Shown here: positions 1 through 64,000 of the stretch, in pieces
Position numbering within the stretch: the stretch's first letter is position 1
How the letters are laid out: each line of letters begins with the position of its first letter
NCBI RefSeq assembly: GCF_017349355.1
Contig: NZ_JAFMPM010000006.1
Location: 1,860,001 to 1,924,000 of the forward strand
DNA from: Thiothrix fructosivorans
GTDB taxonomy: Bacteria > Pseudomonadota > Gammaproteobacteria > Thiotrichales > Thiotrichaceae
Direction of reading: 5' to 3'
Length of the DNA: 64,000 nucleotides
The notes under the pieces: generated by a model
Told to the model about the DNA's origin: nothing
Databases searched by the model: none
What the model saw: the letters and a program-made list of their open reading frames with translations, nothing else
Position numbers and translations under genes: made by a program

Positions 1-801
1 AAAGTATTGATGACGATTGCGCTGGGCGGCGGCTACCGCACTCACCCGTTGAACACGAATACCAATGACCGCTTTTACGTATTGATGGATCCTAACGTGT
101 ATAACGAACCGCCGAAGGCAAGCGATACGCCGACTCCCCCTAATCCTTTCAGCAAAATCACCAATGCAGACTTAATCAATGCACGCGGAACGTTAGGTGA
201 GGCAGGTAGTTTTGATACGGCGGGGGATTCTAGTGGTTCGGTGGATAGTTTGCTGAGTACTAATTACAAAGGTTGGTATTACGATTTTGACCACACGGGT
301 GAGAAAGTGCTTGCGCCAGCCGTGAGTTTCTTAAACAAGGTGATATTTACGACGTTCGCGCCGGTGGATGTGACGGGTGCGGGGCTTGATACGACTGACC
401 CTGATTTCCTGTGCAAAGTGTCGCCCAACAGTGCGCGGGCTTACGTGCTGGATTTGTTCACGGGCCGAGCGGTGGCTGACCTTGACCGTAAATCCACGAC
501 CAGTTCTGACAGCAGTACAGGCGGCAAAGACGATTTCGTGGTGGCGGGTGTCAATGAGATTCTCGATGCTGCCAAAATCGTGTTCCGCAGCCCAATGGCA
601 GCGGATGGTGGCGCTTGCGAAAAAGGCGATTGCCAACAAACCGTGGAAATCCGTGTCGGCAAAATGGAAATGCCCGTGATGGACGATTCCAATAGCGCTA
701 ACGGCACGACAGGCACCAGCGTGCAAGACATTGCGGCGAAAACCGACTTAACCGACATTATGCCGCGCATGTTCTGGCGGGATCACAATGTGTCGGACTA
801 A
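1..801 (+). CDS. pilY1: PilY1-like type IV pilus tip protein, C-terminal part
   Basis: The reading frame is open at the left edge, so only the last ~266 residues are present. Near the start it carries GGGYRTHPL followed by DRFYVLMD, the hallmark of the C-terminal beta-propeller of PilY1, the type IV pilus assembly/tip adhesin. In that family the protein is exported and acts at the pilus tip in adhesion, twitching and retraction control. The remainder is rich in Ser, Thr, Asp and Gly, as in extracellular loops. The stop overlaps the convergent prmC stop by a few bases. Family call from motif recognition; minor pilin genes would be expected to the left. Confidence 0.8.
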   Translation, partial: KVLMTIALGGGYRTHPLNTNTNDRFYVLMDPNVYNEPPKASDTPTPPNPFSKITNADLINARGTLGEAGSFDTAGDSSGSVDSLLSTNYKGWYYDFDHTGEKVLAPAVSFLNKVIFTTFAPVDVTGAGLDTTDPDFLCKVSPNSARAYVLDLFTGRAVADLDRKSTTSSDSSTGGKDDFVVAGVNEILDAAKIVFRSPMAADGGACEKGDCQQTVEIRVGKMEMPVMDDSNSANGTTGTSVQDIAAKTDLTDIMPRMFWRDHNVSD

Positions 802-1694
802 GCGCTTGGCCATTGCCCAAGGCTAACGCGGTCGTTGCCGCCCAAATCGGGTAGGCAACACACTTGCTGAAAGCCCGCGTTGTGTAACAGCGTAGTGACG
901 ACTTGCCCTTGGTTGTAGCCGTGTTCCAGCAATAGCCAGCCGCCAGTGACTAGCCAATGTGGCGCGGTGGTGATGATGTGGTGAAGGTCGTCCAGCCCGT
1001 CTTGCCCTGACGTGAGAGCGCTGCGCGGTTCAAAACGCACATCGCCTTGCGTGAGGTGTGGGTCGTTGGTTTCGATGTAGGGCGGGTTGGAAACGATTAC
1101 ATCGAAACGTTGCGGGGGCAGGGCACTGAACCAGTTGGAGTGGATGAACTGGACATTGTGAATAGCGTTGCTGTGGGCATTTTCTGTGGCGACAGCGAGG
1201 GCGGCGGCGGAAAAGTCGCAGGCGGTAAACTGTGCGTCGGGGCGTTCGTGGGCTAAGCTCAAGGCGATTGCGCCGGTGCCAGTGCCGAGATCTAAAGCGC
1301 TGACGCACTTATTACCCCCCTTCCCCAGCCCGTTCCAGCCGCTTGAACGCGGCGCTTCGCCCCCCGCAAGGGGTGAAGGGAGCAAAGAAAGAGCGGTTTC
1401 GACCAGTAGTTCGGTTTCGGGGCGGGGAATGAGGGTGTCGGAAGTGACTTTCAGCGTCAACGTCCAGAATTCGCGTTGTCCGGTGAGGTGTGCAATGGGG
1501 ACACCGCGCAAACGTTCTGCCAACAACCACCGAAAAGTTGCTTCGGTAGTGCTATCAACTTCTTTTTCCGACCATGTATACAAATACGTGCGAGATTTTT
1601 GCAGGCAATGTGCCAGCAAAATTTCCGAATCCGCCCGCGCTGAGTCCGATGTGCTTTCTAGTTGATAAGCCGCTTGCCGCAAAATGTCTCCCAC
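798..1694 (-). CDS. prmC: Peptide chain release factor N5-glutamine methyltransferase
   Basis: Methylates the Gln of the GGQ loop of release factors RF1/RF2, and lies directly downstream of its substrate gene prfA. Visible motifs: IPRPETELLV, SAM motif I DLGTGTGAIAL, and the catalytic NPPY in VSNPPYIETNDPHL. I start at the GTG at 1694, preceded by GGAGCAAGA, because VGDILRQAAYQL then aligns with the normal PrmC N-terminus and gives 298 aa. An earlier GTG at 1787, overlapping prfA, would add 31 residues read from a repeat. About 22 residues between RPETELLV and DLGTGTG (LAGGEAPRSSGWNGLGKGG) are an in-frame copy of the same repeat, so the protein is longer than its ~277 aa relatives. Confidence 0.9.
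   Translation of the reverse strand: MGDILRQAAYQLESTSDSARADSEILLAHCLQKSRTYLYTWSEKEVDSTTEATFRWLLAERLRGVPIAHLTGQREFWTLTLKVTSDTLIPRPETELLVETALSLLPSPLAGGEAPRSSGWNGLGKGGNKCVSALDLGTGTGAIALSLAHERPDAQFTACDFSAAALAVATENAHSNAIHNVQFIHSNWFSALPPQRFDVIVSNPPYIETNDPHLTQGDVRFEPRSALTSGQDGLDDLHHIITTAPHWLVTGGWLLLEHGYNQGQVVTTLLHNAGFQQVCCLPDLGGNDRVSLGQWPSA
1315..1390 (+). repeat. GC-rich palindromic repeat, copy A, inside prmC
   Basis: Stretch containing CCCCAGCCCGTTCCAGCCGC and CCCCCCGCAAGGGGTGAAGG, ending in GGGAGCAAAGA. It matches copy B at 1695-1775 in inverted orientation almost base for base. It shares both outer arms with the intergenic copies near 21020, 32738 and 60976, but has an extra ~28-base centre that folds on itself (AGCCGC / GCGGC). 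It is translated in frame as part of PrmC. Confidence 0.85.
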
Positions 1695-1775
1695 TCTTGC
1701 TCCCTGCCCCTCTTGCGGGGGGCGAAGCGCCGCGTTCAAGCGGCTGGAACGGGCTGGGGAAGGGGGGGATTCTTC
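1695..1775 (-). repeat. GC-rich palindromic repeat, copy B, at the prmC 5' end
   Basis: Reverse complement of copy A with only a few differences. It spans the prfA-prmC junction and supplies the GGAG that serves as the likely ribosome binding site for the GTG start at 1694. If translation began at 1787 instead, it would be read in a frame different from copy A (PPSPARSSRLNAALRPPQ). Confidence 0.85.
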
Positions 1776-1779
1776 TTTC

Positions 1780-2859
1780 TTACTCACCCGCCAACGCCGC
1801 CAACTGATCCGCTTGATATTCGTTGATCAGCGGTTCAATCACCTGATCAACACTGCCCACCAAAATCTCATCCAGCTTGTACAACGTCAGGTTAATGCGG
1901 TGATCGGTGACGCGCCCTTGCGGGAAATTGTAGGTGCGAATCCGTTCCGAACGATCCCCCGACCCGACCAGATTTTTGCGGGTTTCGGCTTGTTCGCTGG
2001 CTTGTTTCTGGCGTTCACCTTCGTAAATGCGGGATTGCAACAAGCCCATCGCACGGGCGCGGTTTTTGTGCTGCGACCGTTCATCCTGACATTCCACCAC
2101 AATGCCGGTCGGTAAATGGGTAATGCGAATCGCGGATTCGGTTTTGTTGATGTGCTGCCCACCTGCACCGGAGGCGCGGTAAGTATCCACCTTTAAATCC
2201 GCTGGATTAATGTCCACGGCTTCAACTTCATCTAGCTCCGGCATGACCGCGACGGTGGCGGCGGAGGTGTGAATGCGCCCTTGCGATTCGGTGGCGGGGA
2301 CGCGCTGCACGCGGTGTGCGCCCGATTCAAACTTCAGCCGTGAATACGCACCTTGTCCAATGATGCGGGAAATGATTTCTTTGTAACCACCGTGTTCGCC
2401 TTCGTTTTGGCTGATCACTTCGATTTGCCAGCGGCGCGTTTCGGCGTACCGCGCATACATGCGAAACAAGTCACCTGCAAAAATCGCCGCTTCGTCGCCA
2501 CCCGTACCCGCACGGATTTCGAGGAACACATTGCTGTTGTCGTGCGGGTCTTTAGGCAAGAGCAGTTTTTGCAGGTCGATTTCGAGGTCGGCGCGACGCG
2601 CTTTGGCTGCTTCGATTTCTTCTTGTGCCATGTCCCGCATTTCGGGGTCGGCGAGCATTTCTTGTGCGGTTTCGATGTCGTCTTCGGTTTGTCGGTAGGC
2701 GTGAAAGTTGTGTGCCACCGGTTCTAACTGGCTGTATTCAATCGAGAGTTTGCGGAATTGGGTTTGGTCGCCAATCACGTCCGGCTCGCCCAAGAGGGCA
2801 GCAATTTCGGCGTAGCGTTCGCTTAAAGTTTCGAGTTTTTGCAGGATAGATGCTTTCAC
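1780..2859 (-). CDS. prfA: Peptide chain release factor 1
   Basis: 359 aa, full family length. It terminates translation at UAA and UAG. The codon-recognition PxT motif is PAT ([13 protein letters not shown]), which marks RF1 rather than RF2, and the peptidyl-tRNA hydrolysis loop is [13 protein letters not shown], whose Gln is methylated by the neighbouring PrmC. It lies 6 bases after hemA stops, and prmC follows with little or no gap, so hemA-prfA-prmC form an operon in the usual gammaproteobacterial order. Confidence 0.97.
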
Positions 2860-2865
2860 AGTTTT

Positions 2866-4131
2866 TCAGCCGTTATCGTCAGGAGTGGAAAGGTTAAACA
2901 GAGTGCGAGCATGTTCCAGTAGCGTATGGTCGCCGTTGCGGGCAGCGTGGTTCATGGCTTGGGTGGCATCGTGCGAGAGTTTGTTGGCGAGTGTGTGTGC
3001 CAGAAATTGCAAGGCTTCTTCGGGGCTTTTGCCGTGGTGTAATAAGCTGATGGCTTTGTCGAAGGTTTCTTGGCGGATGCTGTCGGTGCGGGCGCGGTAG
3101 GCGCGAATCGTTGCCATGTGGTCTTGGGCGCGTAGCCATGCCATGAAGCTGTCGACTTCTTCCAACACCATGCCTTCGGCTTGTTCGGCAGCGACGCGGC
3201 GTGATTGCAGGTTTTCTTCGATCACCGATTGCAGGTCGTCGACGGTGTAGAGGTATACGTCGTCGAGCTGGGCGACTTCTTGCTCAATATCACGCGGTAC
3301 GGCGATGTCGACCATGAACATCGGGCGGTGTTTGCGGATTTTCAGGGCGCGTTCTACTGCCCCTTTGCCGAGAATGGGGACAGGCGAGGCGGTGGAGGAA
3401 ATAATGATGTCCGCTAGTGGCAAATGGTCAGCGAGTTCGGGTAAGCCAATGCCTTTGCCGCCGTATTCTGCCGCGAGTTTTTGGGCTTTATCGACGCTAC
3501 GGTTGGCAACGATAATCTTGCCAATATGATTGGTAGCAAGGTGTTTGCCGACCAGTTCAATGGTTTCGCCCGCGCCGATCAGCAAGGCAGTTTGCTTTTC
3601 CAGCTTGCTGAAGATTTGCTTGGCAAGGCTGACCGCTGCGAAGGCGACGGAGACAGGGTTTGCGCCAATGCTGGTTTGGGTGCGCACGCGTTTCGCGGTG
3701 GAAAAGGCGTGCTGCATCAGGCGGTTCAACTGGTTGCCCGTGGTAGCGTTGTCGCTGGCGGCTTGCAGGGCGGTTTTGAGTTGACCAAGGATTTGCGGTT
3801 CGCCCAGCACCAGCGAGTCTAAGCCACAGGCGACGCGCAAGGTGTGGCGCACGGCGGCATCCTGTTCGTGGATTTGCAAATACGGTTGCAGTTGTGTGAC
3901 GGGGATATTGTGCCATGCCGCCAGCCATTCGATGAGCGTTTCCACGGTTTGCTGCGGATGGGCGGCAGCGTATAGCTCGGTGCGGTTACACGTCGAGAGA
4001 ATCAGGCATTCTGGCGCAACCCGATGCGCCGCTTGCAACGCGTGTGGCAAGCTGTCAGGTGAAAACGCAACCTTTTCCCGGATGGAGACAGGGGCGGTTT
4101 TGTGATTGACTCCAACGATCAGGATAGACAT
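2866..4131 (-). CDS. hemA: Glutamyl-tRNA reductase
   Basis: 421 aa. Catalyses the NADPH-dependent reduction of glutamyl-tRNA to glutamate-1-semialdehyde, the first step of C5 tetrapyrrole synthesis. Visible: the N-terminal GVNHKTAPVSIRE, the catalytic Cys in LSTCNRTELYA, and an NADP-binding fold with LLIGAGETIELV. First gene of hemA-prfA-prmC. The ATG immediately follows the TGA of a transposase fragment, and no good Shine-Dalgarno is visible upstream (TTGGTATCCTACTGA), so its native leader seems to have been replaced by the insertion. Confidence 0.96.
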   Translation of the reverse strand: MSILIVGVNHKTAPVSIREKVAFSPDSLPHALQAAHRVAPECLILSTCNRTELYAAAHPQQTVETLIEWLAAWHNIPVTQLQPYLQIHEQDAAVRHTLRVACGLDSLVLGEPQILGQLKTALQAASDNATTGNQLNRLMQHAFSTAKRVRTQTSIGANPVSVAFAAVSLAKQIFSKLEKQTALLIGAGETIELVGKHLATNHIGKIIVANRSVDKAQKLAAEYGGKGIGLPELADHLPLADIIISSTASPVPILGKGAVERALKIRKHRPMFMVDIAVPRDIEQEVAQLDDVYLYTVDDLQSVIEENLQSRRVAAEQAEGMVLEEVDSFMAWLRAQDHMATIRAYRARTDSIRQETFDKAISLLHHGKSPEEALQFLAHTLANKLSHDATQAMNHAARNGDHTLLEHARTLFNLSTPDDNG

Positions 4132-4413
4132 TCAGTAGGATACCAACAAATTAGCCTTGGATATTCTGGAAATATGTCGTTTGGGTAGTGCCATGACGAA
4201 CTTGTCAGTTTTCCAAATCAGACGGGAATTTATTAAGGTTTCCGGTAAAGACTCACCAAAACGTAAGCCCTTACCGGAAGCAGTTGGGGAAATTCCATTG
4301 GCTTTGATTGCTGATGACCAGATGAAATTGATTGTCCAGTTGAAAACGAAACGGGAATGATCTAGCCAGTAGTGGAATTCATTTGCCTGCTGTTGGGTTG
4401 GATACAGCTTCAC
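4132..4413 (-). pseudogene. Truncated tnpB of an IS607-type element
   Basis: A short frame beginning LVKLYPTQQQANEFHYWLDH and continuing RFVFNWTINFI resembles the N-terminus of TnpB/OrfB proteins. It overlaps the end of the IS607 resolvase gene, the usual arrangement. Only about 93 residues remain; the RuvC nuclease and zinc finger are missing, and the frame stops at the base before the hemA ATG. The last 50 residues do not clearly resemble TnpB and may include a frameshift. Confidence 0.6.
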
Positions 4414-4957
4414 TAACCTGCTGTTTATAATGTCGGAGTTCGTGCATTCGACAGGAGAATACGTGGAGGATATTGAGCAGGTCTTTGGTAAGTTCTTGTT
4501 TGGGCGAGAGAGAATCTTCACTGAGAACCACGAGTTTTCCACCATTGAACTCGATAACTTGTCGGATAACATCGTGACCGAATCGCGCCAATCTGTCGCG
4601 GTGGGCAACCACCAGTATGAGCTTATCGCCGCGCATTGCGCGTTCCAGAATGGCTTTAAGACCTTTGCGCTTGAAGTTGAGTCCACTGCCGATGTCTTTG
4701 ACAATTTCGGCTTGCGGGTAGTGTTCTTGCATGAAGCTGATTTGTCGTTCGAGGTCGTCTTGTTGCTTGTGACTGGACACACGACAATAGCAGATGGTTG
4801 ACTGCTGTTGTTGCAATCCAAGGTAGGTCTCGACGTTGTAGCGTCGTTGCCCTGATACCCTGATTGTTTCAATGCGTCCATCATCTGCTAATTTCCGTAA
4901 TGTGTTATGGCATACGCCAAGAAGTTCACAAGCCGCATTACCTTTGATGTATTTCAT
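4379..4957 (-). CDS. tnpA: IS607-family serine recombinase TnpA
   Basis: 192 aa. The N-terminus is a MerR-like helix-turn-helix (LLGVCHNTLRKLADDGRIE, then GQRRYN), followed by a serine recombinase catalytic domain. The nucleophile is expected in YCRVSSHKQQDDL, and the resolvase core continues with HRDRLARFG. This is the compact DNA-binding-first architecture of IS607 transposases. Its partner tnpB survives only as a fragment, but the recombinase itself looks intact. Confidence 0.9.
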   Translation of the reverse strand: MKYIKGNAACELLGVCHNTLRKLADDGRIETIRVSGQRRYNVETYLGLQQQQSTICYCRVSSHKQQDDLERQISFMQEHYPQAEIVKDIGSGLNFKRKGLKAILERAMRGDKLILVVAHRDRLARFGHDVIRQVIEFNGGKLVVLSEDSLSPKQELTKDLLNILHVFSCRMHELRHYKQQVSEAVSNPTAGK

Positions 4958-5133
4958 ATTTACCCATAAGTATTTGTAGCTTATGGTAGGTTATGGTGGG
5001 TTATAATTTTCTATGTGTCAACCTCTGCTCGTGGGTGCGGGCGAGGTAGTTAACGTTCAGACAGTGCATTAATCCACGCCACTGACACGGTTTCTTGGTT
5101 GTCAGCGGCGGCTAAACGGGGCATCATGCTGCC
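4958..5133 (-). other. Junction of two mobile elements with no gene
   Basis: Upstream of the IS607 recombinase are short direct repeats built on TTATGG (CTTATGGTAGGTTATGGTGG, about 4979-5001), which could be recombinase sites at the element end. From about 5020 to 5047 there is an imperfect hairpin, CCTCTGCTCG / CGGGCGAGG, plausibly the left end of the adjacent tnpB element. The exact boundary between the elements cannot be fixed by eye. Confidence 0.4.
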
Positions 5134-6234
5134 ATGAGTATCCCACAAACTGCCATCAAAACGCTATCCGTCAGAGTCCGTGACAAACACGCGGCGGTTC
5201 TGTCACGTATGGCGTTTGAGGCGAATCAGGTCTGGAATGCTGCCAACGCCGAGACCGCCGAATGGTGTTCTATCGCCGTACCGGAAGTGGGTTGGATACG
5301 CACTAACCTCAGCGCATTTGACCTGCAAAAGCAGCTCAAGAGCATTAAGCAAGAACGTAGCTTCATCATCCATTCTGCCACCGTGCAGGAAGTTATTGCG
5401 GTTCATGCCAAGTCTCGCAGGCAGTTTAAAAAGGACAAATTGCGCTGGCGAATCAGTAGCGGAACTAAACGTTCATTGGGCTGGATTCCCTTCAAATCCG
5501 GTACTGCGCAATGGAAAAATGGACAAGTACGCTTTGCCGGATACCATTTCAAGGTATGGGACAGCTACGGGCTGTCACAATACGCCTTCCGTGCTGGCTC
5601 GTTTTCAGAAGATGCGCGGGGTCGTTGGTATTTCAATGTGGTGGTTGAAGTCGCCATTGAGAAAGTCAGCGGCACAGAACACATCGGCATTGATTTAGGC
5701 TTGAAGGAAACCGCTACGAGCAGCAATGGCGACAAGCTAGAATGCGGCAACTTCTACCGCAAACTCGAAGCAAAGCTAGGCACTGCCCAACGCGCCAAAC
5801 AGAAAAAGCGCGTGAAAGCGATCCATGCCAAGATCAAAAATCGGCGCAAGGACGCGCTGCACAAATTCACCACCAAGCTGGTGCGTGAGAATGAATTCAT
5901 CGTTGTCGGCGATGTTAGCAGTTCCGCCTTAGCCAAAACCAAGCTGGCAAAAAGCGTCTTGGATGCAGGCTGGTTCATGCTAAAAACCCAACTGAAATAC
6001 AAAGCGCTAGCGCGGTCAGTGGTGTTTCTCGAAGTCAACGAGGCGTACAGTACCCAAGCTTGTTCGCACTGTGGAAGTATTTCCGACAGTAGTCCGAAAG
6101 GTAGAGCAGGACTTGGAATAAGAGAATGGCGTTGTCCCGACTGTAGGACGCTGCATGATAGAGATGTCAATGCAGCCAGAAACCATCTCGCGGCTGGATA
6201 TAGCCGTCTCGCAGGAGGAATCTCCGTTCTTTAA
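5134..6234 (+). CDS. tnpB: TnpB RNA-guided nuclease-like protein (IS1341-type, no tnpA)
   Basis: 366 aa. RuvC-like nuclease: first acidic motif GIDLGLKETA, second FIVVGDVSSSAL, third DRDVNAARN, with a four-cysteine zinc ribbon between (CSHCG ... CPDC). Proteins of this family cut DNA under guidance of an RNA made from the 3' end of the element. The second RuvC position has Asp where Glu is more usual, seen also in related proteins from memory. No IS200/605 tnpA is present, so transposition would need help in trans. Confidence 0.88.
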   Translation: MSIPQTAIKTLSVRVRDKHAAVLSRMAFEANQVWNAANAETAEWCSIAVPEVGWIRTNLSAFDLQKQLKSIKQERSFIIHSATVQEVIAVHAKSRRQFKKDKLRWRISSGTKRSLGWIPFKSGTAQWKNGQVRFAGYHFKVWDSYGLSQYAFRAGSFSEDARGRWYFNVVVEVAIEKVSGTEHIGIDLGLKETATSSNGDKLECGNFYRKLEAKLGTAQRAKQKKRVKAIHAKIKNRRKDALHKFTTKLVRENEFIVVGDVSSSALAKTKLAKSVLDAGWFMLKTQLKYKALARSVVFLEVNEAYSTQACSHCGSISDSSPKGRAGLGIREWRCPDCRTLHDRDVNAARNHLAAGYSRLAGGISVL

Positions 6235-6252
6235 GAGCGGGGAGGATGTCAA
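6214..6252 (+). repeat. Right end of the tnpB element (hairpin and GTCAA)
   Basis: Directly after tnpB the sequence CTCCGTTC-TTTAA-GAGCGGGGAG folds into a hairpin and is followed by GATGTCAA. That is the usual right-end signature of IS200/IS605-group tnpB elements and the place where the guide scaffold of the omega RNA would end. Confidence 0.65.
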
Positions 6253-6329
6253 AAGGTAATTCGTTGAATATATCCTTAAAAGCACTTACATCATTACACG
6301 ATCAGGTATCACGTATACCGGAGAGATTC

Positions 6330-8048
6330 ATGCACAGCACTCGTTTGCCGCGCCGTTTTGTTAGCCTCACCTTGGCTTTGTTAGTGGGTGGGTGCACATT
6401 GGGGAACTTTACGTTTGCGGATCAACAGGTCAGCAATGTCGCTACTTTCAGCAGTCCGCTCAGTTACCAAGTCTACAATATTTTGGCGGGCGAGATGTTT
6501 ATCAAGCAAGGCAACCCTGATCAGGCGGCGTTGCACTATGTCGCAGCCGCGCAGCAAACCACTGACCCAGCCGTTGCGGAACGGGCGGTGGAGCTGGCGA
6601 TGGGGGCAAATGATGGCGCTTTAGTGAGTCGTGCTTTGGAACGTTTACTCAAGTTATCCCCCAACTCTGCTGATGCGATACAGTATCGTGCATTAGAAAA
6701 TATTCGTGCAGAGAAGTACGAGGCAGCGGTTAACGATTTGGTGACGATCCGCGATACCGTGGAAAAAGAAGAAGGGCATGGTTTTGAATTTATTGTGTCA
6801 CTGCTGTCGTTAGAGCCGGAAACCAAGAAATCTTATCAAGCCTTCCAACGGTATGTACAAACAGCCGATAGCTCGGTGCGGGCGCAACTCGCCTTGGCAT
6901 CGTTAGCGTTGAATGCGGATCAATTTGACGAGGCGTTGACGGCAAGTAAAGCAGCGAAGGAAAAGGGCGATAAAGTTCAACAAGAACAAGCCTCACGTTG
7001 GATAGCGAAGGCATTGGTGGGGCTGGAAAAATTGCCGGAAGCGATTGCTGAATTAGAGGCAGCCAGTAAAACCAGCAAAGACACCGAATTAAAGTTGGAT
7101 TATGCGCGTTTGCTGATTCTGGCAGATCGGCGTAAAGAAGCGACCCCGATTTATCAACAGGTTTACGCGGCTTACCCCGATAATATCGATGTGTTGTACA
7201 CGCTAGGATTGCTGCATCTGGAGCAAAAAGAGTTCAAGGCGGCTGAGCCGTTGATCAAAAAATTACAGGCTGTACCTGAGCGTGCCGATGAAGCCAGCTA
7301 TTTTATGGGGCAAATTCACGAAGGTCAGCAGCAACCCGTTTTAGCCATTGAGGCGTATCAACGTGCTAGTGCGGGGCGTTATGCGCGGGAAGCGACGGTG
7401 CGTATTGCCTCGTTGCTGAAAGAGACTCAGGATTTGTCCGCTGCTCAAACGTGGTTGGCGGAACAGCGTAAAGCCAGTACGGATGATGCACGCAAACGCT
7501 TGCTGTTACAGGTAGATGGTCAGTTATTGCATGATGAGGAACAGTATACGGCAGCAATGGCGCGTTTCGGCGAGGCGTTGGCGATCAAAGCGGATGACGC
7601 GGATGTGCTGTATTCACGGGCGTTGAGTGCTGAAAAAGCCGGTAATTTCGAGGCCGCTGAAGCGGATTTGCAGGCAGTTATCAAGTTGCAGCCTGATAAT
7701 GCGACCGTCTTGAATGCACTCGGTTATATGCTGGCGGTGAATACGCAGCGCTTCCCTGAAGCGGCTGATTTCGTTAATAAAGCGTTGAAAGTTCGCCCTG
7801 ATGATCCTGCCATTATGGATAGCATGGGTTGGATCTTGTTTCGCACGGGCAAGCTAGCAGAAGCTGAAAGTTGGTTACGTAAAGCCTATGCTGTCTTAGC
7901 AGAGCCGGAAGTGGCGAGCCATCTGGTGGAAGTCTTGCTAGCACGCGGTAATAAAACCGAAGCCAAGACCATTCTGGACGCTATGCTGGGCAAATTTCCT
8001 GATGATAAACGCTTGCTCCCGCTCAAAGCAAAATTGGCAGATGCCTAA
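6330..8048 (+). CDS. TPR-repeat outer-membrane-type lipoprotein
   Basis: 572 aa from the ATG at 6330, preceded by GGAGAG; an upstream start at 6246 would lie in the mobile-element end and lacks a signal peptide. The N-terminus has a lipoprotein signal with lipobox LLVGGC, then tandem tetratricopeptide repeats throughout (for example SYQVYNILAGEMFIKQGNPD and VLNALGYMLAVNTQRFPEAA). The same kind of gene lies between hemA and lolB in pseudomonads. It probably acts as a periplasmic scaffold in the outer membrane; precise role unknown. lolB follows after 27 bases. Confidence 0.85.
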   Translation: MHSTRLPRRFVSLTLALLVGGCTLGNFTFADQQVSNVATFSSPLSYQVYNILAGEMFIKQGNPDQAALHYVAAAQQTTDPAVAERAVELAMGANDGALVSRALERLLKLSPNSADAIQYRALENIRAEKYEAAVNDLVTIRDTVEKEEGHGFEFIVSLLSLEPETKKSYQAFQRYVQTADSSVRAQLALASLALNADQFDEALTASKAAKEKGDKVQQEQASRWIAKALVGLEKLPEAIAELEAASKTSKDTELKLDYARLLILADRRKEATPIYQQVYAAYPDNIDVLYTLGLLHLEQKEFKAAEPLIKKLQAVPERADEASYFMGQIHEGQQQPVLAIEAYQRASAGRYAREATVRIASLLKETQDLSAAQTWLAEQRKASTDDARKRLLLQVDGQLLHDEEQYTAAMARFGEALAIKADDADVLYSRALSAEKAGNFEAAEADLQAVIKLQPDNATVLNALGYMLAVNTQRFPEAADFVNKALKVRPDDPAIMDSMGWILFRTGKLAEAESWLRKAYAVLAEPEVASHLVEVLLARGNKTEAKTILDAMLGKFPDDKRLLPLKAKLADA

Positions 8049-8075
8049 TATTCTTTTTACCTCAGGACGACCTCT

Positions 8076-8711
8076 ATGAAACAACGGATGCTCATTACCG
8101 CCTGCTGCCTCGTCATGCTGGGCGGTTGCGCGACGCAAACCAAAGTCCCCGCGTCTGCGGAAACCCTGATGAAGCCTGTGAGTGCGCAAGCGGCTTGGCA
8201 ACAACGGCAGGCTGATTTTGCCCGCATGATGTCTTGGCGTTTGCAGGGCAAAGTTGGGCTGCAATTCAAGGATCAAAGTGCTTCGTTCAATCTGTCGTGG
8301 CTGCAAAACGGCACTGATCAGTATGAGATGAACATCAAAAATCCACTGACAGGTTCGATCATGGCGTATCTCAAGGGCAACCGTTCTGATGTGACCTTGC
8401 AAGCGAATGGCAAAACCTACAAGGATGCCAGCGCGGAACGTTTGTTGCACGGGCAGCTCGGCGTATCGTTGCCGTTAGAGGGCATGAAATATTGGGTGCG
8501 CGGCGTGCCATCACCCGATTCGCCGGTGGAACAGGTTAAGTTGGATGCGCTGGGTAGACCCGAAATGTTGCAACAAGCCGGTTGGTTGGTGGAATACACG
8601 GGTTGGAAGGGCAACGACTGGAAAGCTTTACCTGAAAAAATCAACCTGAGCCGTGCGCCTGACAATACCAAGGTTAAGGTGATTGCTAAAGATTGGCAAA
8701 CGCGGTATTGA
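8076..8711 (+). CDS. lolB: Outer membrane lipoprotein receptor LolB
   Basis: 211 aa with lipoprotein signal MLGGC. LolB accepts lipoproteins from periplasmic LolA and inserts them in the outer membrane. The mature part shows the conserved WRLQGKVGL opening strand, and MKYWVRGVPSP fits the LolB half-barrel. Its TGA overlaps the ispE ATG (TGATG), so the genes are translationally coupled; lolB-ispE-prs is the standard gammaproteobacterial order. Confidence 0.93.
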   Translation: MKQRMLITACCLVMLGGCATQTKVPASAETLMKPVSAQAAWQQRQADFARMMSWRLQGKVGLQFKDQSASFNLSWLQNGTDQYEMNIKNPLTGSIMAYLKGNRSDVTLQANGKTYKDASAERLLHGQLGVSLPLEGMKYWVRGVPSPDSPVEQVKLDALGRPEMLQQAGWLVEYTGWKGNDWKALPEKINLSRAPDNTKVKVIAKDWQTRY

Positions 8712-9574
8712 TGGCGATGCAAACCCTTACCTTACCCGCCCCCGCCAAGCTCAACCTGTTTTTGCACATTACTGGCAGGCGAACCGATGGCTATCATTTG
8801 CTGCAAACCTTGTTTGTGTTCCTTGATTTTGCGGATGAGATTACCCTGACGGTGCGTGAGGATGGGGCAATCTCCCGACCCACGGGGGCGGCGGATGTGC
8901 CCGCAGAGGCTGATTTGACGGTGCGGGCAGCACGCTTGCTGCAACAGGTCACGGGGTGTCGGCGCGGCGCGGATATTCAGGTGCACAAACGCATTCCGAT
9001 GGGCGGCGGTTTGGGGGGCGGTAGTTCAGATGCGGCGACGGTGTTGCAAGGCTTAAATTACCTTTGGCAATGCGGCTTGAGCGATGATGCACTGGCGGCG
9101 TTAGGGTTACGTTTAGGGGCGGATGTGCCAGTGTTTGTACGCGGTCAGGCAGCGTGGGCGGAAGGGGTCGGTGAGCAATTAACGCCCGTAGCTGTGCCGG
9201 ATAGCTGGTACGTGGTGATCCATCCGCAGGTTCATGTGCCAACTGCCGAACTTTTTTCATCGCCGGACTTGACACGCAACTGCCCTGCGATTACATTAGC
9301 GACCTTCCACGGCGGGGCAGGCATCAACGTCTTCCAACCAGTCGTGGAAAAGCGTTATCCTGAAGTAGCTGAAGCGATAAGTTGGCTCTCTAGGTACTCA
9401 AACGCAAGGTTGACAGGTTCAGGCAGTTGCCTGTTCGGATCAGTAAACAGTCGGCATGAAGGTGAAACAATCCTAAAAAGCCTACCGGATAAATGGTTCG
9501 GGTTTATCGCACAAGGTGTTAGTCTTTCACCTTTGCAACAAAAGCTAGCAACATTGCCAACGCTTTACAATTAG
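8711..9574 (+). CDS. ispE: 4-diphosphocytidyl-2-C-methyl-D-erythritol kinase
   Basis: 287 aa from the ATG overlapping the lolB stop. GHMP kinase of the MEP isoprenoid pathway, phosphorylating the 2-hydroxyl of CDP-ME. Visible motifs: PAPAKLNLFLHITGRR near the start, the ATP-binding glycine loop PMGGGLGGGSSDAATVL, and the C-terminal RLTGSGSCLFG loop. Length normal for the family. Confidence 0.95.
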   Translation: MAMQTLTLPAPAKLNLFLHITGRRTDGYHLLQTLFVFLDFADEITLTVREDGAISRPTGAADVPAEADLTVRAARLLQQVTGCRRGADIQVHKRIPMGGGLGGGSSDAATVLQGLNYLWQCGLSDDALAALGLRLGADVPVFVRGQAAWAEGVGEQLTPVAVPDSWYVVIHPQVHVPTAELFSSPDLTRNCPAITLATFHGGAGINVFQPVVEKRYPEVAEAISWLSRYSNARLTGSGSCLFGSVNSRHEGETILKSLPDKWFGFIAQGVSLSPLQQKLATLPTLYN

Positions 9575-9581
9575 TTTCAGA

Positions 9582-9656
9582 AGGGCCGTCGCCAAGCGGT
9601 AAGGCACTGGATTTTGATTCCAGCATTCCCAGGTTCGAATCCTGGCGGCCCTGCCA
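9582..9656 (+). tRNA. tRNA-Gln (anticodon TTG)
   Basis: 75 nt including an encoded CCA. Acceptor stem AGGGCCG pairs with CGGCCCT, discriminator G. Anticodon stem CTGGA/TCCAG holds the loop TTTTGAT with anticodon TTG. T-arm CCAGG-TTCGAAT-CCTGG. It sits between ispE and prs as in many gammaproteobacteria. Confidence 0.96.
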
Positions 9657-9688
9657 TTTTCTTCCCCTCCACTCAATGCGGATATGTC

Positions 9689-10645
9689 ATGGCTGACGAT
9701 AAAATGATGGTGTTTACAGGTAACGCTAATCCTGGACTCACCGAAAAAATCGTCGATCACCTCGGAATTCACCCCGGAAAAATCAAAGCAGAACGCTTCA
9801 GCGATGGCGAAGTGCATGTTGAGATTTTGGAAAACGTGCGTGGTCGTGATGTTTTCATCGTGCAATCTACCTGTGCGCCTACCAACGATAACCTGATGGA
9901 ATTGCTGATCATCGCTGATGCGTTGTATCGTGCGTCTGCGGGGCGAATCACTGCTGTCATTCCGTATTACGGTTATGCGCGGCAAGATCGACGGGTACGC
10001 TCACGGCGAGTGCCGATTTCTGCCAAATTGGTTGCTGATATGATTGCGACAGGTCACGTTGATCGTGTCCTGACTATCGACTTGCATTCAGACCAAGTAC
10101 AAGGCTTTTTCGATTTGCCGGTCGACAACGTTTACGCCTCTGGCGTTCTGATCAACGATGTGCTGTCTTGCGAGATGGATAATATCATGGTGGTTTCACC
10201 GGATGTTGGCGGCGTAGTCCGCGCCCGTGCCTTGGCAAAAGGTCTGGGTGAGGTCGAGCTAGCCATTATCGACAAGCGCCGTCCTGAACCCAATAAATCT
10301 GAAATCATGAATATTATCGGTAACGTCGAAGGACGTAACTGCATCTTGATTGACGATTTGATCGACACGGGCGGTACATTGTGCAATGCCGCTGTCGCAC
10401 TCAAGCAGCATGGTGCACTCAGTGTGCGTGCGTATGCGACACACGCGGTTTTTTCGGGCAAAGCGGTCAGCAATATCGAAAAATCGCAACTGGATGAAGT
10501 GGTCGTCACTGACACTATCCCATTAAGCGACGCTGCCAAAAACTGTGTTAAGATCCGCCAGCTTTCAGTAGCAGGCGTGCTAGCCAAAACCATTTTACGC
10601 ATCAATCAGGACGACTCCGTGAGTTCTCTGTTTGAAGGCTTATAA
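9689..10645 (+). CDS. prs: Ribose-phosphate pyrophosphokinase
   Basis: 318 aa from ATG 9689; the longer frame from 9614 runs through the tRNA and is not real. Makes PRPP from ribose-5-phosphate and ATP for nucleotide, His and Trp synthesis. Visible: [10 protein letters not shown], the ATP-binding YGYARQDRR loop, the [10 protein letters not shown] region, and the PRPP-binding loop [13 protein letters not shown]. Followed by a short hairpin terminator before rplY. Confidence 0.96.
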
Positions 10646-10654
10646 GTTTTAGTC

Positions 10655-10672
10655 CCCGTTCGCGGGTTTTTT
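10655..10672 (+). terminator. Short UUCG-loop terminator after prs
   Basis: CCCG-TTCG-CGGG followed by six T. The stem is only four pairs but capped by the very stable UUCG tetraloop; it lies 10 bases past the prs stop. Confidence 0.65.
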
Positions 10673-10719
10673 CGGTGGCTGTCCGGTCGCGTTCAGTTGC
10701 CATTAGTTTGGAGTTAAAC

Positions 10720-11292
10720 ATGTCAAAGAACTACGTTTTGCAAGCGCAAACACGTGAATTGCAGGGTAAGGGTGCGAGCCGCCGCCTGCGTCATACTGGA
10801 ATGGTACCTGCCGTTATTTACGGTGCAGGTGGTGAAGCACAATCCATCATGTTGCGTCATAATGAAATGATCCGCAACTTGCAGGAAGAAGGTTTTTACT
10901 CACAAATCATCACGGTTGACTTCGGTGATCGTAAAGAGCAAGTGATCCTGCGTGACCTGCAACGTCACCCAGCTAAGCCAATCATCATGCACGCTGACTT
11001 ACAGCGCATCAGCGATGACCAAGAAATCAACGTCCACGTCGCACTGCACTTCCTCAACGAAGATGTATCCAAAGGTGTGAAAGAGCAGGGTGGTACCGTT
11101 AGCCATTCCATTTCTGAAGTTGAAGTGTCTTGCTTGCCTAAGAACCTGCCTGAATTCCTCGAAGTTGACATGCTCAATGTCGAAAAAGGTCAGATTCTGC
11201 ATTTGTCAGACATCAAATTACCAGAAGGCGTGAGCCTGCCAGCATTGGCACTGGGCGAAGACCACGATAACGCCATCGCGGCGATTCACTAA
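10720..11292 (+). CDS. rplY: Large ribosomal subunit protein bL25 (Ctc form)
   Basis: 190 aa from ATG 10720 (TTGGAG nearby upstream), the long L25/Ctc form with the C-terminal TL5-type domain, rather than the ~94 aa E. coli form. Binds 5S rRNA. The N-terminus has LQGKGASRRLRHTGMVPAVI and the C-terminal part has HLSDIKLPEGVSLPAL. pth follows 11 bases later, matching the prs-rplY-pth-ychF order. Confidence 0.94.
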   Translation: MSKNYVLQAQTRELQGKGASRRLRHTGMVPAVIYGAGGEAQSIMLRHNEMIRNLQEEGFYSQIITVDFGDRKEQVILRDLQRHPAKPIIMHADLQRISDDQEINVHVALHFLNEDVSKGVKEQGGTVSHSISEVEVSCLPKNLPEFLEVDMLNVEKGQILHLSDIKLPEGVSLPALALGEDHDNAIAAIH

Positions 11293-11303
11293 GGTCGATA
11301 CCG

Positions 11304-11879
11304 ATGGGAAACCCTATTCGCCTCATTGCAGGCTTGGGCAACCCCGGTAGCCAGTACGACAAAACCCGGCACAATGCTGGGTTTTTGTTTGTGGATGAAC
11401 TGGCAAGGCGCTATTCCGGCAAATTTGCTGTCGAGAAGCGTTTTTCCGGTGAAGTCTGTAAACTGCAAGTCGGCAGCGCGACGGTATGGCTGATCAAGCC
11501 TATGACCTTCATGAACCGCAGCGGGCTTGCCGTCAAGCAATTGGCGAGTTTCTACCAAATTCCGGTAGAACACATTTTGGTTGCGCACGACGAGTTGGAT
11601 ATTGCACCCGGTGAGGTTCGCTTGAAACAAGCGGGTGGTCACGGTGGACACAACGGTTTGCGCGACTGTCATGCGCATTTGAGCGCAGAGTATTGGCGGT
11701 TGCGACTGGGTGTTGGACATCCGGGCGACCGTAACAAAGTGGTTGATTACGTGCTGTCACGCCCTTCCAGTGATGATGAAATTGTTATCGCAAGGGCTAT
11801 TGATAAGGCGGCCGACCAGATTGAATTAATTTTACAGGGTGACATGCAGAAAGCGATGAACGCGCTGCACACCAAATAA
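11304..11879 (+). CDS. pth: Peptidyl-tRNA hydrolase
   Basis: 191 aa. Recycles peptidyl-tRNAs that drop off ribosomes. Visible: the conserved AGLGNPG start, the catalytic His in [15 protein letters not shown], and the Asp in [11 protein letters not shown] with GGHGGHNGL. Normal length, packed between rplY and ychF. Confidence 0.96.
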
Positions 11880-11890
11880 AGGTACGACTC

Positions 11891-12985
11891 ATGGGATTCA
11901 AGTGCGGAATTGTTGGTTTGCCAAACGTGGGTAAATCCACCTTGTTTAATGCGTTGACCAAGGCGGGCATTCAGGCAGCGAATTACCCGTTCTGTACGAT
12001 TGAGCCGAATGTTGGCATCGTCCCTATGCCTGATCCGCGTTTGGATGCGTTGGCAGCTATCGTTAAACCCATCAAAATTTTGCCGACCACAATGGAATTT
12101 GTGGACATCGCAGGCTTGGTGGCTGGCGCGTCGCAAGGTGAAGGCTTGGGCAACAAGTTTCTGGCGCATATCCGCGAAACCGACGCGATTGCGCAAGTAG
12201 TGCGTTGCTTTGATAACGATGACATTATCCACGTTGCAGGCAAAATTGACCCCGCGTCTGACATCGACACCATCAATACCGAACTGGCGTTAGCGGATTT
12301 GGATACGGCTGAAAAAGCGGTGAACCGCCTGACCCGTTCCGCCAAATCTGGCAGCAAAGATCTGGTGGCGCAAAAAGTCTTGGCAGAACGTTTGTTTGCA
12401 CACCTGTCTGAAGGGCATTCAGCGCGTTCAATGGACATGACAGCGGAAGAGCGTGCCTTGGCAATCCGCGAATTCCATTTGATTACCATTAAGCCCTTGA
12501 TGTTTATCGCGAATGTCAGCGAAGACGGTTTTGAAAACAACGCGTATTTGGATAAAGTGCGTGAAATTGCCGTGCGTGAAAACGCTGTGGTTGTGCCAGT
12601 GTGTGCGGAAATGGAATCCGAATTGTCGCAATTGGATGATGTCGAACGTGACGAATTCCTTGCTGGCATGGGGTTGGATGAACCGGGTTTGAATCGTGTG
12701 ATTCGTGCAGGCTACGATTTGCTGGGCTTGCAAACCTATTTCACCGCAGGCGTGAAAGAAGTGCGGGCGTGGACGATTCCGAAGAAAGCGACTGCGCCAC
12801 AAGCGGCAGGCGTAATTCATACCGACTTTGAACGTGGCTTCATTCGTGCACAAACCATTGCGTATGAAGATTTCATTGCTTACAAAGGTGAGCAGGGTGC
12901 GAAAGAAGCGGGAAAAATGCGGGCGGAAGGTAAGGAATACATCGTCAAAGATGGCGATGTATTGAATTTCCTGTTTAACGTCTAG
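11891..12985 (+). CDS. ychF: Redox-regulated ATPase YchF (Obg family)
   Basis: 364 aa. ATP-preferring P-loop protein of the Obg family that binds ribosomes and modulates stress responses. Walker A is [14 protein letters not shown], switch region [12 protein letters not shown] with GEGLGNKFL, and the C-terminal TGS domain includes [16 protein letters not shown]. Its end overlaps the end of the convergent transporter gene by 11 bases. Confidence 0.96.
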
Positions 12986-14159
12986 AGAAGATAGCGGTGC
13001 TTGCCACTAGCCCCAGCAGGAAAAACCCGCTGATGAGTGGTAGCACCGTATTGTCGTAGGCTTGCCCGATCAACGTTCCTAACGGAATGGCGATCAGGGT
13101 AGACAGCGAGCCAATGACTGATGCGCCGATTCCGGCAATATGCCCCAGCGGTTCCATTGCCAGCGCGTTTAGATTGCCGAATAACATGCCTAATGCCAAA
13201 AATGCCAGCATGAAATACGCCATCAACAGTGCCAACGGCGGATGCCCCGCTGTGCTGTAAGTGACCAGCCAAAACGCACCCGATAGCAGCGTGAACAGCA
13301 GCAAGGCTCGCTTGGAGAGCCAGTGCATTCCATAATGCATCACCAACTTCGCATTCAGTAACGATGCTCCACCAATTGCCAACGCCAGCAAGGCAAAATA
13401 CAGCGGGAAACGTTCCCCCAGCTCGTATTGAATTTGCAGGATTTGTTGCGCCGAACTCAAATAGCCCAGAAATGCGCCAAACACGATGCCGGTGGTGAGC
13501 GTGTAAATCATGCTGGTGCGATTTGTCACCACCTCGCGGAAGGCTAGCCAGAACTGCCGAAACGTGAATGGGCGGCGCTTGGCGGCTGGCAAGGTTTCCG
13601 GCATTCGTAGCCAAAACCAGCTTGCCACAATGACTGCTAACACTACAAAGACGCTGAAAATACTGCGCCAACCTGCCAGTAATAAAATACCTTGCCCTAA
13701 GGACGGTGCAATCATCGGTACGAGAATGAAAATACTCATGGTAAATGACATGACCCGCGCCATCGCCCGCCCTTCATAGCAATCGCGTACCAGCGCTATG
13801 GTTAGCACACGCGGCGCAGATGCGCCCAGCCCTTGCAAAAAACGTCCGATTAGCATGTGGGAAAAATCTTGCGCCAGCATCGACACGAGACTGCCGAGCA
13901 TGAAAAGACCTAAGCCGACGTACATCAACGGCTTGCGTCCGGTTGCATCCGACAGTGGGCCAAAGAAGATTTGCCCACTGGCTAGCCCTAAAAACAGCGT
14001 GGAAATAACGAGTTGCGCATCGTTGTCATGCGCTACTCCCAAGTCTCGCCCGATGGTGCTCAGGGCGGGGAGCATCGCGTCGATGGCGAAGGCTGTCAGG
14101 GAACTGAGCAAGGCAATCAGGGCGATGAATTCGCCGAAACGGGGGAGTTTAGTGGGCAT
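12975..14159 (-). CDS. Bcr/CflA-type MFS drug efflux transporter
   Basis: 394 aa from ATG 14159; the longer frame to 14369 reads through a separate small gene and is rejected. Twelve hydrophobic segments; after the first come the Bcr/CflA-like [15 protein letters not shown] and [18 protein letters not shown], the conserved MFS loop 2-3 motif. This subfamily exports drugs (bicyclomycin, chloramphenicol) or small metabolites by proton antiport. Substrate cannot be told from sequence. The gene upstream, 13 bases away, encodes a Cys-rich small protein. Confidence 0.85.
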
Positions 14160-14172
14160 TTGGTGAGTGATT

Positions 14173-14337
14173 TCAGGTGGCGGGTTGAGGCGTGGTGGAT
14201 TGTGGAGCTTGCTGCGCTTGCTCCCATTTCTGTAATTCTGTGCGATAAATGTCCCATACGCAGGGGGCACAACCGCTTTCGCAGCATTCGTTGGGGGCGG
14301 GTGGTTGGGGTTTGTCGTTGAGGGGTGGTGGTTGCAT
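14173..14337 (-). CDS. Small Cys-rich protein, oxidoreductase-like domain
   Basis: 54 aa. After a proline-rich start (QPPPLNDKPQPPAP) it has the motif NECCESGCAPCVWDIYRTEL, which I recognise as the oxidoreductase-like domain: four cysteines in CC-x3-C-x2-C spacing followed by VWDxYxxEL. The domain is small and of unknown biochemistry; the cysteines suggest metal or redox binding. Starts at ATG 14337 and ends 13 bases before the MFS transporter start, so likely cotranscribed with it. Confidence 0.75.
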   Translation of the reverse strand: MQPPPLNDKPQPPAPNECCESGCAPCVWDIYRTELQKWEQAQQAPQSTTPQPAT

Positions 14338-14420
14338 GAGTCATTCTCCTGATACTGTTGGCGAAACATAGCAATTTGATGTCAATAGAGCTACTTTTTT
14401 ACCGAATTAGGACAATTTAA

Positions 14421-15020
14421 ATGATGTTAACGAAACCTTTTTCTGAGGCGTGCGAAGAGAATAAAGCGCCTATTTTGGCGGTGCTTGCGCCGTTGTTATG
14501 GGATTGCCGTGCGGTGCTGGAAGTGGGCAGTGGTACGGGGCAACATGCGGTGCATTTCGCTGCCGCCATGCCGCAGTTGGTTTGGCATACCAGCGATGTG
14601 GCGGCGCATCACTCTGGTATCCAGATGTGGTTGGATGAGGCCGGTTTGCCGAATACCCGTGCGCCGCTGGCTTTGGATGTGGTGCACGATGCATGGCCTG
14701 TATTGGCGGTGGATGCGGTGTATTCTGCCAACACGGTACACATTATGGGCTGGACGGAAGTGGAGGCGTTTTTTGCCGGGGTTGGTCAGTTATTACCAGC
14801 CGGTGGTTTGTTTGTGTTGTATGGCCCTTTCAACTATGACGGGCAATACACCAGCGCGAGTAATGCGCGGTTTGATCAGTGGCTGAAGCAGCGCGATCCG
14901 CGTAGTGGGATTCGGGATTTCGCCGACCTGAACCGGCTGGCGGAACAGGCGGGGATGGCGTTTCAGCATGATTATACGATGCCGGTGAATAATCGACTGC
15001 TGGTGTGGCGACGGCGGTAG
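14421..15020 (+). CDS. DUF938 SAM-dependent methyltransferase-like protein
   Basis: 199 aa. N-terminal PFSEACEENKAPILAVL, SAM-binding motif VLEVGSGTGQHAVHFA, and YGPFNYDGQYTSASNARFD, the signature of the DUF938 family. Class I Rossmann methyltransferase fold; substrate unknown. Divergent from the small Cys-rich gene and convergent with the antiporter gene, ending 10 bases before the latter's stop. Confidence 0.85.
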   Translation: MMLTKPFSEACEENKAPILAVLAPLLWDCRAVLEVGSGTGQHAVHFAAAMPQLVWHTSDVAAHHSGIQMWLDEAGLPNTRAPLALDVVHDAWPVLAVDAVYSANTVHIMGWTEVEAFFAGVGQLLPAGGLFVLYGPFNYDGQYTSASNARFDQWLKQRDPRSGIRDFADLNRLAEQAGMAFQHDYTMPVNNRLLVWRRR

Positions 15021-15030
15021 GGCGCTTGCG

Positions 15031-16119
15031 TTAAGGCACTATCGTCATGAATAAATACGTCAGAAAAATCACAAGATGCACCGCGCCCTGCATAACAGTG
15101 ACGCGGCCTGTGCTCATCGACATCGACGCAATAAAGAGTGTCAGTAGTAGCAAGATAATGGATTTGGTTTCGAGACCCAGAAAAAGTGTCATATCCATCG
15201 TGATCGCCACTACCGCTACGACGGGAATGGTGAGACCAATCGTCGCGAGTGCTGAGCCAAGCGCCAGATTGAGGCTGGTTTGTAATTGATGGTTCGCCGC
15301 CGCCCGTAATGAGGCGAAGCCTTCTGGCATCAGCACAATCGCCGCAATAATAATCCCAACCAATGCTTCGGGTGCGCCCCATGCGATGACGTAACTCTTG
15401 ACGGAGGGCGATAGCAGCTTGGCAGTTAATACCACACCGATGAGGCTGAGGATTAAGAAAAGGCTACTGATAATGAGCGTTTTAATCGGCACATCAGGCT
15501 GCGGTTCGGCGGCTTTGTGAGAGGGATTAACAAGGAAATAATCACGATGCCGCACGGCTTGGACGAACACAAATACGCCATACAGCACCAATGACACAAT
15601 TGCCACAAAGCCCAATTGGCTATCGGAATAGCGAGGCCCCGGTGTGCTGGTGGTGAAATTGGGCAGAATCAAGCTAAGCACCAAAATGGTCGCCAAGGTC
15701 GTCAGGGCGGTGCTGACACCCGGCAAAATAAAGCGTTGCTCACCAAAACGGTAACACCCGATTAGAAAGCTCAAACCAATAATCAGGTTGAGGATAATCA
15801 TCACGGTGGCAAACACCGTATCCCGCGCTAATACGGCAGCGCCCGTTTCCGCAACCAGCATGATCGAGACAATTAACGAGACTTCAATTACCGTAATCGC
15901 TAGGGCTAAGACCAGTGTTCCTAACGGTTCACCGATGCCATACGCAATCATTTCGGCGTGATGCACCGCTGCCATTATGCTCAAGATTAAGCCGACACCC
16001 AGTATCATGCTGTACACGCCGGTAAGTTCGAGCGGGATCAATTGCCCAGCCAGCAACAATAACGTGAAGATTGGCACGAGTAGCGCCCACAAGGGCGAGC
16101 GGTGCAGGGGTTTCGTCAT
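15031..16119 (-). CDS. chaA: ChaA-like Ca2+/H+ (Na+/H+) antiporter
   Basis: 362 aa, ~11 membrane segments. Contains the two inverted repeats of the CaCA family: GEPLGTLVLALAITVIEVSL in the first half and MPEGFASLRAAANHQLQTSL then GSALATIGLTIP in the second, holding the acidic cation-binding residues. It exports Ca2+ or Na+ in exchange for protons. YbjQ lies 15 bases upstream on the same strand, so the two may be cotranscribed. Confidence 0.88.
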   Translation of the reverse strand: MTKPLHRSPLWALLVPIFTLLLLAGQLIPLELTGVYSMILGVGLILSIMAAVHHAEMIAYGIGEPLGTLVLALAITVIEVSLIVSIMLVAETGAAVLARDTVFATVMIILNLIIGLSFLIGCYRFGEQRFILPGVSTALTTLATILVLSLILPNFTTSTPGPRYSDSQLGFVAIVSLVLYGVFVFVQAVRHRDYFLVNPSHKAAEPQPDVPIKTLIISSLFLILSLIGVVLTAKLLSPSVKSYVIAWGAPEALVGIIIAAIVLMPEGFASLRAAANHQLQTSLNLALGSALATIGLTIPVVAVVAITMDMTLFLGLETKSIILLLLTLFIASMSMSTGRVTVMQGAVHLVIFLTYLFMTIVP

Positions 16120-16134
16120 GGCTTAGGGCGCTCC

Positions 16135-16461
16135 TCAGTCAACTTTCACTGCTGTGCCGCTCACCGTGACCATCAACATACCACCGCTATTCCCCATCGT
16201 GATGTTTTCGTAGTCAATGTCGATACCGACGACGGCGTTTGCGCCTAGGCTTTGCGCTTGGGCTTCCATTTCGGCAAAGGCGATTTCACGGGCTTTACGC
16301 AATTCCTTCTCGTAGGCGGCGGAACGTCCGCCGATAATGTCACGGATTCCGGCAAAAAAGTCTTTGAAGACGTTTGCGCCCAGAATGGCTTCGCCGGTGA
16401 CGACGCCGTAGTATTGGGCGATGCGTTTGCCTTCAATGCTGGGGGTGGTGGATTGGATCAT
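16135..16461 (-). CDS. ybjQ: YbjQ family protein (UPF0145)
   Basis: 108 aa, full length. Shows the conserved [18 protein letters not shown] start and [15 protein letters not shown], typical of the homopentameric YbjQ family (sometimes called heavy-metal-binding domain). Function is not established. Precedes the chaA-like gene on the same strand. Confidence 0.9.
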
Positions 16462-16603
16462 GGGACACTCCTATTTTGCAGTGATTCTTTGCGTAGATGA
16501 TACAACAGTTGCAGAGAATGGCGTGTTCAGCCTTATCTGGATAGGGGTTAAGGCTGATACAATTGACCACAAAATGGTTGGTTAGAAATGGGTTAGTGAT
16601 TAT

Positions 16604-16879
16604 ATGCAGCATTCCGATTTTCAAATTGGCACGGAGTTTTTTACCGCAGCCGGACGCTGGCGGTGCACTGATGTTGGCACTCGTGTGATTGTGGCGATTT
16701 CGCTAGAGCCAAGAGAAACAGTGCGTCTGTGGACGGATGCGGCAGGGGAGCGGGTGCAAGAAACCTTCATCAGTGATGACCCGCGTGACCTTATCGGGCC
16801 ACCGTATAGTGTGGCGGAGTTGGTGTTTGATGAATACGATTTGGATGGTTGTTCCATTGACCCCGATGATTTTCTCTGA
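16604..16879 (+). CDS. Hypothetical 91-aa protein
   Basis: Not recognised. Acidic soluble protein with FFTAAGRWRCTDVGTRVIVA and a C-terminus very rich in Asp (DEYDLDGCSIDPDDFL). No signal peptide or membrane segment. No strong Shine-Dalgarno before the ATG. It opens a run of very small plus-strand genes (16604-18082). Confidence 0.6.
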   Translation: MQHSDFQIGTEFFTAAGRWRCTDVGTRVIVAISLEPRETVRLWTDAAGERVQETFISDDPRDLIGPPYSVAELVFDEYDLDGCSIDPDDFL

Positions 16880-16953
16880 CGGAGGCAGGGATACCATTTG
16901 TTTGAGTTTGCTATACTGAGCCATCGACATCACAGCCTGTGAGGAAATAACGT

Positions 16954-17208
16954 ATGACAACGGTAACAATCCAAGTGCCTGATTCTGTGCTGCCTTCGCT
17001 GCACCTTGATCCGGCTGGTTTTGTGCGTGAGATGCGCCTTGCTGCTGCTATCAAGTGGTACGAATTGCGGCGCGTATCGCAGGAAAACGCTGCTGAGATT
17101 GCAGGCGTGAATCGTGCGGATTTCATCACTGCATTATCACAGGCACAGGTTTCCCCCTTTCAGTTGAACGAAGCAGAATTGCGTGAGGAGCTGCATGGAC
17201 TCTGTTAA
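16954..17208 (+). CDS. UPF0175 family small protein (antitoxin-like)
   Basis: 84 aa. The pattern of a short beta strand (TVTIQVPDSVL), then EMRLAAAIKWYELRRVSQEN, then AAEIAGVNRADFITAL is that of UPF0175, a ribbon-helix-helix-like family often paired with PIN toxins. GAGGAA precedes the ATG. No PIN gene follows here; instead it overlaps by 14 bases a truncated 38-aa ORF. Probably an orphan antitoxin. Confidence 0.7.
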   Translation: MTTVTIQVPDSVLPSLHLDPAGFVREMRLAAAIKWYELRRVSQENAAEIAGVNRADFITALSQAQVSPFQLNEAELREELHGLC

Positions 17209-17311
17209 GCACAACTACACAGACAAGCGTCAGCAATGGTTGGGTGATCCGACATTGGAAGAAATCAGAGAGCGCGGGCTGGAATTGCTACGTAAAGCAA
17301 TAAACGAATAA
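17195..17311 (+). CDS. 38-aa ORF, C-terminal relic of the 25271 family
   Basis: Starts at ATG 17195 within the end of the previous gene and reads MDSVKHNYTDKRQQWLGDPT then LEEIRERGLELL. The stretch YTDKRQQWLGDPTLEEIR matches YTKERSQWLGNPTLAEVR in the 78-aa protein at 25271-25507, so this is probably an N-terminally shortened copy of that gene. Whether it is translated is unclear. Confidence 0.5.
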   Translation: MDSVKHNYTDKRQQWLGDPTLEEIRERGLELLRKAINE

Positions 17312-17482
17312 TTAACCAGCTACCAACTCATCGCCCTCACACGGCTCTTGTCCACCTTGACGAGTCAGAATGCGTTTGAACGCATCCCTATCTGCTCGCT
17401 GTTGCCGTTCGTTGAAGAATTTGAGCGTATCCTCCTGAGTCGTGGGCGAAGGCAATGGGTAGGTAGCAGTTTGTTGTTCCAT
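17312..17482 (-). pseudogene. Internally deleted copy of the RHH antitoxin at 25820
   Basis: 56 codons reading MEQQTATYPLPSPTTQEDTL, then FFNERQQRADRDAFKRILTR and QGGQEPCEGDELVAG. Both ends are nearly identical to the 85-aa protein at 25820-26077, but about 30 central residues that form the DNA-binding ribbon-helix-helix core are missing. The open frame is kept, so a short peptide could still be made, but it cannot be a normal antitoxin. Confidence 0.7.
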
Positions 17483-17580
17483 ATACAGATTCTCCTTGTC
17501 TCGTTGCTGATGCTAGATGAAAATCCTTGAAAAATCTTGTTTTTTGGTATCATCTTTCTCAGTCACTTGGAGGTTAAACC
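17483..17580. other. Short gap between divergent small genes
   Basis: Contains the upstream regions of the minus-strand relic and of the 17581 gene. Only an AT-rich patch and GGAGG at about 17570, the ribosome binding site for 17581, stand out. Confidence 0.4.
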
Positions 17581-17751
17581 ATGATGGATGATCCAATCGT
17601 TGAAGAAGTACGCAAACATCGGCAAGCCCATGCCGCCAAGTATAACAATGACCTGAAAGCCATTTGTGCGGCATTGAAAATCCGTGAGCAGCAATCCAGC
17701 CGCAAGGTTGTTAACCGCAGTTCTCGCTTGCTGCTGAAAAAAGTCAGCTAA
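17581..17751 (+). CDS. Small 56-aa protein preceding xisI
   Basis: Starts ATGATG after a good GGAGG; sequence MMDDPIVEEVRKHRQAHAAK, then YNNDLKAICAALKIREQQ. The DDPIVEEVRxxR opening is a widespread short family of unknown function that I have seen near toxin-like genes, often annotated as hypothetical or antitoxin-like. It ends 13 bases before xisI, so the two are probably cotranscribed. Confidence 0.65.
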   Translation: MMDDPIVEEVRKHRQAHAAKYNNDLKAICAALKIREQQSSRKVVNRSSRLLLKKVS

Positions 17752-17764
17752 AGGTCAGACTCAA

Positions 17765-18082
17765 ATGGATACGGAACACTACCGAGCAGCGGTAAAGCAC
17801 GTCATTGAAACTTACGCCAGATTTCGCCCTTCTCACGGCAACATTCGGCTGGATACTGTGTTTGATGAAATTCACGACCGTTACGCACTCATGCAAGCGG
17901 GCTGGGACAGAGGCAGACGAGTACGTGGCAACCTGATCTACATCACCCTTCAGGATGGCAAAGTAGTGGTTGAATACGACGGCATCGAACACGGCATCAC
18001 CGATGACTTGATCCGCCAAGGGGTAGAGGAAAAAGACATCGTGCTGGCGTTTTTGGAAGAGCGATATATTACAGCCGTCTGA
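17765..18082 (+). CDS. xisI: XisI-like protein
   Basis: 105 aa, normal length. Recognised by IRLDTVFDEIHDRYALMQAG and GNLIYITLQDGKVVVEYDGI with the end EEKDIVLAFLEE, all typical of XisI, named after a factor controlling fdxN-element excision in heterocystous cyanobacteria. Outside that setting the family is common as a XisH/XisI pair. No xisH is next to it here. A fragment of a second copy's 3' end is at 26584-26620. Confidence 0.85.
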   Translation: MDTEHYRAAVKHVIETYARFRPSHGNIRLDTVFDEIHDRYALMQAGWDRGRRVRGNLIYITLQDGKVVVEYDGIEHGITDDLIRQGVEEKDIVLAFLEERYITAV

Positions 18083-18091
18083 TATAAATTC

Positions 18092-18111
18092 TTGACATAG
18101 AGCAACTCTAT
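18092..18111 (+). promoter_or_regulatory. TTGACA box with overlapping inverted repeat
   Basis: TTGACA at 18092-18097 resembles a -35 box, immediately overlapped by the perfect inverted repeat ATAGAG-CAA-CTCTAT (18097-18111). It lies 66 bases before the start of the Tat-exported repeat protein gene. The arrangement looks like a repressor-controlled promoter; a matching -10 at ideal distance is not obvious. Confidence 0.4.
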
Positions 18112-18176
18112 AGATTTTGTTTTTTATATACTGGAAAGGTGGATGTCACCACATTCAGTCTCTAAAGGAGTAATTT

Positions 18177-18704
18177 ATGGAAAGGCGGAGTTTTTTACGA
18201 ATTTCTGGTGCGGCAATGCTACTGTCTCTCTTTTCCTCTAATTTGCAGGCCACTAATAGTCTATTGAATCATGGAGATATGGTTTATTTAGAGTGCCAAG
18301 GGGATGTGCCGGGAAACAAGTGGCTAGATGGCAGAACTGCCAACGGCACAGTAGGTCTTGCTCCTAACACTTCTTCGCCTTATACAGGTACAAAGTGGAA
18401 AGTTTATGAGGTCGACGATGGTATGTTTGCTTTTAAATGTATGGGCAATGTGGATGGTTCTAGGTGGTTAGATGGTAGGACGGCGGATGGTTCTGTTGGT
18501 CTCGCCCCAAAAACAAGCCAACAATTCACAGGTACGAAATGGCAAGTTTTTGAAGTCGATGATGAGATAGTCACACTTAAATGTATGGGTGAGATAGAAG
18601 GTTCTAGATGGCTTGATGGTAGGACTGCTAATAGCACGGTAGGTCTCGCTCCAAAAACAAGCCAGCAATTTACTGGTACAAGATGGAAAGTGGTAAAAGC
18701 ATAA
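18177..18704 (+). CDS. Tat-exported protein of three 48-aa repeats, beta-trefoil-like
   Basis: 175 aa, start preceded by AAAGGAG. Residues 1-25 form a twin-arginine signal (ERRSFLRISGAAMLL, cleavage likely after NLQA). The mature protein is three tandem repeats of about 48 residues, each with LxCxGxxxGxxWLDGRT, GxVGLAP, and YTGTKWKV/FTGTRWKV. Three such all-beta repeats suggest a beta-trefoil, as in ricin-B or fascin-like sugar- or protein-binding folds; this is inferred from periodicity, not a recognised family. Repeats 2 and 3 are most alike, indicating recent duplication. Confidence 0.7.
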   Translation: MERRSFLRISGAAMLLSLFSSNLQATNSLLNHGDMVYLECQGDVPGNKWLDGRTANGTVGLAPNTSSPYTGTKWKVYEVDDGMFAFKCMGNVDGSRWLDGRTADGSVGLAPKTSQQFTGTKWQVFEVDDEIVTLKCMGEIEGSRWLDGRTANSTVGLAPKTSQQFTGTRWKVVKA

Positions 18705-18714
18705 GGATCCTATG

Positions 18715-18752
18715 AGACGGGGTGGAAAAACCAGATTAAACTCACCCCGTCA
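18715..18752. terminator. Possible bidirectional hairpin between convergent genes
   Basis: GACGGGGTG and CACCCCGTC form a 9-bp stem with a large loop, between the repeat-protein gene and the end of cbbO. The right arm lies in the last codons of cbbO. Few Ts follow, so function as a terminator is uncertain. Confidence 0.35.
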
Positions 18753-20994
18753 ACGCCACAAACACCTGCATCATCCTTTCCGGCAACCGCTGCACATTAT
18801 CCACCACGGTAACGCGCTTGCCGAAAATATCCCGCACATATTCATCCGCTCGCGGATCAAGGCTAATGCAATAGCTGTAAATGCCTTTCTGATCCAATTC
18901 CTTCACCGCTTGCCGCGTATCTTGCGTCAATAATTGCGGGTCATCCACGTCAATATCCGACGGTTCGCCATCGGTTAAAATCAGCAGCAGTTTTTTATCC
19001 GCCTGTTGATGCTCCAGATAATGCGCCGCATGACGCACCGCCGCACCCATCCGCGTCGAATACCCCGCCTGCATGGCCGCCAGTCGCCCCTTCACCTCAT
19101 CGTTCCAATGTTCCTTGAAACCCTTGATGTGCTGGTAACGCACCTCATGGCGCGTATTGGACGCAAACCCCGCAATCGCAAACGGGTCGCCCAACGCCTC
19201 AATCGCATACGCCAGCAACGACACCGCTTCCTGACTCAATTCCAGAATGCTTTGGGTCGCGCCTTCCGGCACTTCGCTGATCGAAGCCGACAAATCCAGC
19301 AACAGCATTACCGCGATATTGCGCCCGTCATGCTTGTGGCTCATATTGATGCGCGGATCAGGGTTCGCCCCGCCCTTGAAATCAATCAGGGAACGGATCG
19401 CCACATCCAGATCCAGCTCGCTGCCTTCTTCCTGATAGCGTACCCGCGTGTAATTTTGCGGCTTCAACAAATCCACAATCTGCTTCAAGCGCTTCGCCAA
19501 CGCCGCGTGTTTCTGCAACAGCGCATCAATCACTGCCGGATTACCCGCCGGATGCAAACTTTCATACACGCTCGTCCAATCTGGGCGATAGGTCTGCGTG
19601 CTGTAATCCCACTCAGGGTAATGGCGTGGCGGCAAGCCCGATTGCTCGTTTTGCTGCTGGGTTTGCTTGTGTTCGTCGAAGAACTCTTCGTCGTCACTTT
19701 CCTCAATGTACTGCCACAAATGGCGGTTATCATCGCGGTAAGGAATGGCGGTATTGTTGAAATACACGCTCGGCAACTGGTCAGTTTGCAAGCGCGTCTG
19801 CGCTACAAACGAAATCGCCACAGACACCATATCCGCAGTCGTCGCGTTGCCTTCCGCCATTTTCGCGTGGAACTTGCCCGCAAATTCATTGATCTTCGCG
19901 TTCTGATAGCCATGCGCCGGATTCAAAATCGCCCAAGACAACATCGCCAACCGATGCCGGAAACACGATTCGGTCTTGGAATCGCACTCGTTTTCCAGCG
20001 GAACAGGGTGCAACGCGGTGAAAATCCGCCGCAAACCGGGGTATTCCTGCATTGCCAGATATTCCACGCGACTGTCTTCCAGCCGTTCAATAGCAATGCG
20101 CTGTTGCGGGCTGAAGTTATCCGCCACCACTTTGTGTGTCCAGCGTTGATGCGCCGCCATGTGCGCCAACACCGCGCGGTAACGGTCAATCCCTGTCACG
20201 CCATGCGCATCGTCGAACACGTCAGGAATACGCATCCCGAACTCGTCAAAATATGGCTGTTGCTCGCGCATATCGCGGAAATCCACCGAATACGGCACGA
20301 GGTATTCGTGACTTTCCCAGCAGGCTTGCAGGTACAAATTCAGCTTGCGCTCGTGGTGGGTGAATAGCGTGCCGTGGCGTTCATGCTGCAACATCGCCTT
20401 GCTGTCGGCGGATTCGAGGTTGAAATATTCCTCTTGCCGATGCGGGTGTTTACCGTAGTTGCGGATGCCGTATTCGATCCAGTTCTTCAAGCCACCCAAG
20501 GCTAACTGGCTCATTAAATAAGGCATTTGCGCCAGCAATTTCGGCAAGCCGGGGCTGGGAATAGTGGTGTGGAAACCGTGAATCGACCCCGTGGTACGAT
20601 CCATCATGTCGAACACGATGGCGATATAGTTTTCCACCAACTCGGCACTACCAAAACGGCGGCTGGCTTCTGGCAAGGCTTGCAGGAACGCGGGGATGGA
20701 ACGCCCGTTCGGGGTACGCGACATTTTCCACACCGCTTGGCTGACTTGCGTGAGCAAACCTTCGCCGAGACGATGTGCCAATACCGGCATTTCTTCCAGA
20801 TAAGTCAGCACGGGGTCGAAACCGCGCCCGATTTTGCACACCAACGACGCACCGTCGAGGTAATCCTTGATGCCTTCCTCACTCAACAGGGCGAGTGCGT
20901 CCTGCATACAGGCGGCGAAGGCTTCATCAAGCTGCTTGAAGTTGCAGCTTAGTTGGGCGCGGTAACGGGCGATGACTTCATTTGGTTCTGACAT
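18742..20994 (-). CDS. cbbO: RuBisCO activase accessory subunit CbbO (form II cluster)
   Basis: 750 aa from ATG 20994 (GGAG upstream); the longer frame reads through an intergenic repeat. CbbO binds the AAA+ hexamer CbbQ and links it to inhibited RuBisCO. The C-terminal von Willebrand A domain has the MIDAS motif LLLDLSASIS (DxSxS) and the later LTDGEPSDID. The long helical N-terminal part carries conserved blocks such as YLDGASLVCKIGRGFDPVLTYLEE. Third gene of cbbM-cbbQ-cbbO. Confidence 0.93.
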   Translation of the reverse strand: MSEPNEVIARYRAQLSCNFKQLDEAFAACMQDALALLSEEGIKDYLDGASLVCKIGRGFDPVLTYLEEMPVLAHRLGEGLLTQVSQAVWKMSRTPNGRSIPAFLQALPEASRRFGSAELVENYIAIVFDMMDRTTGSIHGFHTTIPSPGLPKLLAQMPYLMSQLALGGLKNWIEYGIRNYGKHPHRQEEYFNLESADSKAMLQHERHGTLFTHHERKLNLYLQACWESHEYLVPYSVDFRDMREQQPYFDEFGMRIPDVFDDAHGVTGIDRYRAVLAHMAAHQRWTHKVVADNFSPQQRIAIERLEDSRVEYLAMQEYPGLRRIFTALHPVPLENECDSKTESCFRHRLAMLSWAILNPAHGYQNAKINEFAGKFHAKMAEGNATTADMVSVAISFVAQTRLQTDQLPSVYFNNTAIPYRDDNRHLWQYIEESDDEEFFDEHKQTQQQNEQSGLPPRHYPEWDYSTQTYRPDWTSVYESLHPAGNPAVIDALLQKHAALAKRLKQIVDLLKPQNYTRVRYQEEGSELDLDVAIRSLIDFKGGANPDPRINMSHKHDGRNIAVMLLLDLSASISEVPEGATQSILELSQEAVSLLAYAIEALGDPFAIAGFASNTRHEVRYQHIKGFKEHWNDEVKGRLAAMQAGYSTRMGAAVRHAAHYLEHQQADKKLLLILTDGEPSDIDVDDPQLLTQDTRQAVKELDQKGIYSYCISLDPRADEYVRDIFGKRVTVVDNVQRLPERMMQVFVALTG

Positions 20995-21019
20995 GGTGAC
21001 TCCGAGATTTACCTGCATC

Positions 21020-21148
21020 CTCCGAACCTCCCCCCTCCCTAACCCTCCCCCCGCAAGGGGTGGAGGGGACAAGAAACTTTCTCTTCTTCTATCTTGCTCC
21101 CTTCACCCCTTGCGGGGGAAGGGCTGGGGATGGGGGGAATGTTCGGAG
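21020..21148. repeat. Inverted pair of GC-rich palindromic repeats, cbbQ/cbbO junction
   Basis: Two units facing each other, framed by CTCCGAAC at 21020 and GTTCGGAG at 21141. Left unit contains CCCTCCCCCCGCAAGGGGTG; right unit contains CCCCTTGCGGGGGAAGGGCT. Each unit is a hairpin, and the two units can also pair with each other over about 45 bases. A nearly equal pair sits at the same position in the form I cluster (32738-32856). Confidence 0.85.
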
Positions 21149-21151
21149 TGT

Positions 21152-21955
21152 TTACCCAAAAATCGCGTCAATCGCGTGGTTCAGCGTGCTGCGAATATCC
21201 GCATCATCGGTAATCGGGCTAACCAGTGCCATGCGGCAAGCGTCACCCGCTGCAATCCCATCGCGCATCAAGTTGGCGGCGTATACCAGCAAACGGGTGG
21301 AAATGCCTTCATCCAGCCCATGCCCTTTCAGGTTGCGGGCGGTGTGGGCAATTCTCACCAACTTATCCGCCATTGCCGCGTCCACGTTGGCTTCTTGCTG
21401 CAAAATGGTGGATTCAACATCGGCGGCGGGGTAGTCAAAATCGAAGGCCACAAAGCGTTGCTTGGTGGACTGTTTCAAATCTTTCATCAGGCTTTGATAG
21501 CCCGGATTGTAGGAAATCACCAACTGAAAATCGGGGTGCGCCTGCACTAGTTCGCCTTTTTTATCCAGCGGCAGAGTGCGGCGGTGATCCGTCAACGGGT
21601 GAATCACGACGGTAGTATCTTGGCGTGCCTCAACGATTTCATCGAGGTAGCAAATCGCGCCAATGCGGGCGGCGGTGGTCAATGGGCCATCCAGCCAGCG
21701 TGTGCCATTGGCTTCGAGTAAATAGCGTCCGACCAGATCGGAGGCAGTCATATCTTCGTTACAAGCTACGGTAATCAGTGGCTTGCCGAGTTTCCATGCC
21801 ATGTGTTCGACGAAACGCGATTTACCACAACCCGTCGGGCCTTTCACCATTACCGGCAAGCGGGAACGGTACGCGGCTTGGTACAGTTCGACTTCGCGTC
21901 CGGTGGCTTGGTAGAAGGGTTCGTGTTGGATAGTGTATTGGGTAGCGTCGGTCAT
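21152..21955 (-). CDS. cbbQ: RuBisCO activase AAA+ ATPase CbbQ (form II cluster)
   Basis: 267 aa from ATG 21955. MoxR-group AAA+ ATPase that, with CbbO, removes sugar phosphates from inhibited RuBisCO. Walker A is [10 protein letters not shown], Walker B AICYLDEIVEA, plus [18 protein letters not shown] and the sensor/arginine region [20 protein letters not shown]. Lies 80 bases downstream of cbbM. About 80% similar by eye to the second CbbQ at 32867-33679. Confidence 0.95.
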   Translation of the reverse strand: MTDATQYTIQHEPFYQATGREVELYQAAYRSRLPVMVKGPTGCGKSRFVEHMAWKLGKPLITVACNEDMTASDLVGRYLLEANGTRWLDGPLTTAARIGAICYLDEIVEARQDTTVVIHPLTDHRRTLPLDKKGELVQAHPDFQLVISYNPGYQSLMKDLKQSTKQRFVAFDFDYPAADVESTILQQEANVDAAMADKLVRIAHTARNLKGHGLDEGISTRLLVYAANLMRDGIAAGDACRMALVSPITDDADIRSTLNHAIDAIFG

Positions 21956-22035
21956 GGGTGGAATTCCTGACAGAGAGATTGGGAGAAGTGGGCAGTGCGA
22001 ATGCACCACCCACCTTTACTGTGGTTGCTTGCGGC

Positions 22036-23415
22036 TTACTTGTGAACGCCCAGCTTTTCGCGCCAGCCTGGGAACAGCTTGTCAGCATCGCCAGGGAATG
22101 ACTCGAATGCGCGAGCAAATTCTTTGTGCTCTTTCGCAAATTCAATCGGGTCTGCGCCCGCTTTCCAGCACTCATAGGATTGACGCAGGGAAATCGCGCC
22201 AGCCGCTGGGCTGTCAATGTGACCGTAAGAACCGCCACCGGACGTGTTGATAACGTTACCGTGACCCAAGTTCTCGAAGAAGCCCGGCAGACGCAGTGCG
22301 TTCATACCGCCAGAGATGATTGGGGTAGTTGGCTTCATACCGTGCCATTTTTGATAGTAGACAGGCCCTTGGCACTCGTCACGTTCAATCATGTACGCGA
22401 TGATTTTGTCATCGGAACCGCCTTCCATTTTGCCGAAGCCCATTGTGCCGACGTGGATACCGGAAGCACCTTGCAGACGCGACATTTTCGCCAATACAAA
22501 CGCCGTGTAACCACGCTTGGAAGACGGGGAAGTGATCGCGCCGTGACCAGCACGGTGATAGTGCAGGTACTGGTTAGGGTACTGGCGACGTGCGGTAGTG
22601 ATCATGCCAGGGCCGCCAACGTAACCGTCAACCAGGAATGCTACTTTGTCCGCATCTGGGCCAAACGCTTCGAGGATGAAATCAGCACGAGCGCACATTT
22701 CGTAATGGTCGTCAGCGGTGATGTTCGCAGAGAACAGTTTCGCTTGACCGGTTTCGTCTTGCGCACGTTTCATTGCGTCGTATACGAGTGGGTAAACTTT
22801 TTTCGCTGGGCAGAATACTTGGTTGCCTTGTGGTTCATCGTTCTTGATGAAGTCGCCGCCGAGCCAGAATTGGTAAGCCGCGTGAGCGAATGGCTCAGGG
22901 CGCAGACCCAGCTTAGGCTTGATGATAGTACCAGCGATGTAACCACCGTTGTTAACATCACGACCCAGAATACGCCACATGTCAGAAATGTCTTTCGCAG
23001 GACCATCGAACAACTGGATAGCGCGTGGTGGCATGAAGAAGTCGATCATTTGCGCGTGTTCAATGTCGCCCATGCCTTGGTTGTTACCGATAACCAGTGT
23101 CAGGAAAGACACCAGCATCATACGGCCATCCGTGATGTTGCGGTCGAACAGGTCAATCGGGTAAGCGATACGCATGTCTTCAGTGGCTTCGTCGATGTGG
23201 TACACCAGCGCGTCAACGCCCTTGGTGAAATCATCGGTGGTGCAAACTTCAACGTTAGTACCGGTGGAAGATTCTGCTGCCAAATGCGCAGCCGCTTCCA
23301 GATAGCCATAGCCAGCTTTTGGCTTCATTTTGTAGGCAACCAGAATGTGCCCACCACCTGCGATCAGGTCTTCTTCTTTCAGGCTCAGATCCGCGTAACG
23401 TCCAGATTGGTCCAT
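22036..23415 (-). CDS. cbbM: Form II ribulose-1,5-bisphosphate carboxylase/oxygenase
   Basis: 459 aa from ATG 23415 (GAGGAGAG upstream), normal for form II. Fixes CO2 onto RuBP. Active-site features: carbamylated-Lys region [28 protein letters not shown], loop 6 [11 protein letters not shown], and phosphate-binding SGGMNAL and TSGGGSYGH. Form II enzymes need no small subunit and suit high CO2/low O2. Head of cbbM-cbbQ-cbbO, with cbbR divergent upstream. Confidence 0.98.
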
Positions 23416-23466
23416 GACTCTCTCCTCGATTGAATAAAAAGGTTTCAATAACTCTCAATGGGCGCA

Positions 23467-23504
23467 AGTATAAGCGATGCTTAACATAATGGAAACTCAT
23501 TTAT
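23467..23504 (-). promoter_or_regulatory. cbbM promoter with putative CbbR site
   Basis: On the minus strand TGAGTTTC (23492-23499) is followed after exactly 19 bases by TATACT (23467-23472), a good -10. The cbbL upstream region has TGAGTTTC and CATACT at the same 19-base spacing, and the wider block ATAATGGAAACTCATTTAT matches the cbbL copy at 16 of 19 positions. Nearby AACATAA (23484-23490) and TTATGTT (23527-23533) form a spaced inverted repeat between cbbM and cbbR. Confidence 0.55.
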
Positions 23505-23579
23505 TCTTACTTAAACATCAGGTTTGGTTATGTTATGATGTTGGCAATAAACCCTGAATTTCCGAATGGATTAGTCAAC

Positions 23580-24503
23580 ATGCACATCTCATTCCGCCAG
23601 ATCCAGATCTTCCAAACCGTCGCTCAAACGGAAAACTTCACCCGCGCCGCCGAAGTGTTGCACATGACCCAGCCTGCCATCTCGATGCAGGTCAAGCAAC
23701 TCGAAGAAAACGTGGGTTTGTCATTATTTGAGCGACAGGGTAAGCGCATTGTGCTGACGGCAGCGGGGCGGGCAATGCATACCTACACGTGCGAAATTGC
23801 AGCGAAATATCAGGGCATGGTGGAAACGCTGGAAGAGCTGAAAAATGTGCATCAGGGCTATATCAAAGTATCGGCGGCGAATACCTCGATTTACTTCATT
23901 ACGCGGATGTTGGCGGGATTTTCGCAGCAGAATGAGGGAATTACGGTTTCCCTGAATATTACCAACCGTAAGACATTGGTGGAACAGTTGCAGAATTATG
24001 AGGCAGATTTGGTGGTAATGGGTGAACCACCCGCCAATCTGGATTTGCATTCGCAACGCTTGATGTGTAATCCGCTGGTGTTGATTGCGCCTGCCAATCA
24101 TCCGCTGGCAGGGCAAAAAGACATTCCGGTATCCGCGATTATTGGCGAAAAGTTTGTGGTGCGCGAACCGGGGTCGGGAACACGGGCGGCGATTGAGCGG
24201 TTCTTTGCCGAACACGGGCATACCTTTTCGAGTACGCTGGAAATGGGCAGCAATGAGTCGATCAAGTATTCGGTGATTGCAGGGCTGGGGTTGGGGATTG
24301 TGTCCTTGCACAGCATCCAGTTGGAAATAGAAACGCACTCGCTGGCGATCTTGGATGTGGTCGGTTTCCCCATCCAGCGCTATTGGCATATCGTGACGCG
24401 GGAGGGGAAATGGCTTTCCCCAGCGGCGCAGGCGTTTAAGGAGTATGTGATTGCGGAAGCGGCGACGTATTCGCAGGATTATCAGCAGTTGTTGTTGGCT
24501 TGA
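23580..24503 (+). CDS. cbbR: LysR-type regulator CbbR (form II cluster)
   Basis: 307 aa from the ATG at 23580; an in-frame ATG 45 bases earlier is possible but the family starts at MHISFRQIQIFQ. N-terminal winged helix-turn-helix (NFTRAAEVLHMTQPAISMQV), then the LysR substrate-binding domain (KYSVIAGLGLGIVSLHSIQL). Divergent from cbbM, the classic CbbR arrangement. Similar throughout to the second CbbR at 36069. Confidence 0.92.
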   Translation: MHISFRQIQIFQTVAQTENFTRAAEVLHMTQPAISMQVKQLEENVGLSLFERQGKRIVLTAAGRAMHTYTCEIAAKYQGMVETLEELKNVHQGYIKVSAANTSIYFITRMLAGFSQQNEGITVSLNITNRKTLVEQLQNYEADLVVMGEPPANLDLHSQRLMCNPLVLIAPANHPLAGQKDIPVSAIIGEKFVVREPGSGTRAAIERFFAEHGHTFSSTLEMGSNESIKYSVIAGLGLGIVSLHSIQLEIETHSLAILDVVGFPIQRYWHIVTREGKWLSPAAQAFKEYVIAEAATYSQDYQQLLLA

Positions 24504-24599
24504 TTTTGATGATCCATCGTGAGCGACATATCGCTTGCACTCCACCCAGCCTATACTTACACTGGCGTTATTACATTCGTACTAACGGACGACTACATC

Positions 24600-24824
24600 A
24601 TGCTCCAAGTCAAACTCACCGCTATCGGCAACTCTGTTGGCATTGTCCTTCCCAAGGAAGCCTTGGCAAAACTGAAAGTGGGCAAAGGCGATAACCTGTA
24701 TCTGGTGGAAAGCCCGGAAGGTTTCACCCTGACCCCCTATCAGCAGGATTTCGATGAGCAAATGCAGATCGCCGAAAAAGTGCTGAAGAAATACCGCAAT
24801 GCTTTCCATGAGTTGGCAAAATGA
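24600..24824 (+). CDS. AbrB/MazE-type antitoxin
   Basis: 74 aa from ATG 24600. Swapped-hairpin AbrB DNA-binding fold: MLQVKLTAIGNSVGIVLPKE and the following KLKVGKGDNLYLVESPEGF. Its stop overlaps the start of the Doc-type toxin gene (ATGA), the standard toxin-antitoxin layout. Normally the antitoxin neutralises the toxin and represses the operon. Confidence 0.88.
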   Translation: MLQVKLTAIGNSVGIVLPKEALAKLKVGKGDNLYLVESPEGFTLTPYQQDFDEQMQIAEKVLKKYRNAFHELAK

Positions 24825-25210
24825 CTGAACCGAGATGGGTGTTGGCAGAGGTTACGCTGGCAGTGCATCAACTGTTGCTGGCAGAACACGGCGGTAGTCC
24901 GGGCATCCGTGACAAGTCGCTGCTGGATTCTGCCCTCGCCCGCCCCCAGCAACGGTTAGCTTACGAACCGGATTCAACATTGTTTGAACTTGCCGCTGCC
25001 TACAGCTTCGGCATTGCTAAAAATCACCCGTTCATTGATGGCAACAAGCGGGTAGCCTTGGCAGTGGGGGCGGTTTTTCTGGAACTCAACGGCGTTAAGC
25101 TGGATGCTCCCGAACCCGAAGCAGTCATCATGTTTGAGCAATTAGCAGCGGGAAATATTGCAGAGGCAGCACTTGCTGAGTGGTTTGAGCGATCATGTGT
25201 AGTTGAGTAA
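24821..25210 (+). CDS. doc: Doc-type (death on curing, Fic fold) toxin
   Basis: 129 aa. Fic-fold protein with the Doc active-site motif HPFIDGNKRVA, where the Lys replaces the second Gly of AMPylating Fic proteins; in phage P1 Doc this kinase-like enzyme phosphorylates EF-Tu. Also RDKSLLDSALARPQQRLAYE, typical of the family. Overlaps the AbrB-type antitoxin by 4 bases; both genes look intact. Confidence 0.92.
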   Translation: MTEPRWVLAEVTLAVHQLLLAEHGGSPGIRDKSLLDSALARPQQRLAYEPDSTLFELAAAYSFGIAKNHPFIDGNKRVALAVGAVFLELNGVKLDAPEPEAVIMFEQLAAGNIAEAALAEWFERSCVVE

Positions 25211-25270
25211 TGATATTTGTTGCCTGAACCGTCCGTTTAATGATCAATCTTAAGACCGTAGAACTAAAGC

Positions 25271-25507
25271 ATGAACGCACACGTAATGACTCTTAATGAA
25301 ATCCGTCGGGTGGACATCAAAGTTCTCATTCAGGGCTTGGGCGCGGTTGGCATGGTGCGCTTTCTCCAGCAAAGCGAAACAGGTTGGGGGGACTACACTA
25401 AAGAACGCAGTCAATGGTTGGGCAATCCGACACTGGCAGAAGTCAGGGCGGATATTCTCAGGTTGAAGCAAGACCCAAGCAACCCCTTGCGGCAGCGAGT
25501 TAAATAA
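25271..25507 (+). CDS. Conserved small 78-aa protein
   Basis: The order LNEIRRVDIKVLIQGLGAVG, RFLQQSETGWGDYTKERSQW and LGNPTLAEVRADI resembles a widespread short family of unknown function found near toxin and mobile genes. A shortened relative is at 17195-17311. No catalytic motif is visible. Its end overlaps the convergent higA relic. Confidence 0.65.
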   Translation: MNAHVMTLNEIRRVDIKVLIQGLGAVGMVRFLQQSETGWGDYTKERSQWLGNPTLAEVRADILRLKQDPSNPLRQRVK

Positions 25508-25777
25508 ACACTTGCACGGGGACGCCGAAACGTTCGCTCAACGCTCGAACTTGCAAGGTATTGGCGGCAGATGAGCTTCTTCGTATTGGGCAACCAATTC
25601 ACCCATGTGATCCGCCAGTGCAGCCAGAGGATGGGTTTCATCCGCTCCGCCTGCATCCAGCACGGTATCTAAGGCTTCAACCAGTGCGTTGTAGTCATCT
25701 TCGGTTTGGGGCAACAGTAGCAGCGGCGCAACATAGCACCAGTGTTCCATTGCAGTTTTAACGGCGATTGCACCCAT
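25500..25777 (-). pseudogene. Decayed HigA-like antitoxin
   Basis: From ATG 25777 the frame gives the HigA N-terminal region (LPQTEDDYNALVEALDTVLD, then PLAALADHMGELVAQYEEAH, LPPIP) and stops at CKFER. In the shifted frame the sequence continues LQVRALSERFGVPVQVFI, the normal HigA C-terminus, to a TAA at 25500. The ~50 residues between, which hold the helix-turn-helix, are gone and the frame is shifted. No HigB toxin is adjacent. Confidence 0.7.
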
Positions 25778-25819
25778 GAGATTAGTCCTTTCAGTTGTCT
25801 TGATCGTATTCATTGATGA

Positions 25820-26077
25820 TCAACCAGCCACTAACTCATCTCCCTCACACGGCTCTTGCCCACCTTGGCGAGTCAGAATGCGCTTGAACGCATCCGTATC
25901 GGCTCTTTGTTGACGTTCAGTGAAAAAACGGGCGGTTTTCATTGCAGCCAGCTTTTCCGCTACGGCGATAGCGATAAATTGATTGATGCTCACACCGTCA
26001 TTGTTTGCCGCTTCATTGACCGCCTCTTTGAGAGAGCGGGGTAGGCGCAGAGGGTAAGTTGCAGTTTGTTGTTTCAT
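25820..26077 (-). CDS. Ribbon-helix-helix antitoxin (HicB/Arc-like)
   Basis: 85 aa. TYPLRLPRSLKEAVNEAANN then GVSINQFIAIAVAEKL is a classic ribbon-helix-helix DNA-binding pattern, followed by a polar tail ending CEGDELVAG that would wrap the toxin. Overlaps by 4 bases the PIN toxin on the same strand; here the toxin gene comes first. A core-deleted copy lies at 17312-17482. Confidence 0.85.
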   Translation of the reverse strand: MKQQTATYPLRLPRSLKEAVNEAANNDGVSINQFIAIAVAEKLAAMKTARFFTERQQRADTDAFKRILTRQGGQEPCEGDELVAG

Positions 26078-26502
26078 ATGCGAATTCTCCTAATGGCATC
26101 AGCGGGACGCATGGCTTGGATACCGAAACGGGCGGGGGCATCGCCATAATCGCGCAGATTGAAGGTAACAAGTATGTCTGCCCTGCCATTGATAGCGGTT
26201 TCTAGCACCATTTCATCGGCTGGGTCATGCAATTGTGGTCGCCACAAAAAGTCCATGTGGACGGGTTCGACTAATGCGATCACACCATCGACAAAAATGC
26301 TGGCTTCTTCCTTGCTCAACTGGGCTTCTGTCCAATGGCGAGTTTCCAGACATTTAGCTTCATATTCCAGTGCTAACGGAACGCTTGCCAGCAAACGGAC
26401 TTGTGATGTATCCGCTGCGATTTGCAAAATAGCCGCAGAAGCTCCCGTTGGGCTACGCATGGCAGCGATGATCACATCTGTATCCAAAACACAGCGAAGC
26501 AT
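26074..26502 (-). CDS. PIN-domain toxin (VapC-like RNase)
   Basis: 142 aa from ATG 26502, preceded by AAGGAA; an upstream start at 26535 is possible. Start MLRCVLDTDVIIAAMRSPTG holds the first acidic residue of the PIN active site; further acids lie in LEYEAKCLE and DPADEMVLETA, with ADILVTFNLRDYG at the end of the fold. Such proteins are Mg-dependent ribonucleases inhibited by the partner antitoxin, here the RHH gene overlapping its 3' end. Confidence 0.88.
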   Translation of the reverse strand: MLRCVLDTDVIIAAMRSPTGASAAILQIAADTSQVRLLASVPLALEYEAKCLETRHWTEAQLSKEEASIFVDGVIALVEPVHMDFLWRPQLHDPADEMVLETAINGRADILVTFNLRDYGDAPARFGIQAMRPADAIRRIRI

Positions 26503-26583
26503 AACATTCCTTGTTGTTTTCATCTTATATGACATCTTATATAATATCTAAGATTATGGCAAAGAGAGTTTTTGAGCAGTGAA

Positions 26584-26620
26584 GGGGGTGGAAGAAAAAG
26601 ACATCGTGCTGGCGTTTTTG
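26584..26620 (+). pseudogene. Relic of an xisI 3' end
   Basis: GGGGTGGAAGAAAAAGACAT and the following bases to 26620 match the last part of xisI (18019-18056) with about two differences, encoding VEEKDIVLAFL. Nothing else of the gene is present. Confidence 0.7.
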
Positions 26621-26733
26621 GGATAGCCGGAAATGGTAGCCGCAGCTTGACGAAAATGAATACATTAATGCACGAATTTTATCTTTATGCTAATATTTTC
26701 TATTGTTTTTATCGGATTAATTGTGGGGGTTTT

Positions 26734-27576
26734 ATGAGGAAGGCTATATTAAGCATATTTTTGCTAATTATTTCGGCTAATAATATGTGTTTCGCGAATA
26801 AATTTAATGACCTGAAAAGTAGTTATAAAACACAACTAACAAAGTTAGGGGAGTCACCGCAAGCATATACAAATGATACTCCATCTTCTGGAGTAGAAGC
26901 TATTCAATATGATTCCAATGGGTTGAAGTTAAAAGCTTGGTTTGCGCGACCAGATAAAAAAACTAGTGAAACAGTTCCGGCAGTTATTTATCTACATGGC
27001 GGCTTCTCTTTTGGGAAGCAGGATTTTGACGATACAAAAGAGTTTTTAGATAATGGTTTCGCCGTGATGACTCCGATTTTTCGTGGAGAAAATGGCAATA
27101 TGGGTAGTTTTGAATTATTTTATGGCGAAGTTGATGATGCTTTAGCGGCAGTAGATTGGCTTCAGAAACAAGATGGTATTGATAAAGATAGAATATTTAT
27201 TTTTGGGCATAGTACTGGTGGTGCGATTTCAGAACTAACATCACTCTCAGATAAAAAAGGTGTTCTTCTTTCAGGAAGTTCAGGGGCTCTTTATCCGCCT
27301 CAAGTGTTTACCTCTTGGGGTGATATTATTCCATTTGATTTAAATAATAAAAGAGAGGTTTTCTTAAGAACTTTTATGTTAAATACGAAGTATATGGAGA
27401 GAAAACACATTGCCTATTTAGGGAAGGACGATATTGATAATCAACTTGTGAGTACCTATCAGAAAATAATAAGTGAAGATAAAGCTCCTTTGGAAATAAA
27501 AATGATGGATGGGGATCATTTTAGTAGCCTGCATGACTCAATTAAACAGTTTATTGTAGAAGCTAATAAGTTCTAA
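26734..27576 (+). CDS. Secreted alpha/beta hydrolase
   Basis: 280 aa from ATG 26734. Residues 1-21 are a signal peptide (ILSIFLLIISANNMCFA). Alpha/beta hydrolase fold: oxyanion region YLHGGFSFG, nucleophile elbow GHSTGGA, and a C-terminal DGDHFSSLHDS with the likely catalytic His. Resembles dienelactone hydrolase/prolyl-peptidase-like enzymes; substrate unknown. Markedly more AT-rich than its neighbours, indicating transfer. The IS256 insertion lies 16 bases after its stop, separating it from a hairpin terminator at 30263. Confidence 0.8.
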   Translation: MRKAILSIFLLIISANNMCFANKFNDLKSSYKTQLTKLGESPQAYTNDTPSSGVEAIQYDSNGLKLKAWFARPDKKTSETVPAVIYLHGGFSFGKQDFDDTKEFLDNGFAVMTPIFRGENGNMGSFELFYGEVDDALAAVDWLQKQDGIDKDRIFIFGHSTGGAISELTSLSDKKGVLLSGSSGALYPPQVFTSWGDIIPFDLNNKREVFLRTFMLNTKYMERKHIAYLGKDDIDNQLVSTYQKIISEDKAPLEIKMMDGDHFSSLHDSIKQFIVEANKF

Positions 27577-27657
27577 CTACGTTAAAATCAAGGAGACTGT
27601 AAACTGAACTGTGTAACTGCTATATAACAGCGGAAACACCCGCCAAGGAGCAGTCAC

Positions 27658-27751
27658 ATGGAACCCCTGAATCCCGTCCTGATGGATGAGCTATTAACCG
27701 ATTGCAAAACGCCTGCTGATGTAAAGAACCTTTACAGCCAGCTCCTGCAAC
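27658..27751 (+). pseudogene. 5' part of the outer IS256 transposase gene
   Basis: Begins ATGGAACCCCTGAATCCCGT, identical to the inner transposase start, and is cut after 31 codons by the inner element within CCTGCAAC. The remainder of this gene resumes at 29077. Confidence 0.9.
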
Positions 27752-29068
27752 GAGACTGTAAACTGAACTGTGTAACTGCTATATAACAGCGGAAACACCC
27801 GCCAAGGAGCAGTCACATGGAACCCCTGAATCCCGTCCTGATGGATGAGCTATTAACCGATTGCAAAACGCCTGCTGATGTAAAGAACCTTTACAGCCAG
27901 CTCCTGCAACGGATGATCAACCGCAGCCTCGAAGCCGAACTGGACGCGCACCTGAAATACGACAAGGGTGAGCGTAGCGATATAGGGCAACGGCGCAGCA
28001 ACACCCGCAACGGTAAAGGCAACAAGACCATCAAAGGCGAGTTTGGCGAGTTGCAGGTGGAAACACCGCGTGACCGTGACGGCAGCTTTGAGCCAAAGCT
28101 GGTGCAGAAACGCCAGATACGGCTGGCAGGGATGGAAGAACACATCCTGACACTGTATGCCAAAGGCATGACCACCCGCGACATTGAAGACACGGTTAAA
28201 CGGCTGTACGGGGTCGACATCTCGCACACGCTGATTAGCGAAGTGACTGAAGCCGTCCAAGGCGAAGCCAAAGCTTGGCAATCACGGGCATTAGACAACA
28301 TCTACCCGATTGTCTGGCTTGATGGGATTATCGTTAAAGTTCAACAAGATAAGCAGGTCATCAACAAAGCGGCGCATGTGGTGCTGGCGGTCAACCTACG
28401 CGGTGAAAAGGACGTGTTGGGCATCTGGTTAGCAGAAAATGAAGGGGCGAAGTTCTGGCTGTCGGTGTTGACTGAACTACGCCACCGGGGCGTGCAGGAC
28501 ATCTATGTGGCTTGCATGGATGGCTTAAACGGCTTGCCGGAAGCGGTCAATGCCGTCTTCCCCAAAACATTGACCCAGTTGTGCATGGTACACATGGTTC
28601 GCGCCAGCTTGCGCTACGTCACTGCCAAAGACACCAAAGGTGTGGTGGCAGCCCTCAAACGCATTTACCAATCCAGTACCGCTGAAGAAGCGGAACGCGA
28701 ACTGGAAGCACTGGAGACTGAATGGGGCGACAAATACAAAGCGGTCGTGCGTCTATGGCGCGGCAACTGGGCGAATGTCATCCCCTTCTTCCAGTTCCAA
28801 CCCGAAATCCGCAAGGTGATTTACACCACCAATGCGATTGAGTCCCTGAACATGAGTTTGCGCAAGTTCACCCGCAATCGGCGCATCTTCCCCAGTGACA
28901 GTTCAGCCCTCAAAAGCCTGTATTTGGCGGTGCGCGAAGCCTCGCAAAAGTGGTCGGTTATCCACCACTGGAAGCCTGCTTTGCAGACCTTTTTACTGAT
29001 GTTCGGCGAAGAGCGCGTCCCGCTCTCCGCCCTATGAAAATTTGTTACACAGTTTATTTGACAGACTC
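27752..29068 (+). mobile_element. IS256-family element (inner, intact copy)
   Basis: 1317 bp, with the same ends as the outer copy, flanked by an 8-bp duplication CCTGCAAC (27744-27751 and 29069-29076) that lies within the transposase gene of the outer copy. Encodes one full transposase and appears complete. Confidence 0.95.
27817..29037 (+). CDS. IS256-family (Mutator-like) transposase, intact
   Basis: 406 aa, full length. DDE catalytic core: first Asp in IYPIVWLDGIIVKV, second Asp in YVACMDGLNGLPEAV, Glu in TNAIESLNMSLRKFTRNRR. The N-terminal half contains the helical DNA-binding region (GMTTRDIEDTVKRLYGVDIS). Moves the element by cut/copy with 8-9 bp target duplications. Confidence 0.95.
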   Translation: MEPLNPVLMDELLTDCKTPADVKNLYSQLLQRMINRSLEAELDAHLKYDKGERSDIGQRRSNTRNGKGNKTIKGEFGELQVETPRDRDGSFEPKLVQKRQIRLAGMEEHILTLYAKGMTTRDIEDTVKRLYGVDISHTLISEVTEAVQGEAKAWQSRALDNIYPIVWLDGIIVKVQQDKQVINKAAHVVLAVNLRGEKDVLGIWLAENEGAKFWLSVLTELRHRGVQDIYVACMDGLNGLPEAVNAVFPKTLTQLCMVHMVRASLRYVTAKDTKGVVAALKRIYQSSTAEEAERELEALETEWGDKYKAVVRLWRGNWANVIPFFQFQPEIRKVIYTTNAIESLNMSLRKFTRNRRIFPSDSSALKSLYLAVREASQKWSVIHHWKPALQTFLLMFGEERVPLSAL

Positions 29069-29076
29069 CCTGCAAC

Positions 29077-30203
29077 GGATGATCAACCGCAGCCTCGAAG
29101 CCGAACTGGACGCGCACCTGAAATACGACAAGGGTGAGCGTAGCGATATAGGGCAACGGCGCAGCAACACCCGCAACGGTAAAGGCAACAAGACCATCAA
29201 AGGCGAGTTTGGCGAGTTGCAGGTGGAAACACCGCGTGACCGTGACGGCAGCTTTGAGCCAAAGCTGGTGCAGAAACGCCAGATACGGCTGGCAGGGATG
29301 GAAGAACACATCCTGACACTGTATGCCAAAGGCATGACCACCCGCGACATTGAAGACACGGTTAAACGGCTGTACGGGGTCGACATCTCGCACACGCTGA
29401 TTAGCGAAGTGACTGAAGCCGTCCAAGGCGAAGCCAAAGCTTGGCAATCACGGGCATTAGACAACATCTACCCGATTGTCTGGCTTGATGGGATTATCGT
29501 TAAAGTTCAACAAGATAAGCAGGTCATCAACAAAGCGGCGCATGTGGTGCTGGCGGTCAACCTACGCGGTGAAAAGGACGTGTTGGGCATCTGGTTAGCA
29601 GAAAATGAAGGGGCGAAGTTCTGGCTGTCGGTGTTGACTGAACTACGCCACCGGGGCGTGCAGGACATCTATGTGGCTTGCATGGATGGCTTAAACGGCT
29701 TGCCGGAAGCGGTCAATGCCGTCTTCCCCAAAACATTGACCCAGTTGTGCATGGTACACATGGTTCGCGCCAGCTTGCGCTACGTCACTGCCAAAGACAC
29801 CAAAGGTGTGGTGGCAGCCCTCAAACGCATTTACCAATCCAGTACCGCTGAAGAAGCGGAACGCGAACTGGAAGCACTGGAGACTGAATGGGGCGACAAA
29901 TACAAAGCGGTCGTGCGTCTATGGCGCGGCAACTGGGCGAATGTCATCCCCTTCTTCCAGTTCCAACCCGAAATCCGCAAGGTGATTTACACCACCAATG
30001 CGATTGAGTCCCTGAACATGAGTTTGCGCAAGTTCACCCGCAATCGGCGCATCTTCCCCAGTGACAGTTCAGCCCTCAAAAGCCTGTATTTGGCGGTGCG
30101 CGAAGCCTCGCAAAAGTGGTCGGTTATCCACCACTGGAAGCCTGCTTTGCAGACCTTTTTACTGATGTTCGGCGAAGAGCGCGTCCCGCTCTCCGCCCTA
30201 TGA
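29077..30203 (+). pseudogene. 3' part of the outer IS256 transposase gene
   Basis: Identical to the inner transposase from RMINRSLEAELDAHLKY onward and containing all three DDE residues. It lost its first 31 codons to the insertion. A longer open frame from 28950 exists only because it reads out of frame through the inner element's end, giving a chimeric N-terminus. Confidence 0.9.
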
Positions 30204-30262
30204 AAATTTGTTACACAGTTTATTTGACAGACTCAAATCAAGGTACATGCTCGATTTGATGG

Positions 30263-30293
30263 GGCGTTTAGGTATAGTCTAAACGCCTATTTT
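30263..30293 (+). terminator. Hairpin terminator displaced from the hydrolase gene
   Basis: GGCGTTTAG-GTATAGT-CTAAACGCC followed by TATTTT. Without the IS insertion it would sit about 45 bases past the hydrolase stop at 27576, so it is probably that gene's terminator. Confidence 0.75.
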
Positions 30294-30317
30294 AACTGTA
30301 AATGTCTCTCTAATCCA

Positions 30318-30366
30318 ATTCCTTGCAAAACTCAAGCAACAGCATCACCACAATATTGCGCCCACG
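30318..30366 (-). pseudogene. Relic of a cbbO VWA segment
   Basis: On the minus strand this reads GRNIVVMLLLEFCKELD, close to GRNIAVMLLLDLSASIS in the CbbO of the form II cluster, and DNA identity with 19293-19327 is high over ~35 bases. It directly abuts the stop of the second cbbO, whose own version of the segment (RDLAVVVLLDLSQS) is less similar. Confidence 0.55.
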
Positions 30367-30367
30367 T

Positions 30368-32713
30368 TTACTTCGTCAAACTCGCAAACAACACCGGCAA
30401 CTGCTCCGGCAACCGATCCACATGGTCAATCACCGTGTAATTATTCTGCCCGAAAATCCGCTTTACATAATCATCGGCGTGCGGGTCAAGCGTCAAACAA
30501 TACGTCTGCACCCCTTGGCTATACAATTCTTCCACCGCCTTTTTCGCATCGAAGCGCAAATGCTGCGGGTCGCGCTCGTCAATATCCGCCGGTTCGCCAT
30601 CCGTCACCAACAAAATCAGCTTGCGGCGTTCCGGTTGCTTGTGCAAATGGTACGCGGAATGGCGCAACGCTGCCCCCATGCGCGTGGAAAGCCCCCCCTT
30701 CATCCCCGCCAACCGCGATTTTGCTTCATCATCAAAATGCTGATTAAAATCCTTCAAGCGGAAATACTGCACATCATGCCGCCCATCCGACGCAAAGCCG
30801 TGAATCGCATACGGGTCGCCAATCCCCTCAATCGCCGTCGCCACCAGCGTGGAGGCTTCACGGGTCAATTGCAGCACCGTTTTGTCCGAACCCTTCATCG
30901 CCTCATTGGTGGATTGCGACAAATCCAGCAACACCACCACCGCCAAGTCACGGTTTTTAATCACATTACGCATGGTAATACGCGGGTTCGGCTGTTCGCC
31001 CATGCGGATCGAAATCATCGCATCCACCGCCGCATTAATGTCGATTTCGTCGCCATCTTCCAAGCCGCGTTGGCGTTGCACCCCATCGGGAGTCAGCAAG
31101 TCGATAATCTGCTTGATGCGATGCGCCACCGGACGGTAAGCGTCAATAATTGCCCGAATATCATCAGGATCACCGCGTTGCTGGCGGCGTTCGTACACCG
31201 TCACCCAATCGGGGCGATGCAACTGAATGTGGTAATCCCATTCGTGATAATGGAATGGCTCAGAAACCGGCTCTTTGCCCCACATTTCATTGAAAGTTTT
31301 GGTGTTATCGGTCAAATCGTCTTCATATGGGCGCATTTCGGTGGAACACGTCCAGATTTCCTGCGCGTCATCGCCCGCGAGTTCGCAATCAACCTCGTTC
31401 GCCATCATCATCACATTGACCTGACGACGCACCTGTCGCTGGCTGGCGGGGACGTATTCAAACCCAACATCCCACGTCATTTCTTCCATCGTCCAAACGT
31501 AGCGGTTGTCATCGCGGTACGGGATGCGGATGCGCTCCAGAATCCGCAAACTCGGCACTTCCCGCCGCCCCGCAAACAGGTTGTAAAGCTCCACGCCCAT
31601 TAACCACGAGAACTGCCCATCATCCTGTTTTTCCGCGATATTGGCGTGGAATTTCGCCACGAATGCACCAATCGCCTCGTCACCCTTGCCCGTAACCTGC
31701 TCATCCAGCAACATCAACGCAATGTTTTCCAGCAAACGCATGGTCGGGTGTTCCACCGCCCCGTCATAATTCGCCGTCAGCAGCCGACTCCACAAGGTTT
31801 TCAACCCCGGAAAGGCTTGCGTGGCTTTGTATTCGACCCGCGCATCTTCCATAAAGCCAATGAAAAACAATTGCGCAGGGCTAAGCTGTTCCGCCGACAA
31901 CGCCTTGCGGGTATACATCAAATGCGCTGCCATGTGCGCGGCGGTAGCGCGGTACAACTCCAGCCCCGGAATATCGCCGATGTCATCCACCGCATCCGGC
32001 ATGTGGAAAATTCGGTGTTCGATGTAGGGGCGAAAATCGGTGTAATCCGCACCCGTCGGACGCAGGAAAAAGTCACGCGCCCACAACGCCCGCAGGTAGA
32101 AATTCAGTTTGCGCTGGGTTTTGACGAATAACACCCCACGCCGTTCTTTCTGCAAAGTAGCGCGACTGTCCGCCGATTCCAGATCAAAATATTTGGTTAA
32201 ATTATTGAAATCACGCCGGTAGGCTTGCGCCCCAAAATTCGCCCAACGCCGCAAGCCGCTTAACGTGAGTTTGGAAAGCAATTCATCCATGTGATTCAGC
32301 ATCGGGCGCAAGCCGCGTGCCGCCGTCGAGGCAAACTGGTGAATAAACGTCAGGTAGCCGCGCACCAGTTCCGCATCCCCCAAATGCCGCGACGCGGTAG
32401 GCAGGCTGGAAATCATCAGCGTAATCACTTCGCCCGACACCATCGACGACAGTTTCATCGCGGACGTGACTACATCGGGGATAATGTCTTCGCCGCATTC
32501 TTTGGCAACGGCAGGCATTTCCTGCAAATAGGTAATGATCAGCTCTTTGCCGCGCCCCAGCTTCTGGATGGCTTTCGCACCGTCCAGATAATCCTGCAAT
32601 CCGGCTGGCGACATTACCCGTGTGGCTTCCTGATACGAACCATCCAGTACGTCATGAACTTCTGGGGTCAGTTTTTCCAGAAACTCGCGGTATTCCTCAA
32701 GATGAATTGCCAT
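30368..32713 (-). CDS. cbbO: RuBisCO activase accessory subunit CbbO (form I cluster)
   Basis: 781 aa. Same architecture as the other CbbO: helical N-terminal region with YLDGAKAIQKLGRGKELIIT, then a C-terminal von Willebrand A domain with MIDAS VLLDLSQSTNE and VTDGEPADIDERD. Works with the adjacent CbbQ on form I RuBisCO. Only moderately similar to the form II CbbO, consistent with specialisation. Last gene of cbbL-cbbS-orf-cbbQ-cbbO. Confidence 0.94.
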   Translation of the reverse strand: MAIHLEEYREFLEKLTPEVHDVLDGSYQEATRVMSPAGLQDYLDGAKAIQKLGRGKELIITYLQEMPAVAKECGEDIIPDVVTSAMKLSSMVSGEVITLMISSLPTASRHLGDAELVRGYLTFIHQFASTAARGLRPMLNHMDELLSKLTLSGLRRWANFGAQAYRRDFNNLTKYFDLESADSRATLQKERRGVLFVKTQRKLNFYLRALWARDFFLRPTGADYTDFRPYIEHRIFHMPDAVDDIGDIPGLELYRATAAHMAAHLMYTRKALSAEQLSPAQLFFIGFMEDARVEYKATQAFPGLKTLWSRLLTANYDGAVEHPTMRLLENIALMLLDEQVTGKGDEAIGAFVAKFHANIAEKQDDGQFSWLMGVELYNLFAGRREVPSLRILERIRIPYRDDNRYVWTMEEMTWDVGFEYVPASQRQVRRQVNVMMMANEVDCELAGDDAQEIWTCSTEMRPYEDDLTDNTKTFNEMWGKEPVSEPFHYHEWDYHIQLHRPDWVTVYERRQQRGDPDDIRAIIDAYRPVAHRIKQIIDLLTPDGVQRQRGLEDGDEIDINAAVDAMISIRMGEQPNPRITMRNVIKNRDLAVVVLLDLSQSTNEAMKGSDKTVLQLTREASTLVATAIEGIGDPYAIHGFASDGRHDVQYFRLKDFNQHFDDEAKSRLAGMKGGLSTRMGAALRHSAYHLHKQPERRKLILLVTDGEPADIDERDPQHLRFDAKKAVEELYSQGVQTYCLTLDPHADDYVKRIFGQNNYTVIDHVDRLPEQLPVLFASLTK

Positions 32714-32737
32714 AGTTGCTACCTGTTGATACTTGCA

Positions 32738-32856
32738 CTCCGAACCTTTCCCCCCATCCCCAGCCCTTCCCCCGCAAGGGGTGAAGGGAGCAAGATGGAA
32801 GAGGGGCGTGCTTCTTGTCCCTTCCCCCCTTGCGGGGGAAGGTTAGGATGGGGGTC
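32738..32856. repeat. Inverted pair of GC-rich palindromic repeats, cbbQ/cbbO junction
   Basis: Begins CTCCGAAC (32738), left unit with CCCTTCCCCCGCAAGGGGTG and GGGAGCAAGA, right unit with CCTTGCGGGGGAAGG. Organised like 21020-21148 and in the same gene junction of the other RuBisCO cluster. The right unit lacks the closing GTTCGGAG. Only 25 and 10 bases separate the pair from cbbO and cbbQ. Confidence 0.85.
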
Positions 32857-32866
32857 TTCTTCTTTT

Positions 32867-33679
32867 TTACCCAAAGAACGTCTGCACCGCCGCATTCAGC
32901 GTATCCCGCATATCGGGATCGTCGGTCAACGGTGTCACCATCGTCATCGAGCAGGCAGCCAGCGGCGTAACGCCCTTGCTAATCAATTGTCCTGCGTACA
33001 CCAGCAAACGGGTGGAAATCCCTTCATCCAGCCCGTGACCTTTGAGGTTACGCGCCCGATGGGCAATTTGTACCAGCTTGGCGGCAGTCTTTTCATCCAC
33101 GCCCGATTCTTTGGCAACAATCGCTACTTCAATCGCTTCACGCGGGTAATCAAAATCCAGCGCACCGAAACGTTGCTTGGTCGATTGCTTCAAATCCTTC
33201 ATCAAGCTCTGGTAGCCGGGGTTGTAGGAAATCACCAACTGGAAATCAGGGTGCGCTTCGATCAACTCGCCTTTTTTATCCAGTGGTAAACTGCGGCGGT
33301 GGTCGGTCAGTGGGTGGATGACGACCGTGGTATCTTGCCGCGCTTCCACGACCTCATCCAGATAGCAAATCGCACCAATGCGGGCTGCGGTTGCCAATGG
33401 GCCGTCTTGCCATTTCGTGCCATCTTTGTCGAGCAAGAAACGCCCCACCAAGTCGGAGGCGGTCATGTCTTCGTTACACGCCACGGTGATCAGTGGGCGT
33501 TTCAGCCGCCATGCCATGTGTTCGACGAAACGCGATTTGCCGCAACCCGTGGGGCCTTTGAGCATCATCGGCATCCGTGCGCTGTACGCGGCTTCGTAAA
33601 GCGCGATTTCATCGCCGACGGCTTCGTAGTATGGCTCGTGTTTTACGATGTACTGGTTTGGGTCAACGGATGCAGACAT
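32867..33679 (-). CDS. cbbQ: RuBisCO activase AAA+ ATPase CbbQ (form I cluster)
   Basis: 270 aa from ATG 33679 (start [20 protein letters not shown]); the longer frame to 33829 overlaps the upstream gene and is rejected. Walker [11 protein letters not shown], Walker [12 protein letters not shown], and [20 protein letters not shown], nearly identical to the form II CbbQ over these regions. The N- and C-terminal ends differ more. Confidence 0.95.
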
Positions 33680-33690
33680 GGCTAATCCTC

Positions 33691-34002
33691 TTATTTGTCG
33701 TCTTCGAGTTCGTGTTCGCCGCACCAGCCTTCCGCACGGGCTTGTTCGATGGCAGCACCGTGAATGCGTTGATGGCGTTCGGCTAAATCGGGTGGTAAGT
33801 GGCTGACTAAACAACCGTATTTGTCCCACTCGGCATTGACCTTCTGTAACACGGAGTCAATCCCGGCTAGGTTCCAGCCTTCACAGGTTTGCGTTTCTGG
33901 CAAAATGCCAAAGACCCAAGCGTCGCGGATAATCTTGCCGATGGTGGTCATGCCACCTTGCAGATCCTTGTCGATACCGATGTAAGTGTTGGGTTTGTTC
34001 AT
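33691..34002 (-). CDS. Conserved 103-aa protein of the cbbLS-QO operon
   Basis: Starts at ATG 34002. [20 protein letters not shown] then [20 protein letters not shown]; no signal peptide or membrane segment. From memory, similar short proteins follow cbbS in other form IAq-type clusters, but I know no function for them. Lies 11 bases upstream of cbbQ, so it should be made with the RuBisCO activase. No counterpart exists in the cbbM cluster. Confidence 0.75.
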
Positions 34003-34031
34003 GATTGCCTTTCTGTATTTTGTAGATGGGG

Positions 34032-34091
34032 CGTAGGGGCAGACCCCCGTGTCTGCCCTGATTAGGGCGCACACAGGGGTGCGCCCCTACG
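34032..34091. repeat. Double-hairpin palindromic element between cbbS and the 103-aa gene
   Basis: Outer arms CGTAGGGGC and GCCCCTACG enclose two hairpins: GGGCAGAC/GTCTGCCC and GGGCGCAC/GTGCGCCC. The whole 60-base unit is symmetrical and intergenic, like known REP/MITE-type elements. Sequence unrelated to the CCCCGCAAGGGG repeats. Confidence 0.75.
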
Positions 34092-34100
34092 GGAAATTAC

Positions 34101-34457
34101 CTAGACGGTTTTACCCCGGAAGATAACCATCGAAGCACCCGCACATTGTGCGTAGTTGTCCAAACCGAGCAAACGAACGTGGTTGTTCGGGTGCGCCGCA
34201 TGGCAGTTTTCGAGTTCTGCCAGAATGGTATCGACGTTGGTTTCACCGAACATTGGCAGCTTCCACATATACCAGTAGCTGCCAAACGCATTTTCTGGCT
34301 CAGTGTGTTCGATGGACGGGTTCCAGCCTTTGTTAACGATGTACTGGATTTGCTTGCGCGTTTGCTCCGCACTCATCGCTGGCAGGTAAGAGAAAGTTTC
34401 AAACTTGCGGCTGTCTGTATTGCTCAAGCTTGATTTGTAATCTTGCATATCACTCAT
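34101..34457 (-). CDS. cbbS: Form I RuBisCO small subunit
   Basis: 118 aa. Typical opening [20 protein letters not shown], central [20 protein letters not shown] and [15 protein letters not shown], and [13 protein letters not shown] near the end. Completes the L8S8 enzyme with CbbL, encoded 34 bases upstream. Confidence 0.97.
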
Positions 34458-34491
34458 GTGATGTACTCCAAAATAAGGGTTAAATAATCAA

Positions 34492-35910
34492 TTACTTGTG
34501 AGCAACGTCAAGTTTGTCAACGGTGTCGAACTCGAACTTGATTTCCTTCCAGGTTTCCATCGCGATTTTCAGCTCTGGGCTTGATTTTGCCGCGTTGGTG
34601 AGGATGTCCTTACCTTCTTTTTCCAGTTCACGCCCGCAGTTACGCGCTTCGACGCACGCCTCAACCGCAACACGGTTGGCCGCAGCACCAGCCGCATTGC
34701 CCCACGGATGCCCTAATGTGCCGCCGCCGAATTGCAGTACCGAATCATCGCCGAAGATGTTAACCAGCGCAGGCATGTGCCAGACGTGGATACCACCCGA
34801 TGCAACAGGGATGACACCCGGCATTGAACCCCAATCTTGGTCGAAGAAAATACCGCGTGAACGGTCTTCTTTGATGAAGGAATCACGCATGATGTCGATC
34901 CAGCCCAAGGTGGCTTCGCGGTCGCCTTCCAGCTTGCCGACAACCGTGCCGGAGTGCAGGTGGTCGCCGCCGGACAAACGCAATACTTTAGTCAGTACGC
35001 GGAAGTGGATGCCGTGGTGCGGGTTGCGGTCGAGTACCGCGTGCATTGCACGGTGGATGTGCAACAACATGCCGTTGTTTTGGCACCATTGCGCCAATTG
35101 GGTGTTCGCTGACAGACCGCCGGTCAGGTAGTCGTGCATGATGATGGGTGCACCGATTTCTTTCGCGTATTCGGCACGGCGCATCATTTCATCAGACGTA
35201 GGCGCAGTAACGTTCAGGTAGTGACCTTTGCGCTCGCCGGTTTCCGCTTCCGCTTTGTGGATCGCTTCCATTACGAAGTCAAAACGGTGTCTCCAGCGCA
35301 TGAATGGCTGTGAGTTTACGTTTTCGTCGTCTTTGGTGAAGTCCAAACCACCGCGCAGACCTTCGTAGCACGCACGACCGTAGTTCTTCGCAGACAGACC
35401 CAACTTCGGCTTGATGGTGCAACCCAACAGTGGACGACCGTATTTGTTCATAATGTCGCGTTCGACTTGGATACCTTGCGGTGGACCATTACACGTCATG
35501 ACGTAAGCGATGGGGAAGCGGATGTCTTCCAAACGCAGCGCACGCAGGGCTTTGAAACCAAACACGTTACCCACCAAGGAAGTCAGTACGTTAACCACTG
35601 AACCTTCTTCAAACAGGTCAATCGGGTATGCCACGAATGCGTAGAAGCACGTGTCATCGCCGGGTACGTCTTCAATCGCGTAAGCACGCCCTTTGTAGTA
35701 GTCCAGATCGGTTAACAGGTCAGTCCAAACCGTTGTCCATGTACCTGTGGAAGATTCTGCCGCCACCGCTGCTGCCACTTCTTCACGCGGTACGCCCGCC
35801 TGAGGAGTGATTTTGAAGCAAGCGAGGATGTCGGTGTCTTTCGGGGTGTAATCCGGCATCCAGTAAGTTTCGCGGTATTCTTTAACACCTGCGCTGTAAT
35901 TCTTTGCCAT
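34492..35910 (-). CDS. cbbL: Form I RuBisCO large subunit
   Basis: 472 aa from ATG 35910. Active-site regions: [17 protein letters not shown], carbamylated Lys in [34 protein letters not shown] (loop 6 Lys), and [12 protein letters not shown]. The cbbLS-orf-cbbQ-cbbO order without csoS genes points to a cytoplasmic form IAq enzyme. First gene of its operon, with cbbR divergent. Confidence 0.98.
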
Positions 35911-35984
35911 GAAGTAAGTGCCTCCAACGAGCGTGATTAACAAGGTTTCTGTGTAAACAACAAGCAAATACTGTTGATGGATTT

Positions 35985-36022
35985 AGTATGGCAAACAGTA
36001 GGTATAATTGAAACTCAATAAT
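35985..36022 (-). promoter_or_regulatory. cbbL promoter with putative CbbR site
   Basis: Minus strand TGAGTTTC (36010-36017), then exactly 19 bases, then CATACT (35985-35990) as -10. The block ATAATTGAAACTCAATAAT at 36004-36022 matches the cbbM block at 16 of 19 positions. A second GAAAC half follows at 36023-36027. Confidence 0.55.
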
Positions 36023-36068
36023 GAAACTGTTAAATATAAGCAATGCTGATGTTTTTTAGGAGGGACAG

Positions 36069-36983
36069 ATGCCGTACTCATTAAGCCAAATCCGCATTTT
36101 TGAAGCGGTAGCACAATACGAAAGCTACACCCGTGCGGCGGAAAAGCTGTTCATGACCCAACCTGCGGTTTCCATGCAAATCAAGCAGTTGGAAGACGAT
36201 AGCGGGCTGGCATTGTTTGAACGCCAAGGCAAAAAAATGTGCCTGACCCCGATAGGCAAGGAAATGTTGCACTACGCCAGCCGCGTATTACAGGCGCACG
36301 GCGACATGCTCGGCGCGATGAAGGAACTTAAAGGCACGAAGGGTGGACACTTGATTGTGTCGGTCGCCACCACGGCTAATTATTTCGTCACACAGTTGCT
36401 GGCAGAGTTTTCGCGCTTGCACGAGGGCATCAATATTACGCTGGATGTGACCAACCGCCACACCTTGCTGGATCAGTTGGAAAACCACGAGCCGGATATG
36501 GTGATCATGGGAGAACCGCCCAAAGGACATGGTTTGCAATCCGAGCGTTTGATGGCAAATCCGTTGGTGGTGATTGCCGCGCCGACGCATCCGCTGGTAA
36601 GCATTGGTCGCCCGCTGTTGCTAAGTGATGTGTTGGCGGAACGGTTTATTGTGCGCGAAAAAGGGTCGGGGACGCGCAGCGCGATTGAGCGGCATCTGCA
36701 TAAACACAATGCCAGTTGTAAAAATTCGCTGGAAATGCGCAGCAATGAAACCATCAAACATGCGGTAGAAGCGGGTTTGGGTCTGGGGATTGTGTCGATG
36801 CACACTATCCAGCCGGAACTGGATAGCGGGCGGTTGGTGGTTTTACAGGTGGAAAATTTCCCGATTCATCGCCATTGGCACGTGGTGATGCGCAAAGGCA
36901 AACGCTTGTCGCCGATTGCGCGGGAGTTTAAGCGCTTTGTAATGGCGGAAGCGCCGCGTTTCGTGAAGAACAGCGGTGATTAA
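36069..36983 (+). CDS. cbbR: LysR-type regulator CbbR (form I cluster)
   Basis: 304 aa, start preceded by AGGAGG. N-terminal DNA-binding helix-turn-helix SYTRAAEKLFMTQPAVSMQI and effector domain with HAVEAGLGLGIVSMHTIQPE. Divergent from cbbL. Very similar in layout to the cbbM-linked CbbR, so each RuBisCO has its own regulator. Its end overlaps the convergent phosphoglycolate phosphatase gene by 4 bases. Confidence 0.92.
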   Translation: MPYSLSQIRIFEAVAQYESYTRAAEKLFMTQPAVSMQIKQLEDDSGLALFERQGKKMCLTPIGKEMLHYASRVLQAHGDMLGAMKELKGTKGGHLIVSVATTANYFVTQLLAEFSRLHEGINITLDVTNRHTLLDQLENHEPDMVIMGEPPKGHGLQSERLMANPLVVIAAPTHPLVSIGRPLLLSDVLAERFIVREKGSGTRSAIERHLHKHNASCKNSLEMRSNETIKHAVEAGLGLGIVSMHTIQPELDSGRLVVLQVENFPIHRHWHVVMRKGKRLSPIAREFKRFVMAEAPRFVKNSGD

Positions 36984-37651
36984 TGGGCAATGAGGTTACG
37001 CAGCTCTACCATCGAATCAATGACCGCATCTGGCGCATAGTGGCGAATATCTTCACCGTGGTTGTAACCATACGTCATGCAAATGATTGTAAACCCCGCC
37101 GCGCGTGCGGCTTTCACATCGGACTTGGAATCGCCGATCATCACCGCATCTTCCGGCTTCACCCCCAACGCCTCTGCTGCATGGAGTAAAGGCAGGGGAT
37201 GTGGCTTCTTTTCCGCCAAGGTATCACCACTAATGATGATCTCAAAACGGTCAACAATGCCTAAATCCGTGAGCAAGGGGAGGGTAAATTGCGCGGCTTT
37301 ATTAGTCACGCAGCCGATTTTCAAACCTGTGCAGCTTTGTAGAAAATCCAGCCCTTCCAGCACACCAGCGTATAAACGGCTGCGTTTCGAGGTGTTTTCC
37401 GCATACAGCTCCATGAAAATTGGCATGGCACGCGCAAACAGTTCGGCATCGGGGTAGCCATCCAAATCATTGGTCAAGGCGCGTTCGACCAAACGTTGCA
37501 CGCCATTGCCAACCCACTGGCGCACGATTGCTTCGCCGCGTACTGGCATAGCCAGTTGCTTCATCATTGCATCGACACAAAACGCTAGATCGGGAACACT
37601 GTCAACCAGCGTCCCGTCCACGTCGATCAATACCATTTTGGGATTGAACAT
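36980..37651 (-). CDS. gph: Phosphoglycolate phosphatase
   Basis: 223 aa HAD-superfamily hydrolase. Nucleophile motif IDVDGTLVDS, Lys in SGDTLAEKKPHPLPLLH, and metal-binding MIGDSKSDVKAARAAG. It dephosphorylates 2-phosphoglycolate formed by RuBisCO oxygenation; position beside cbbR and rpe supports the CbbZ role. rpe lies 6 bases upstream on the same strand. Confidence 0.93.
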   Translation of the reverse strand: MFNPKMVLIDVDGTLVDSVPDLAFCVDAMMKQLAMPVRGEAIVRQWVGNGVQRLVERALTNDLDGYPDAELFARAMPIFMELYAENTSKRSRLYAGVLEGLDFLQSCTGLKIGCVTNKAAQFTLPLLTDLGIVDRFEIIISGDTLAEKKPHPLPLLHAAEALGVKPEDAVMIGDSKSDVKAARAAGFTIICMTYGYNHGEDIRHYAPDAVIDSMVELRNLIAH

Positions 37652-37657
37652 ACGTAT

Positions 37658-38356
37658 TTAAACCTTTGCCGCTGCCAATTCCTTACGGAACTCCGCAATA
37701 ATGCTGTTGTAATGGTTCGGGTCAGCCTTGTTGGCGACGTTGAAAATCGCTGAACCAGCCACGAATGCATCCGCACCCGCTTCTTTGATTTCACGGATAT
37801 TGTTGGCTTTAACACCGCCATCCACTTCCAAACGAATATCCAGACCGGAATCGTCGATCATCTTACGCACTTGGCGCAATTTGGTCAGCGTAGACGGGAT
37901 GAAGCTCTGACCGCCAAAGCCGGGGTTGACCGACATCAGCAGGATCATGTCTACCTTGTCCATCAAATATTCCAGAATATTCAGTGGGGTAGCAGGGTTG
38001 AATACCAAGCCAGCCTTACAACCTTCGTTGCGGATCAGTTGCAGGGTACGGTCAACGTGTTCAGAGGCTTCGGGGTGGAAGGTGATGTAAGACGCGCCTG
38101 CTGCGGCAAAGTCAGGGATAATGCGGTCGACGGGTTTAACCATCAAATGTACATCAATCGGTGCAGTCACGCCGTGCTTGCGCAGGGCTTCACACACCAA
38201 GGGGCCAATAGTCAGGTTAGGCACATAATGGTTATCCATGACATCGAAATGCACGATGTCCGCGCCAGAGGTCAGGACGTTAACCACTTCCTCACCCAAA
38301 CGGGCAAAGTCAGCGGATAGGATAGACGGTGCGATGAAATCAGTTTGACGTGCCAT
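37658..38356 (-). CDS. rpe: Ribulose-phosphate 3-epimerase
   Basis: 232 aa from ATG 38356, chosen over one two codons upstream because GAGGAG is then 7 bases away. Interconverts ribulose- and xylulose-5-phosphate in the Calvin and pentose phosphate pathways. TIM-barrel metal sites: [47 protein letters not shown], and [10 protein letters not shown]. Cotranscribed with gph. Confidence 0.96.
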
Positions 38357-38451
38357 AAACATTCTCCTCAAAACGTGGTGCACAAAACACAAAAGTGCGC
38401 CCACTTTACCGGAAAGGCTGTAGCAATACAGCCCTGCCGAGGGAGATAGGT

Positions 38452-39066
38452 TTACAGGGTGGAATAGCCCAAACCGAGGGAATACAAGTCCGCATCGGTT
38501 TCGTAAGCGGAGTCCGCGCCGATGTTAAAAACGTGTTCCCATTCGCCGCGCACATGCAAATTGCTGTTGAGTTTGAACTGTGCACCGCCGCCGACCAAAG
38601 CGCTCGTACCGCTGGCGGTTGCCGTTTCGGTGCGCGTGCCGGAGGTTTTGCTGGTCTTATTCTCCCAAGCGATTGCGCCCGCTTTGCCGAAGGCTTCGAC
38701 TTGCGAAGACAAGGGGACATAGCCCACGCCCATCACCGCGCTGCCCGTTGTGCTGCTGTCGAGTTTAGCGACGCTACCGCCCGTCGTGCCCTTCATGCTG
38801 CTGTCGCCGAGGGCGTAGTAACCCAGCTCCACCCCCATCATTGGGTTGAAGCGTGCGCCACCGAAGGCTTTCCACGCCAAGTCTTCATTGTTGCATTCGC
38901 CGCTGAAAAACGGGTCATTGCAGGTATCGCCTTGCTTGGAACTGCCTGCACTGCCACCAACATACAATTTCGGACCGTAGCTGAAATCCCCGCCCACCAT
39001 TGCATTATCGGCTTGCGCCGTGCCGATTAAGCCCCATAACAGGCATAACGTCAGTTTGCTCTTCAT
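38452..39066 (-). CDS. OmpA-like outer-membrane beta-barrel (paralogue 1)
   Basis: 204 aa with a signal peptide ([15 protein letters not shown]). Alternating strands such as [32 protein letters not shown] and [20 protein letters not shown] suggest an eight-stranded barrel of the OmpA/OmpX type, ending [13 protein letters not shown]. Pair of Cys in an early loop ([11 protein letters not shown]). Tandem with two paralogues upstream. Role unknown. Confidence 0.8.
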
Positions 39067-39087
39067 GTCTGCCGCCTAGTCGTCGTA

Positions 39088-39786
39088 TTAGTAGGTGGAA
39101 AAAACTGCGCCGACGCTGAGTAAATCTGCATCCGATTCGTAAGCGGTATCCGCCGCCGTGCCTAAAATGCGTTCGTATTCACCGCGTACTGCGAGGTTAG
39201 GCGTGACGTTAACTTGTGCACCACCGCCCAATAAGACACTCACGCCGCTGTTGCTGGATGAGGTGTTGAAGTCAGCATCTTCCGTGACGGTTTTGCTGCC
39301 ATTCTGTTTCCAGTAGGCTGCGCCGACTTTGCCGAGCAATTCGGTACGCGGTGCAACGGGTACGTAAGCGACCCCTGACAGGTAATTAGCCGATAATTCG
39401 CTGCGTAACTTACTGTCAAAGCCACCGGGTGCAGCGCGACCGACGTGCCCTTTAGCGGTGTTTTCACCCAGATCCATGTGACCGAATTCCACGCCGATTG
39501 TGGGTAACGATGAGGCAGGAATAACGCCAGTAGGTGTCGCTAAAAAGCCTTGGTTATTGGGTGTGGCGCGTACCCCTGCAAAATATTTGCTACCCGTTGG
39601 GCTATCTTCACAATCCGTCGAAGTGACATCCGCAAGGCACGCGCCTTCATTCGTTGCCATGCCCGCACTCGCGCCACCATAGACGGAGATATTGGAAGGA
39701 ATGCCATAGCCTTCCATGCCGCCTGCAAATACCGTGTTCGCCAATAGCGCCAAGCCTGCTAATGAGCAGGAAATAATGATTTTCAT
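39088..39786 (-). CDS. OmpA-like outer-membrane beta-barrel (paralogue 2)
   Basis: 232 aa, signal peptide ending VFAGG. Same plan as its neighbours: EFGHMDLGENTAKGHVGRAA, YLSGVAYVPVAPRTELLGKV, SVLLGGGAQVNVTPNLAVRG, and final strand ADLLSVGAVFSTY. Two Cys in the first loop (ACLADVTSTDC) as in the paralogues. Longest of the three because of larger loops. Confidence 0.8.
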   Translation of the reverse strand: MKIIISCSLAGLALLANTVFAGGMEGYGIPSNISVYGGASAGMATNEGACLADVTSTDCEDSPTGSKYFAGVRATPNNQGFLATPTGVIPASSLPTIGVEFGHMDLGENTAKGHVGRAAPGGFDSKLRSELSANYLSGVAYVPVAPRTELLGKVGAAYWKQNGSKTVTEDADFNTSSSNSGVSVLLGGGAQVNVTPNLAVRGEYERILGTAADTAYESDADLLSVGAVFSTY

Positions 39787-39809
39787 ACAAGCCCTTTTCT
39801 AGAATATCC

Positions 39810-39824
39810 CCCCGCTAAGCGGGG
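39810..39824. terminator. Small hairpin between barrel genes
   Basis: CCCCGC-TAA-GCGGGG; a T-rich stretch follows only on the plus strand. Sits 5 bases past the stop of the minus-strand gene at 39830, so it may act as an attenuating or stabilising hairpin. Confidence 0.4.
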
Positions 39825-39829
39825 TGTTG

Positions 39830-40471
39830 TTATAACGATGAGAAAATAAACCCTAAACTCAGCAAATCAATATCGTTGTTGTGAGTGGCATCGCTGCCTA
39901 CGTCTTTATAGCGTTCCCATTCTGCCCGCACGCCCATATTATTGCCAAAGTCGTAATCAGCACCTGCGCCAATCAGCACATCTGTGCCAGTGGTTTCCGT
40001 CGTCGCCGTGGCGGTGTTTTCGACACTCCAACGGGCGATGCCTGCTTTGCCAAACGCTTCGATTTGGTCATTGACGGGAACACCGGCGAGTGCGGTGGCG
40101 GTAAAGGCGCTGGCTTGCTGGCTGATGGTAACGCCGTTTGCCATGCCGGATTGTGTGCCGAAATCGACGTAGCCACTTTCCAACACAATATTGTCGTTCA
40201 TGCGTACCCCAGCAAAGGCTTTCCAGCTTTTGTCGGTGCTTTCACACGCTGCCAAGCCATTGCAAAAGCCGTCGGTCGTGGTTGAGCCGATACTTGCGCC
40301 TAAATAATTGGGTGCTTTGGCATTGTTTTGCCCACCATTAATGGCTGCCATGGGTGCGCTTTTGGCAAAGGCAGAATTGGCGGAGGCTTCCACGAAGACA
40401 TTGCCGGTCAACACCAGTAAAGTGTATCCGGCAAGATAACGCGCCTTATAACTGACCTTAGAAATCGTCAT
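39830..40471 (-). CDS. OmpA-like outer-membrane beta-barrel (paralogue 3)
   Basis: 213 aa with an N-terminal hydrophobic signal (GYTLLVLTGNVFVEA). Conserved strands: VLESGYVDFGTQSGMANGV, TALAGVPVNDQIEAFGKAGI, DVLIGAGADYDFGNNMGVRA, end IDLLSLGFIFSSL, and the loop Cys pair FCNGLAAC. First gene of the three-barrel array. Confidence 0.8.
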   Translation of the reverse strand: MTISKVSYKARYLAGYTLLVLTGNVFVEASANSAFAKSAPMAAINGGQNNAKAPNYLGASIGSTTTDGFCNGLAACESTDKSWKAFAGVRMNDNIVLESGYVDFGTQSGMANGVTISQQASAFTATALAGVPVNDQIEAFGKAGIARWSVENTATATTETTGTDVLIGAGADYDFGNNMGVRAEWERYKDVGSDATHNNDIDLLSLGFIFSSL

Positions 40472-40531
40472 GATGTGTAGCCCCGATATATTATTATTGT
40501 GGTGGGATAGCTTTTAACATGACTGTAAATG

Positions 40532-40552
40532 ACTGGCAGGCAACCTGCCAGT
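40532..40552. terminator. Hairpin downstream of bamD
   Basis: ACTGGCAGG-CAA-CCTGCCAGT is a perfect 9-bp stem. It lies 27 bases past the bamD stop in the minus direction, with only a weak T-run. Confidence 0.5.
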
Positions 40553-40578
40553 ATTAACCGATAATCGGGAGGCGGGAA

Positions 40579-41376
40579 TTAACGCAATTGCGCTTTGAGG
40601 GCAGCAGCACGCTCAGGGAAGTTCAATTCCAGCACGCGCAAATTATCTGCCGCAAGGTCTGATTTGCCAAGATTATGTGCCGCTTTAATCTTGACTTCCA
40701 GCGCATCCACAATCGCAGGTGAGCCTTGGTAATGCTTAACGGCGTATTCGGCACGGTTAAAGGCTGCCAGCCATGCGCCCCGCATCATGTAATATTGTGC
40801 TACGTTTAGCTCAGATTGTGCCAAACTGTTGCGCAAGTGTTGGATGCGTTCTTTCGCATCGGGCGCGTATTTGCTGTTCGGATGGCGCGTCAACAAGTGC
40901 GAAAAGTCTTGGAAAGACTCTTTTTGACGCACTGTGTCCAAATCCGCAATGCTACGCGGGAAGACTTTATCCACGATGCTATGACCACGGTTAAAGTTTA
41001 CCAATCCACGCAGATAGAGTGCATAATCCGCATCCGCACTGGTTGGGTTCATGCGCAAAAAGCGGTCAATCGCATCCAGCGCAGAATCGGGTTCGTCGTA
41101 CTTGTAGTACGCATACGCCGTTTCCAATTGCGCTTGCTGGGCAAAATTCCCCAGTGGGTAACGTGCCTCAAGGGATTCGTACAAGCTAATGGCGCGTTCG
41201 TAGTCGCCTGCCGTCATCGCTTCCCGCGCCGTTGTGTAAATTTTATTGGCTGACCAGCCCTCTGTCAGGTCTTTTTCCGTCTGGGAAAAGATCGAACAGC
41301 CGCTGACACTAGCAGAAACTGCCAGTACGCCCGCCAGATACACACTGGCTTTGAGTCTTTTTGTACTTATCGACAT
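40579..41376 (-). CDS. bamD: Outer membrane assembly lipoprotein BamD
   Basis: 265 aa with lipobox SVSGC. TPR-like repeats (YERAISLYESLEARYPLGNF, QLETAYAYYKYDEPDSALDA, LTRHPNSKYAPDA) are diagnostic of BamD/YfiO, the essential lipoprotein of the BAM complex that folds outer-membrane barrels. Divergent from rluD, the conserved gammaproteobacterial arrangement. Confidence 0.95.
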   Translation of the reverse strand: MSISTKRLKASVYLAGVLAVSASVSGCSIFSQTEKDLTEGWSANKIYTTAREAMTAGDYERAISLYESLEARYPLGNFAQQAQLETAYAYYKYDEPDSALDAIDRFLRMNPTSADADYALYLRGLVNFNRGHSIVDKVFPRSIADLDTVRQKESFQDFSHLLTRHPNSKYAPDAKERIQHLRNSLAQSELNVAQYYMMRGAWLAAFNRAEYAVKHYQGSPAIVDALEVKIKAAHNLGKSDLAADNLRVLELNFPERAAALKAQLR

Positions 41377-41439
41377 TTGCTTAACAACACATGATGATAG
41401 AATGAGTTTGCAAGTATAGCGTATTCAACCGGATTAAGA

Positions 41440-42399
41440 ATGTCTCTAAACCAACAGATCGTCAGCAGAGTCCCACTCAATATGGAAGGTCAGCGCCTAG
41501 ATCAGGCTGTTGCCAACCTGTACCCGCAATATTCCCGCAGCCAGATTCAGAAATGGATCAAGGCAGGGTGCGTGTTAGTGGATGATAAAATCCTCAAACC
41601 CAAGGAACGCTTAATCGGCGGTGAGGAATTAACCCTAAATACGGTGCATGAGCCGCAAACCGAATTTGAACCGGAAGATATTCCGCTCAATATCGTCTAC
41701 GAAGATGATGACATTATCATTATCAACAAACCCGCTGGGCTGGTCGTCCACCCCGGTGCGGGCAATTGGTCAGGCACACTGGTCAACGGTTTGTTGCACC
41801 ATGACCGTTCGTTGGAAATGTTGCCGCGTGCGGGAATCGTGCATCGCCTCGACAAAGACACTACCGGCTTAATGGTCGTCGCCAAAACCTTGGACGCGCA
41901 CAGCAAACTGGTCGAACAGTTGCAGGAACGCGATGTCAGCCGCGAATACCTCGCGTTGGTTGCCGCACCCGTGGTGGCGGGAACAACGATTGAAGGCAAT
42001 ATCGGGCGGCATCACATCGACCGCAAGCGCCAAGCGGTGCACGATGGCGGCAAAGAGGCGATTACGCATTACCGAGTGGAAGAGCGTTTCCCGCACCACA
42101 CGCTGTTGCGCGTGTCGCTGGAAACGGGGCGTACTCATCAGATTCGTGTGCACCTGAGCTGGAAGCACATGCCGATTGTGGGCGATCAAACCTATGGCGG
42201 TCGTCCGCGTGTGCCTGCGGGAGTGAGGGAGGAATTGCGCACAGCGATTCAGACGTTCCCGCGTCAGGCGTTGCACGCGACGAAGCTGGGGTTGACGCAT
42301 CCAGCAACGGGTGAGGCGATGGCGTGGGAAGCGCCAGTGCCGGAAGATATGGGGGCGTTGTTGGCATTATTCCGCGAGGCAGCCCCGCGTGAATCCTAA
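41440..42399 (+). CDS. rluD: 23S rRNA pseudouridine synthase RluD
   Basis: 319 aa. N-terminal S4 RNA-binding domain (RLDQAVANLYPQYSRSQIQK) and RluA-type catalytic domain with the Asp in IVHRLDKDTTGLMVVAKT; KPAGLVVHPGAGN precedes it and GRTHQIRVHL follows. Makes pseudouridines 1911/1915/1917 in helix 69. Overlaps pgeF by 11 bases and faces bamD, both conserved. Confidence 0.95.
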   Translation: MSLNQQIVSRVPLNMEGQRLDQAVANLYPQYSRSQIQKWIKAGCVLVDDKILKPKERLIGGEELTLNTVHEPQTEFEPEDIPLNIVYEDDDIIIINKPAGLVVHPGAGNWSGTLVNGLLHHDRSLEMLPRAGIVHRLDKDTTGLMVVAKTLDAHSKLVEQLQERDVSREYLALVAAPVVAGTTIEGNIGRHHIDRKRQAVHDGGKEAITHYRVEERFPHHTLLRVSLETGRTHQIRVHLSWKHMPIVGDQTYGGRPRVPAGVREELRTAIQTFPRQALHATKLGLTHPATGEAMAWEAPVPEDMGALLALFREAAPRES

Positions 42400-43129
42400 T
42401 TGGCTTATCCCCGCATGGCCTGCCCCCGCCAACATTCGTGCCGTTTGCACCACCCGCCACGGCGGAGTGAGCACAGCACCGTTTGATAGCCTCAACCTCG
42501 GCGATCATGTCGGCGATAACCCTTATGCCGTTGCTCGCAATCGCATGATTGTCGGCGATACCCTGCAACTGCCTTCCGAACCGTTGTGGCTCAAGCAAGT
42601 TCACGGTGTCGATGTGTGCGGGATGGATGTGGGAACGTGTTACCCAACCGGCGATGCCTCCAGCGCGTTCGGCAAGGGGCAAGTGTGCGTCATCATGACC
42701 GCCGATTGCTTGCCCGTGCTGTTTTGCGATAAAGCGGGGACGCGAGTAGCGGCTGCTCATGCCGGATGGCGTGGGTTGGAAGCAGGGGTGTTGGAGCGCA
42801 CGGTCGAATCCCTGCAATGTCCGCCCGCCGATGTGCTGGCGTGGCTGGGGCCTGCGATTGGCGCGACTGCGTTTGAAGTGGGCGAGGAAGTCCGCGAGGC
42901 TTTCATGCAACATGACCCCGCTGCCGCCAGCGCTTTTCAACCTTCTGGCAATGCGGGCAAGTGGTTGGCAGACATCTACCTGCTGGCGCGGCAACGTTTG
43001 AATGCGGTCGGTGTTCACGCTATTTACGGTGGCGATCTTTGCACGTATACGGATGCGGAGCGCTTTTTCTCCTATCGTCGTGACGGGCAAACCGGGCGCA
43101 TGGCTTCGCTGATTTGGATAGCGGAATGA
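42389..43129 (+). CDS. pgeF: Peptidoglycan editing factor PgeF (laccase domain)
   Basis: 246 aa from GTG 42389; the longer frame lies within rluD. Multicopper-laccase-like fold now known as PgeF/YfiH, which removes misincorporated amino acids from peptidoglycan precursors. Motifs: TRHGGVSTAPFDSLNLGDHV, TADCLPVLF, AAAHAGWRGLEAGV, and GPAIGATAFEVG. His/Cys residues bind zinc. Its stop overlaps the next ATG (ATGA). Confidence 0.92.
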   Translation: MNPNWLIPAWPAPANIRAVCTTRHGGVSTAPFDSLNLGDHVGDNPYAVARNRMIVGDTLQLPSEPLWLKQVHGVDVCGMDVGTCYPTGDASSAFGKGQVCVIMTADCLPVLFCDKAGTRVAAAHAGWRGLEAGVLERTVESLQCPPADVLAWLGPAIGATAFEVGEEVREAFMQHDPAAASAFQPSGNAGKWLADIYLLARQRLNAVGVHAIYGGDLCTYTDAERFFSYRRDGQTGRMASLIWIAE

Positions 43130-44091
43130 GCGTGCCGCTACTGGCAGTACGCAATCTCAGCGTGCGTTTTCGTCTCAAAACCGGGCAGACCTTACAGGCA
43201 CTCACCGACGTTTCTTTTGAAGTGCCTGCTGGTGAAACCTTGGGGATTGTCGGTGAATCGGGTTGTGGCAAATCCACGCTTGCCCGCACGATTTTGCAAT
43301 TAGTGACACCGACGCAAGGCACGGTCGAATGGCAAGGACAAACGCTGAATCCGCACGACAAATCCAGCATGAAAGCCTATCGCCGTGCGGTGCAATGTAT
43401 TTTCCAAGACCCGCTGGATGCGCTGAATCCGCGCATGACGGTGGGCGATATTGTGCAAGAACCGCTATTGGCATTACGCCCAGAATTGGGTAAAGCGGCG
43501 ATTCGCCAGCGTGCGACTGAATTGTTGCAGGCCGTGGGCTTGGAGAGTGGGATGCACAATCGTTACCCGCACGAGTTTTCCGGTGGGCAATGCCAACGTA
43601 TCGGGATTGCACGAGCGTTGAGCGTGGAGCCGCAATTAATCTTGTGCGACGAGCCAGTGAGTGCGTTGGATGTGTCGATTCAGGGGCAAATTGTGAAATT
43701 GCTGGCGGATTTGCAGCGTGAACGCCACCTGACGCTGTTGTTCATTTCGCATGATTTGAGCGTGGTGAAAGCCTTGAGCCAGCGTGTGCTGGTGCTGTAT
43801 TTGGGGCGGATTATGGAGGTGGCGGATACGGCACGTTTGTATGCAAAGCCGCTGCATCCGTATACGCGCATGTTGTTGGCGGCGATTCCGTTGGCTGATC
43901 CGTTGCAGGAGCGGGCGCGGTTGGCGAAGATTACGGTGGGGGCGGGGGAGTTGCCTTCGCCGCTGAATCCGCCGTCGGGGTGCGTGTTTCATACGCGCTG
44001 TCCGCAGGTAGCGGCGGTGTGTCGGGAGAAAGTGCCAGCGTTGCGGGAGATCGGTGACAGACAGGTTGCCTGCCATTACGCCGCTTTCTGA
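43126..44091 (+). CDS. Oligopeptide/dipeptide ABC transporter ATPase (OppF/DppF type)
   Basis: 321 aa from ATG 43126. ABC ATPase: Walker A GESGCGKSTL, Q-loop CIFQDPLDALNPRM, signature FSGGQCQRIGIARAL, Walker B LILCDEPVSALD, and the C-terminal OppF-type extension with the Cys cluster SGCVFHTRCPQVAAVC, which in many such proteins binds an iron-sulfur cluster. No permease or binding protein genes are adjacent, so partners must be elsewhere. Confidence 0.88.
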   Translation: MSVPLLAVRNLSVRFRLKTGQTLQALTDVSFEVPAGETLGIVGESGCGKSTLARTILQLVTPTQGTVEWQGQTLNPHDKSSMKAYRRAVQCIFQDPLDALNPRMTVGDIVQEPLLALRPELGKAAIRQRATELLQAVGLESGMHNRYPHEFSGGQCQRIGIARALSVEPQLILCDEPVSALDVSIQGQIVKLLADLQRERHLTLLFISHDLSVVKALSQRVLVLYLGRIMEVADTARLYAKPLHPYTRMLLAAIPLADPLQERARLAKITVGAGELPSPLNPPSGCVFHTRCPQVAAVCREKVPALREIGDRQVACHYAAF

Positions 44092-44264
44092 ATTTTGGGG
44101 GTGGTATTCTCCAATGTATCAAACAAGCTGTCAATCACGTTATCCTTACCCGCAAACAGTGCATCGGGGCTGCCGGAGTAAAAGTCGATGAGCCGTGTAT
44201 ACTCTTCCAGTAACCAGTAACACGATGGATACTTAAAATGGACAAAAAAAATCATTCCATGCAA
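44076..44264 (-). CDS. Uncertain 62-aa ORF
   Basis: Overlaps the oppF-like 3' end and the start of the broken DUF1016 gene. YTRLIDFYSGSPDALFAGKD then NVIDSLFDTLENTTPK looks protein-like and could be the end of an eroded gene, but I do not recognise it. The frame may be fortuitous. Confidence 0.3.
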   Translation of the reverse strand: MHGMIFFVHFKYPSCYWLLEEYTRLIDFYSGSPDALFAGKDNVIDSLFDTLENTTPKIQKAA

Positions 44265-45052
44265 CCGGAAGCAACCCTCGACACCGACTTAATGGCGCGT
44301 ATCCGTGACATCTGGGAAGCATCACGCCAACAAGCCATCCGTTCCGTCAACTCGGCTCATGTGTGTGCCAACTGGCTAATCGGCAAACAGATTGTCGAAG
44401 CCGAACAAGGTGGCGAACAGCGGGCAACCTATGGCAAAGCCCTGTTGAAATCCCTCTCCCAACAACTAACGGACGAATACGGCAGCGGATTTTCAGAGTC
44501 TTCCCTGAAATACATGCGGCTGTTTTTTCTAACCTATCCCGACTTACTCGAAAAAAGTCACGCACTGCGTGACCAATCTTGCCTGAAGCCCCGCAATGGC
44601 AGGAAAGCCAACTGGAGCAAGCCCTATTGTCGCAATTGCAGGATTTCTTGCTGGAACTGGGCAGTGGTTTTGCTTTTGTCGGGCGGCAAGTACGCCTAAC
44701 GCTGGATGGCGACCATTTCTACCCCGATATGGTGTTTTACCACGTCAAACTGAAATGCTATGTTGTCATTGACCTGAAGCTGGGCAAGTTAAATCACGCA
44801 GACCTAGGGCAGATGCAGCTCTACGTGAATTATTACGACCATGACATTGCCAATGCGGATGATAACCCCACAATTGGTTTGATTCTGTGCAGTGAGAAAA
44901 ATGATGCCGTGGTGCGCTATGTATTGGGGGATCACAACCAGCAAATCTTCGCTAGCCGCTATCAATTGCATCTGCCCACGGAAGAACAGTTGCAGCAAGA
45001 GTTACGCCGTGAATTGGATAAGTTGGCTTTGCCAAAGCCACCTCTGAAATGA
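44238..45052 (+). pseudogene. DUF1016/YhcG-type PDDEXK nuclease, broken
   Basis: The 5' part (to about 44575) encodes the DUF1016 N-terminal domain: MARIRDIWEASRQQAIRSVN, GKALLKSLSQQLTDEYGSGF, SESSLKYMRLFFLTYP. The 3' part in another frame (44579-45052) encodes the nuclease domain: FAFVGRQVRLTLDGDHFYPD and VVIDLKLGKLNHADLGQMQL with the PDDEXK acid/Lys residues. The middle ~100 residues expected in the family are missing and the frames do not join, so the gene is inactivated. The 3' half might be translated alone from 44579. Confidence 0.75.
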
Positions 45053-45067
45053 CAGAGGCGGCTTTTT
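45034..45067. terminator. Strong bidirectional terminator
   Basis: AAAGCCACCTCTG and CAGAGGCGGCTTT pair with one mismatch over 13 bases, followed by T-runs in both directions. Lies between the convergent DUF1016 remnant and prpE; the nuclease stop codon is in the loop. Confidence 0.85.
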
Positions 45068-45073
45068 AAGTTA

Positions 45074-46963
45074 TCAGGCGATCACGCCTTTTTCACGCAA
45101 CAACGCCTCAATCTCCGGCATAATCGTCACGTCATCAATGGTGGAAGGCACCACATACGGCTGCCCATTCACCATCTGCCGCAAGCTCTTCCGCAAAGTC
45201 TTACCCGAACGGGTTTTCGGCAAACGCTTAACGATGTGCGTTTCTTTGTAGCAAGCAATCGCGCCAATGCTGCTGCGGATCATCTGCGTCAGTTCCTTCG
45301 ACAAGGTTTCCTCGTCGATGTCCGCACCCGTTTTCAGCACGACCAGACCCATTGGCACTTGTCCTTTCAGGTCATCATCGCGTGCAATCACCGCGCACTC
45401 AGCAACAGACGGATGCCCGCCCACGACTTCTTCCATCTCGCCAGTAGACAAACGATGCCCCGCCACGTTCATCACGTCATCCACGCGACCCATGACGAAT
45501 ACATAGCCGTCTTCGTCGATGTAGCCGCCGTCGCCGCTAGCATAATAACCATCAAAGGTTTGCAGATAGCTGGATTTGAACTTCTCGACATCGCCCCAAA
45601 TCGTTGCCAAACAGCTTGGTGGCAATGGCAATTTCAGCGCAATGAAGCCTTGTTCATTTCTGCCCAACACTTGCCCGTTTTCGTCCAAAATCTGCACGTT
45701 GAAACCGGGGGTCGGCATGGTGGAAGAACCCAGCTTGACGGGCATTGGCTCAACCCCTTGCAGGTTGGCAGTAATGCCCCAACCCGTTTCGGTTTGCCAC
45801 CAATGGTCGATCACTGGCTTGCCGGTTTTTTCCATCATCCACTCTTGAGTCGGTGGGTCAAGGCGTTCGCCCGCCGAGAAGATGGTCAGCAAGCTGCTGA
45901 TGTCGTAGTTGTTGATCAGATCAGCATTCGGGTCATCTTTCTTGATGGCACGGAACGCGGTTGGTGCTGAGAACAAGCCTTTCACGCCGTACTCTTCAGT
46001 AATACGCCAGAATGCACCCGCATCCGGTGTCATAACCGGCTTGCCTTCGTACACAATCGTGGTGCAACCGCGCAGCAGCGGCGCGTACACGATATACGAG
46101 TGACCGACTACCCAGCCCACGTCAGACGCAGCCCAGAACACATCGCCGGGGTTCATATTGTAAATCGCCTGCATACTGTAATTCAGCGCGACAGCATGAC
46201 CGCCATTCTCACGCACCACGCCCTTAGGCTTGCCAGTTGTGCCAGACGTGTAAAGGATGTACAGCGGGTCAGTGCCTTTTACCGGAACGCAATCCGCCGG
46301 AGTAGCCGTTGCCATCAACGCATCCCAATCGTAGTCACGCCCTTCAATCAAGGGTGAAATGGCTTGCGGACGTTGGAAAATAATGCAGCTTTGCGGCTTG
46401 TGTGCTGACAAATCAATCGCTTTGTCGAGCAACGGTTTGTACTCAATCACGCGCTTGATTTCGATCCCGCAAGAGGCAGAAATCATCACTTTCGGTTGCG
46501 CGTCTTCGATCCGCTGTGCCAATTCAGGGGCGGCAAACCCACCAAATACCACGGAATGGATAGCACCCAAACGCGCAGTTGCCAACATGCTGATCACTGC
46601 TTCGGGGATCATTGGCATGTAAATGATAACGCGGTCGCCTTTTTCCACGCCCAAACCCGCCAACATACCCGCCGCTTTAGCGACTTCATCGCGCAATTCG
46701 GTATAGGTGTAGGTTTTCTTGGTGTCGGTAACTGGCGAGTCGTAAATGATCGCGACTTGATCGCCACGCCCATTTTCAACATGGTAATCCAGCGCCATGT
46801 ACGCGGTGTTCATTTCACCATCGGCAAACCAGTGGTAAATGCCGTGTTCGTCTTGCGACAGGATTTTCTCGGGGGCTTTGAACCACTTCAGATTGTCAGC
46901 TTTCTCTTTCCAGAAACCTTCTGGATCGTTCATCGAGCGGTCGTATTCTGCTTGGTAACTCAT
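45074..46963 (-). CDS. prpE: Propionyl-CoA synthetase
   Basis: 629 aa, full length AMP-forming acyl-CoA synthetase. Activates propionate to propionyl-CoA. P-loop YTSGTTGKPKG, motif YYASGDGGYIDEDGY, and the catalytic Lys in TRSGKTLRKSLR that is controlled by acetylation in homologues. VFWAASDVGWVVGHSYIVY is typical of PrpE/ACS. Last gene of prpB-prpC-acnD-prpF-prpE. Confidence 0.92.
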   Translation of the reverse strand: MSYQAEYDRSMNDPEGFWKEKADNLKWFKAPEKILSQDEHGIYHWFADGEMNTAYMALDYHVENGRGDQVAIIYDSPVTDTKKTYTYTELRDEVAKAAGMLAGLGVEKGDRVIIYMPMIPEAVISMLATARLGAIHSVVFGGFAAPELAQRIEDAQPKVMISASCGIEIKRVIEYKPLLDKAIDLSAHKPQSCIIFQRPQAISPLIEGRDYDWDALMATATPADCVPVKGTDPLYILYTSGTTGKPKGVVRENGGHAVALNYSMQAIYNMNPGDVFWAASDVGWVVGHSYIVYAPLLRGCTTIVYEGKPVMTPDAGAFWRITEEYGVKGLFSAPTAFRAIKKDDPNADLINNYDISSLLTIFSAGERLDPPTQEWMMEKTGKPVIDHWWQTETGWGITANLQGVEPMPVKLGSSTMPTPGFNVQILDENGQVLGRNEQGFIALKLPLPPSCLATIWGDVEKFKSSYLQTFDGYYASGDGGYIDEDGYVFVMGRVDDVMNVAGHRLSTGEMEEVVGGHPSVAECAVIARDDDLKGQVPMGLVVLKTGADIDEETLSKELTQMIRSSIGAIACYKETHIVKRLPKTRSGKTLRKSLRQMVNGQPYVVPSTIDDVTIMPEIEALLREKGVIA

Positions 46964-46985
46964 TGTAAACTCCTCCTCCTAACTA

Positions 46986-48164
46986 TTAAAAACTGTCGCC
47001 CGGAATGCGTACCCAGCCTTCCATCAACACCCGCGCACTGCGGCTCATCACCACTTTTTCCACTTTCCAATCGCCGTTGGTTGCGCTAGCAGCCGCACCC
47101 ACTTTCAAGGTACCGGAAGGGTGTCCGAAGGTCACAACACTACGATCACCACCGCCAGCGGCGAGATTAACCAAGGTGCCGGGAATCGCAGCCGCCGTGC
47201 CAATCGCCACCGCCGCCGTACCCATCATCGCGTGGTGCAATTTGCCCATCGACAAGGCGCGTACATTCAGGTCGATGTCAGTGGTATTAATCTGTTTGCC
47301 GCTGGATGACACGTAGGCGTGGGGTTTGCCAACAAACGCGACTTTAGGCGTGTGTTGACGACCTGCCGCTTCTGCAACGTCCGCAATCAGCCCCATTTTT
47401 ACCGCACCGTAAGCACGGATGGTTTCAAACATCGCCAGTGCTTTTGCATCGCCATTGATAGCTTCCTGCAATTCGCAGCCGGTGTAACCAATGTCTGCCG
47501 CATTCAGGAATACGGTGGGGATACCCGCATTGATCATGGTGGCTTGGAATGTGCCAACACCCGGTACTTCCAGCTCGTCCACCAGATTGCCAGTGGGGAA
47601 CATTGCGTCGGTAGCATCCACCGGGCTGATGAATTCCACCTGCACTTCTGCCGCCGGGAAGGTCACGCCATCCAGCTCGAAATCGCCAGTTTCCTGCACT
47701 TCGCCGTTGGTCATCGGCACGTTGGCGATGATGGTTTTCTGGATGTTTTTCTGCCAGATACGCACCACGGCAATGCCGTTTTGCGGTAAGCGTTCGGCAT
47801 CCACCAAGCCGTTATTGATGGCGAAAGAGCCGACCGCAGCGGTTAAATTGCCGCAGTTGCCGCTCCAATCCACGAACGCTTTGTCGATGGCAACCTGCCC
47901 AAACAGGTAATCGACATCGTGGTCGGGTTGCTCGCTTTTCGCCAGAATCACGGTCTTGCTGGTGCTGGAAGTCGCGCCACCCATGCCGTCGGTTTGTTTG
48001 CCGTAAGGGTCGGGGCTGCCGATCACGCGCAACAGGATTGCGTCACGCGCTGCACCGGGGACTTGCGCCACTTCTGGCAAGTCGGTCAGTTTGAAAAACA
48101 CACCCTTGGATGTGCCGCCACGCATATACGTAGCGGGGATTTTGATTTGGGGGACATGGGACAT
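46986..48164 (-). CDS. prpF: 2-methylaconitate isomerase PrpF
   Basis: 392 aa from ATG 48164, which overlaps the acnD stop (TAATG). Isomerises the methylaconitate formed by AcnD so it can be rehydrated. Typical PrpF start IPATYMRGGTSKGVFFKL, active-site Cys in DWSGNCGNLTAAVGSFAI, and GGGDRSVVTFGHPSGTL near the end. Confidence 0.94.
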   Translation of the reverse strand: MSHVPQIKIPATYMRGGTSKGVFFKLTDLPEVAQVPGAARDAILLRVIGSPDPYGKQTDGMGGATSSTSKTVILAKSEQPDHDVDYLFGQVAIDKAFVDWSGNCGNLTAAVGSFAINNGLVDAERLPQNGIAVVRIWQKNIQKTIIANVPMTNGEVQETGDFELDGVTFPAAEVQVEFISPVDATDAMFPTGNLVDELEVPGVGTFQATMINAGIPTVFLNAADIGYTGCELQEAINGDAKALAMFETIRAYGAVKMGLIADVAEAAGRQHTPKVAFVGKPHAYVSSSGKQINTTDIDLNVRALSMGKLHHAMMGTAAVAIGTAAAIPGTLVNLAAGGGDRSVVTFGHPSGTLKVGAAASATNGDWKVEKVVMSRSARVLMEGWVRIPGDSF

Positions 48165-50767
48165 TACGCTGCTGCTCCTTCGAGGAAGTCCTGCGCGAAA
48201 CGTTGCAATACACCGCCTGCGTTGTAGACGCGCACTTCCGCCGCAGTATCCAGACGGCAAGTCACCGGAATACGCACAGTTTCACCGTTTCTGCGATGCA
48301 TCACCACGGTCAGCTCAGCACGCGGCGCGAGTTCGCCTTCCACGTCATAGCTTTCGGTGCCGTCGATGGCGTAAGTCTTGCGCGTTTCGCCCGCTTTAAA
48401 CTCCAGTGGCAGCACGCCCATTCCAACGAGGTTGGTACGGTGGATGCGCTCGAAACCTTCCGCAACGATGGCTTCGACACCTGCCAGACGCACGCCCTTA
48501 GCTGCCCAGTCACGGCTGGAGCCTTGACCGTAATCCGCGCCCGCCACAATGATCAGCGGTTGCTTGCGTTCCATGTAGGTTTCGATGGCTTCCCACATAC
48601 GCATGACTTGGCCTTCTGGCTCGACACGTGCTAAAGAACCTTGCTTCACGTTGCCATCCACCACCGCCATTTCATTGATCAGCTTGGGGTTGGCGAAGGT
48701 GGCACGTTGCGCCGTCAAATGGTCACCACGGTGGGTGGCGTAAGAGTTGAAGTCTTCTTCCGGCAAGCCCATTTTGTGCAGGTATTCACCCGCTGCACTG
48801 TTCATCATGATCGCGTTGGAAGGCGACAAGTGGTCAGTGGTGATGTTGTCGGGCAACACCGCTAACGGCAGCATCCCTTTCAGCGTGCGCTCACCTGCTA
48901 ATGCACCTTCCCAGTAAGGCGGGCGGCGGATGTAGGTGGACATAGGCCGCCAGTCGTACAGCGGGCTTTTCGCCTGTTCGATCACGCCGAGGTCAAACAT
49001 GGGGATGTAGATTTGCTTGAACTGTTCCGGCTTAACGGAGGCGGCAACGATTGCATCGATTTCTTCGTCAGCAGGCCAGATGTCTTTCAACGTGATGGGG
49101 TTGCCATCTTTGTCCGTGCCCAGCACATCTTTTTCGATGTCGAAACGGATTGTGCCAGCAATTGCGTAAGCCACCACCAATGGAGGCGAGGCGAGGAACG
49201 CTTGTTTGGCATACGGGTGGATACGCCCGTCAAAGTTACGGTTGCCAGACAATACAGCGGTCGCGTACAGGTCGCGGTCGATGATTTCTTGCTGGATAAC
49301 CGGGTCGAGTGCGCCTGACATACCGTTACAGGTGGTGCAAGCAAAGCCGACGATACCGAAACCCAGTTGTTCCAGTTCCGTCAGCAAACCCGCTTCTTTC
49401 AGGTACAGCTCAGCAACTTTAGAACCCGGTGCAAACGAGGATTTGACCCACGGTTTGCGTACCAGACCCAGCTTGTTGGCATTGCGTGCCAGCAAGGCAG
49501 CGGCAACCACGTTGCGTGGGTTGGAGGTGTTGGTGCAAGAGGTGATTGCAGCGATGATGACTGCGCCGTCTGGCATTTTGCCTTCAGCTTCTTCGGCAAG
49601 GGCTTTATCCAGATCAACCGCAATACCGCGTTCTGCCAAGTCAGACGTTGGCAAACGACGGTGTGGGTTGGAAGGGCCTGCCATATTGCGCACCACGGTC
49701 GACAGGTCGAATTCCAGTACACGCGGGTATTTGGCGTTAACCAGTGCATCCGCCCACAAGCCGGTGGTTTTGGCGTAGTTTTCTACCAGCGCCACTTGCT
49801 CAGGTTCACGACCAGTCAGTTTCAGGTAGTCGATGGTTTGTTCGTCGATGTAGAACATGCCCGCAGATGCACCGAATTCCGGGGTCATGTTGGAGATGGT
49901 CGCACGGTCGCCGATGGTGAGGTTTTTCGCACCTTCGCCGAAGAATTCCAGCCAGGCAGAAACCACCCGTTCTTTGCGCAGGAATTCAGTGATGGCCAGC
50001 ACGATGTCAGTAGCAGTGATGCCCGGTTGGCGTTTGCCCGTCAGTTTCACACCGATAATGTCCGGCAGACGCATCATGGAAGGCAGACCCAACATGACGG
50101 TTTCCGCTTCCAGACCACCCACTCCAATCGCGATAACGCCGAGTGCGTCAACGTGTGGGGTGTGCGAGTCAGTGCCGACGCAGGTATCCGGGAACGCTAC
50201 GCCTTCACGCGCCTGAATCACCGGAGACATTTTCTCCAAGTTGATTTGGTGCATGATGCCGTTACCGGCTGGAATCACGTCGACGTTTTTGAACGCAGTC
50301 TTCGTCCACTCGATGAAGTGGAAACGGTCTTCGTTACGACGGTCTTCAATGGCGCGGTTTTTGGCGAAGGCATCGGGGTCAAAGCCACCGCATTCGACTG
50401 CCAGTGAGTGGTCAACGATTAGCTGGGTTGGTACGACCGGATTAACTTTCGCAGGGTCGCCGCCTTGGTCAGCAATCGCGTCACGTAGGCCAGCCAAGTC
50501 AACCAGTGCGGTTTGACCGAGGATGTCGTGGCACACCACGCGGGCGGGATACCACGGGAAGTCCAGATCCTGCTTGCCTTCGATGAGCTGCTTCAGGGAA
50601 TCAGTCAGCATCGCTGGTTCGCAACGGCGTACCAGTTGTTCTGCCAATACACGTGAGGTGTAGGGTAGGGTGTCGTAGCTGCCCGGTTGGATGGCTTCGA
50701 TTGCCGCACGAGTATCGAAGTAGTCCAGCGCAGTGCCGGGTAACGGTTTACGGTATTCAGTATTCAT
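48164..50767 (-). CDS. acnD: Fe/S-dependent 2-methylcitrate dehydratase AcnD
   Basis: 867 aa aconitase-superfamily enzyme. 4Fe-4S ligands are expected in AITSCTNTSNPRN and GFACTTCNGMSG. The start MNTEYRKPLPGTALDYFDTR and the SSRDWAAKGVRLAGVEAI motif of domain 4 match AcnD rather than AcnA. Dehydrates 2-methylcitrate; needs PrpF, which is translationally coupled after it. This is the prpD-independent version of the cycle. Confidence 0.94.
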   Translation of the reverse strand: MNTEYRKPLPGTALDYFDTRAAIEAIQPGSYDTLPYTSRVLAEQLVRRCEPAMLTDSLKQLIEGKQDLDFPWYPARVVCHDILGQTALVDLAGLRDAIADQGGDPAKVNPVVPTQLIVDHSLAVECGGFDPDAFAKNRAIEDRRNEDRFHFIEWTKTAFKNVDVIPAGNGIMHQINLEKMSPVIQAREGVAFPDTCVGTDSHTPHVDALGVIAIGVGGLEAETVMLGLPSMMRLPDIIGVKLTGKRQPGITATDIVLAITEFLRKERVVSAWLEFFGEGAKNLTIGDRATISNMTPEFGASAGMFYIDEQTIDYLKLTGREPEQVALVENYAKTTGLWADALVNAKYPRVLEFDLSTVVRNMAGPSNPHRRLPTSDLAERGIAVDLDKALAEEAEGKMPDGAVIIAAITSCTNTSNPRNVVAAALLARNANKLGLVRKPWVKSSFAPGSKVAELYLKEAGLLTELEQLGFGIVGFACTTCNGMSGALDPVIQQEIIDRDLYATAVLSGNRNFDGRIHPYAKQAFLASPPLVVAYAIAGTIRFDIEKDVLGTDKDGNPITLKDIWPADEEIDAIVAASVKPEQFKQIYIPMFDLGVIEQAKSPLYDWRPMSTYIRRPPYWEGALAGERTLKGMLPLAVLPDNITTDHLSPSNAIMMNSAAGEYLHKMGLPEEDFNSYATHRGDHLTAQRATFANPKLINEMAVVDGNVKQGSLARVEPEGQVMRMWEAIETYMERKQPLIIVAGADYGQGSSRDWAAKGVRLAGVEAIVAEGFERIHRTNLVGMGVLPLEFKAGETRKTYAIDGTESYDVEGELAPRAELTVVMHRRNGETVRIPVTCRLDTAAEVRVYNAGGVLQRFAQDFLEGAAA

Positions 50768-50775
50768 AATATTCC

Positions 50776-51924
50776 TTACCCACGCTCTGCCAATGGCATA
50801 AATTGCAGGTTTTCTGGACCCACGTAATTCGCACTAGGGCGAATGATCTTGCCGTCTTCACGCTGTTCGATGACGTGCGCACCCCAGCCAGTCACGCGGG
50901 AGATGACGAAAATCGGTGTGAACATATCGGTCGGTACGCCCATTTGTCCGTAGGACACTGCTGAGAACCAGTCCAGATTCGGGAACATCTTCTTCAGTTC
51001 CCACATGGTGCTTTCCAGACGATCAGCGATGTCGTACATCTTCATGTCGCCGTTTTCTTCGGCAAGCTGCTTGGCAACGCGCTTGATGACCACGTTGCGC
51101 GGATCAGCAATGGTATACACCGGATGCCCGAAACCGATGACGATTTCTTTCTTGGCAACGCGCTCGCGGATGTCAGCTTCGGCTTCGTCAGCACTGTTGT
51201 AACGGGTCTGAATACGTTGCGCTTCTTCGTTTGCGCCGCCGTGTTTGGGGCCACGCAATGCACCGATAGCACCCGTAATGCAGGAATGCATGTCAGAGTT
51301 CGTGCCAGCAATCACGCGTGCAGTGAAAGTAGATGCGTTGAATTCGTGCTCTGCGTACAGGATCAGCGAGGTGTGCATCGCACGTACCCATGATTCGCTG
51401 GGCTTTTCGCCGTGCAACAGGTGCAGGAAATGTCCGCCTACAGTTTCGTCGTCCGTTTCCACTTCGATGACTTTGCCATTGATGGCGTAGTGATACCAGT
51501 ACAGCAGCATGGAACCGAAGCTGGCAATCATGCGGTCGATGATGTTGCGGGCATCAGCGGCGGGGTGATGCTCTTTTTCAGGCATACATGCACCGAGCAC
51601 GGAACAGCCAGTACGCATCACATCCATCGGATGCGTGGACGGTGGCAGCGCTTCGAGAGCCTGTTTGACGGGCATCGGTAAGCCGCGTAAAGCTTTCAGC
51701 TTGGTTTTGTACGCTTTCAGCTCAGACGCATTCGGCAATTTGCCGTGCACGATCAGGTGAGCAATTTCTTCAAACTCAGCTTTTTCCGCAAAATCGAGGA
51801 TGTCATAACCACGGTAATGCAGGTCGTTACCTGTGCGCCCAACGGTACAAATGGCGGTATTGCCAGCAGCCGTGCCGGAGAGGGCAACGGATTTTTTAGG
51901 CTTAGGTAATGTTTGTTCTGACAT
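50776..51924 (-). CDS. prpC: 2-methylcitrate synthase
   Basis: 382 aa citrate-synthase fold. Condenses propionyl-CoA with oxaloacetate. Catalytic regions: His in [20 protein letters not shown] with [12 protein letters not shown], and [13 protein letters not shown]. The operon setting supports PrpC over GltA. Lies 11 bases after prpB. Confidence 0.94.
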
Positions 51925-51935
51925 GGGTACTCCTC

Positions 51936-52832
51936 TTACTCTGCGCCTTTCTCGGCGAACAATTGATCCAGTTTCTGCTCGAAAGCGTGGTAGCCGATGG
52001 TGTCGTACAGTTCCATACGGGTTTGCATGGTGTCGATGACGTTCTTTTGCGTGCCTTCATTCAACAGGTGGGTGTAAACGTTTTCAGCCGCTTTGCACAT
52101 GGCGCGGAAGGCGCTCAGTGGATACAGCACCAATTGCACGCCAACCGCTGACAGTTCAGCCGTGGTGTACAGCGGGGTAGCGCCGAATTCGGTGATGTTG
52201 GCCAATACCGGTACTTTAATCACACTGGTGAATTCTGCGTACTGTTCCAGTTTGTTCATGGCTTCCGGGAAGATCATGTCGGCACCCGCTTCCACACACG
52301 CCATGGCGCGGTCGATGGCGGATTGCATCCCTTCCACCGCGAGTGCGTCGGTACGTGCCATGATGACGAAGCTGTCATCGGTACGTGCATCCACGGCAGA
52401 TTTCACGCGATCCACCATTTCGGAGAGGCTAACAATCGCTTTATTGGGGCGATGACCGCAACGCTTTTGCATCACTTGGTCTTCGATGTGGAAACCAGCC
52501 ACACCCGCTTGGATCATTTCGCGGGTAGCGCGGGCAATGTTGAATGTGCCGCCCCAGCCCGTATCAATGTCGACTAACAGCGGCGTAGAAGTGACCGCCG
52601 TAATGCGTTTGGCATCTTCGAGCACGTCGTGCAGGGTGGTAATGCCAAGGTCGGGAATGCCCAATGAGGAAGCTGCTACACCACCGCCTGACAGGTACAG
52701 GGCTTTGTGCCCAACCTTTTCCGCAATGATGGCACTGTTGGCAGTGACGGCCCCGACGACTTGCAGGGGAGCGTTGTCTTTAACTGCCTGACGCAGCTTT
52801 TGACCGGGTGATAAGTTTTGGTTTGCTGTCAT
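51936..52832 (-). CDS. prpB: 2-methylisocitrate lyase
   Basis: 298 aa from ATG 52832 preceded by GAGGAAA. Cleaves methylisocitrate to pyruvate and succinate. Isocitrate-lyase superfamily: [20 protein letters not shown], metal-binding [11 protein letters not shown], catalytic loop [10 protein letters not shown], and [12 protein letters not shown]. The first 53 bases overlap the end of the GntR regulator gene, implying coupled expression. Confidence 0.95.
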
Positions 52833-53499
52833 TTTCCTCATCCATCATTTCACTGATACTTTTCCATGCCCCGCTGATATGGCGACGCATGAGGATTTCC
52901 GCCAATTCACCGTCCCGCGCTGTTAGCGCATCGACGATGTGGCGGTGCTGTTGCAAAGCAGGGCGAGTCCGAGCGGAAAGTCGGCTCGTGCGGTAACGGC
53001 ACATGCGCAACAATTGGTATAACTCGCCTGCTAGCAGGTCGATCAACATCTGGTTACGGCTGCCCAGTGCGATCTGGTAATGAAAGTCGAAATCGCCTTC
53101 GCTCTGGACATAAATTTGTCCATCGGTAGCTTCAATTTGCTCGGCGTGTTTTTCGAGCAATAGCCGCAGTGTGTCAATTTCTGCATCCGTCATGCGTAAC
53201 GCAGCGGTGCGGCACGCCATACCTTCGAGTGCTTCACGTACCGCGTACAAGTCCGCCATCATGTCGCGGTCGAGCGTAACAACGCGTGCGCCCGCGTGTG
53301 GAATGCGTTTTACCAAGCGCATTCCTTCAAGTTGGCGTAAGGCTTCGCGCAAGGGGCCGCGCCCAATGCCGTAGCGTTCCGCCAAATCGGATTCGTTCAG
53401 TTTTTGTCCTTGGATGAGTTCACCCGTGATAATGGCTTGTGTCAATTTGGTTGACGCCACATCCGCCAGTGTCCCTTCCGGGGTGTGTAGTGCTAACAT
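52780..53499 (-). CDS. GntR/FadR-family regulator of the methylcitrate operon
   Basis: 239 aa from ATG 53499. N-terminal winged helix-turn-helix ([31 protein letters not shown]) and all-helical FCD effector domain ([11 protein letters not shown] near the end). First gene of the prp operon, as in pseudomonads, where it responds to methylcitrate-type intermediates. Overlaps prpB by 53 bases. Confidence 0.88.
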
Positions 53500-53514
53500 G
53501 GTGCTATTCTCAAT

Positions 53515-53528
53515 GATTGTTGACAATC
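53515..53528. promoter_or_regulatory. Palindromic operator upstream of the GntR gene
   Basis: GATTGT-TG-ACAATC is a perfect inverted repeat 15 bases before the regulator's ATG. It closely resembles the ATTGTCGACAAT-like box I associate with GntR-type prp regulators, so it is a likely autoregulatory site. Confidence 0.6.
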
Positions 53529-53641
53529 TTTTTCCAAATAATAACATTACAGGGGAAAAAGTGAAGTTTTTATTTGCTATTGTAGACAAAACAGCGGGGA
53601 GCGTTGCTGCTGGTGATCAAATGACCGTCAAGCGGTAAGTT

Positions 53642-53670
53642 TTGACATAACACCCTCAGAACAGTGATAA
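53642..53670 (+). promoter_or_regulatory. Sigma-70 promoter of galU
   Basis: TTGACA (53642-53647), 17-base spacer, TGATAA (53665-53670), 47 bases before the galU ATG. A consensus -35 box and ideal spacing. Confidence 0.7.
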
Positions 53671-53717
53671 AATGGCGCTGGTCGTCTTACTGATAGATTT
53701 CAAAGGAAACCTTGTTC

Positions 53718-54623
53718 ATGAATAAACATAAAGTCCGCAAGGCTGTCATTCCGGTTGCTGGTTTGGGTACGCGCATGTTGCCCGCCACCAAAGCTATCCC
53801 GAAAGAAATGCTGCCGATTGTTGACAAACCCTTGATCCAATACGTCGTGAATGAATGCGTGGCGGCGGGCATCAAAGAAATCGTGCTGGTCACGCATTCC
53901 AGTAAAAACTCCATCGAAAACCATTTCGATACCAGTTTCGAGCTGGAAACCATGCTGGAAAAGCGCGTTAAGCGCCAGTTGTTGGATGATGTGCGTTCGA
54001 TTTGCCCGCGTGACGTGACCATTATGCACGTTCGCCAAGGACAAGCGAAAGGTTTGGGTCATGCGATTATGTGCGCTTACCCGATTGTGGGGAATGAGCC
54101 ATTCGCCGTGGTGCTGCCGGATGTGATCATTGATGATGCCGCCAGCGACCTGAAAACAGATAATCTGGCGGCAATGTTGGAATTGTACGATGAAACCGGC
54201 TACAGCCAGATCATGGTTGAACCCGTGCCGATGAATAAAGTGTCATCTTATGGCGTGGTGGATATTAATGGGCAAACCTTGGCTGCTGGTGAATCCATTT
54301 CCATGACCGCGATTGTGGAAAAGCCGCCAATCAATGAAGCGCCGTCTAACCTTGCCGTGGTCGGGCGTTACGTCTTAGCGCCGCATACATGGGGTTGGCT
54401 GAAGCGCACGCCACTGGGTGCAGGCGATGAAATCCAGCTCACGGATACCATCGGTTTGCTCATGCGTGAATACCAAGTCAACGCGTTCCATATTACCGGC
54501 AAAAGCCACGACTGCGGCTCGAAAATGGGTTACATGATGGCGAACATTGAATACGCATCGCGTCACGGTGAAATCGGTGACCGCTTCAATGCGTTCCTGA
54601 AAGAGTACGTGAAAACGCTGTAA
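53718..54623 (+). CDS. galU: UTP-glucose-1-phosphate uridylyltransferase
   Basis: 301 aa from ATG 53718. Forms UDP-glucose for envelope polysaccharides. Nucleotidyltransferase motifs [35 protein letters not shown], and [20 protein letters not shown]. The stop overlaps the recD start by one base (TAATG). Confidence 0.95.
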
Positions 54624-56167
54624 TGCCAGAGATTGCGCTTCCTCTCCATCCGCTCGATGAGCAGCTTGCCCGCTTGCTGAAACGGCTGGAGGGGGGCGCA
54701 AGTCCGCGTGGTTTGACGGCATTGGTACGGCATGTGAGTGCGCGTACCCGCGAAGGCGTGATTGCTGTGCCGTTAGCGGCTGCGCCAGCGGTGGATGTGG
54801 AGGTATTAATCGCCTCTGCTGTGGTGGGGCGCGAGGGGGATTACAAGCCGTTGATCCTCAGCGATACTCACGCATGGCTATACCGCTATTGGTCGTATGA
54901 ACAGCGGCTGGCAACGTGTATCCAAACTCGTATGCATGACGATACCTTGCTGATTATTTCCGGTGGCCCTGGTACGGGCAAAACCACCCAAGTCACGGGG
55001 ATGCTGGCTGACTTTATCGCGGGTGGTATTGCTCCGCAGCGTATTTTGCTGGCAGCCCCCACGGGCAAAGCGGCAATGCGGATGCAGGAATCCATTCGTG
55101 ATACGCGCCAACGCGAGAACATCACTTGCCCAATGCCGGAGCAAGCCAGCACCTTGCACCGCTTGCTGGGTTTTATGCCTAACCGTGTCGGGTTTCGCCA
55201 TCACGCCCACAATCCTTTGCCTGCCGATGTGGTGATTGTCGATGAAGCGTCGATGATCGACATTTCCATGATGACGCATTTGTTTGAAGCCGTGCCGCCT
55301 CGCGCCAAGCTGATTTTGCTGGGTGATAAAGATCAATTGGCATCGGTGGAAACGGGGTCGATTTTCCGCGATTTATGCAGTGGTAATGCCTTGGCAAAGC
55401 AGATGTTGTTGCTGCAAACCAGCTACCGTTTTACCGACACCGATGGCATTGGACAGCTTGCTCAAGCGATTCGTGCGGATGATGAAATACGTTTGCTGGA
55501 GGTGTTGGCGTCGCCTGCTTTTCCCGATGTGATCTTGGATGAATCACCGACGGGGTTGGATGCGGAATGGGTGCGTGCGGGGTGGCAAGCGTATGTGGCA
55601 GCGGTCAAGACGGGTGAGATGGACGCTATTTTTACCGCGTTTAACGCCTTACGCATCCTCACGCCGTTACGGCAAGGGCGGCAGGGTGTGGAGTCGTTGA
55701 ATGCGTGGGTGGATGGGATGATGCAACGCTTGCTGCCGCTGCATGAGGGGGCGCAACGTCCGTGGTACGTCGGCAGACCGGTGATGGTGACGCAAAACGA
55801 TTACCGTCAGAATTTATTCAATGGCGATATTGGGATTGTGTTGCCGAATGAGGCGGGGGAATTGCGGGTGTGGTTTCCGGCGGGGGCGGCGGGGGAATAC
55901 CGTGCGGTTGCGCCAATCCGCTTGCCTGCGCATGAAACGGCGTGGGCAATGACCATCCATAAAAGCCAAGGCTCGGAATTTACGCGGGTGTTGCTGATTT
56001 TGCCGGAAGCAGAAGACTTACCGTTGCTAGGGCGCGAATTGCTGTATACGGCAGTGACACGGGCAAAGCAAGGTATTCACATCCTCGCCAGCCGCGCTAT
56101 GTTAGCGAAGGCGTTACACACGGTAACGCCACCGTCGTCACAATTACAGGAACGCTTGCTGGCTTAG
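54623..56167 (+). CDS. recD: RecD-type helicase (exodeoxyribonuclease V alpha subunit)
   Basis: 514 aa SF1 helicase. Walker A GGPGTGKTTQVTGM, ATPTGKAAMRM-like APTGKAAMRMQE, DEASMIDISMM, GDKDQLASVETGSIF, and C-terminal MTIHKSQGSEFTRV with TAVTRAK. In RecBCD it is the fast 5'-3' motor. Slightly shorter than E. coli RecD (608 aa), and recB/recC are not adjacent in this window; coupled to galU instead. Confidence 0.88.
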   Translation: MPEIALPLHPLDEQLARLLKRLEGGASPRGLTALVRHVSARTREGVIAVPLAAAPAVDVEVLIASAVVGREGDYKPLILSDTHAWLYRYWSYEQRLATCIQTRMHDDTLLIISGGPGTGKTTQVTGMLADFIAGGIAPQRILLAAPTGKAAMRMQESIRDTRQRENITCPMPEQASTLHRLLGFMPNRVGFRHHAHNPLPADVVIVDEASMIDISMMTHLFEAVPPRAKLILLGDKDQLASVETGSIFRDLCSGNALAKQMLLLQTSYRFTDTDGIGQLAQAIRADDEIRLLEVLASPAFPDVILDESPTGLDAEWVRAGWQAYVAAVKTGEMDAIFTAFNALRILTPLRQGRQGVESLNAWVDGMMQRLLPLHEGAQRPWYVGRPVMVTQNDYRQNLFNGDIGIVLPNEAGELRVWFPAGAAGEYRAVAPIRLPAHETAWAMTIHKSQGSEFTRVLLILPEAEDLPLLGRELLYTAVTRAKQGIHILASRAMLAKALHTVTPPSSQLQERLLA

Positions 56168-57909
56168 GCCGTTTTCGCGCCCGGTAATTTGGCACATTCA
56201 TGGAAAATGCGTTTGTCGCAGGTCGCGCAAATGCTGTGATCCAGCCGCTTGGTCAGCGATTTGAGTGCGGCTTCTTTGCTGGAAAATACATTGCCCTGAC
56301 CAAATTCTTCCACAAAATCAATCCTGTCCATAAAATCGTAGACCTTGTTTTTTGCGCCTTGCAAATACAAGCCGCCACCAAGAGATTTCAGGCGTTTGGC
56401 TTCCTGAAGCAGCATTTCTGCCCCGGCAAGATCAATGAAATTGATGCTGTCACCCACAATGAGTACATGCTTGATATGCTGGCGTTCGGCAATGCAAGCC
56501 AGTTCGCGCTGCACTTTGTCGAGTGAACCGAAGTAGATCGACATATCCACCCGCACTAATTTCAATTGCGGACATTCTTTCAGCCCGTATTCGCTGACTT
56601 CGGCAAATTTGTGGCGCGGCTCGGCAGGGTTTGGGGCTAAATCCACAATGTTTGGCATCGACGTGCGCATCAGGAAAATGATCAACGACAGCAATACGCC
56701 CATGTAAATGGCAAATTCCAGCTCCATGAACAGTGTGGCGAAAAACGTGGTAGCAAGGATCGAGGTTTCGGTTTTGCTGCTGTGCAAAATGTGCTTGATA
56801 TGGTGAAAGTCGATCAGGTTGTAGGCTACCAACATAATGATGCCGCCCATTGCTGCGACGGGTAAATATGCCGCTAAGGGTGCAACCAGCAACACGATGA
56901 TTGCCAGCAAAATCGCCGCAAATACCGCCGACAACGGGGTTCTTGCCCCGGCAGAATAGTTAATCCCCGAACGGGTAAACGAGCCAGAACCGGCGTAGCT
57001 GGATAAGAAACTGCCTGCAATATTCGACAACCCTTGCCCGACGAATTCCTGATTGCCATCCAGACGTTGCTGCGATTTGGTGGCAATCGAGCGGGCAATC
57101 GACACCGCTTCAATCAGCCCCAGCAAGGCGACCGCGAACGCCCCGGACGCGAGTTGTTTCAACGAGGATAAGGACAAATCGGGCATGGACAGTGGCGGCA
57201 ATTGCCCTTTGATTTCACCCACGTAAGTGAGACCGTGCGCTGCACCGCCGATGGCGATACTGGCAAGGCTACCCATGACCATGCCAAATAACAAATGCGG
57301 CATTTTGGGCAGGAAGCGTTTTAGCAGTAACGCTGACAGCATGGTGAAACCGGCAATTGCCAGAATGTACAGGTTGATTGCACCGATACCGACACCCACA
57401 TCCACCCATGTATGCAGAAACGATTCGCCTTTGGGAATGGGGATACCGGTCACGTATTTGATTTGGCTGGTGGCAATCAGAATCGCTGCCCCAGCCGTAA
57501 AGCCGATCACCACAGTATGCGATACAAAGTTAACCAACATGCCCAAGCGCATTAAGCCGAATACCAACTGATAAACCCCTGCGAGGAAGGTCAGCGTTAG
57601 CACCATTTGAATAAATTGCTCCGACCCCGGCTCGGCATAACGGCTGATGGTGGAAAATACTACCAAGGAAATCGCAGTGGTAGGGCCGGATACCAAATGC
57701 AGCGACGAGCCAAACAAGCCCGCAATAATCGGCGTGACCATTGCCGTGTACAAACCGTATTCCGGCGGCAAGCCTGCAATCGCCGCAAACGCCACGCCTT
57801 GTGGTAACACCACGACTGCGCCAGTAAGTCCCGCAAAGAAATCGGCTTTGAACGTATTAAAATTGACTAGACCTAGCCAAGTAAGAAAGGGGAAGAAAAA
57901 TTGTTTCAT
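56164..57909 (-). CDS. SulP-family anion transporter with STAS domain (1)
   Basis: 581 aa, ~12 membrane segments then a cytosolic STAS domain (IKHVLIVGDSINFIDLAGAE). SulP signature DFFAGLTGAVVVLPQGVAFA and GPTTAISLVVFS. The family moves sulfate or bicarbonate; closeness to two carbonic anhydrases favours bicarbonate, but this is inference. Cys-rich tail DHSICATCDKRIFHECAKLP. Downstream of and homologous to the next SulP gene. Confidence 0.88.
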   Translation of the reverse strand: MKQFFFPFLTWLGLVNFNTFKADFFAGLTGAVVVLPQGVAFAAIAGLPPEYGLYTAMVTPIIAGLFGSSLHLVSGPTTAISLVVFSTISRYAEPGSEQFIQMVLTLTFLAGVYQLVFGLMRLGMLVNFVSHTVVIGFTAGAAILIATSQIKYVTGIPIPKGESFLHTWVDVGVGIGAINLYILAIAGFTMLSALLLKRFLPKMPHLLFGMVMGSLASIAIGGAAHGLTYVGEIKGQLPPLSMPDLSLSSLKQLASGAFAVALLGLIEAVSIARSIATKSQQRLDGNQEFVGQGLSNIAGSFLSSYAGSGSFTRSGINYSAGARTPLSAVFAAILLAIIVLLVAPLAAYLPVAAMGGIIMLVAYNLIDFHHIKHILHSSKTETSILATTFFATLFMELEFAIYMGVLLSLIIFLMRTSMPNIVDLAPNPAEPRHKFAEVSEYGLKECPQLKLVRVDMSIYFGSLDKVQRELACIAERQHIKHVLIVGDSINFIDLAGAEMLLQEAKRLKSLGGGLYLQGAKNKVYDFMDRIDFVEEFGQGNVFSSKEAALKSLTKRLDHSICATCDKRIFHECAKLPGAKTA

Positions 57910-58022
57910 GCGCTCACTCTGTGCATACCCGAAATAAGCCGAGAATGTTACAACATTAGTGAGTACTAATTAATTGCGTGAAATCATTAATGGGGTGAAG
58001 TCGCGGTAAATACTGCCTCGTG

Positions 58023-58056
58023 TTTCAGTCTGCAACTTGGGTGTTGCAAACTGAAA
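58023..58056. promoter_or_regulatory. Inverted repeat between the two SulP genes
   Basis: TTTCA-GTC-TGCAA (58023-58035) faces TTGCA-AAC-TGAAA (58044-58056), together a long hairpin. It lies just past the end of SulP 2 and before SulP 1. Could be a terminator stem or a double operator; related boxes occur at 60199 and 61766. Confidence 0.45.
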
Positions 58057-58074
58057 CAGTAATTGAGATCAAAG

Positions 58075-59856
58075 CTATGGCTTAGTGTGAGTCGCCACCG
58101 TACCAGAACATTCTTTGAACAAGTGAGTGGTACAACCTTCACACAGGCTCTTATCCAGCTTTTGGTAAATGGCGTGGATCGCGGCGGACTTGGACTGGAA
58201 CACATTGCGTGAACCTTCCTTGTCGAAACATTCGCAGGCTTCTAACGCATCCCACAAACCCTCCTTGACATTGATCAGGTACAAATTGCCGCCGTCTGCC
58301 TGCCGTTGTTTGGCTTCCTTGTACAGCGCGTGGCTGCCCTGCAAATCGGCAAAGTTGATGCCTTCGCAAATCACCGCCAAGTGCTTTTGCTGTGGGTGTT
58401 CTGCACGGATTTTGCCGAACTTTTCTTCCATGTGATTCACCGAGCCGAAGAATAGCGAGCCTTCAATACCCACGAAGCGCAATTGCTGGCATTGGGGTAA
58501 ATCCGGGTCAGTGGAAAACGCATGGTTAGGCAAATTCTTGTCGGGCGTGCGGGTCAGGATGCGCGGTTTGGACACTTTCTCCAGATACAACACCAAGGAC
58601 AGCATCACGCCAAGGAAAATCGCAAACTCCAGATCAAGGAACAACGCACTAAAGAACGTGACGGCTAATACCACCGTTTCGCGTGTCGAGAAGCTGATAA
58701 TCTCACGGATTTCATGCCAGTCGATCAAGCCCCAAGCCACCAAAAACAGTACGCCAGCCATGGCTGCTTTGGGTAAATACGCAGCGTAAGGCGCAACCAG
58801 CACCACCACAAATATCAGCAATAATCCTGCAAATACTGCCGCCATCGGGGTTTTCGCGCCGGATTCGTAATTCACCCCCGTGCGGTTAAACGAGCCGGTC
58901 GAGACATAACCGGAAAAAAACGACCCGGCAAGATTGGATAAGCCTTGCCCAATAAATTCCTGATTGCCATTGATGCTATAGCCGCCGCGTGCCGCCATTG
59001 CCCGCCCAATAGATACCGCTTCGGTCAAGGCAAACAGCGTGACTGCCAAGGCAGCGGGCGCCAGCATTTTAATATTTTCCAGCGTCAACACGGGCGCGGA
59101 CAGCGGCGGGAAAGAATCCGGCAACGCACCGACCGTTGCGATATGGGTCATATCGATGCCCAACCACGCATTTAAGCCGACACTGAGCAAGCTACCAACC
59201 AGAATAGCCACCACCATGTAAGGCACTCGTTTCAACCAGCGTTTAGTCGCCATGCCACTGAGTAAGGTGACGACAGCAATTAAGACTGCATAAGCGTTAA
59301 TGCCGTCGAGATGCTGGGTAAACCGGAATAACAGTTCGGTCAAATTACCACCGTTATCCATGTCCACCCCGAAAAAATACTTCAATTGCTTGGCAGCAAT
59401 CAAAATAGCGGCCCCAGCGGTGAAGCCGACCACGACAGCGTGCGAAATGAAATTCACCAACGCCCCCATCCGTGCCAGCCCCAGAACCAATTCAAACAAG
59501 CCCACCATGAACGTCAGGGTCAAGGCCAGCGTGACATAATCCGGGCTACCGGGTACGGCATGAATAGATAATGCCGAAAACAGCACCACCGAAGCCGCCG
59601 TAGTCGGCCCTGACACCAAATGCCGTGACGAACCAAACAGCGCCGCAATAATCGCGGGAATCATTCCAGCGTATAAGCCGTATTGCGGCGGCATCCCCGC
59701 GATGGTGGCGAAGGCCACGCCTTGCGGCAGCACCACGACAGCCCCAGTTAAACCGGCAATGAAATCAGCCCGCAGGTCACGTCCATTGATTTTAGGCAAC
59801 CAGTTGAGGAATGGCATTAGCCATGTCCAGTAAGAAGGAAGTGCTTGAACGCTCAT
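58075..59856 (-). CDS. SulP-family anion transporter with STAS domain (2)
   Basis: 593 aa from ATG 59856 (a GTG three codons earlier overlaps the upstream ORF). DFIAGLTGAVVVLPQGVAFA and GPTTAASVVLFSALS in the first half, then ~12 membrane segments, and a C-terminal STAS domain (LAVICEGINFADLQGSHALY). Tail with Cys cluster LCEGCTTHLFKECSG like SulP 1. Sulfate or bicarbonate uptake; context suggests bicarbonate. Confidence 0.88.
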   Translation of the reverse strand: MSVQALPSYWTWLMPFLNWLPKINGRDLRADFIAGLTGAVVVLPQGVAFATIAGMPPQYGLYAGMIPAIIAALFGSSRHLVSGPTTAASVVLFSALSIHAVPGSPDYVTLALTLTFMVGLFELVLGLARMGALVNFISHAVVVGFTAGAAILIAAKQLKYFFGVDMDNGGNLTELLFRFTQHLDGINAYAVLIAVVTLLSGMATKRWLKRVPYMVVAILVGSLLSVGLNAWLGIDMTHIATVGALPDSFPPLSAPVLTLENIKMLAPAALAVTLFALTEAVSIGRAMAARGGYSINGNQEFIGQGLSNLAGSFFSGYVSTGSFNRTGVNYESGAKTPMAAVFAGLLLIFVVVLVAPYAAYLPKAAMAGVLFLVAWGLIDWHEIREIISFSTRETVVLAVTFFSALFLDLEFAIFLGVMLSLVLYLEKVSKPRILTRTPDKNLPNHAFSTDPDLPQCQQLRFVGIEGSLFFGSVNHMEEKFGKIRAEHPQQKHLAVICEGINFADLQGSHALYKEAKQRQADGGNLYLINVKEGLWDALEACECFDKEGSRNVFQSKSAAIHAIYQKLDKSLCEGCTTHLFKECSGTVATHTKP

Positions 59857-59861
59857 GATGC

Positions 59862-60062
59862 TCACTTGGCGTGTAAGGCCATATTAGGGAAAGTTGGAGT
59901 GGCGGTGTTGGCAGTGGCTTGCACGGCTTGTTTTTCGCGTTCAATTTCGGTGAGTACCCGTTGCAGGTTGGCTTTTTTCTCTTGCGTCGTCAGCATTTCG
60001 CCTTCGTATTGCATCGCCAGCCCGTTAAGGATGGTTTTCAGTGCAGCCGATAAATGGTTCAT
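59862..60062 (-). CDS. 66-aa protein upstream of and overlapping SulP
   Basis: MNHLSAALKTILNGLAMQYE then EGEMLTTQEKKANLQRVLTE, EIEREKQAV: soluble and helical, mostly predicted alpha. GAAGGA-like RBS upstream. Its end is adjacent to (or overlaps) the SulP start, so the two are likely coupled. Not a family I recognise; may be a SulP partner. Confidence 0.55.
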   Translation of the reverse strand: MNHLSAALKTILNGLAMQYEGEMLTTQEKKANLQRVLTEIEREKQAVQATANTATPTFPNMALHAK

Positions 60063-60342
60063 GAGAAGGATTTCCTTGGTTAAGAACAGTATTTGCTAGT
60101 TCTATAGCAAGGAGCGTGCCAGTATTTTGTTGATGGTTAACTAGCTGTTATTTAAGAATAAAAATGAAATATTATCAGTGACGTAAATGTATCTGCTGTT
60201 ACAGTCTGAAACGGTATGACTCTTCCTTTTGGGCAGGCTGTATAACCTTATTTTTGTTGGTAGCATGGCGGCGCGACGGGAGGTTTAATCTTAAGCAAGT
60301 CGCACGTAACGGCTGTATTTTTACTGGATGAGGAGAGTTTGC
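60063..60342. other. 280-bp regulatory gap between SulP operon and iota-CA gene
   Basis: No gene. AT-rich, containing TTACA-GTC-TGAAA (60199-60211), one of a set of TTTCA-N3-TGNAA-like boxes in this cluster, and the promoters of the two divergent units. A GAGGAGAG at 60330-60337 is the ribosome binding site of the following gene. Confidence 0.5.
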
Positions 60343-60963
60343 ATGATGATGAAACAAGGTTTATGGGCAATGTGCTTACTGAGTGGCATGAGTTTTGTGG
60401 TGGGTAATGTTGCGCTGGCTGAATCCAGTACTCCCACTGCCCCCGTTGCGCCAGTGGCTTCCGTGGCAACACCTGCTTGCGCCCCTGCGGTTGCACCGAT
60501 TACTGAGCAGGATGTGCAAGCAGCGCAGCAAGCGTGGGCAGACGGTATTGTCACGATTGGCAAAACCTATCAGGACAAAGGCGATTACTCAGCCGCCGCG
60601 ACCCAACTGCTTGACCAACTTTATGCGTTTGATGAGGGTGAAGTACTGTTCAAGCCCACCAAAGCGGCTGAAGATCAATTCCGTGGCAGTAAAGACGAAG
60701 CACTGTCTTATTTTGTGAAAGGCAAAGAAACCGAAGATCACGGTTTTGCCCTGCAACCTTGGTCAAAAGTGCGTTTTGAAAATGAAGCGGTTGCAATCAA
60801 CCAAGACACGGCGGAAGCAATGGGTAACTATTACTTCACCGATGCTACAACTGGCAAGGAAACCAAAGTGGAATATACCTTTGGTTACAAGCGTGCCAAG
60901 ACGGATGGGCATTTGGCCATTTTCCTGCATCACTCTTCATTGCCTTATAACCCCGAACATTAA
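60343..60963 (+). CDS. Candidate periplasmic iota-class carbonic anhydrase
   Basis: 206 aa from the first of three ATGs at 60343. Signal peptide (MCLLSGMSFVVGNVALA) then a Pro/Ala/Val-rich linker. The rest fits the SnoaL/CaMKII-association fold of COG4337 proteins: EGEVLFKPTKAAEDQFRG, DEALSYFVKGKETEDHGFAL, VEYTFGYKRAKTDGHLAIFL, and HHSSLPYNP at the end, the His-His-Ser-Ser motif of iota-carbonic anhydrases (LCIP63, BteCA). Would hydrate CO2 in the periplasm. Convergent with a beta-carbonic anhydrase gene. No metal-binding motif of other CA classes. Confidence 0.7.
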   Translation: MMMKQGLWAMCLLSGMSFVVGNVALAESSTPTAPVAPVASVATPACAPAVAPITEQDVQAAQQAWADGIVTIGKTYQDKGDYSAAATQLLDQLYAFDEGEVLFKPTKAAEDQFRGSKDEALSYFVKGKETEDHGFALQPWSKVRFENEAVAINQDTAEAMGNYYFTDATTGKETKVEYTFGYKRAKTDGHLAIFLHHSSLPYNPEH

Positions 60964-60975
60964 AAGACCCTCTTT

Positions 60976-61022
60976 CTTGCTCCCTTCACCCCTTGCGGGG
61001 GAAGGGTTGGGGATGGGGGGAA
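60976..61022. repeat. GC-rich palindromic repeat between the two carbonic anhydrase genes
   Basis: TTGCTCCCTTCACCCCTTGC followed by GGGGGAAGGGTTGGGGATGG. A single unit of the family found in prmC and at the cbbQ/cbbO junctions; as it lies between convergent genes it may act as a terminator. Confidence 0.8.
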
Positions 61023-61024
61023 TA

Positions 61025-61660
61025 TTACGGCACGTCAAAAAACTCGACTTTACCCGTCTCTAACGAATATTCCGCACTCACCACCAGCAAACCTTCGTTA
61101 GCAATCAAGTTTTCCAGAATCTCCGAACCGTGGCGCAAGTGACTGGTCGCGGCACGAATATTGGCACGGACTGCGTGTTTCATCAGGGCTTCGGGATCAT
61201 CGCGCAACGGCGTTTCCATTAAGGTGGCAACGGCGGGGGCAATGCGTTCGACGATAGAGCGTTGGTTGCGGGACGGACTTTGCAGGTTATGGCGTAATTC
61301 CTCGATGGTGGCATGAACTGCGCCACATTGCGTATGCCCCAGCACCACCACCAGCCGCGTGTTGTATTGGGTGGCGGCGAATTCCACGCTGCCGATTTGT
61401 GAAGGCGCAACAATATTCCCCGCGACCCGAATCACAAACAGCGAGCCGAAACCTTGGTCGAACACCAGTTCCGCCGGAACCCGCGAATCCGAACAGCCCA
61501 GAATAATCGCGAACGGGTTTTGCCCCTCGGTCAGGCTGGCGCGTTGCGTATGACTCAATAAAGTATCCAGACTGCGCACATTGTTGGCAAAACGTTGATT
61601 GCCTTCTTGTAAACGGGCGAGTGCTTCCGCCCCGCTCAAGTTGCTTTGTTTATTTGGCAT
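61025..61660 (-). CDS. can: Beta-class carbonic anhydrase
   Basis: 211 aa. Zinc ligands and catalytic dyad in ILGCSDSRVPAELVFDQG, and His/Cys in VLGHTQCGAVHATIEEL. No clear signal peptide, so cytosolic. Interconverts CO2 and bicarbonate, relevant to RuBisCO supply and to SulP-imported bicarbonate. Convergent with the candidate iota-CA gene. Confidence 0.92.
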   Translation of the reverse strand: MPNKQSNLSGAEALARLQEGNQRFANNVRSLDTLLSHTQRASLTEGQNPFAIILGCSDSRVPAELVFDQGFGSLFVIRVAGNIVAPSQIGSVEFAATQYNTRLVVVLGHTQCGAVHATIEELRHNLQSPSRNQRSIVERIAPAVATLMETPLRDDPEALMKHAVRANIRAATSHLRHGSEILENLIANEGLLVVSAEYSLETGKVEFFDVP

Positions 61661-61765
61661 GATTGTTCTTCCTAAAACACGAATGTTTGATGGTAAAGAG
61701 TACGCATCCGGTTTTCAAAGGATTGCGTGACAGAAGTCTTTCATGTTACACAATGCAACACCCCG

Positions 61766-61778
61766 TTTCAGATTGAAA
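61766..61778. promoter_or_regulatory. Palindrome upstream of the sensor gene
   Basis: TTTCA-GAT-TGAAA is a perfect inverted repeat in the gap between the beta-CA gene and the sensor gene, 8 bases before the latter's ATG. Same layout as the boxes at 58023 and 60199. Confidence 0.45.
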
Positions 61779-61785
61779 TAGTGCC

Positions 61786-62371
61786 ATGATCAGTATTCAC
61801 CGTAAAATTACTTTCGCGTTTTCTTCACTTGCTGTCTTGGTGGTCGGGGTGGCAGCCTTGGCGTTTCTGGATTTGCTGTTTCTGGAACGTCAAGTCGAGC
61901 AGGGTATCACCATCACCACCTTGGAAACCGCGATACAGGACATGCGTCGTGAGGAAAAAAATCTGTTCCTCTACCAAGACGTGAGTGCGGGTCAGGCAGC
62001 GGATACCTTTGCGGCGACCGCCTTGCAAACCTTGCAGACTTCCCCGCAGACACTCGCAGCAGTGGGCAATGTGATGCAAGTCACGCAATTACAAACCACG
62101 TTACAAACCTACCGCCAGCTATTAGCCAGTCATTTGCAACGTTTGCCTACTGATAGCACGCTGGAAAGCAGTGTTCGTGAACAGGGGCATTTGGCTTCGC
62201 AACTTGCTGAATCGTTAACCTTGCAAGAACGCCGTTTGCTGAACACCGTGCTTGCGGATGCGAAATGGGCGCAAGTACTGGGTGTGGGGATTTTATCCGT
62301 GCTGCTGGTGCTGATTGGCTGGTTGTTGGATCGTTCGGTGATTACCCCGATGAAACGTCTGATGGCAGATC
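61786..62371 (+). pseudogene. HAMP-domain sensor (chemoreceptor or kinase), 5' part, split by IS66
   Basis: Two membrane segments (FAFSSLAVLVVGVAALAFLD and VLGVGILSVLLVLIGWLLD) flank a helical periplasmic sensor region of ~150 residues (DMRREEKNLFLYQDV is typical of the four-helix-bundle type). The following VITPMKRLMAD is the start of a HAMP domain, cut by IS66. The output domain, methyl-accepting or kinase, is beyond the right edge. The open frame to 62394 adds a few IS codons. Confidence 0.85.
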
Positions 62372-63957
62372 GTAAGCGTTCACGCCGTCTGTAGCGGGTT
62401 AGAAGCTAACGGTTGAGCCAAAGGGAAGCGCACCGAGACAGACTTATGAGCCAAGCCTTGTGAGCAAATGTCCCGCATCAATATCGCCATATTCATCCCC
62501 AATTGACGTGCCGTCCCCAGCACGGTCATCACCGTTGGACGGAATCTGTCACCTTGTGCCGACTGGCTGGCAAAGCTGGTTTTCCGCCATTGCACATACG
62601 GCCTGATCACCCGCTCGGCACGGTTATTGGTGAGGGGAATGCGACTATCCTTGAGGAAAGTCCAACACATCGCCTCATCCTTGAGCAAATGCTTGCATTG
62701 GTTGGTGGTGCGTTTGCAATTCTCCAATGCCAAGCCTTTGTTGAGCGTGGCTTGGAAGCTGCGGCGCAAGCGGAGTATCCGCCGTTGGTAGCGAGCGGCT
62801 TCATCGGGTTGTTGTTGCCAGCGGTGATGGGTGCGGACGGTGGTATAGGCGAGTAACAACAGGCGTTTGCCCACGCTTCCCCCTTCGCCGCAACGCCCCG
62901 CCATTTTGCGGAAGTGGCGGATCAAATGCGCCCAACACAGTTGCCGCCGTTCGGGTGGGACGTTGCCGTAACCACTGAAGTGGTCGGTGACCAGATAGCC
63001 AGTAAAGCTGCCCAACAAGGCATCGGCGGCGGCCTTGCCGCGTGAGTAATGGGTCATGAAGTAACTCACGCTATGGTCAGCCAATGCCCATAACCAGTAA
63101 GTGTTCGTACCGCGATAATGGCGGGTTTCATCGGCGTGGCATACCGCTTGTCCGCGTACATACTGACCTACTTGACGGTATAGCGGCCCCATCCACGGAA
63201 TGGCTTTGCCTTGCGCCTTGCTGATAGCCCCAGTGCTAAAACGCACGTGGCACATTTCCCACAACAGAACCTGGATCTGGCGCATGGATAGGCGGAACTG
63301 ACCACTCAAAATCACCACCCAGGCGATCACGCCTGCACCCATTTGACCGCTCGGCACCCAATCCGGCCACTGGCTGTGGTGCTTGATGCCGCAGGATTGG
63401 CAAACACCCTGATAAAACTGGTGTTCCGTCACGTCCGGTGGCGGCGGTGGAGCAATATCCGTGACCTGATGGCGGTAAGGGTTTCCCCAATCAATCGCCA
63501 CTGCCCCACCACAGGAACAGGTGCTTTCAGGGAAATACTGTTCGGTACGGGTCACTTGTTCGGGAGGATATAACGCCCGTTCGTGACGCGGATGCCCCGG
63601 TTGCCCACCGTGTGGGCGGCTACTCCCCTTGCGTTTGGGACGCAACGCCCGTTGTTCCGGGCTGTCGGAGGACGGCGCTTTGGAACTGTTACGCGAACTG
63701 CTGCCGAATTTGGCAACCAGTTCTTCCAGTTGTTTTTGCAGCATTTCGACTTGTTGCTCCAGCACCGCCACCCGTGCCACTTGCTTCTCCAACTCAGTTA
63801 TCCGTTCCTGTTGGCGCACGATCACCTGATGCGCTTCATCCAGTGTCGTGGGTAAGGTAGGAACGGCGGCTAACAAGGGGTAAATGACTCGCTGTTGGGA
63901 TGGGGTGAATTTACTACAAGTTCGCTGGAATGCCTAATAGAGGGCGTGAACGCTTAC
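62372..63957 (-). mobile_element. IS66-family element (single transposase, ISBst12-like)
   Basis: 1586 bp with terminal inverted repeat GTAAGCGTTCACGCC at the left and its complement GGCGTGAACGCTTAC at the right. The flanks share TGGCAGATC (62363-62371 and 63958-63966), a target duplication of 8-9 bp. No tnpA/tnpB accessory genes are present, as in the ISBst12 subgroup. Confidence 0.92.
62380..63876 (-). CDS. IS66-family transposase
   Basis: 498 aa. N-terminal coiled coil (RQQERITELEKQVARVAVLE), then a basic linker (SSRNSSKAPSSDSPEQRA), a zinc-finger-like CSCGGA ... CQSCG, and a DDE domain: Asp in VCHADETRHYRGT, Asp in LVTDHFSGYGN, Glu in NNRAERVIRPYVQWRKTSFA. Intact and apparently recent. 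Confidence 0.94.
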   Translation of the reverse strand: MLAAVPTLPTTLDEAHQVIVRQQERITELEKQVARVAVLEQQVEMLQKQLEELVAKFGSSSRNSSKAPSSDSPEQRALRPKRKGSSRPHGGQPGHPRHERALYPPEQVTRTEQYFPESTCSCGGAVAIDWGNPYRHQVTDIAPPPPPDVTEHQFYQGVCQSCGIKHHSQWPDWVPSGQMGAGVIAWVVILSGQFRLSMRQIQVLLWEMCHVRFSTGAISKAQGKAIPWMGPLYRQVGQYVRGQAVCHADETRHYRGTNTYWLWALADHSVSYFMTHYSRGKAAADALLGSFTGYLVTDHFSGYGNVPPERRQLCWAHLIRHFRKMAGRCGEGGSVGKRLLLLAYTTVRTHHRWQQQPDEAARYQRRILRLRRSFQATLNKGLALENCKRTTNQCKHLLKDEAMCWTFLKDSRIPLTNNRAERVIRPYVQWRKTSFASQSAQGDRFRPTVMTVLGTARQLGMNMAILMRDICSQGLAHKSVSVRFPLAQPLASNPLQTA

Positions 63958-63966
63958 TGGCAGATC

Positions 63967-64000
63967 TAACCCCGATTGCGGAAGGGCGTTTCGAGCGGCT
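63967..64000 (+). pseudogene. Sensor gene continuation after IS66
   Basis: Removing the IS and one target duplication restores the frame LMADLTPIAEGRFERL, the continuation of the HAMP domain. Only 34 bases are within the window. Confidence 0.85.

Follow-up and report, generated by a model that had tools for sequence, protein, structure and literature searches.

The DNA analysed here, referred to as the window, is a stretch of 64,000 nucleotides from the genome of Thiothrix fructosivorans (G000). Towards its right-hand end it carries a gene, at positions 60343..60963 of the plus strand, that we assign to the COG4337-type iota-carbonic anhydrases (iota-CAs), with a product that is probably secreted. 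The reading frame is intact, being open from 60328 and closed by the stop codon at 60961-60963. The ATG at 60343 was chosen as the start in preference to 60328 because conservation with related proteins begins there and a GAGGAG-like site lies before it; the resulting protein has 206 amino acids. Its N-terminus, MMMKQGLWAMCLLSGMSFVVGNVALA followed by ESS, resembles a type I signal peptide, with a mean Kyte-Doolittle score of 1.3 over residues 5-24, which is a crude hydropathy value only. The putative signal peptide (residues ~1-26) is followed by an Ala/Pro-rich linker (~27-50; window positions 60420-60495), the length of which varies between species by TAPVAP-like units, and then by an NTF2-like domain (~51-205). 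The export-signal-like N-terminus points to the periplasm as the location of this protein; bacterial COG4337-type iota-CAs usually begin with a signal for export.

The original prediction placed the gene beside a convergent beta-carbonic anhydrase (beta-CA) gene, close to two SulP transporters and in company with two RuBisCOs, and all of these are present. The beta-CA (61025..61660, minus strand; Pfam Pro_CA, E 1.3e-36) lacks an apparent signal peptide and is the only Pro_CA match in the genome, and the stop codons of the two carbonic anhydrase (CA) genes are 61 bp apart. On the other side and divergent from the iota-CA lies SulP2, an anion transporter of the SulP/SLC26 family (58075..59865, minus strand; Pfam Sulfate_transp, E 1e-95), and next to it a second member of the SulP family, SulP1 (56164..57909, minus strand; Sulfate_transp, E 4.7e-97, with a STAS domain). 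Domain matches locate the RuBisCO large-subunit genes at 22096-22989 and 34549-35475 (minus strand), both within the window. A sigma-54 promoter, CTGGCACG-N4-TTGCT, is found at 60106..60122 on the minus strand without mismatch, and is the sole sigma-54 match in the window when up to one mismatch is allowed (0.68 matches being expected at that laxity). It reads away from the iota-CA, towards SulP2 and a conserved open reading frame of 66 amino acids (59862..60062, minus strand) that overlaps the SulP2 start; this frame is defined by a six-genome alignment and its translation, and has no Pfam match at E 0.001. Beyond the beta-CA is a sensor kinase gene whose 5' part (61786..62394, plus strand) is separated by an IS66-type transposase gene (62380-63876, minus strand) from the 3' part (63930-64847), which extends past the end of the window. 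A regulator of the NtrC type follows outside the window (64769-66208; sigma-54 interaction domain, E 3.6e-68).

Assignment of the gene product to the iota-CAs had rested on a SnoaL-like fold pattern and on the motif blocks FKPT, SYFV, GFALQPW and HHSSLPY, every one of which occurs in the protein, and both profile and structural comparisons bear it out. The NCBIfam model for metal-independent carbonic anhydrases, NF047901, matches nearly the full length of the protein with an E-value of 9.4e-37. The score of 126.4 bits does not reach the curated cut-off of 350 bits, which was passed in none of 369 class-sample, 398 phylum-sample and 14 control genomes, despite strong matches in 13 of the class sample (E 1e-10) and 15 of the phylum sample (E 1e-15 or better, G000 included); the cut-off therefore appears to mark a narrow subgroup. 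A phmmer search of the PDB gave the solved iota-CAs 7c5x (E 1.1e-122 over three repeats; best single stretch 3.4e-42) and 7c5v (E 1.9e-30) as the sole strong matches. No significant family was returned by Pfam (best E 0.12), so Pfam alone would leave the protein hypothetical. One link proved to be wrong: the blocks had been associated with diatom LCIP63, which according to excerpts of PMC8132391 belongs to COG4875, the blocks themselves being features of COG4337.

The same source, in the part available, describes the COG4337 protein all2909 as inactive when Ala replaces T106, Y124, H197 or S199. An alignment of 105 rows, made up of 102 domains from our loci and three PDB stretches, shows that the window protein has each of these four residues as well as F138. 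All four are kept in 101 of the rows, the exceptions being L044, L052b and L060, with Gln for H197, and L080, with Ser for T106. On a contig of Richelia (L052, 5847-7482) two iota-CA genes stand in tandem, and in the second the catalytic His is replaced by Gln. The AlphaFold2 model of the window protein (mean pLDDT 88.7, pTM 0.75) contains the cone-shaped alpha+beta barrel of the solved iota-CAs, and its NTF2-like domain superposes on them. Foldseek ranks 7c5x_B first (E 3.6e-19), and comparison by VIA gives Z 25.9 and an rmsd of 1.3 Å over 156 residues with 7c5y_B and Z 25.2 with 7c5v, before falling to 15.4 for 3h51. The view that the product is an iota-CA of the COG4337, or metal-free, type is thus well supported by sequence and model. 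The gene adds one more member to an established enzyme class.

Among characterised carbonic anhydrases, the closest relative is the COG4337 iota-CA Bn86287 of Bigelowiella natans (7c5x, 7c5y), which shares the fold and all catalytic residues with the window protein and is 57% and 51% identical to it in domains 1 and 3, respectively. Both have Tyr at the position of the non-essential Lys180. Bn86287 consists of three repeats and is targeted to the plastid (PMC8132391, in part), whereas the window protein is a single-domain protein with a putative signal peptide of bacterial type. In all2909 from Anabaena sp. PCC 7120 (7c5v, 7c5w) we find the same architecture of a single domain behind an N-terminal leader, with the same catalytic residues, although identity is 46% and Lys180 of all2909 is Tyr in the window protein. 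The COG4875-type iota-CAs, such as diatom LCIP63 and the Burkholderia BteCA-iota, have in common with it the NTF2-like fold and a C-terminal HHSS motif. They belong to another COG, however, and their solved relative 3h51 is similar in fold only, the sequence match being not significant (phmmer, E 0.22). A further iota-CA of a sulfur-oxidising autotroph is the carboxysomal enzyme of Thiomicrospira (PMC12628692, excerpt), from which the window copy differs by its export-signal-like start and by its occurrence in a genome without a match to carboxysome shell proteins. As a search of the T. fructosivorans genome found no BMC shell gene, we dropped a carboxysomal role for the window copy.

The arrangement around the gene was compared in 16 genomes of the genus; searches at the level of the order and of the family gave an identical set of 63 genomes. 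Six of the 16 possess a window-type iota-CA (G000, G049, G050, G059, G060 and G061), and SulP2 is directly upstream and divergent in all six, with SulP1 following SulP2 in each except G050. In G000, G059, G060 and G061 the iota-CA is followed by the convergent beta-CA, the sensor kinase and the NtrC-type regulator. The kinase is missing from the cluster of G049, where the regulator adjoins the beta-CA. G050 has the kinase directly after the iota-CA and the beta-CA behind SulP2, so that the beta-CA is not a constant neighbour. G062 keeps the order of kinase, beta-CA and SulP2 and has no iota-CA there; its spacer measures 466 bp as against 1159-1257 bp elsewhere, which means that the site exists both with and without the gene. 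The sigma-54 core is identical in all six genomes that could be aligned (G000, G049, G059, G060, G061 and G062), and a perfect promoter of SulP2 is present in five of the six genomes with a window-type iota-CA; the loci of G050, G056 and G057 gave no match to the exact pattern. It is possible that the adjacent two-component system of the NtrC type serves this promoter. IS66 splits the kinase in G000, leaving a 5' part of 202 amino acids compared with 488 in G062, G059, G060 and G061, and the G049 cluster lacks the kinase. Two of the six genomes thus have no complete regulatory pair, and the case for the regulatory part of the model is weaker for it.

Outside the genus, the neighbours of iota-CA genes fall mostly into clusters confined to a single clade (e.g. 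Sphingomonadaceae and Latescibacterota), which we read as vertical synteny, and the largest cluster is a sensor-kinase superfamily. A SulP gene lies within 4 kb of the iota-CA in five of 89 such loci: divergently in Halothiobacillus (L030) and Mariniphaga (L095), immediately 5' of it and co-oriented, with a gap of 21 nt, in two Flavobacteriales (L096 and L104), and convergently in a member of the Bacteroidota (L100). An additional SulP fragment is located at the edge of L013. Since L096 and L104 are close kin, the association represents at most four lineages. No SulP was seen within 4 kb in the other 84 loci, 3 kb on both sides being available in only 55 of the 89. This link is suggestive only.

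We consider it likely that the window iota-CA catalyses metal-independent hydration of CO2 in the periplasm and provides bicarbonate to SulP2, with the beta-CA and RuBisCO acting downstream. As proposed for the solved relatives, the hydroxyl groups of Thr (FKPT) and Tyr (SYFV) would deprotonate the water molecule that attacks CO2, while CO2 would be held near the Phe of GFAL. The bicarbonate formed may then become available to the divergently encoded SulP2, and the presumably cytosolic beta-CA would interconvert bicarbonate and CO2 for RuBisCO, which in this organism is probably located outside carboxysomes. The conserved sigma-54 promoter would control SulP2 and not the iota-CA. In Rhodopseudomonas palustris, an autotroph that likewise lacks carboxysomes, a periplasmic alpha-carbonic anhydrase (alpha-CA) supports the supply of dissolved inorganic carbon (DIC), according to the part of PMC10880623 available.

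The transporters allow another reading of the same enzyme. Both SulP2 and SulP1 score above the cut-off of the general sulP model TIGR00815, and neither attains that of the BicA model NF050096 (880 bits; 185.0 bits for SulP2 and 199.6 bits for SulP1). Moreover, the best solved relatives of SulP2 in the PDB are SLC26 and sulfate-transporter proteins, and the genus oxidises sulfur. The main task of the iota-CA might accordingly be pH and sulfate balance, periplasmic bicarbonate serving as the counter-ion in a sulfate/bicarbonate exchange by SulP2 that exports sulfate arising from sulfur oxidation. We regard this as unlikely in view of the beta-CA in the same neighbourhood and the two RuBisCO genes within 40 kb. 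In addition, a SulP encoded beside carboxysome genes in T. pelophila supports accumulation of DIC in Escherichia coli (PMC12628692, excerpt); a second T. pelophila SulP gave no rescue of growth in the same study. It is highly improbable that the protein lacks enzymatic activity or has some other specialised role, being an NTF2/SnoaL superfamily protein that simply resembles an iota-CA, as might be argued from the many NTF2-like proteins that share its fold at Z 13-15 and from a score of 126 rather than 350 bits with NF047901, given that it retains all catalytic residues and the identities listed above to the assayed Bn86287 (57/51%) and to all2909 (46%), that the iota-CA structures outscore the next relative by ~10 Z units, and that the NF047901 cut-off is reached by none of the 398 phylum-sample genomes, though 15 of them match at E 1e-15 or better.

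The zinc-dependent alpha-CA (PF00194) is encoded by six of the 16 genomes of the genus (G051, G052, G054, G057, G058 and G062) and a COG4337 iota-CA by seven; none has both and three have neither, while beta-CA (PF00484) is found in 13. This exclusion has a two-sided Fisher p-value of 0.011, or 0.034 when the iota-CA count is restricted to secreted copies (six genomes). It is weakened by shared ancestry, since the TrpF tree offers only 2-3 independent contrasts, which are opposite in direction or neutral and none of which is significant. G062, in which the site is present without the iota-CA, carries an alpha-CA. A secreted COG4337 iota-CA is absent from ten of the 16 genomes, and four of these (G048, G053, G055 and G056) also have no match to alpha-CA, so members of the genus can do without a periplasmic enzyme from either family. 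The simplest reading of this pattern, which it suggests, is that alpha-CA and iota-CA are alternatives for one periplasmic job and that replacement has occurred; in T. fructosivorans the iota-CA seems to take the place held by the zinc alpha-CA in other species of the genus.

Carbonic anhydrases of the iota class were also encountered in other settings. Two strains of Chromatium okenii and C. weissei encode an iota-CA with a lipobox-like signal inside a complex I operon, between nuoM and nuoN and on the same strand (L041 4283-8013, L045 4292-7963 and L054 4316-7982; nuoM and nuoN were named by model for L041 only). CA activity linked to NADH dehydrogenase occurs in plants with other CA classes. 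It is also described for cyanobacteria, again with other classes, in excerpts of PMC10880623. Ten genomes of the genus contain BMC genes, and in six of these (G048, G049, G053, G055, G059 and G062) a match to TIGR02246 lies close to shell genes, for example at L136 17832-18332 and L125 1366-1866 in G048 and at L140 2509-3009 in G059. The protein of G048, which is encoded in a cluster with csoSCA, ends in HHHSS and has 3h51 as its closest PDB entry (E 1.2e-26), which makes it a candidate iota-CA of the COG4875 type; a carboxysomal iota-CA has been reported for Thiomicrospira (PMC12628692, in part). A COG4337 gene and a TIGR02246 match are found together in four genomes, namely G048, G049, G059 and, with a match below the cut-off, G050, which runs against the reported rarity of such coexistence.

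The genome of T. fructosivorans contains three iota-CA genes, namely the window copy, a second copy (L003 1321-1989) and a fusion (L002). The second copy also has an export-signal-like start and is situated behind a Pfam-tested thioredoxin-2-like gene (L003 824-1258). Genes similar in sequence to this neighbour occur beside the beta-CA in G051, G052, G056 and G057 (L129, L130, L133 and L134), so that the thioredoxin-2-like gene is a recurrent partner of CA genes of either class. In the third gene (L002 868-1983, on G000:C8) the coding sequences of the phosphoribosylanthranilate isomerase (PRAI) TrpF and of an iota-CA are fused in frame, the product comprising TrpF (residues 1-207) and an iota-CA domain (211-366) without a signal peptide. 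The TrpF part scores 253.7 bits with NF002298 (cut-off 215) and is above the cut-off of PF00697. This fusion is present in four of the 16 genomes, G000, G048, G059 and G061 (L002, L009, L010 and L011), in each of which it is the only PRAI match, and the other 12 encode an unfused TrpF. The CA active-site residues are retained in the fusion proteins, and dN/dS (NG86, six pairs) ranges from 0.07 to 0.14 in the TrpF half and from 0.12 to 0.22 in the CA half, which indicates purifying selection on both. Because the structure model of the fusion has a pTM of 0.55 and drew on no more than four TrpF rows, we read nothing into how its two domains are placed relative to each other.

Phylogenetic analysis of 97 iota-CA domains, carried out by a quick method with SH-aLRT values only, groups the fusion domains in one clade (100), with the second secreted copy, L003, as its closest neighbour (84, a value without a star). 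Both belong to a clade of 17 rows (92), which they share with the window-type copies and with six domains from other genera, Halothiobacillus, Thiomonas and Desulfotignum being examples. On the TrpF tree the fusion has a patchy distribution, with three changes. Alternative tails are seen at the 3' end of trpF (L119, L115 and L114), a similar tail of 36 residues being shared by G049 and G062, whereas the tail of G057 is like the fusion linker. This patchiness together with the alternative tails makes loss, gain or exchange at this end all possible. The tail of the G057 TrpF, GVRQADYLAVHPP, resembles the linker GVRLANYLAIHP and is perhaps a relic of a lost fusion; when traces of the CA domain were sought by tblastn downstream of unfused trpF genes (17 loci), the only correctly placed hint was a match of 17 residues in G057 (E 0.076). 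Among loci L001-L105 there is no further example of TrpF beside an iota-CA domain, the set from relatives covering 80 of the 134 confirmed loci, and iota-CA open frames in the phylum sample, apart from those of T. fructosivorans itself, are at most 265 amino acids long, too short for a fusion of this kind.

TrpF does not produce CO2; the next enzyme, TrpC, does. The CO2 released by TrpC is the only chemical link on offer between the fused halves, and such a link is speculative. The CA domain possibly takes up this CO2, or it possibly acts as a general cytosolic carbonic anhydrase. In G048 no match was found to alpha- or beta-CA, the two classes searched, and the carboxysomal CsoSCA is present. 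We regard as evenly balanced the proposal that four Thiothrix genomes encode a bifunctional cytosolic protein combining TrpF with a metal-free, CO2-hydrating iota-CA whose expression would go along with tryptophan synthesis, in addition to a periplasmic copy standing in for the zinc alpha-CA. In the available part of PMC8132391, COG4337 genes of prokaryotes are said to code for one domain each; measured against this statement, a bacterial COG4337 protein with two domains is new, and in the open-licence literature that we searched no paper on a TrpF-carbonic anhydrase fusion was found.

With the window gene, the metal-free type of carbonic anhydrase gains a probable function in the periplasm of a sulfur-oxidising autotroph, next to a transporter. 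The genus also presents a natural experiment, in that among 16 genomes the holders of a zinc alpha-CA lack a COG4337 iota-CA and vice versa, and one species (G062) offers the same site without the iota-CA gene. It is the TrpF fusion, and not the window gene, that is the surprising and new element of this genome; if the proposal is true, the fusion represents a metal-free anhydrase built into a biosynthetic enzyme.
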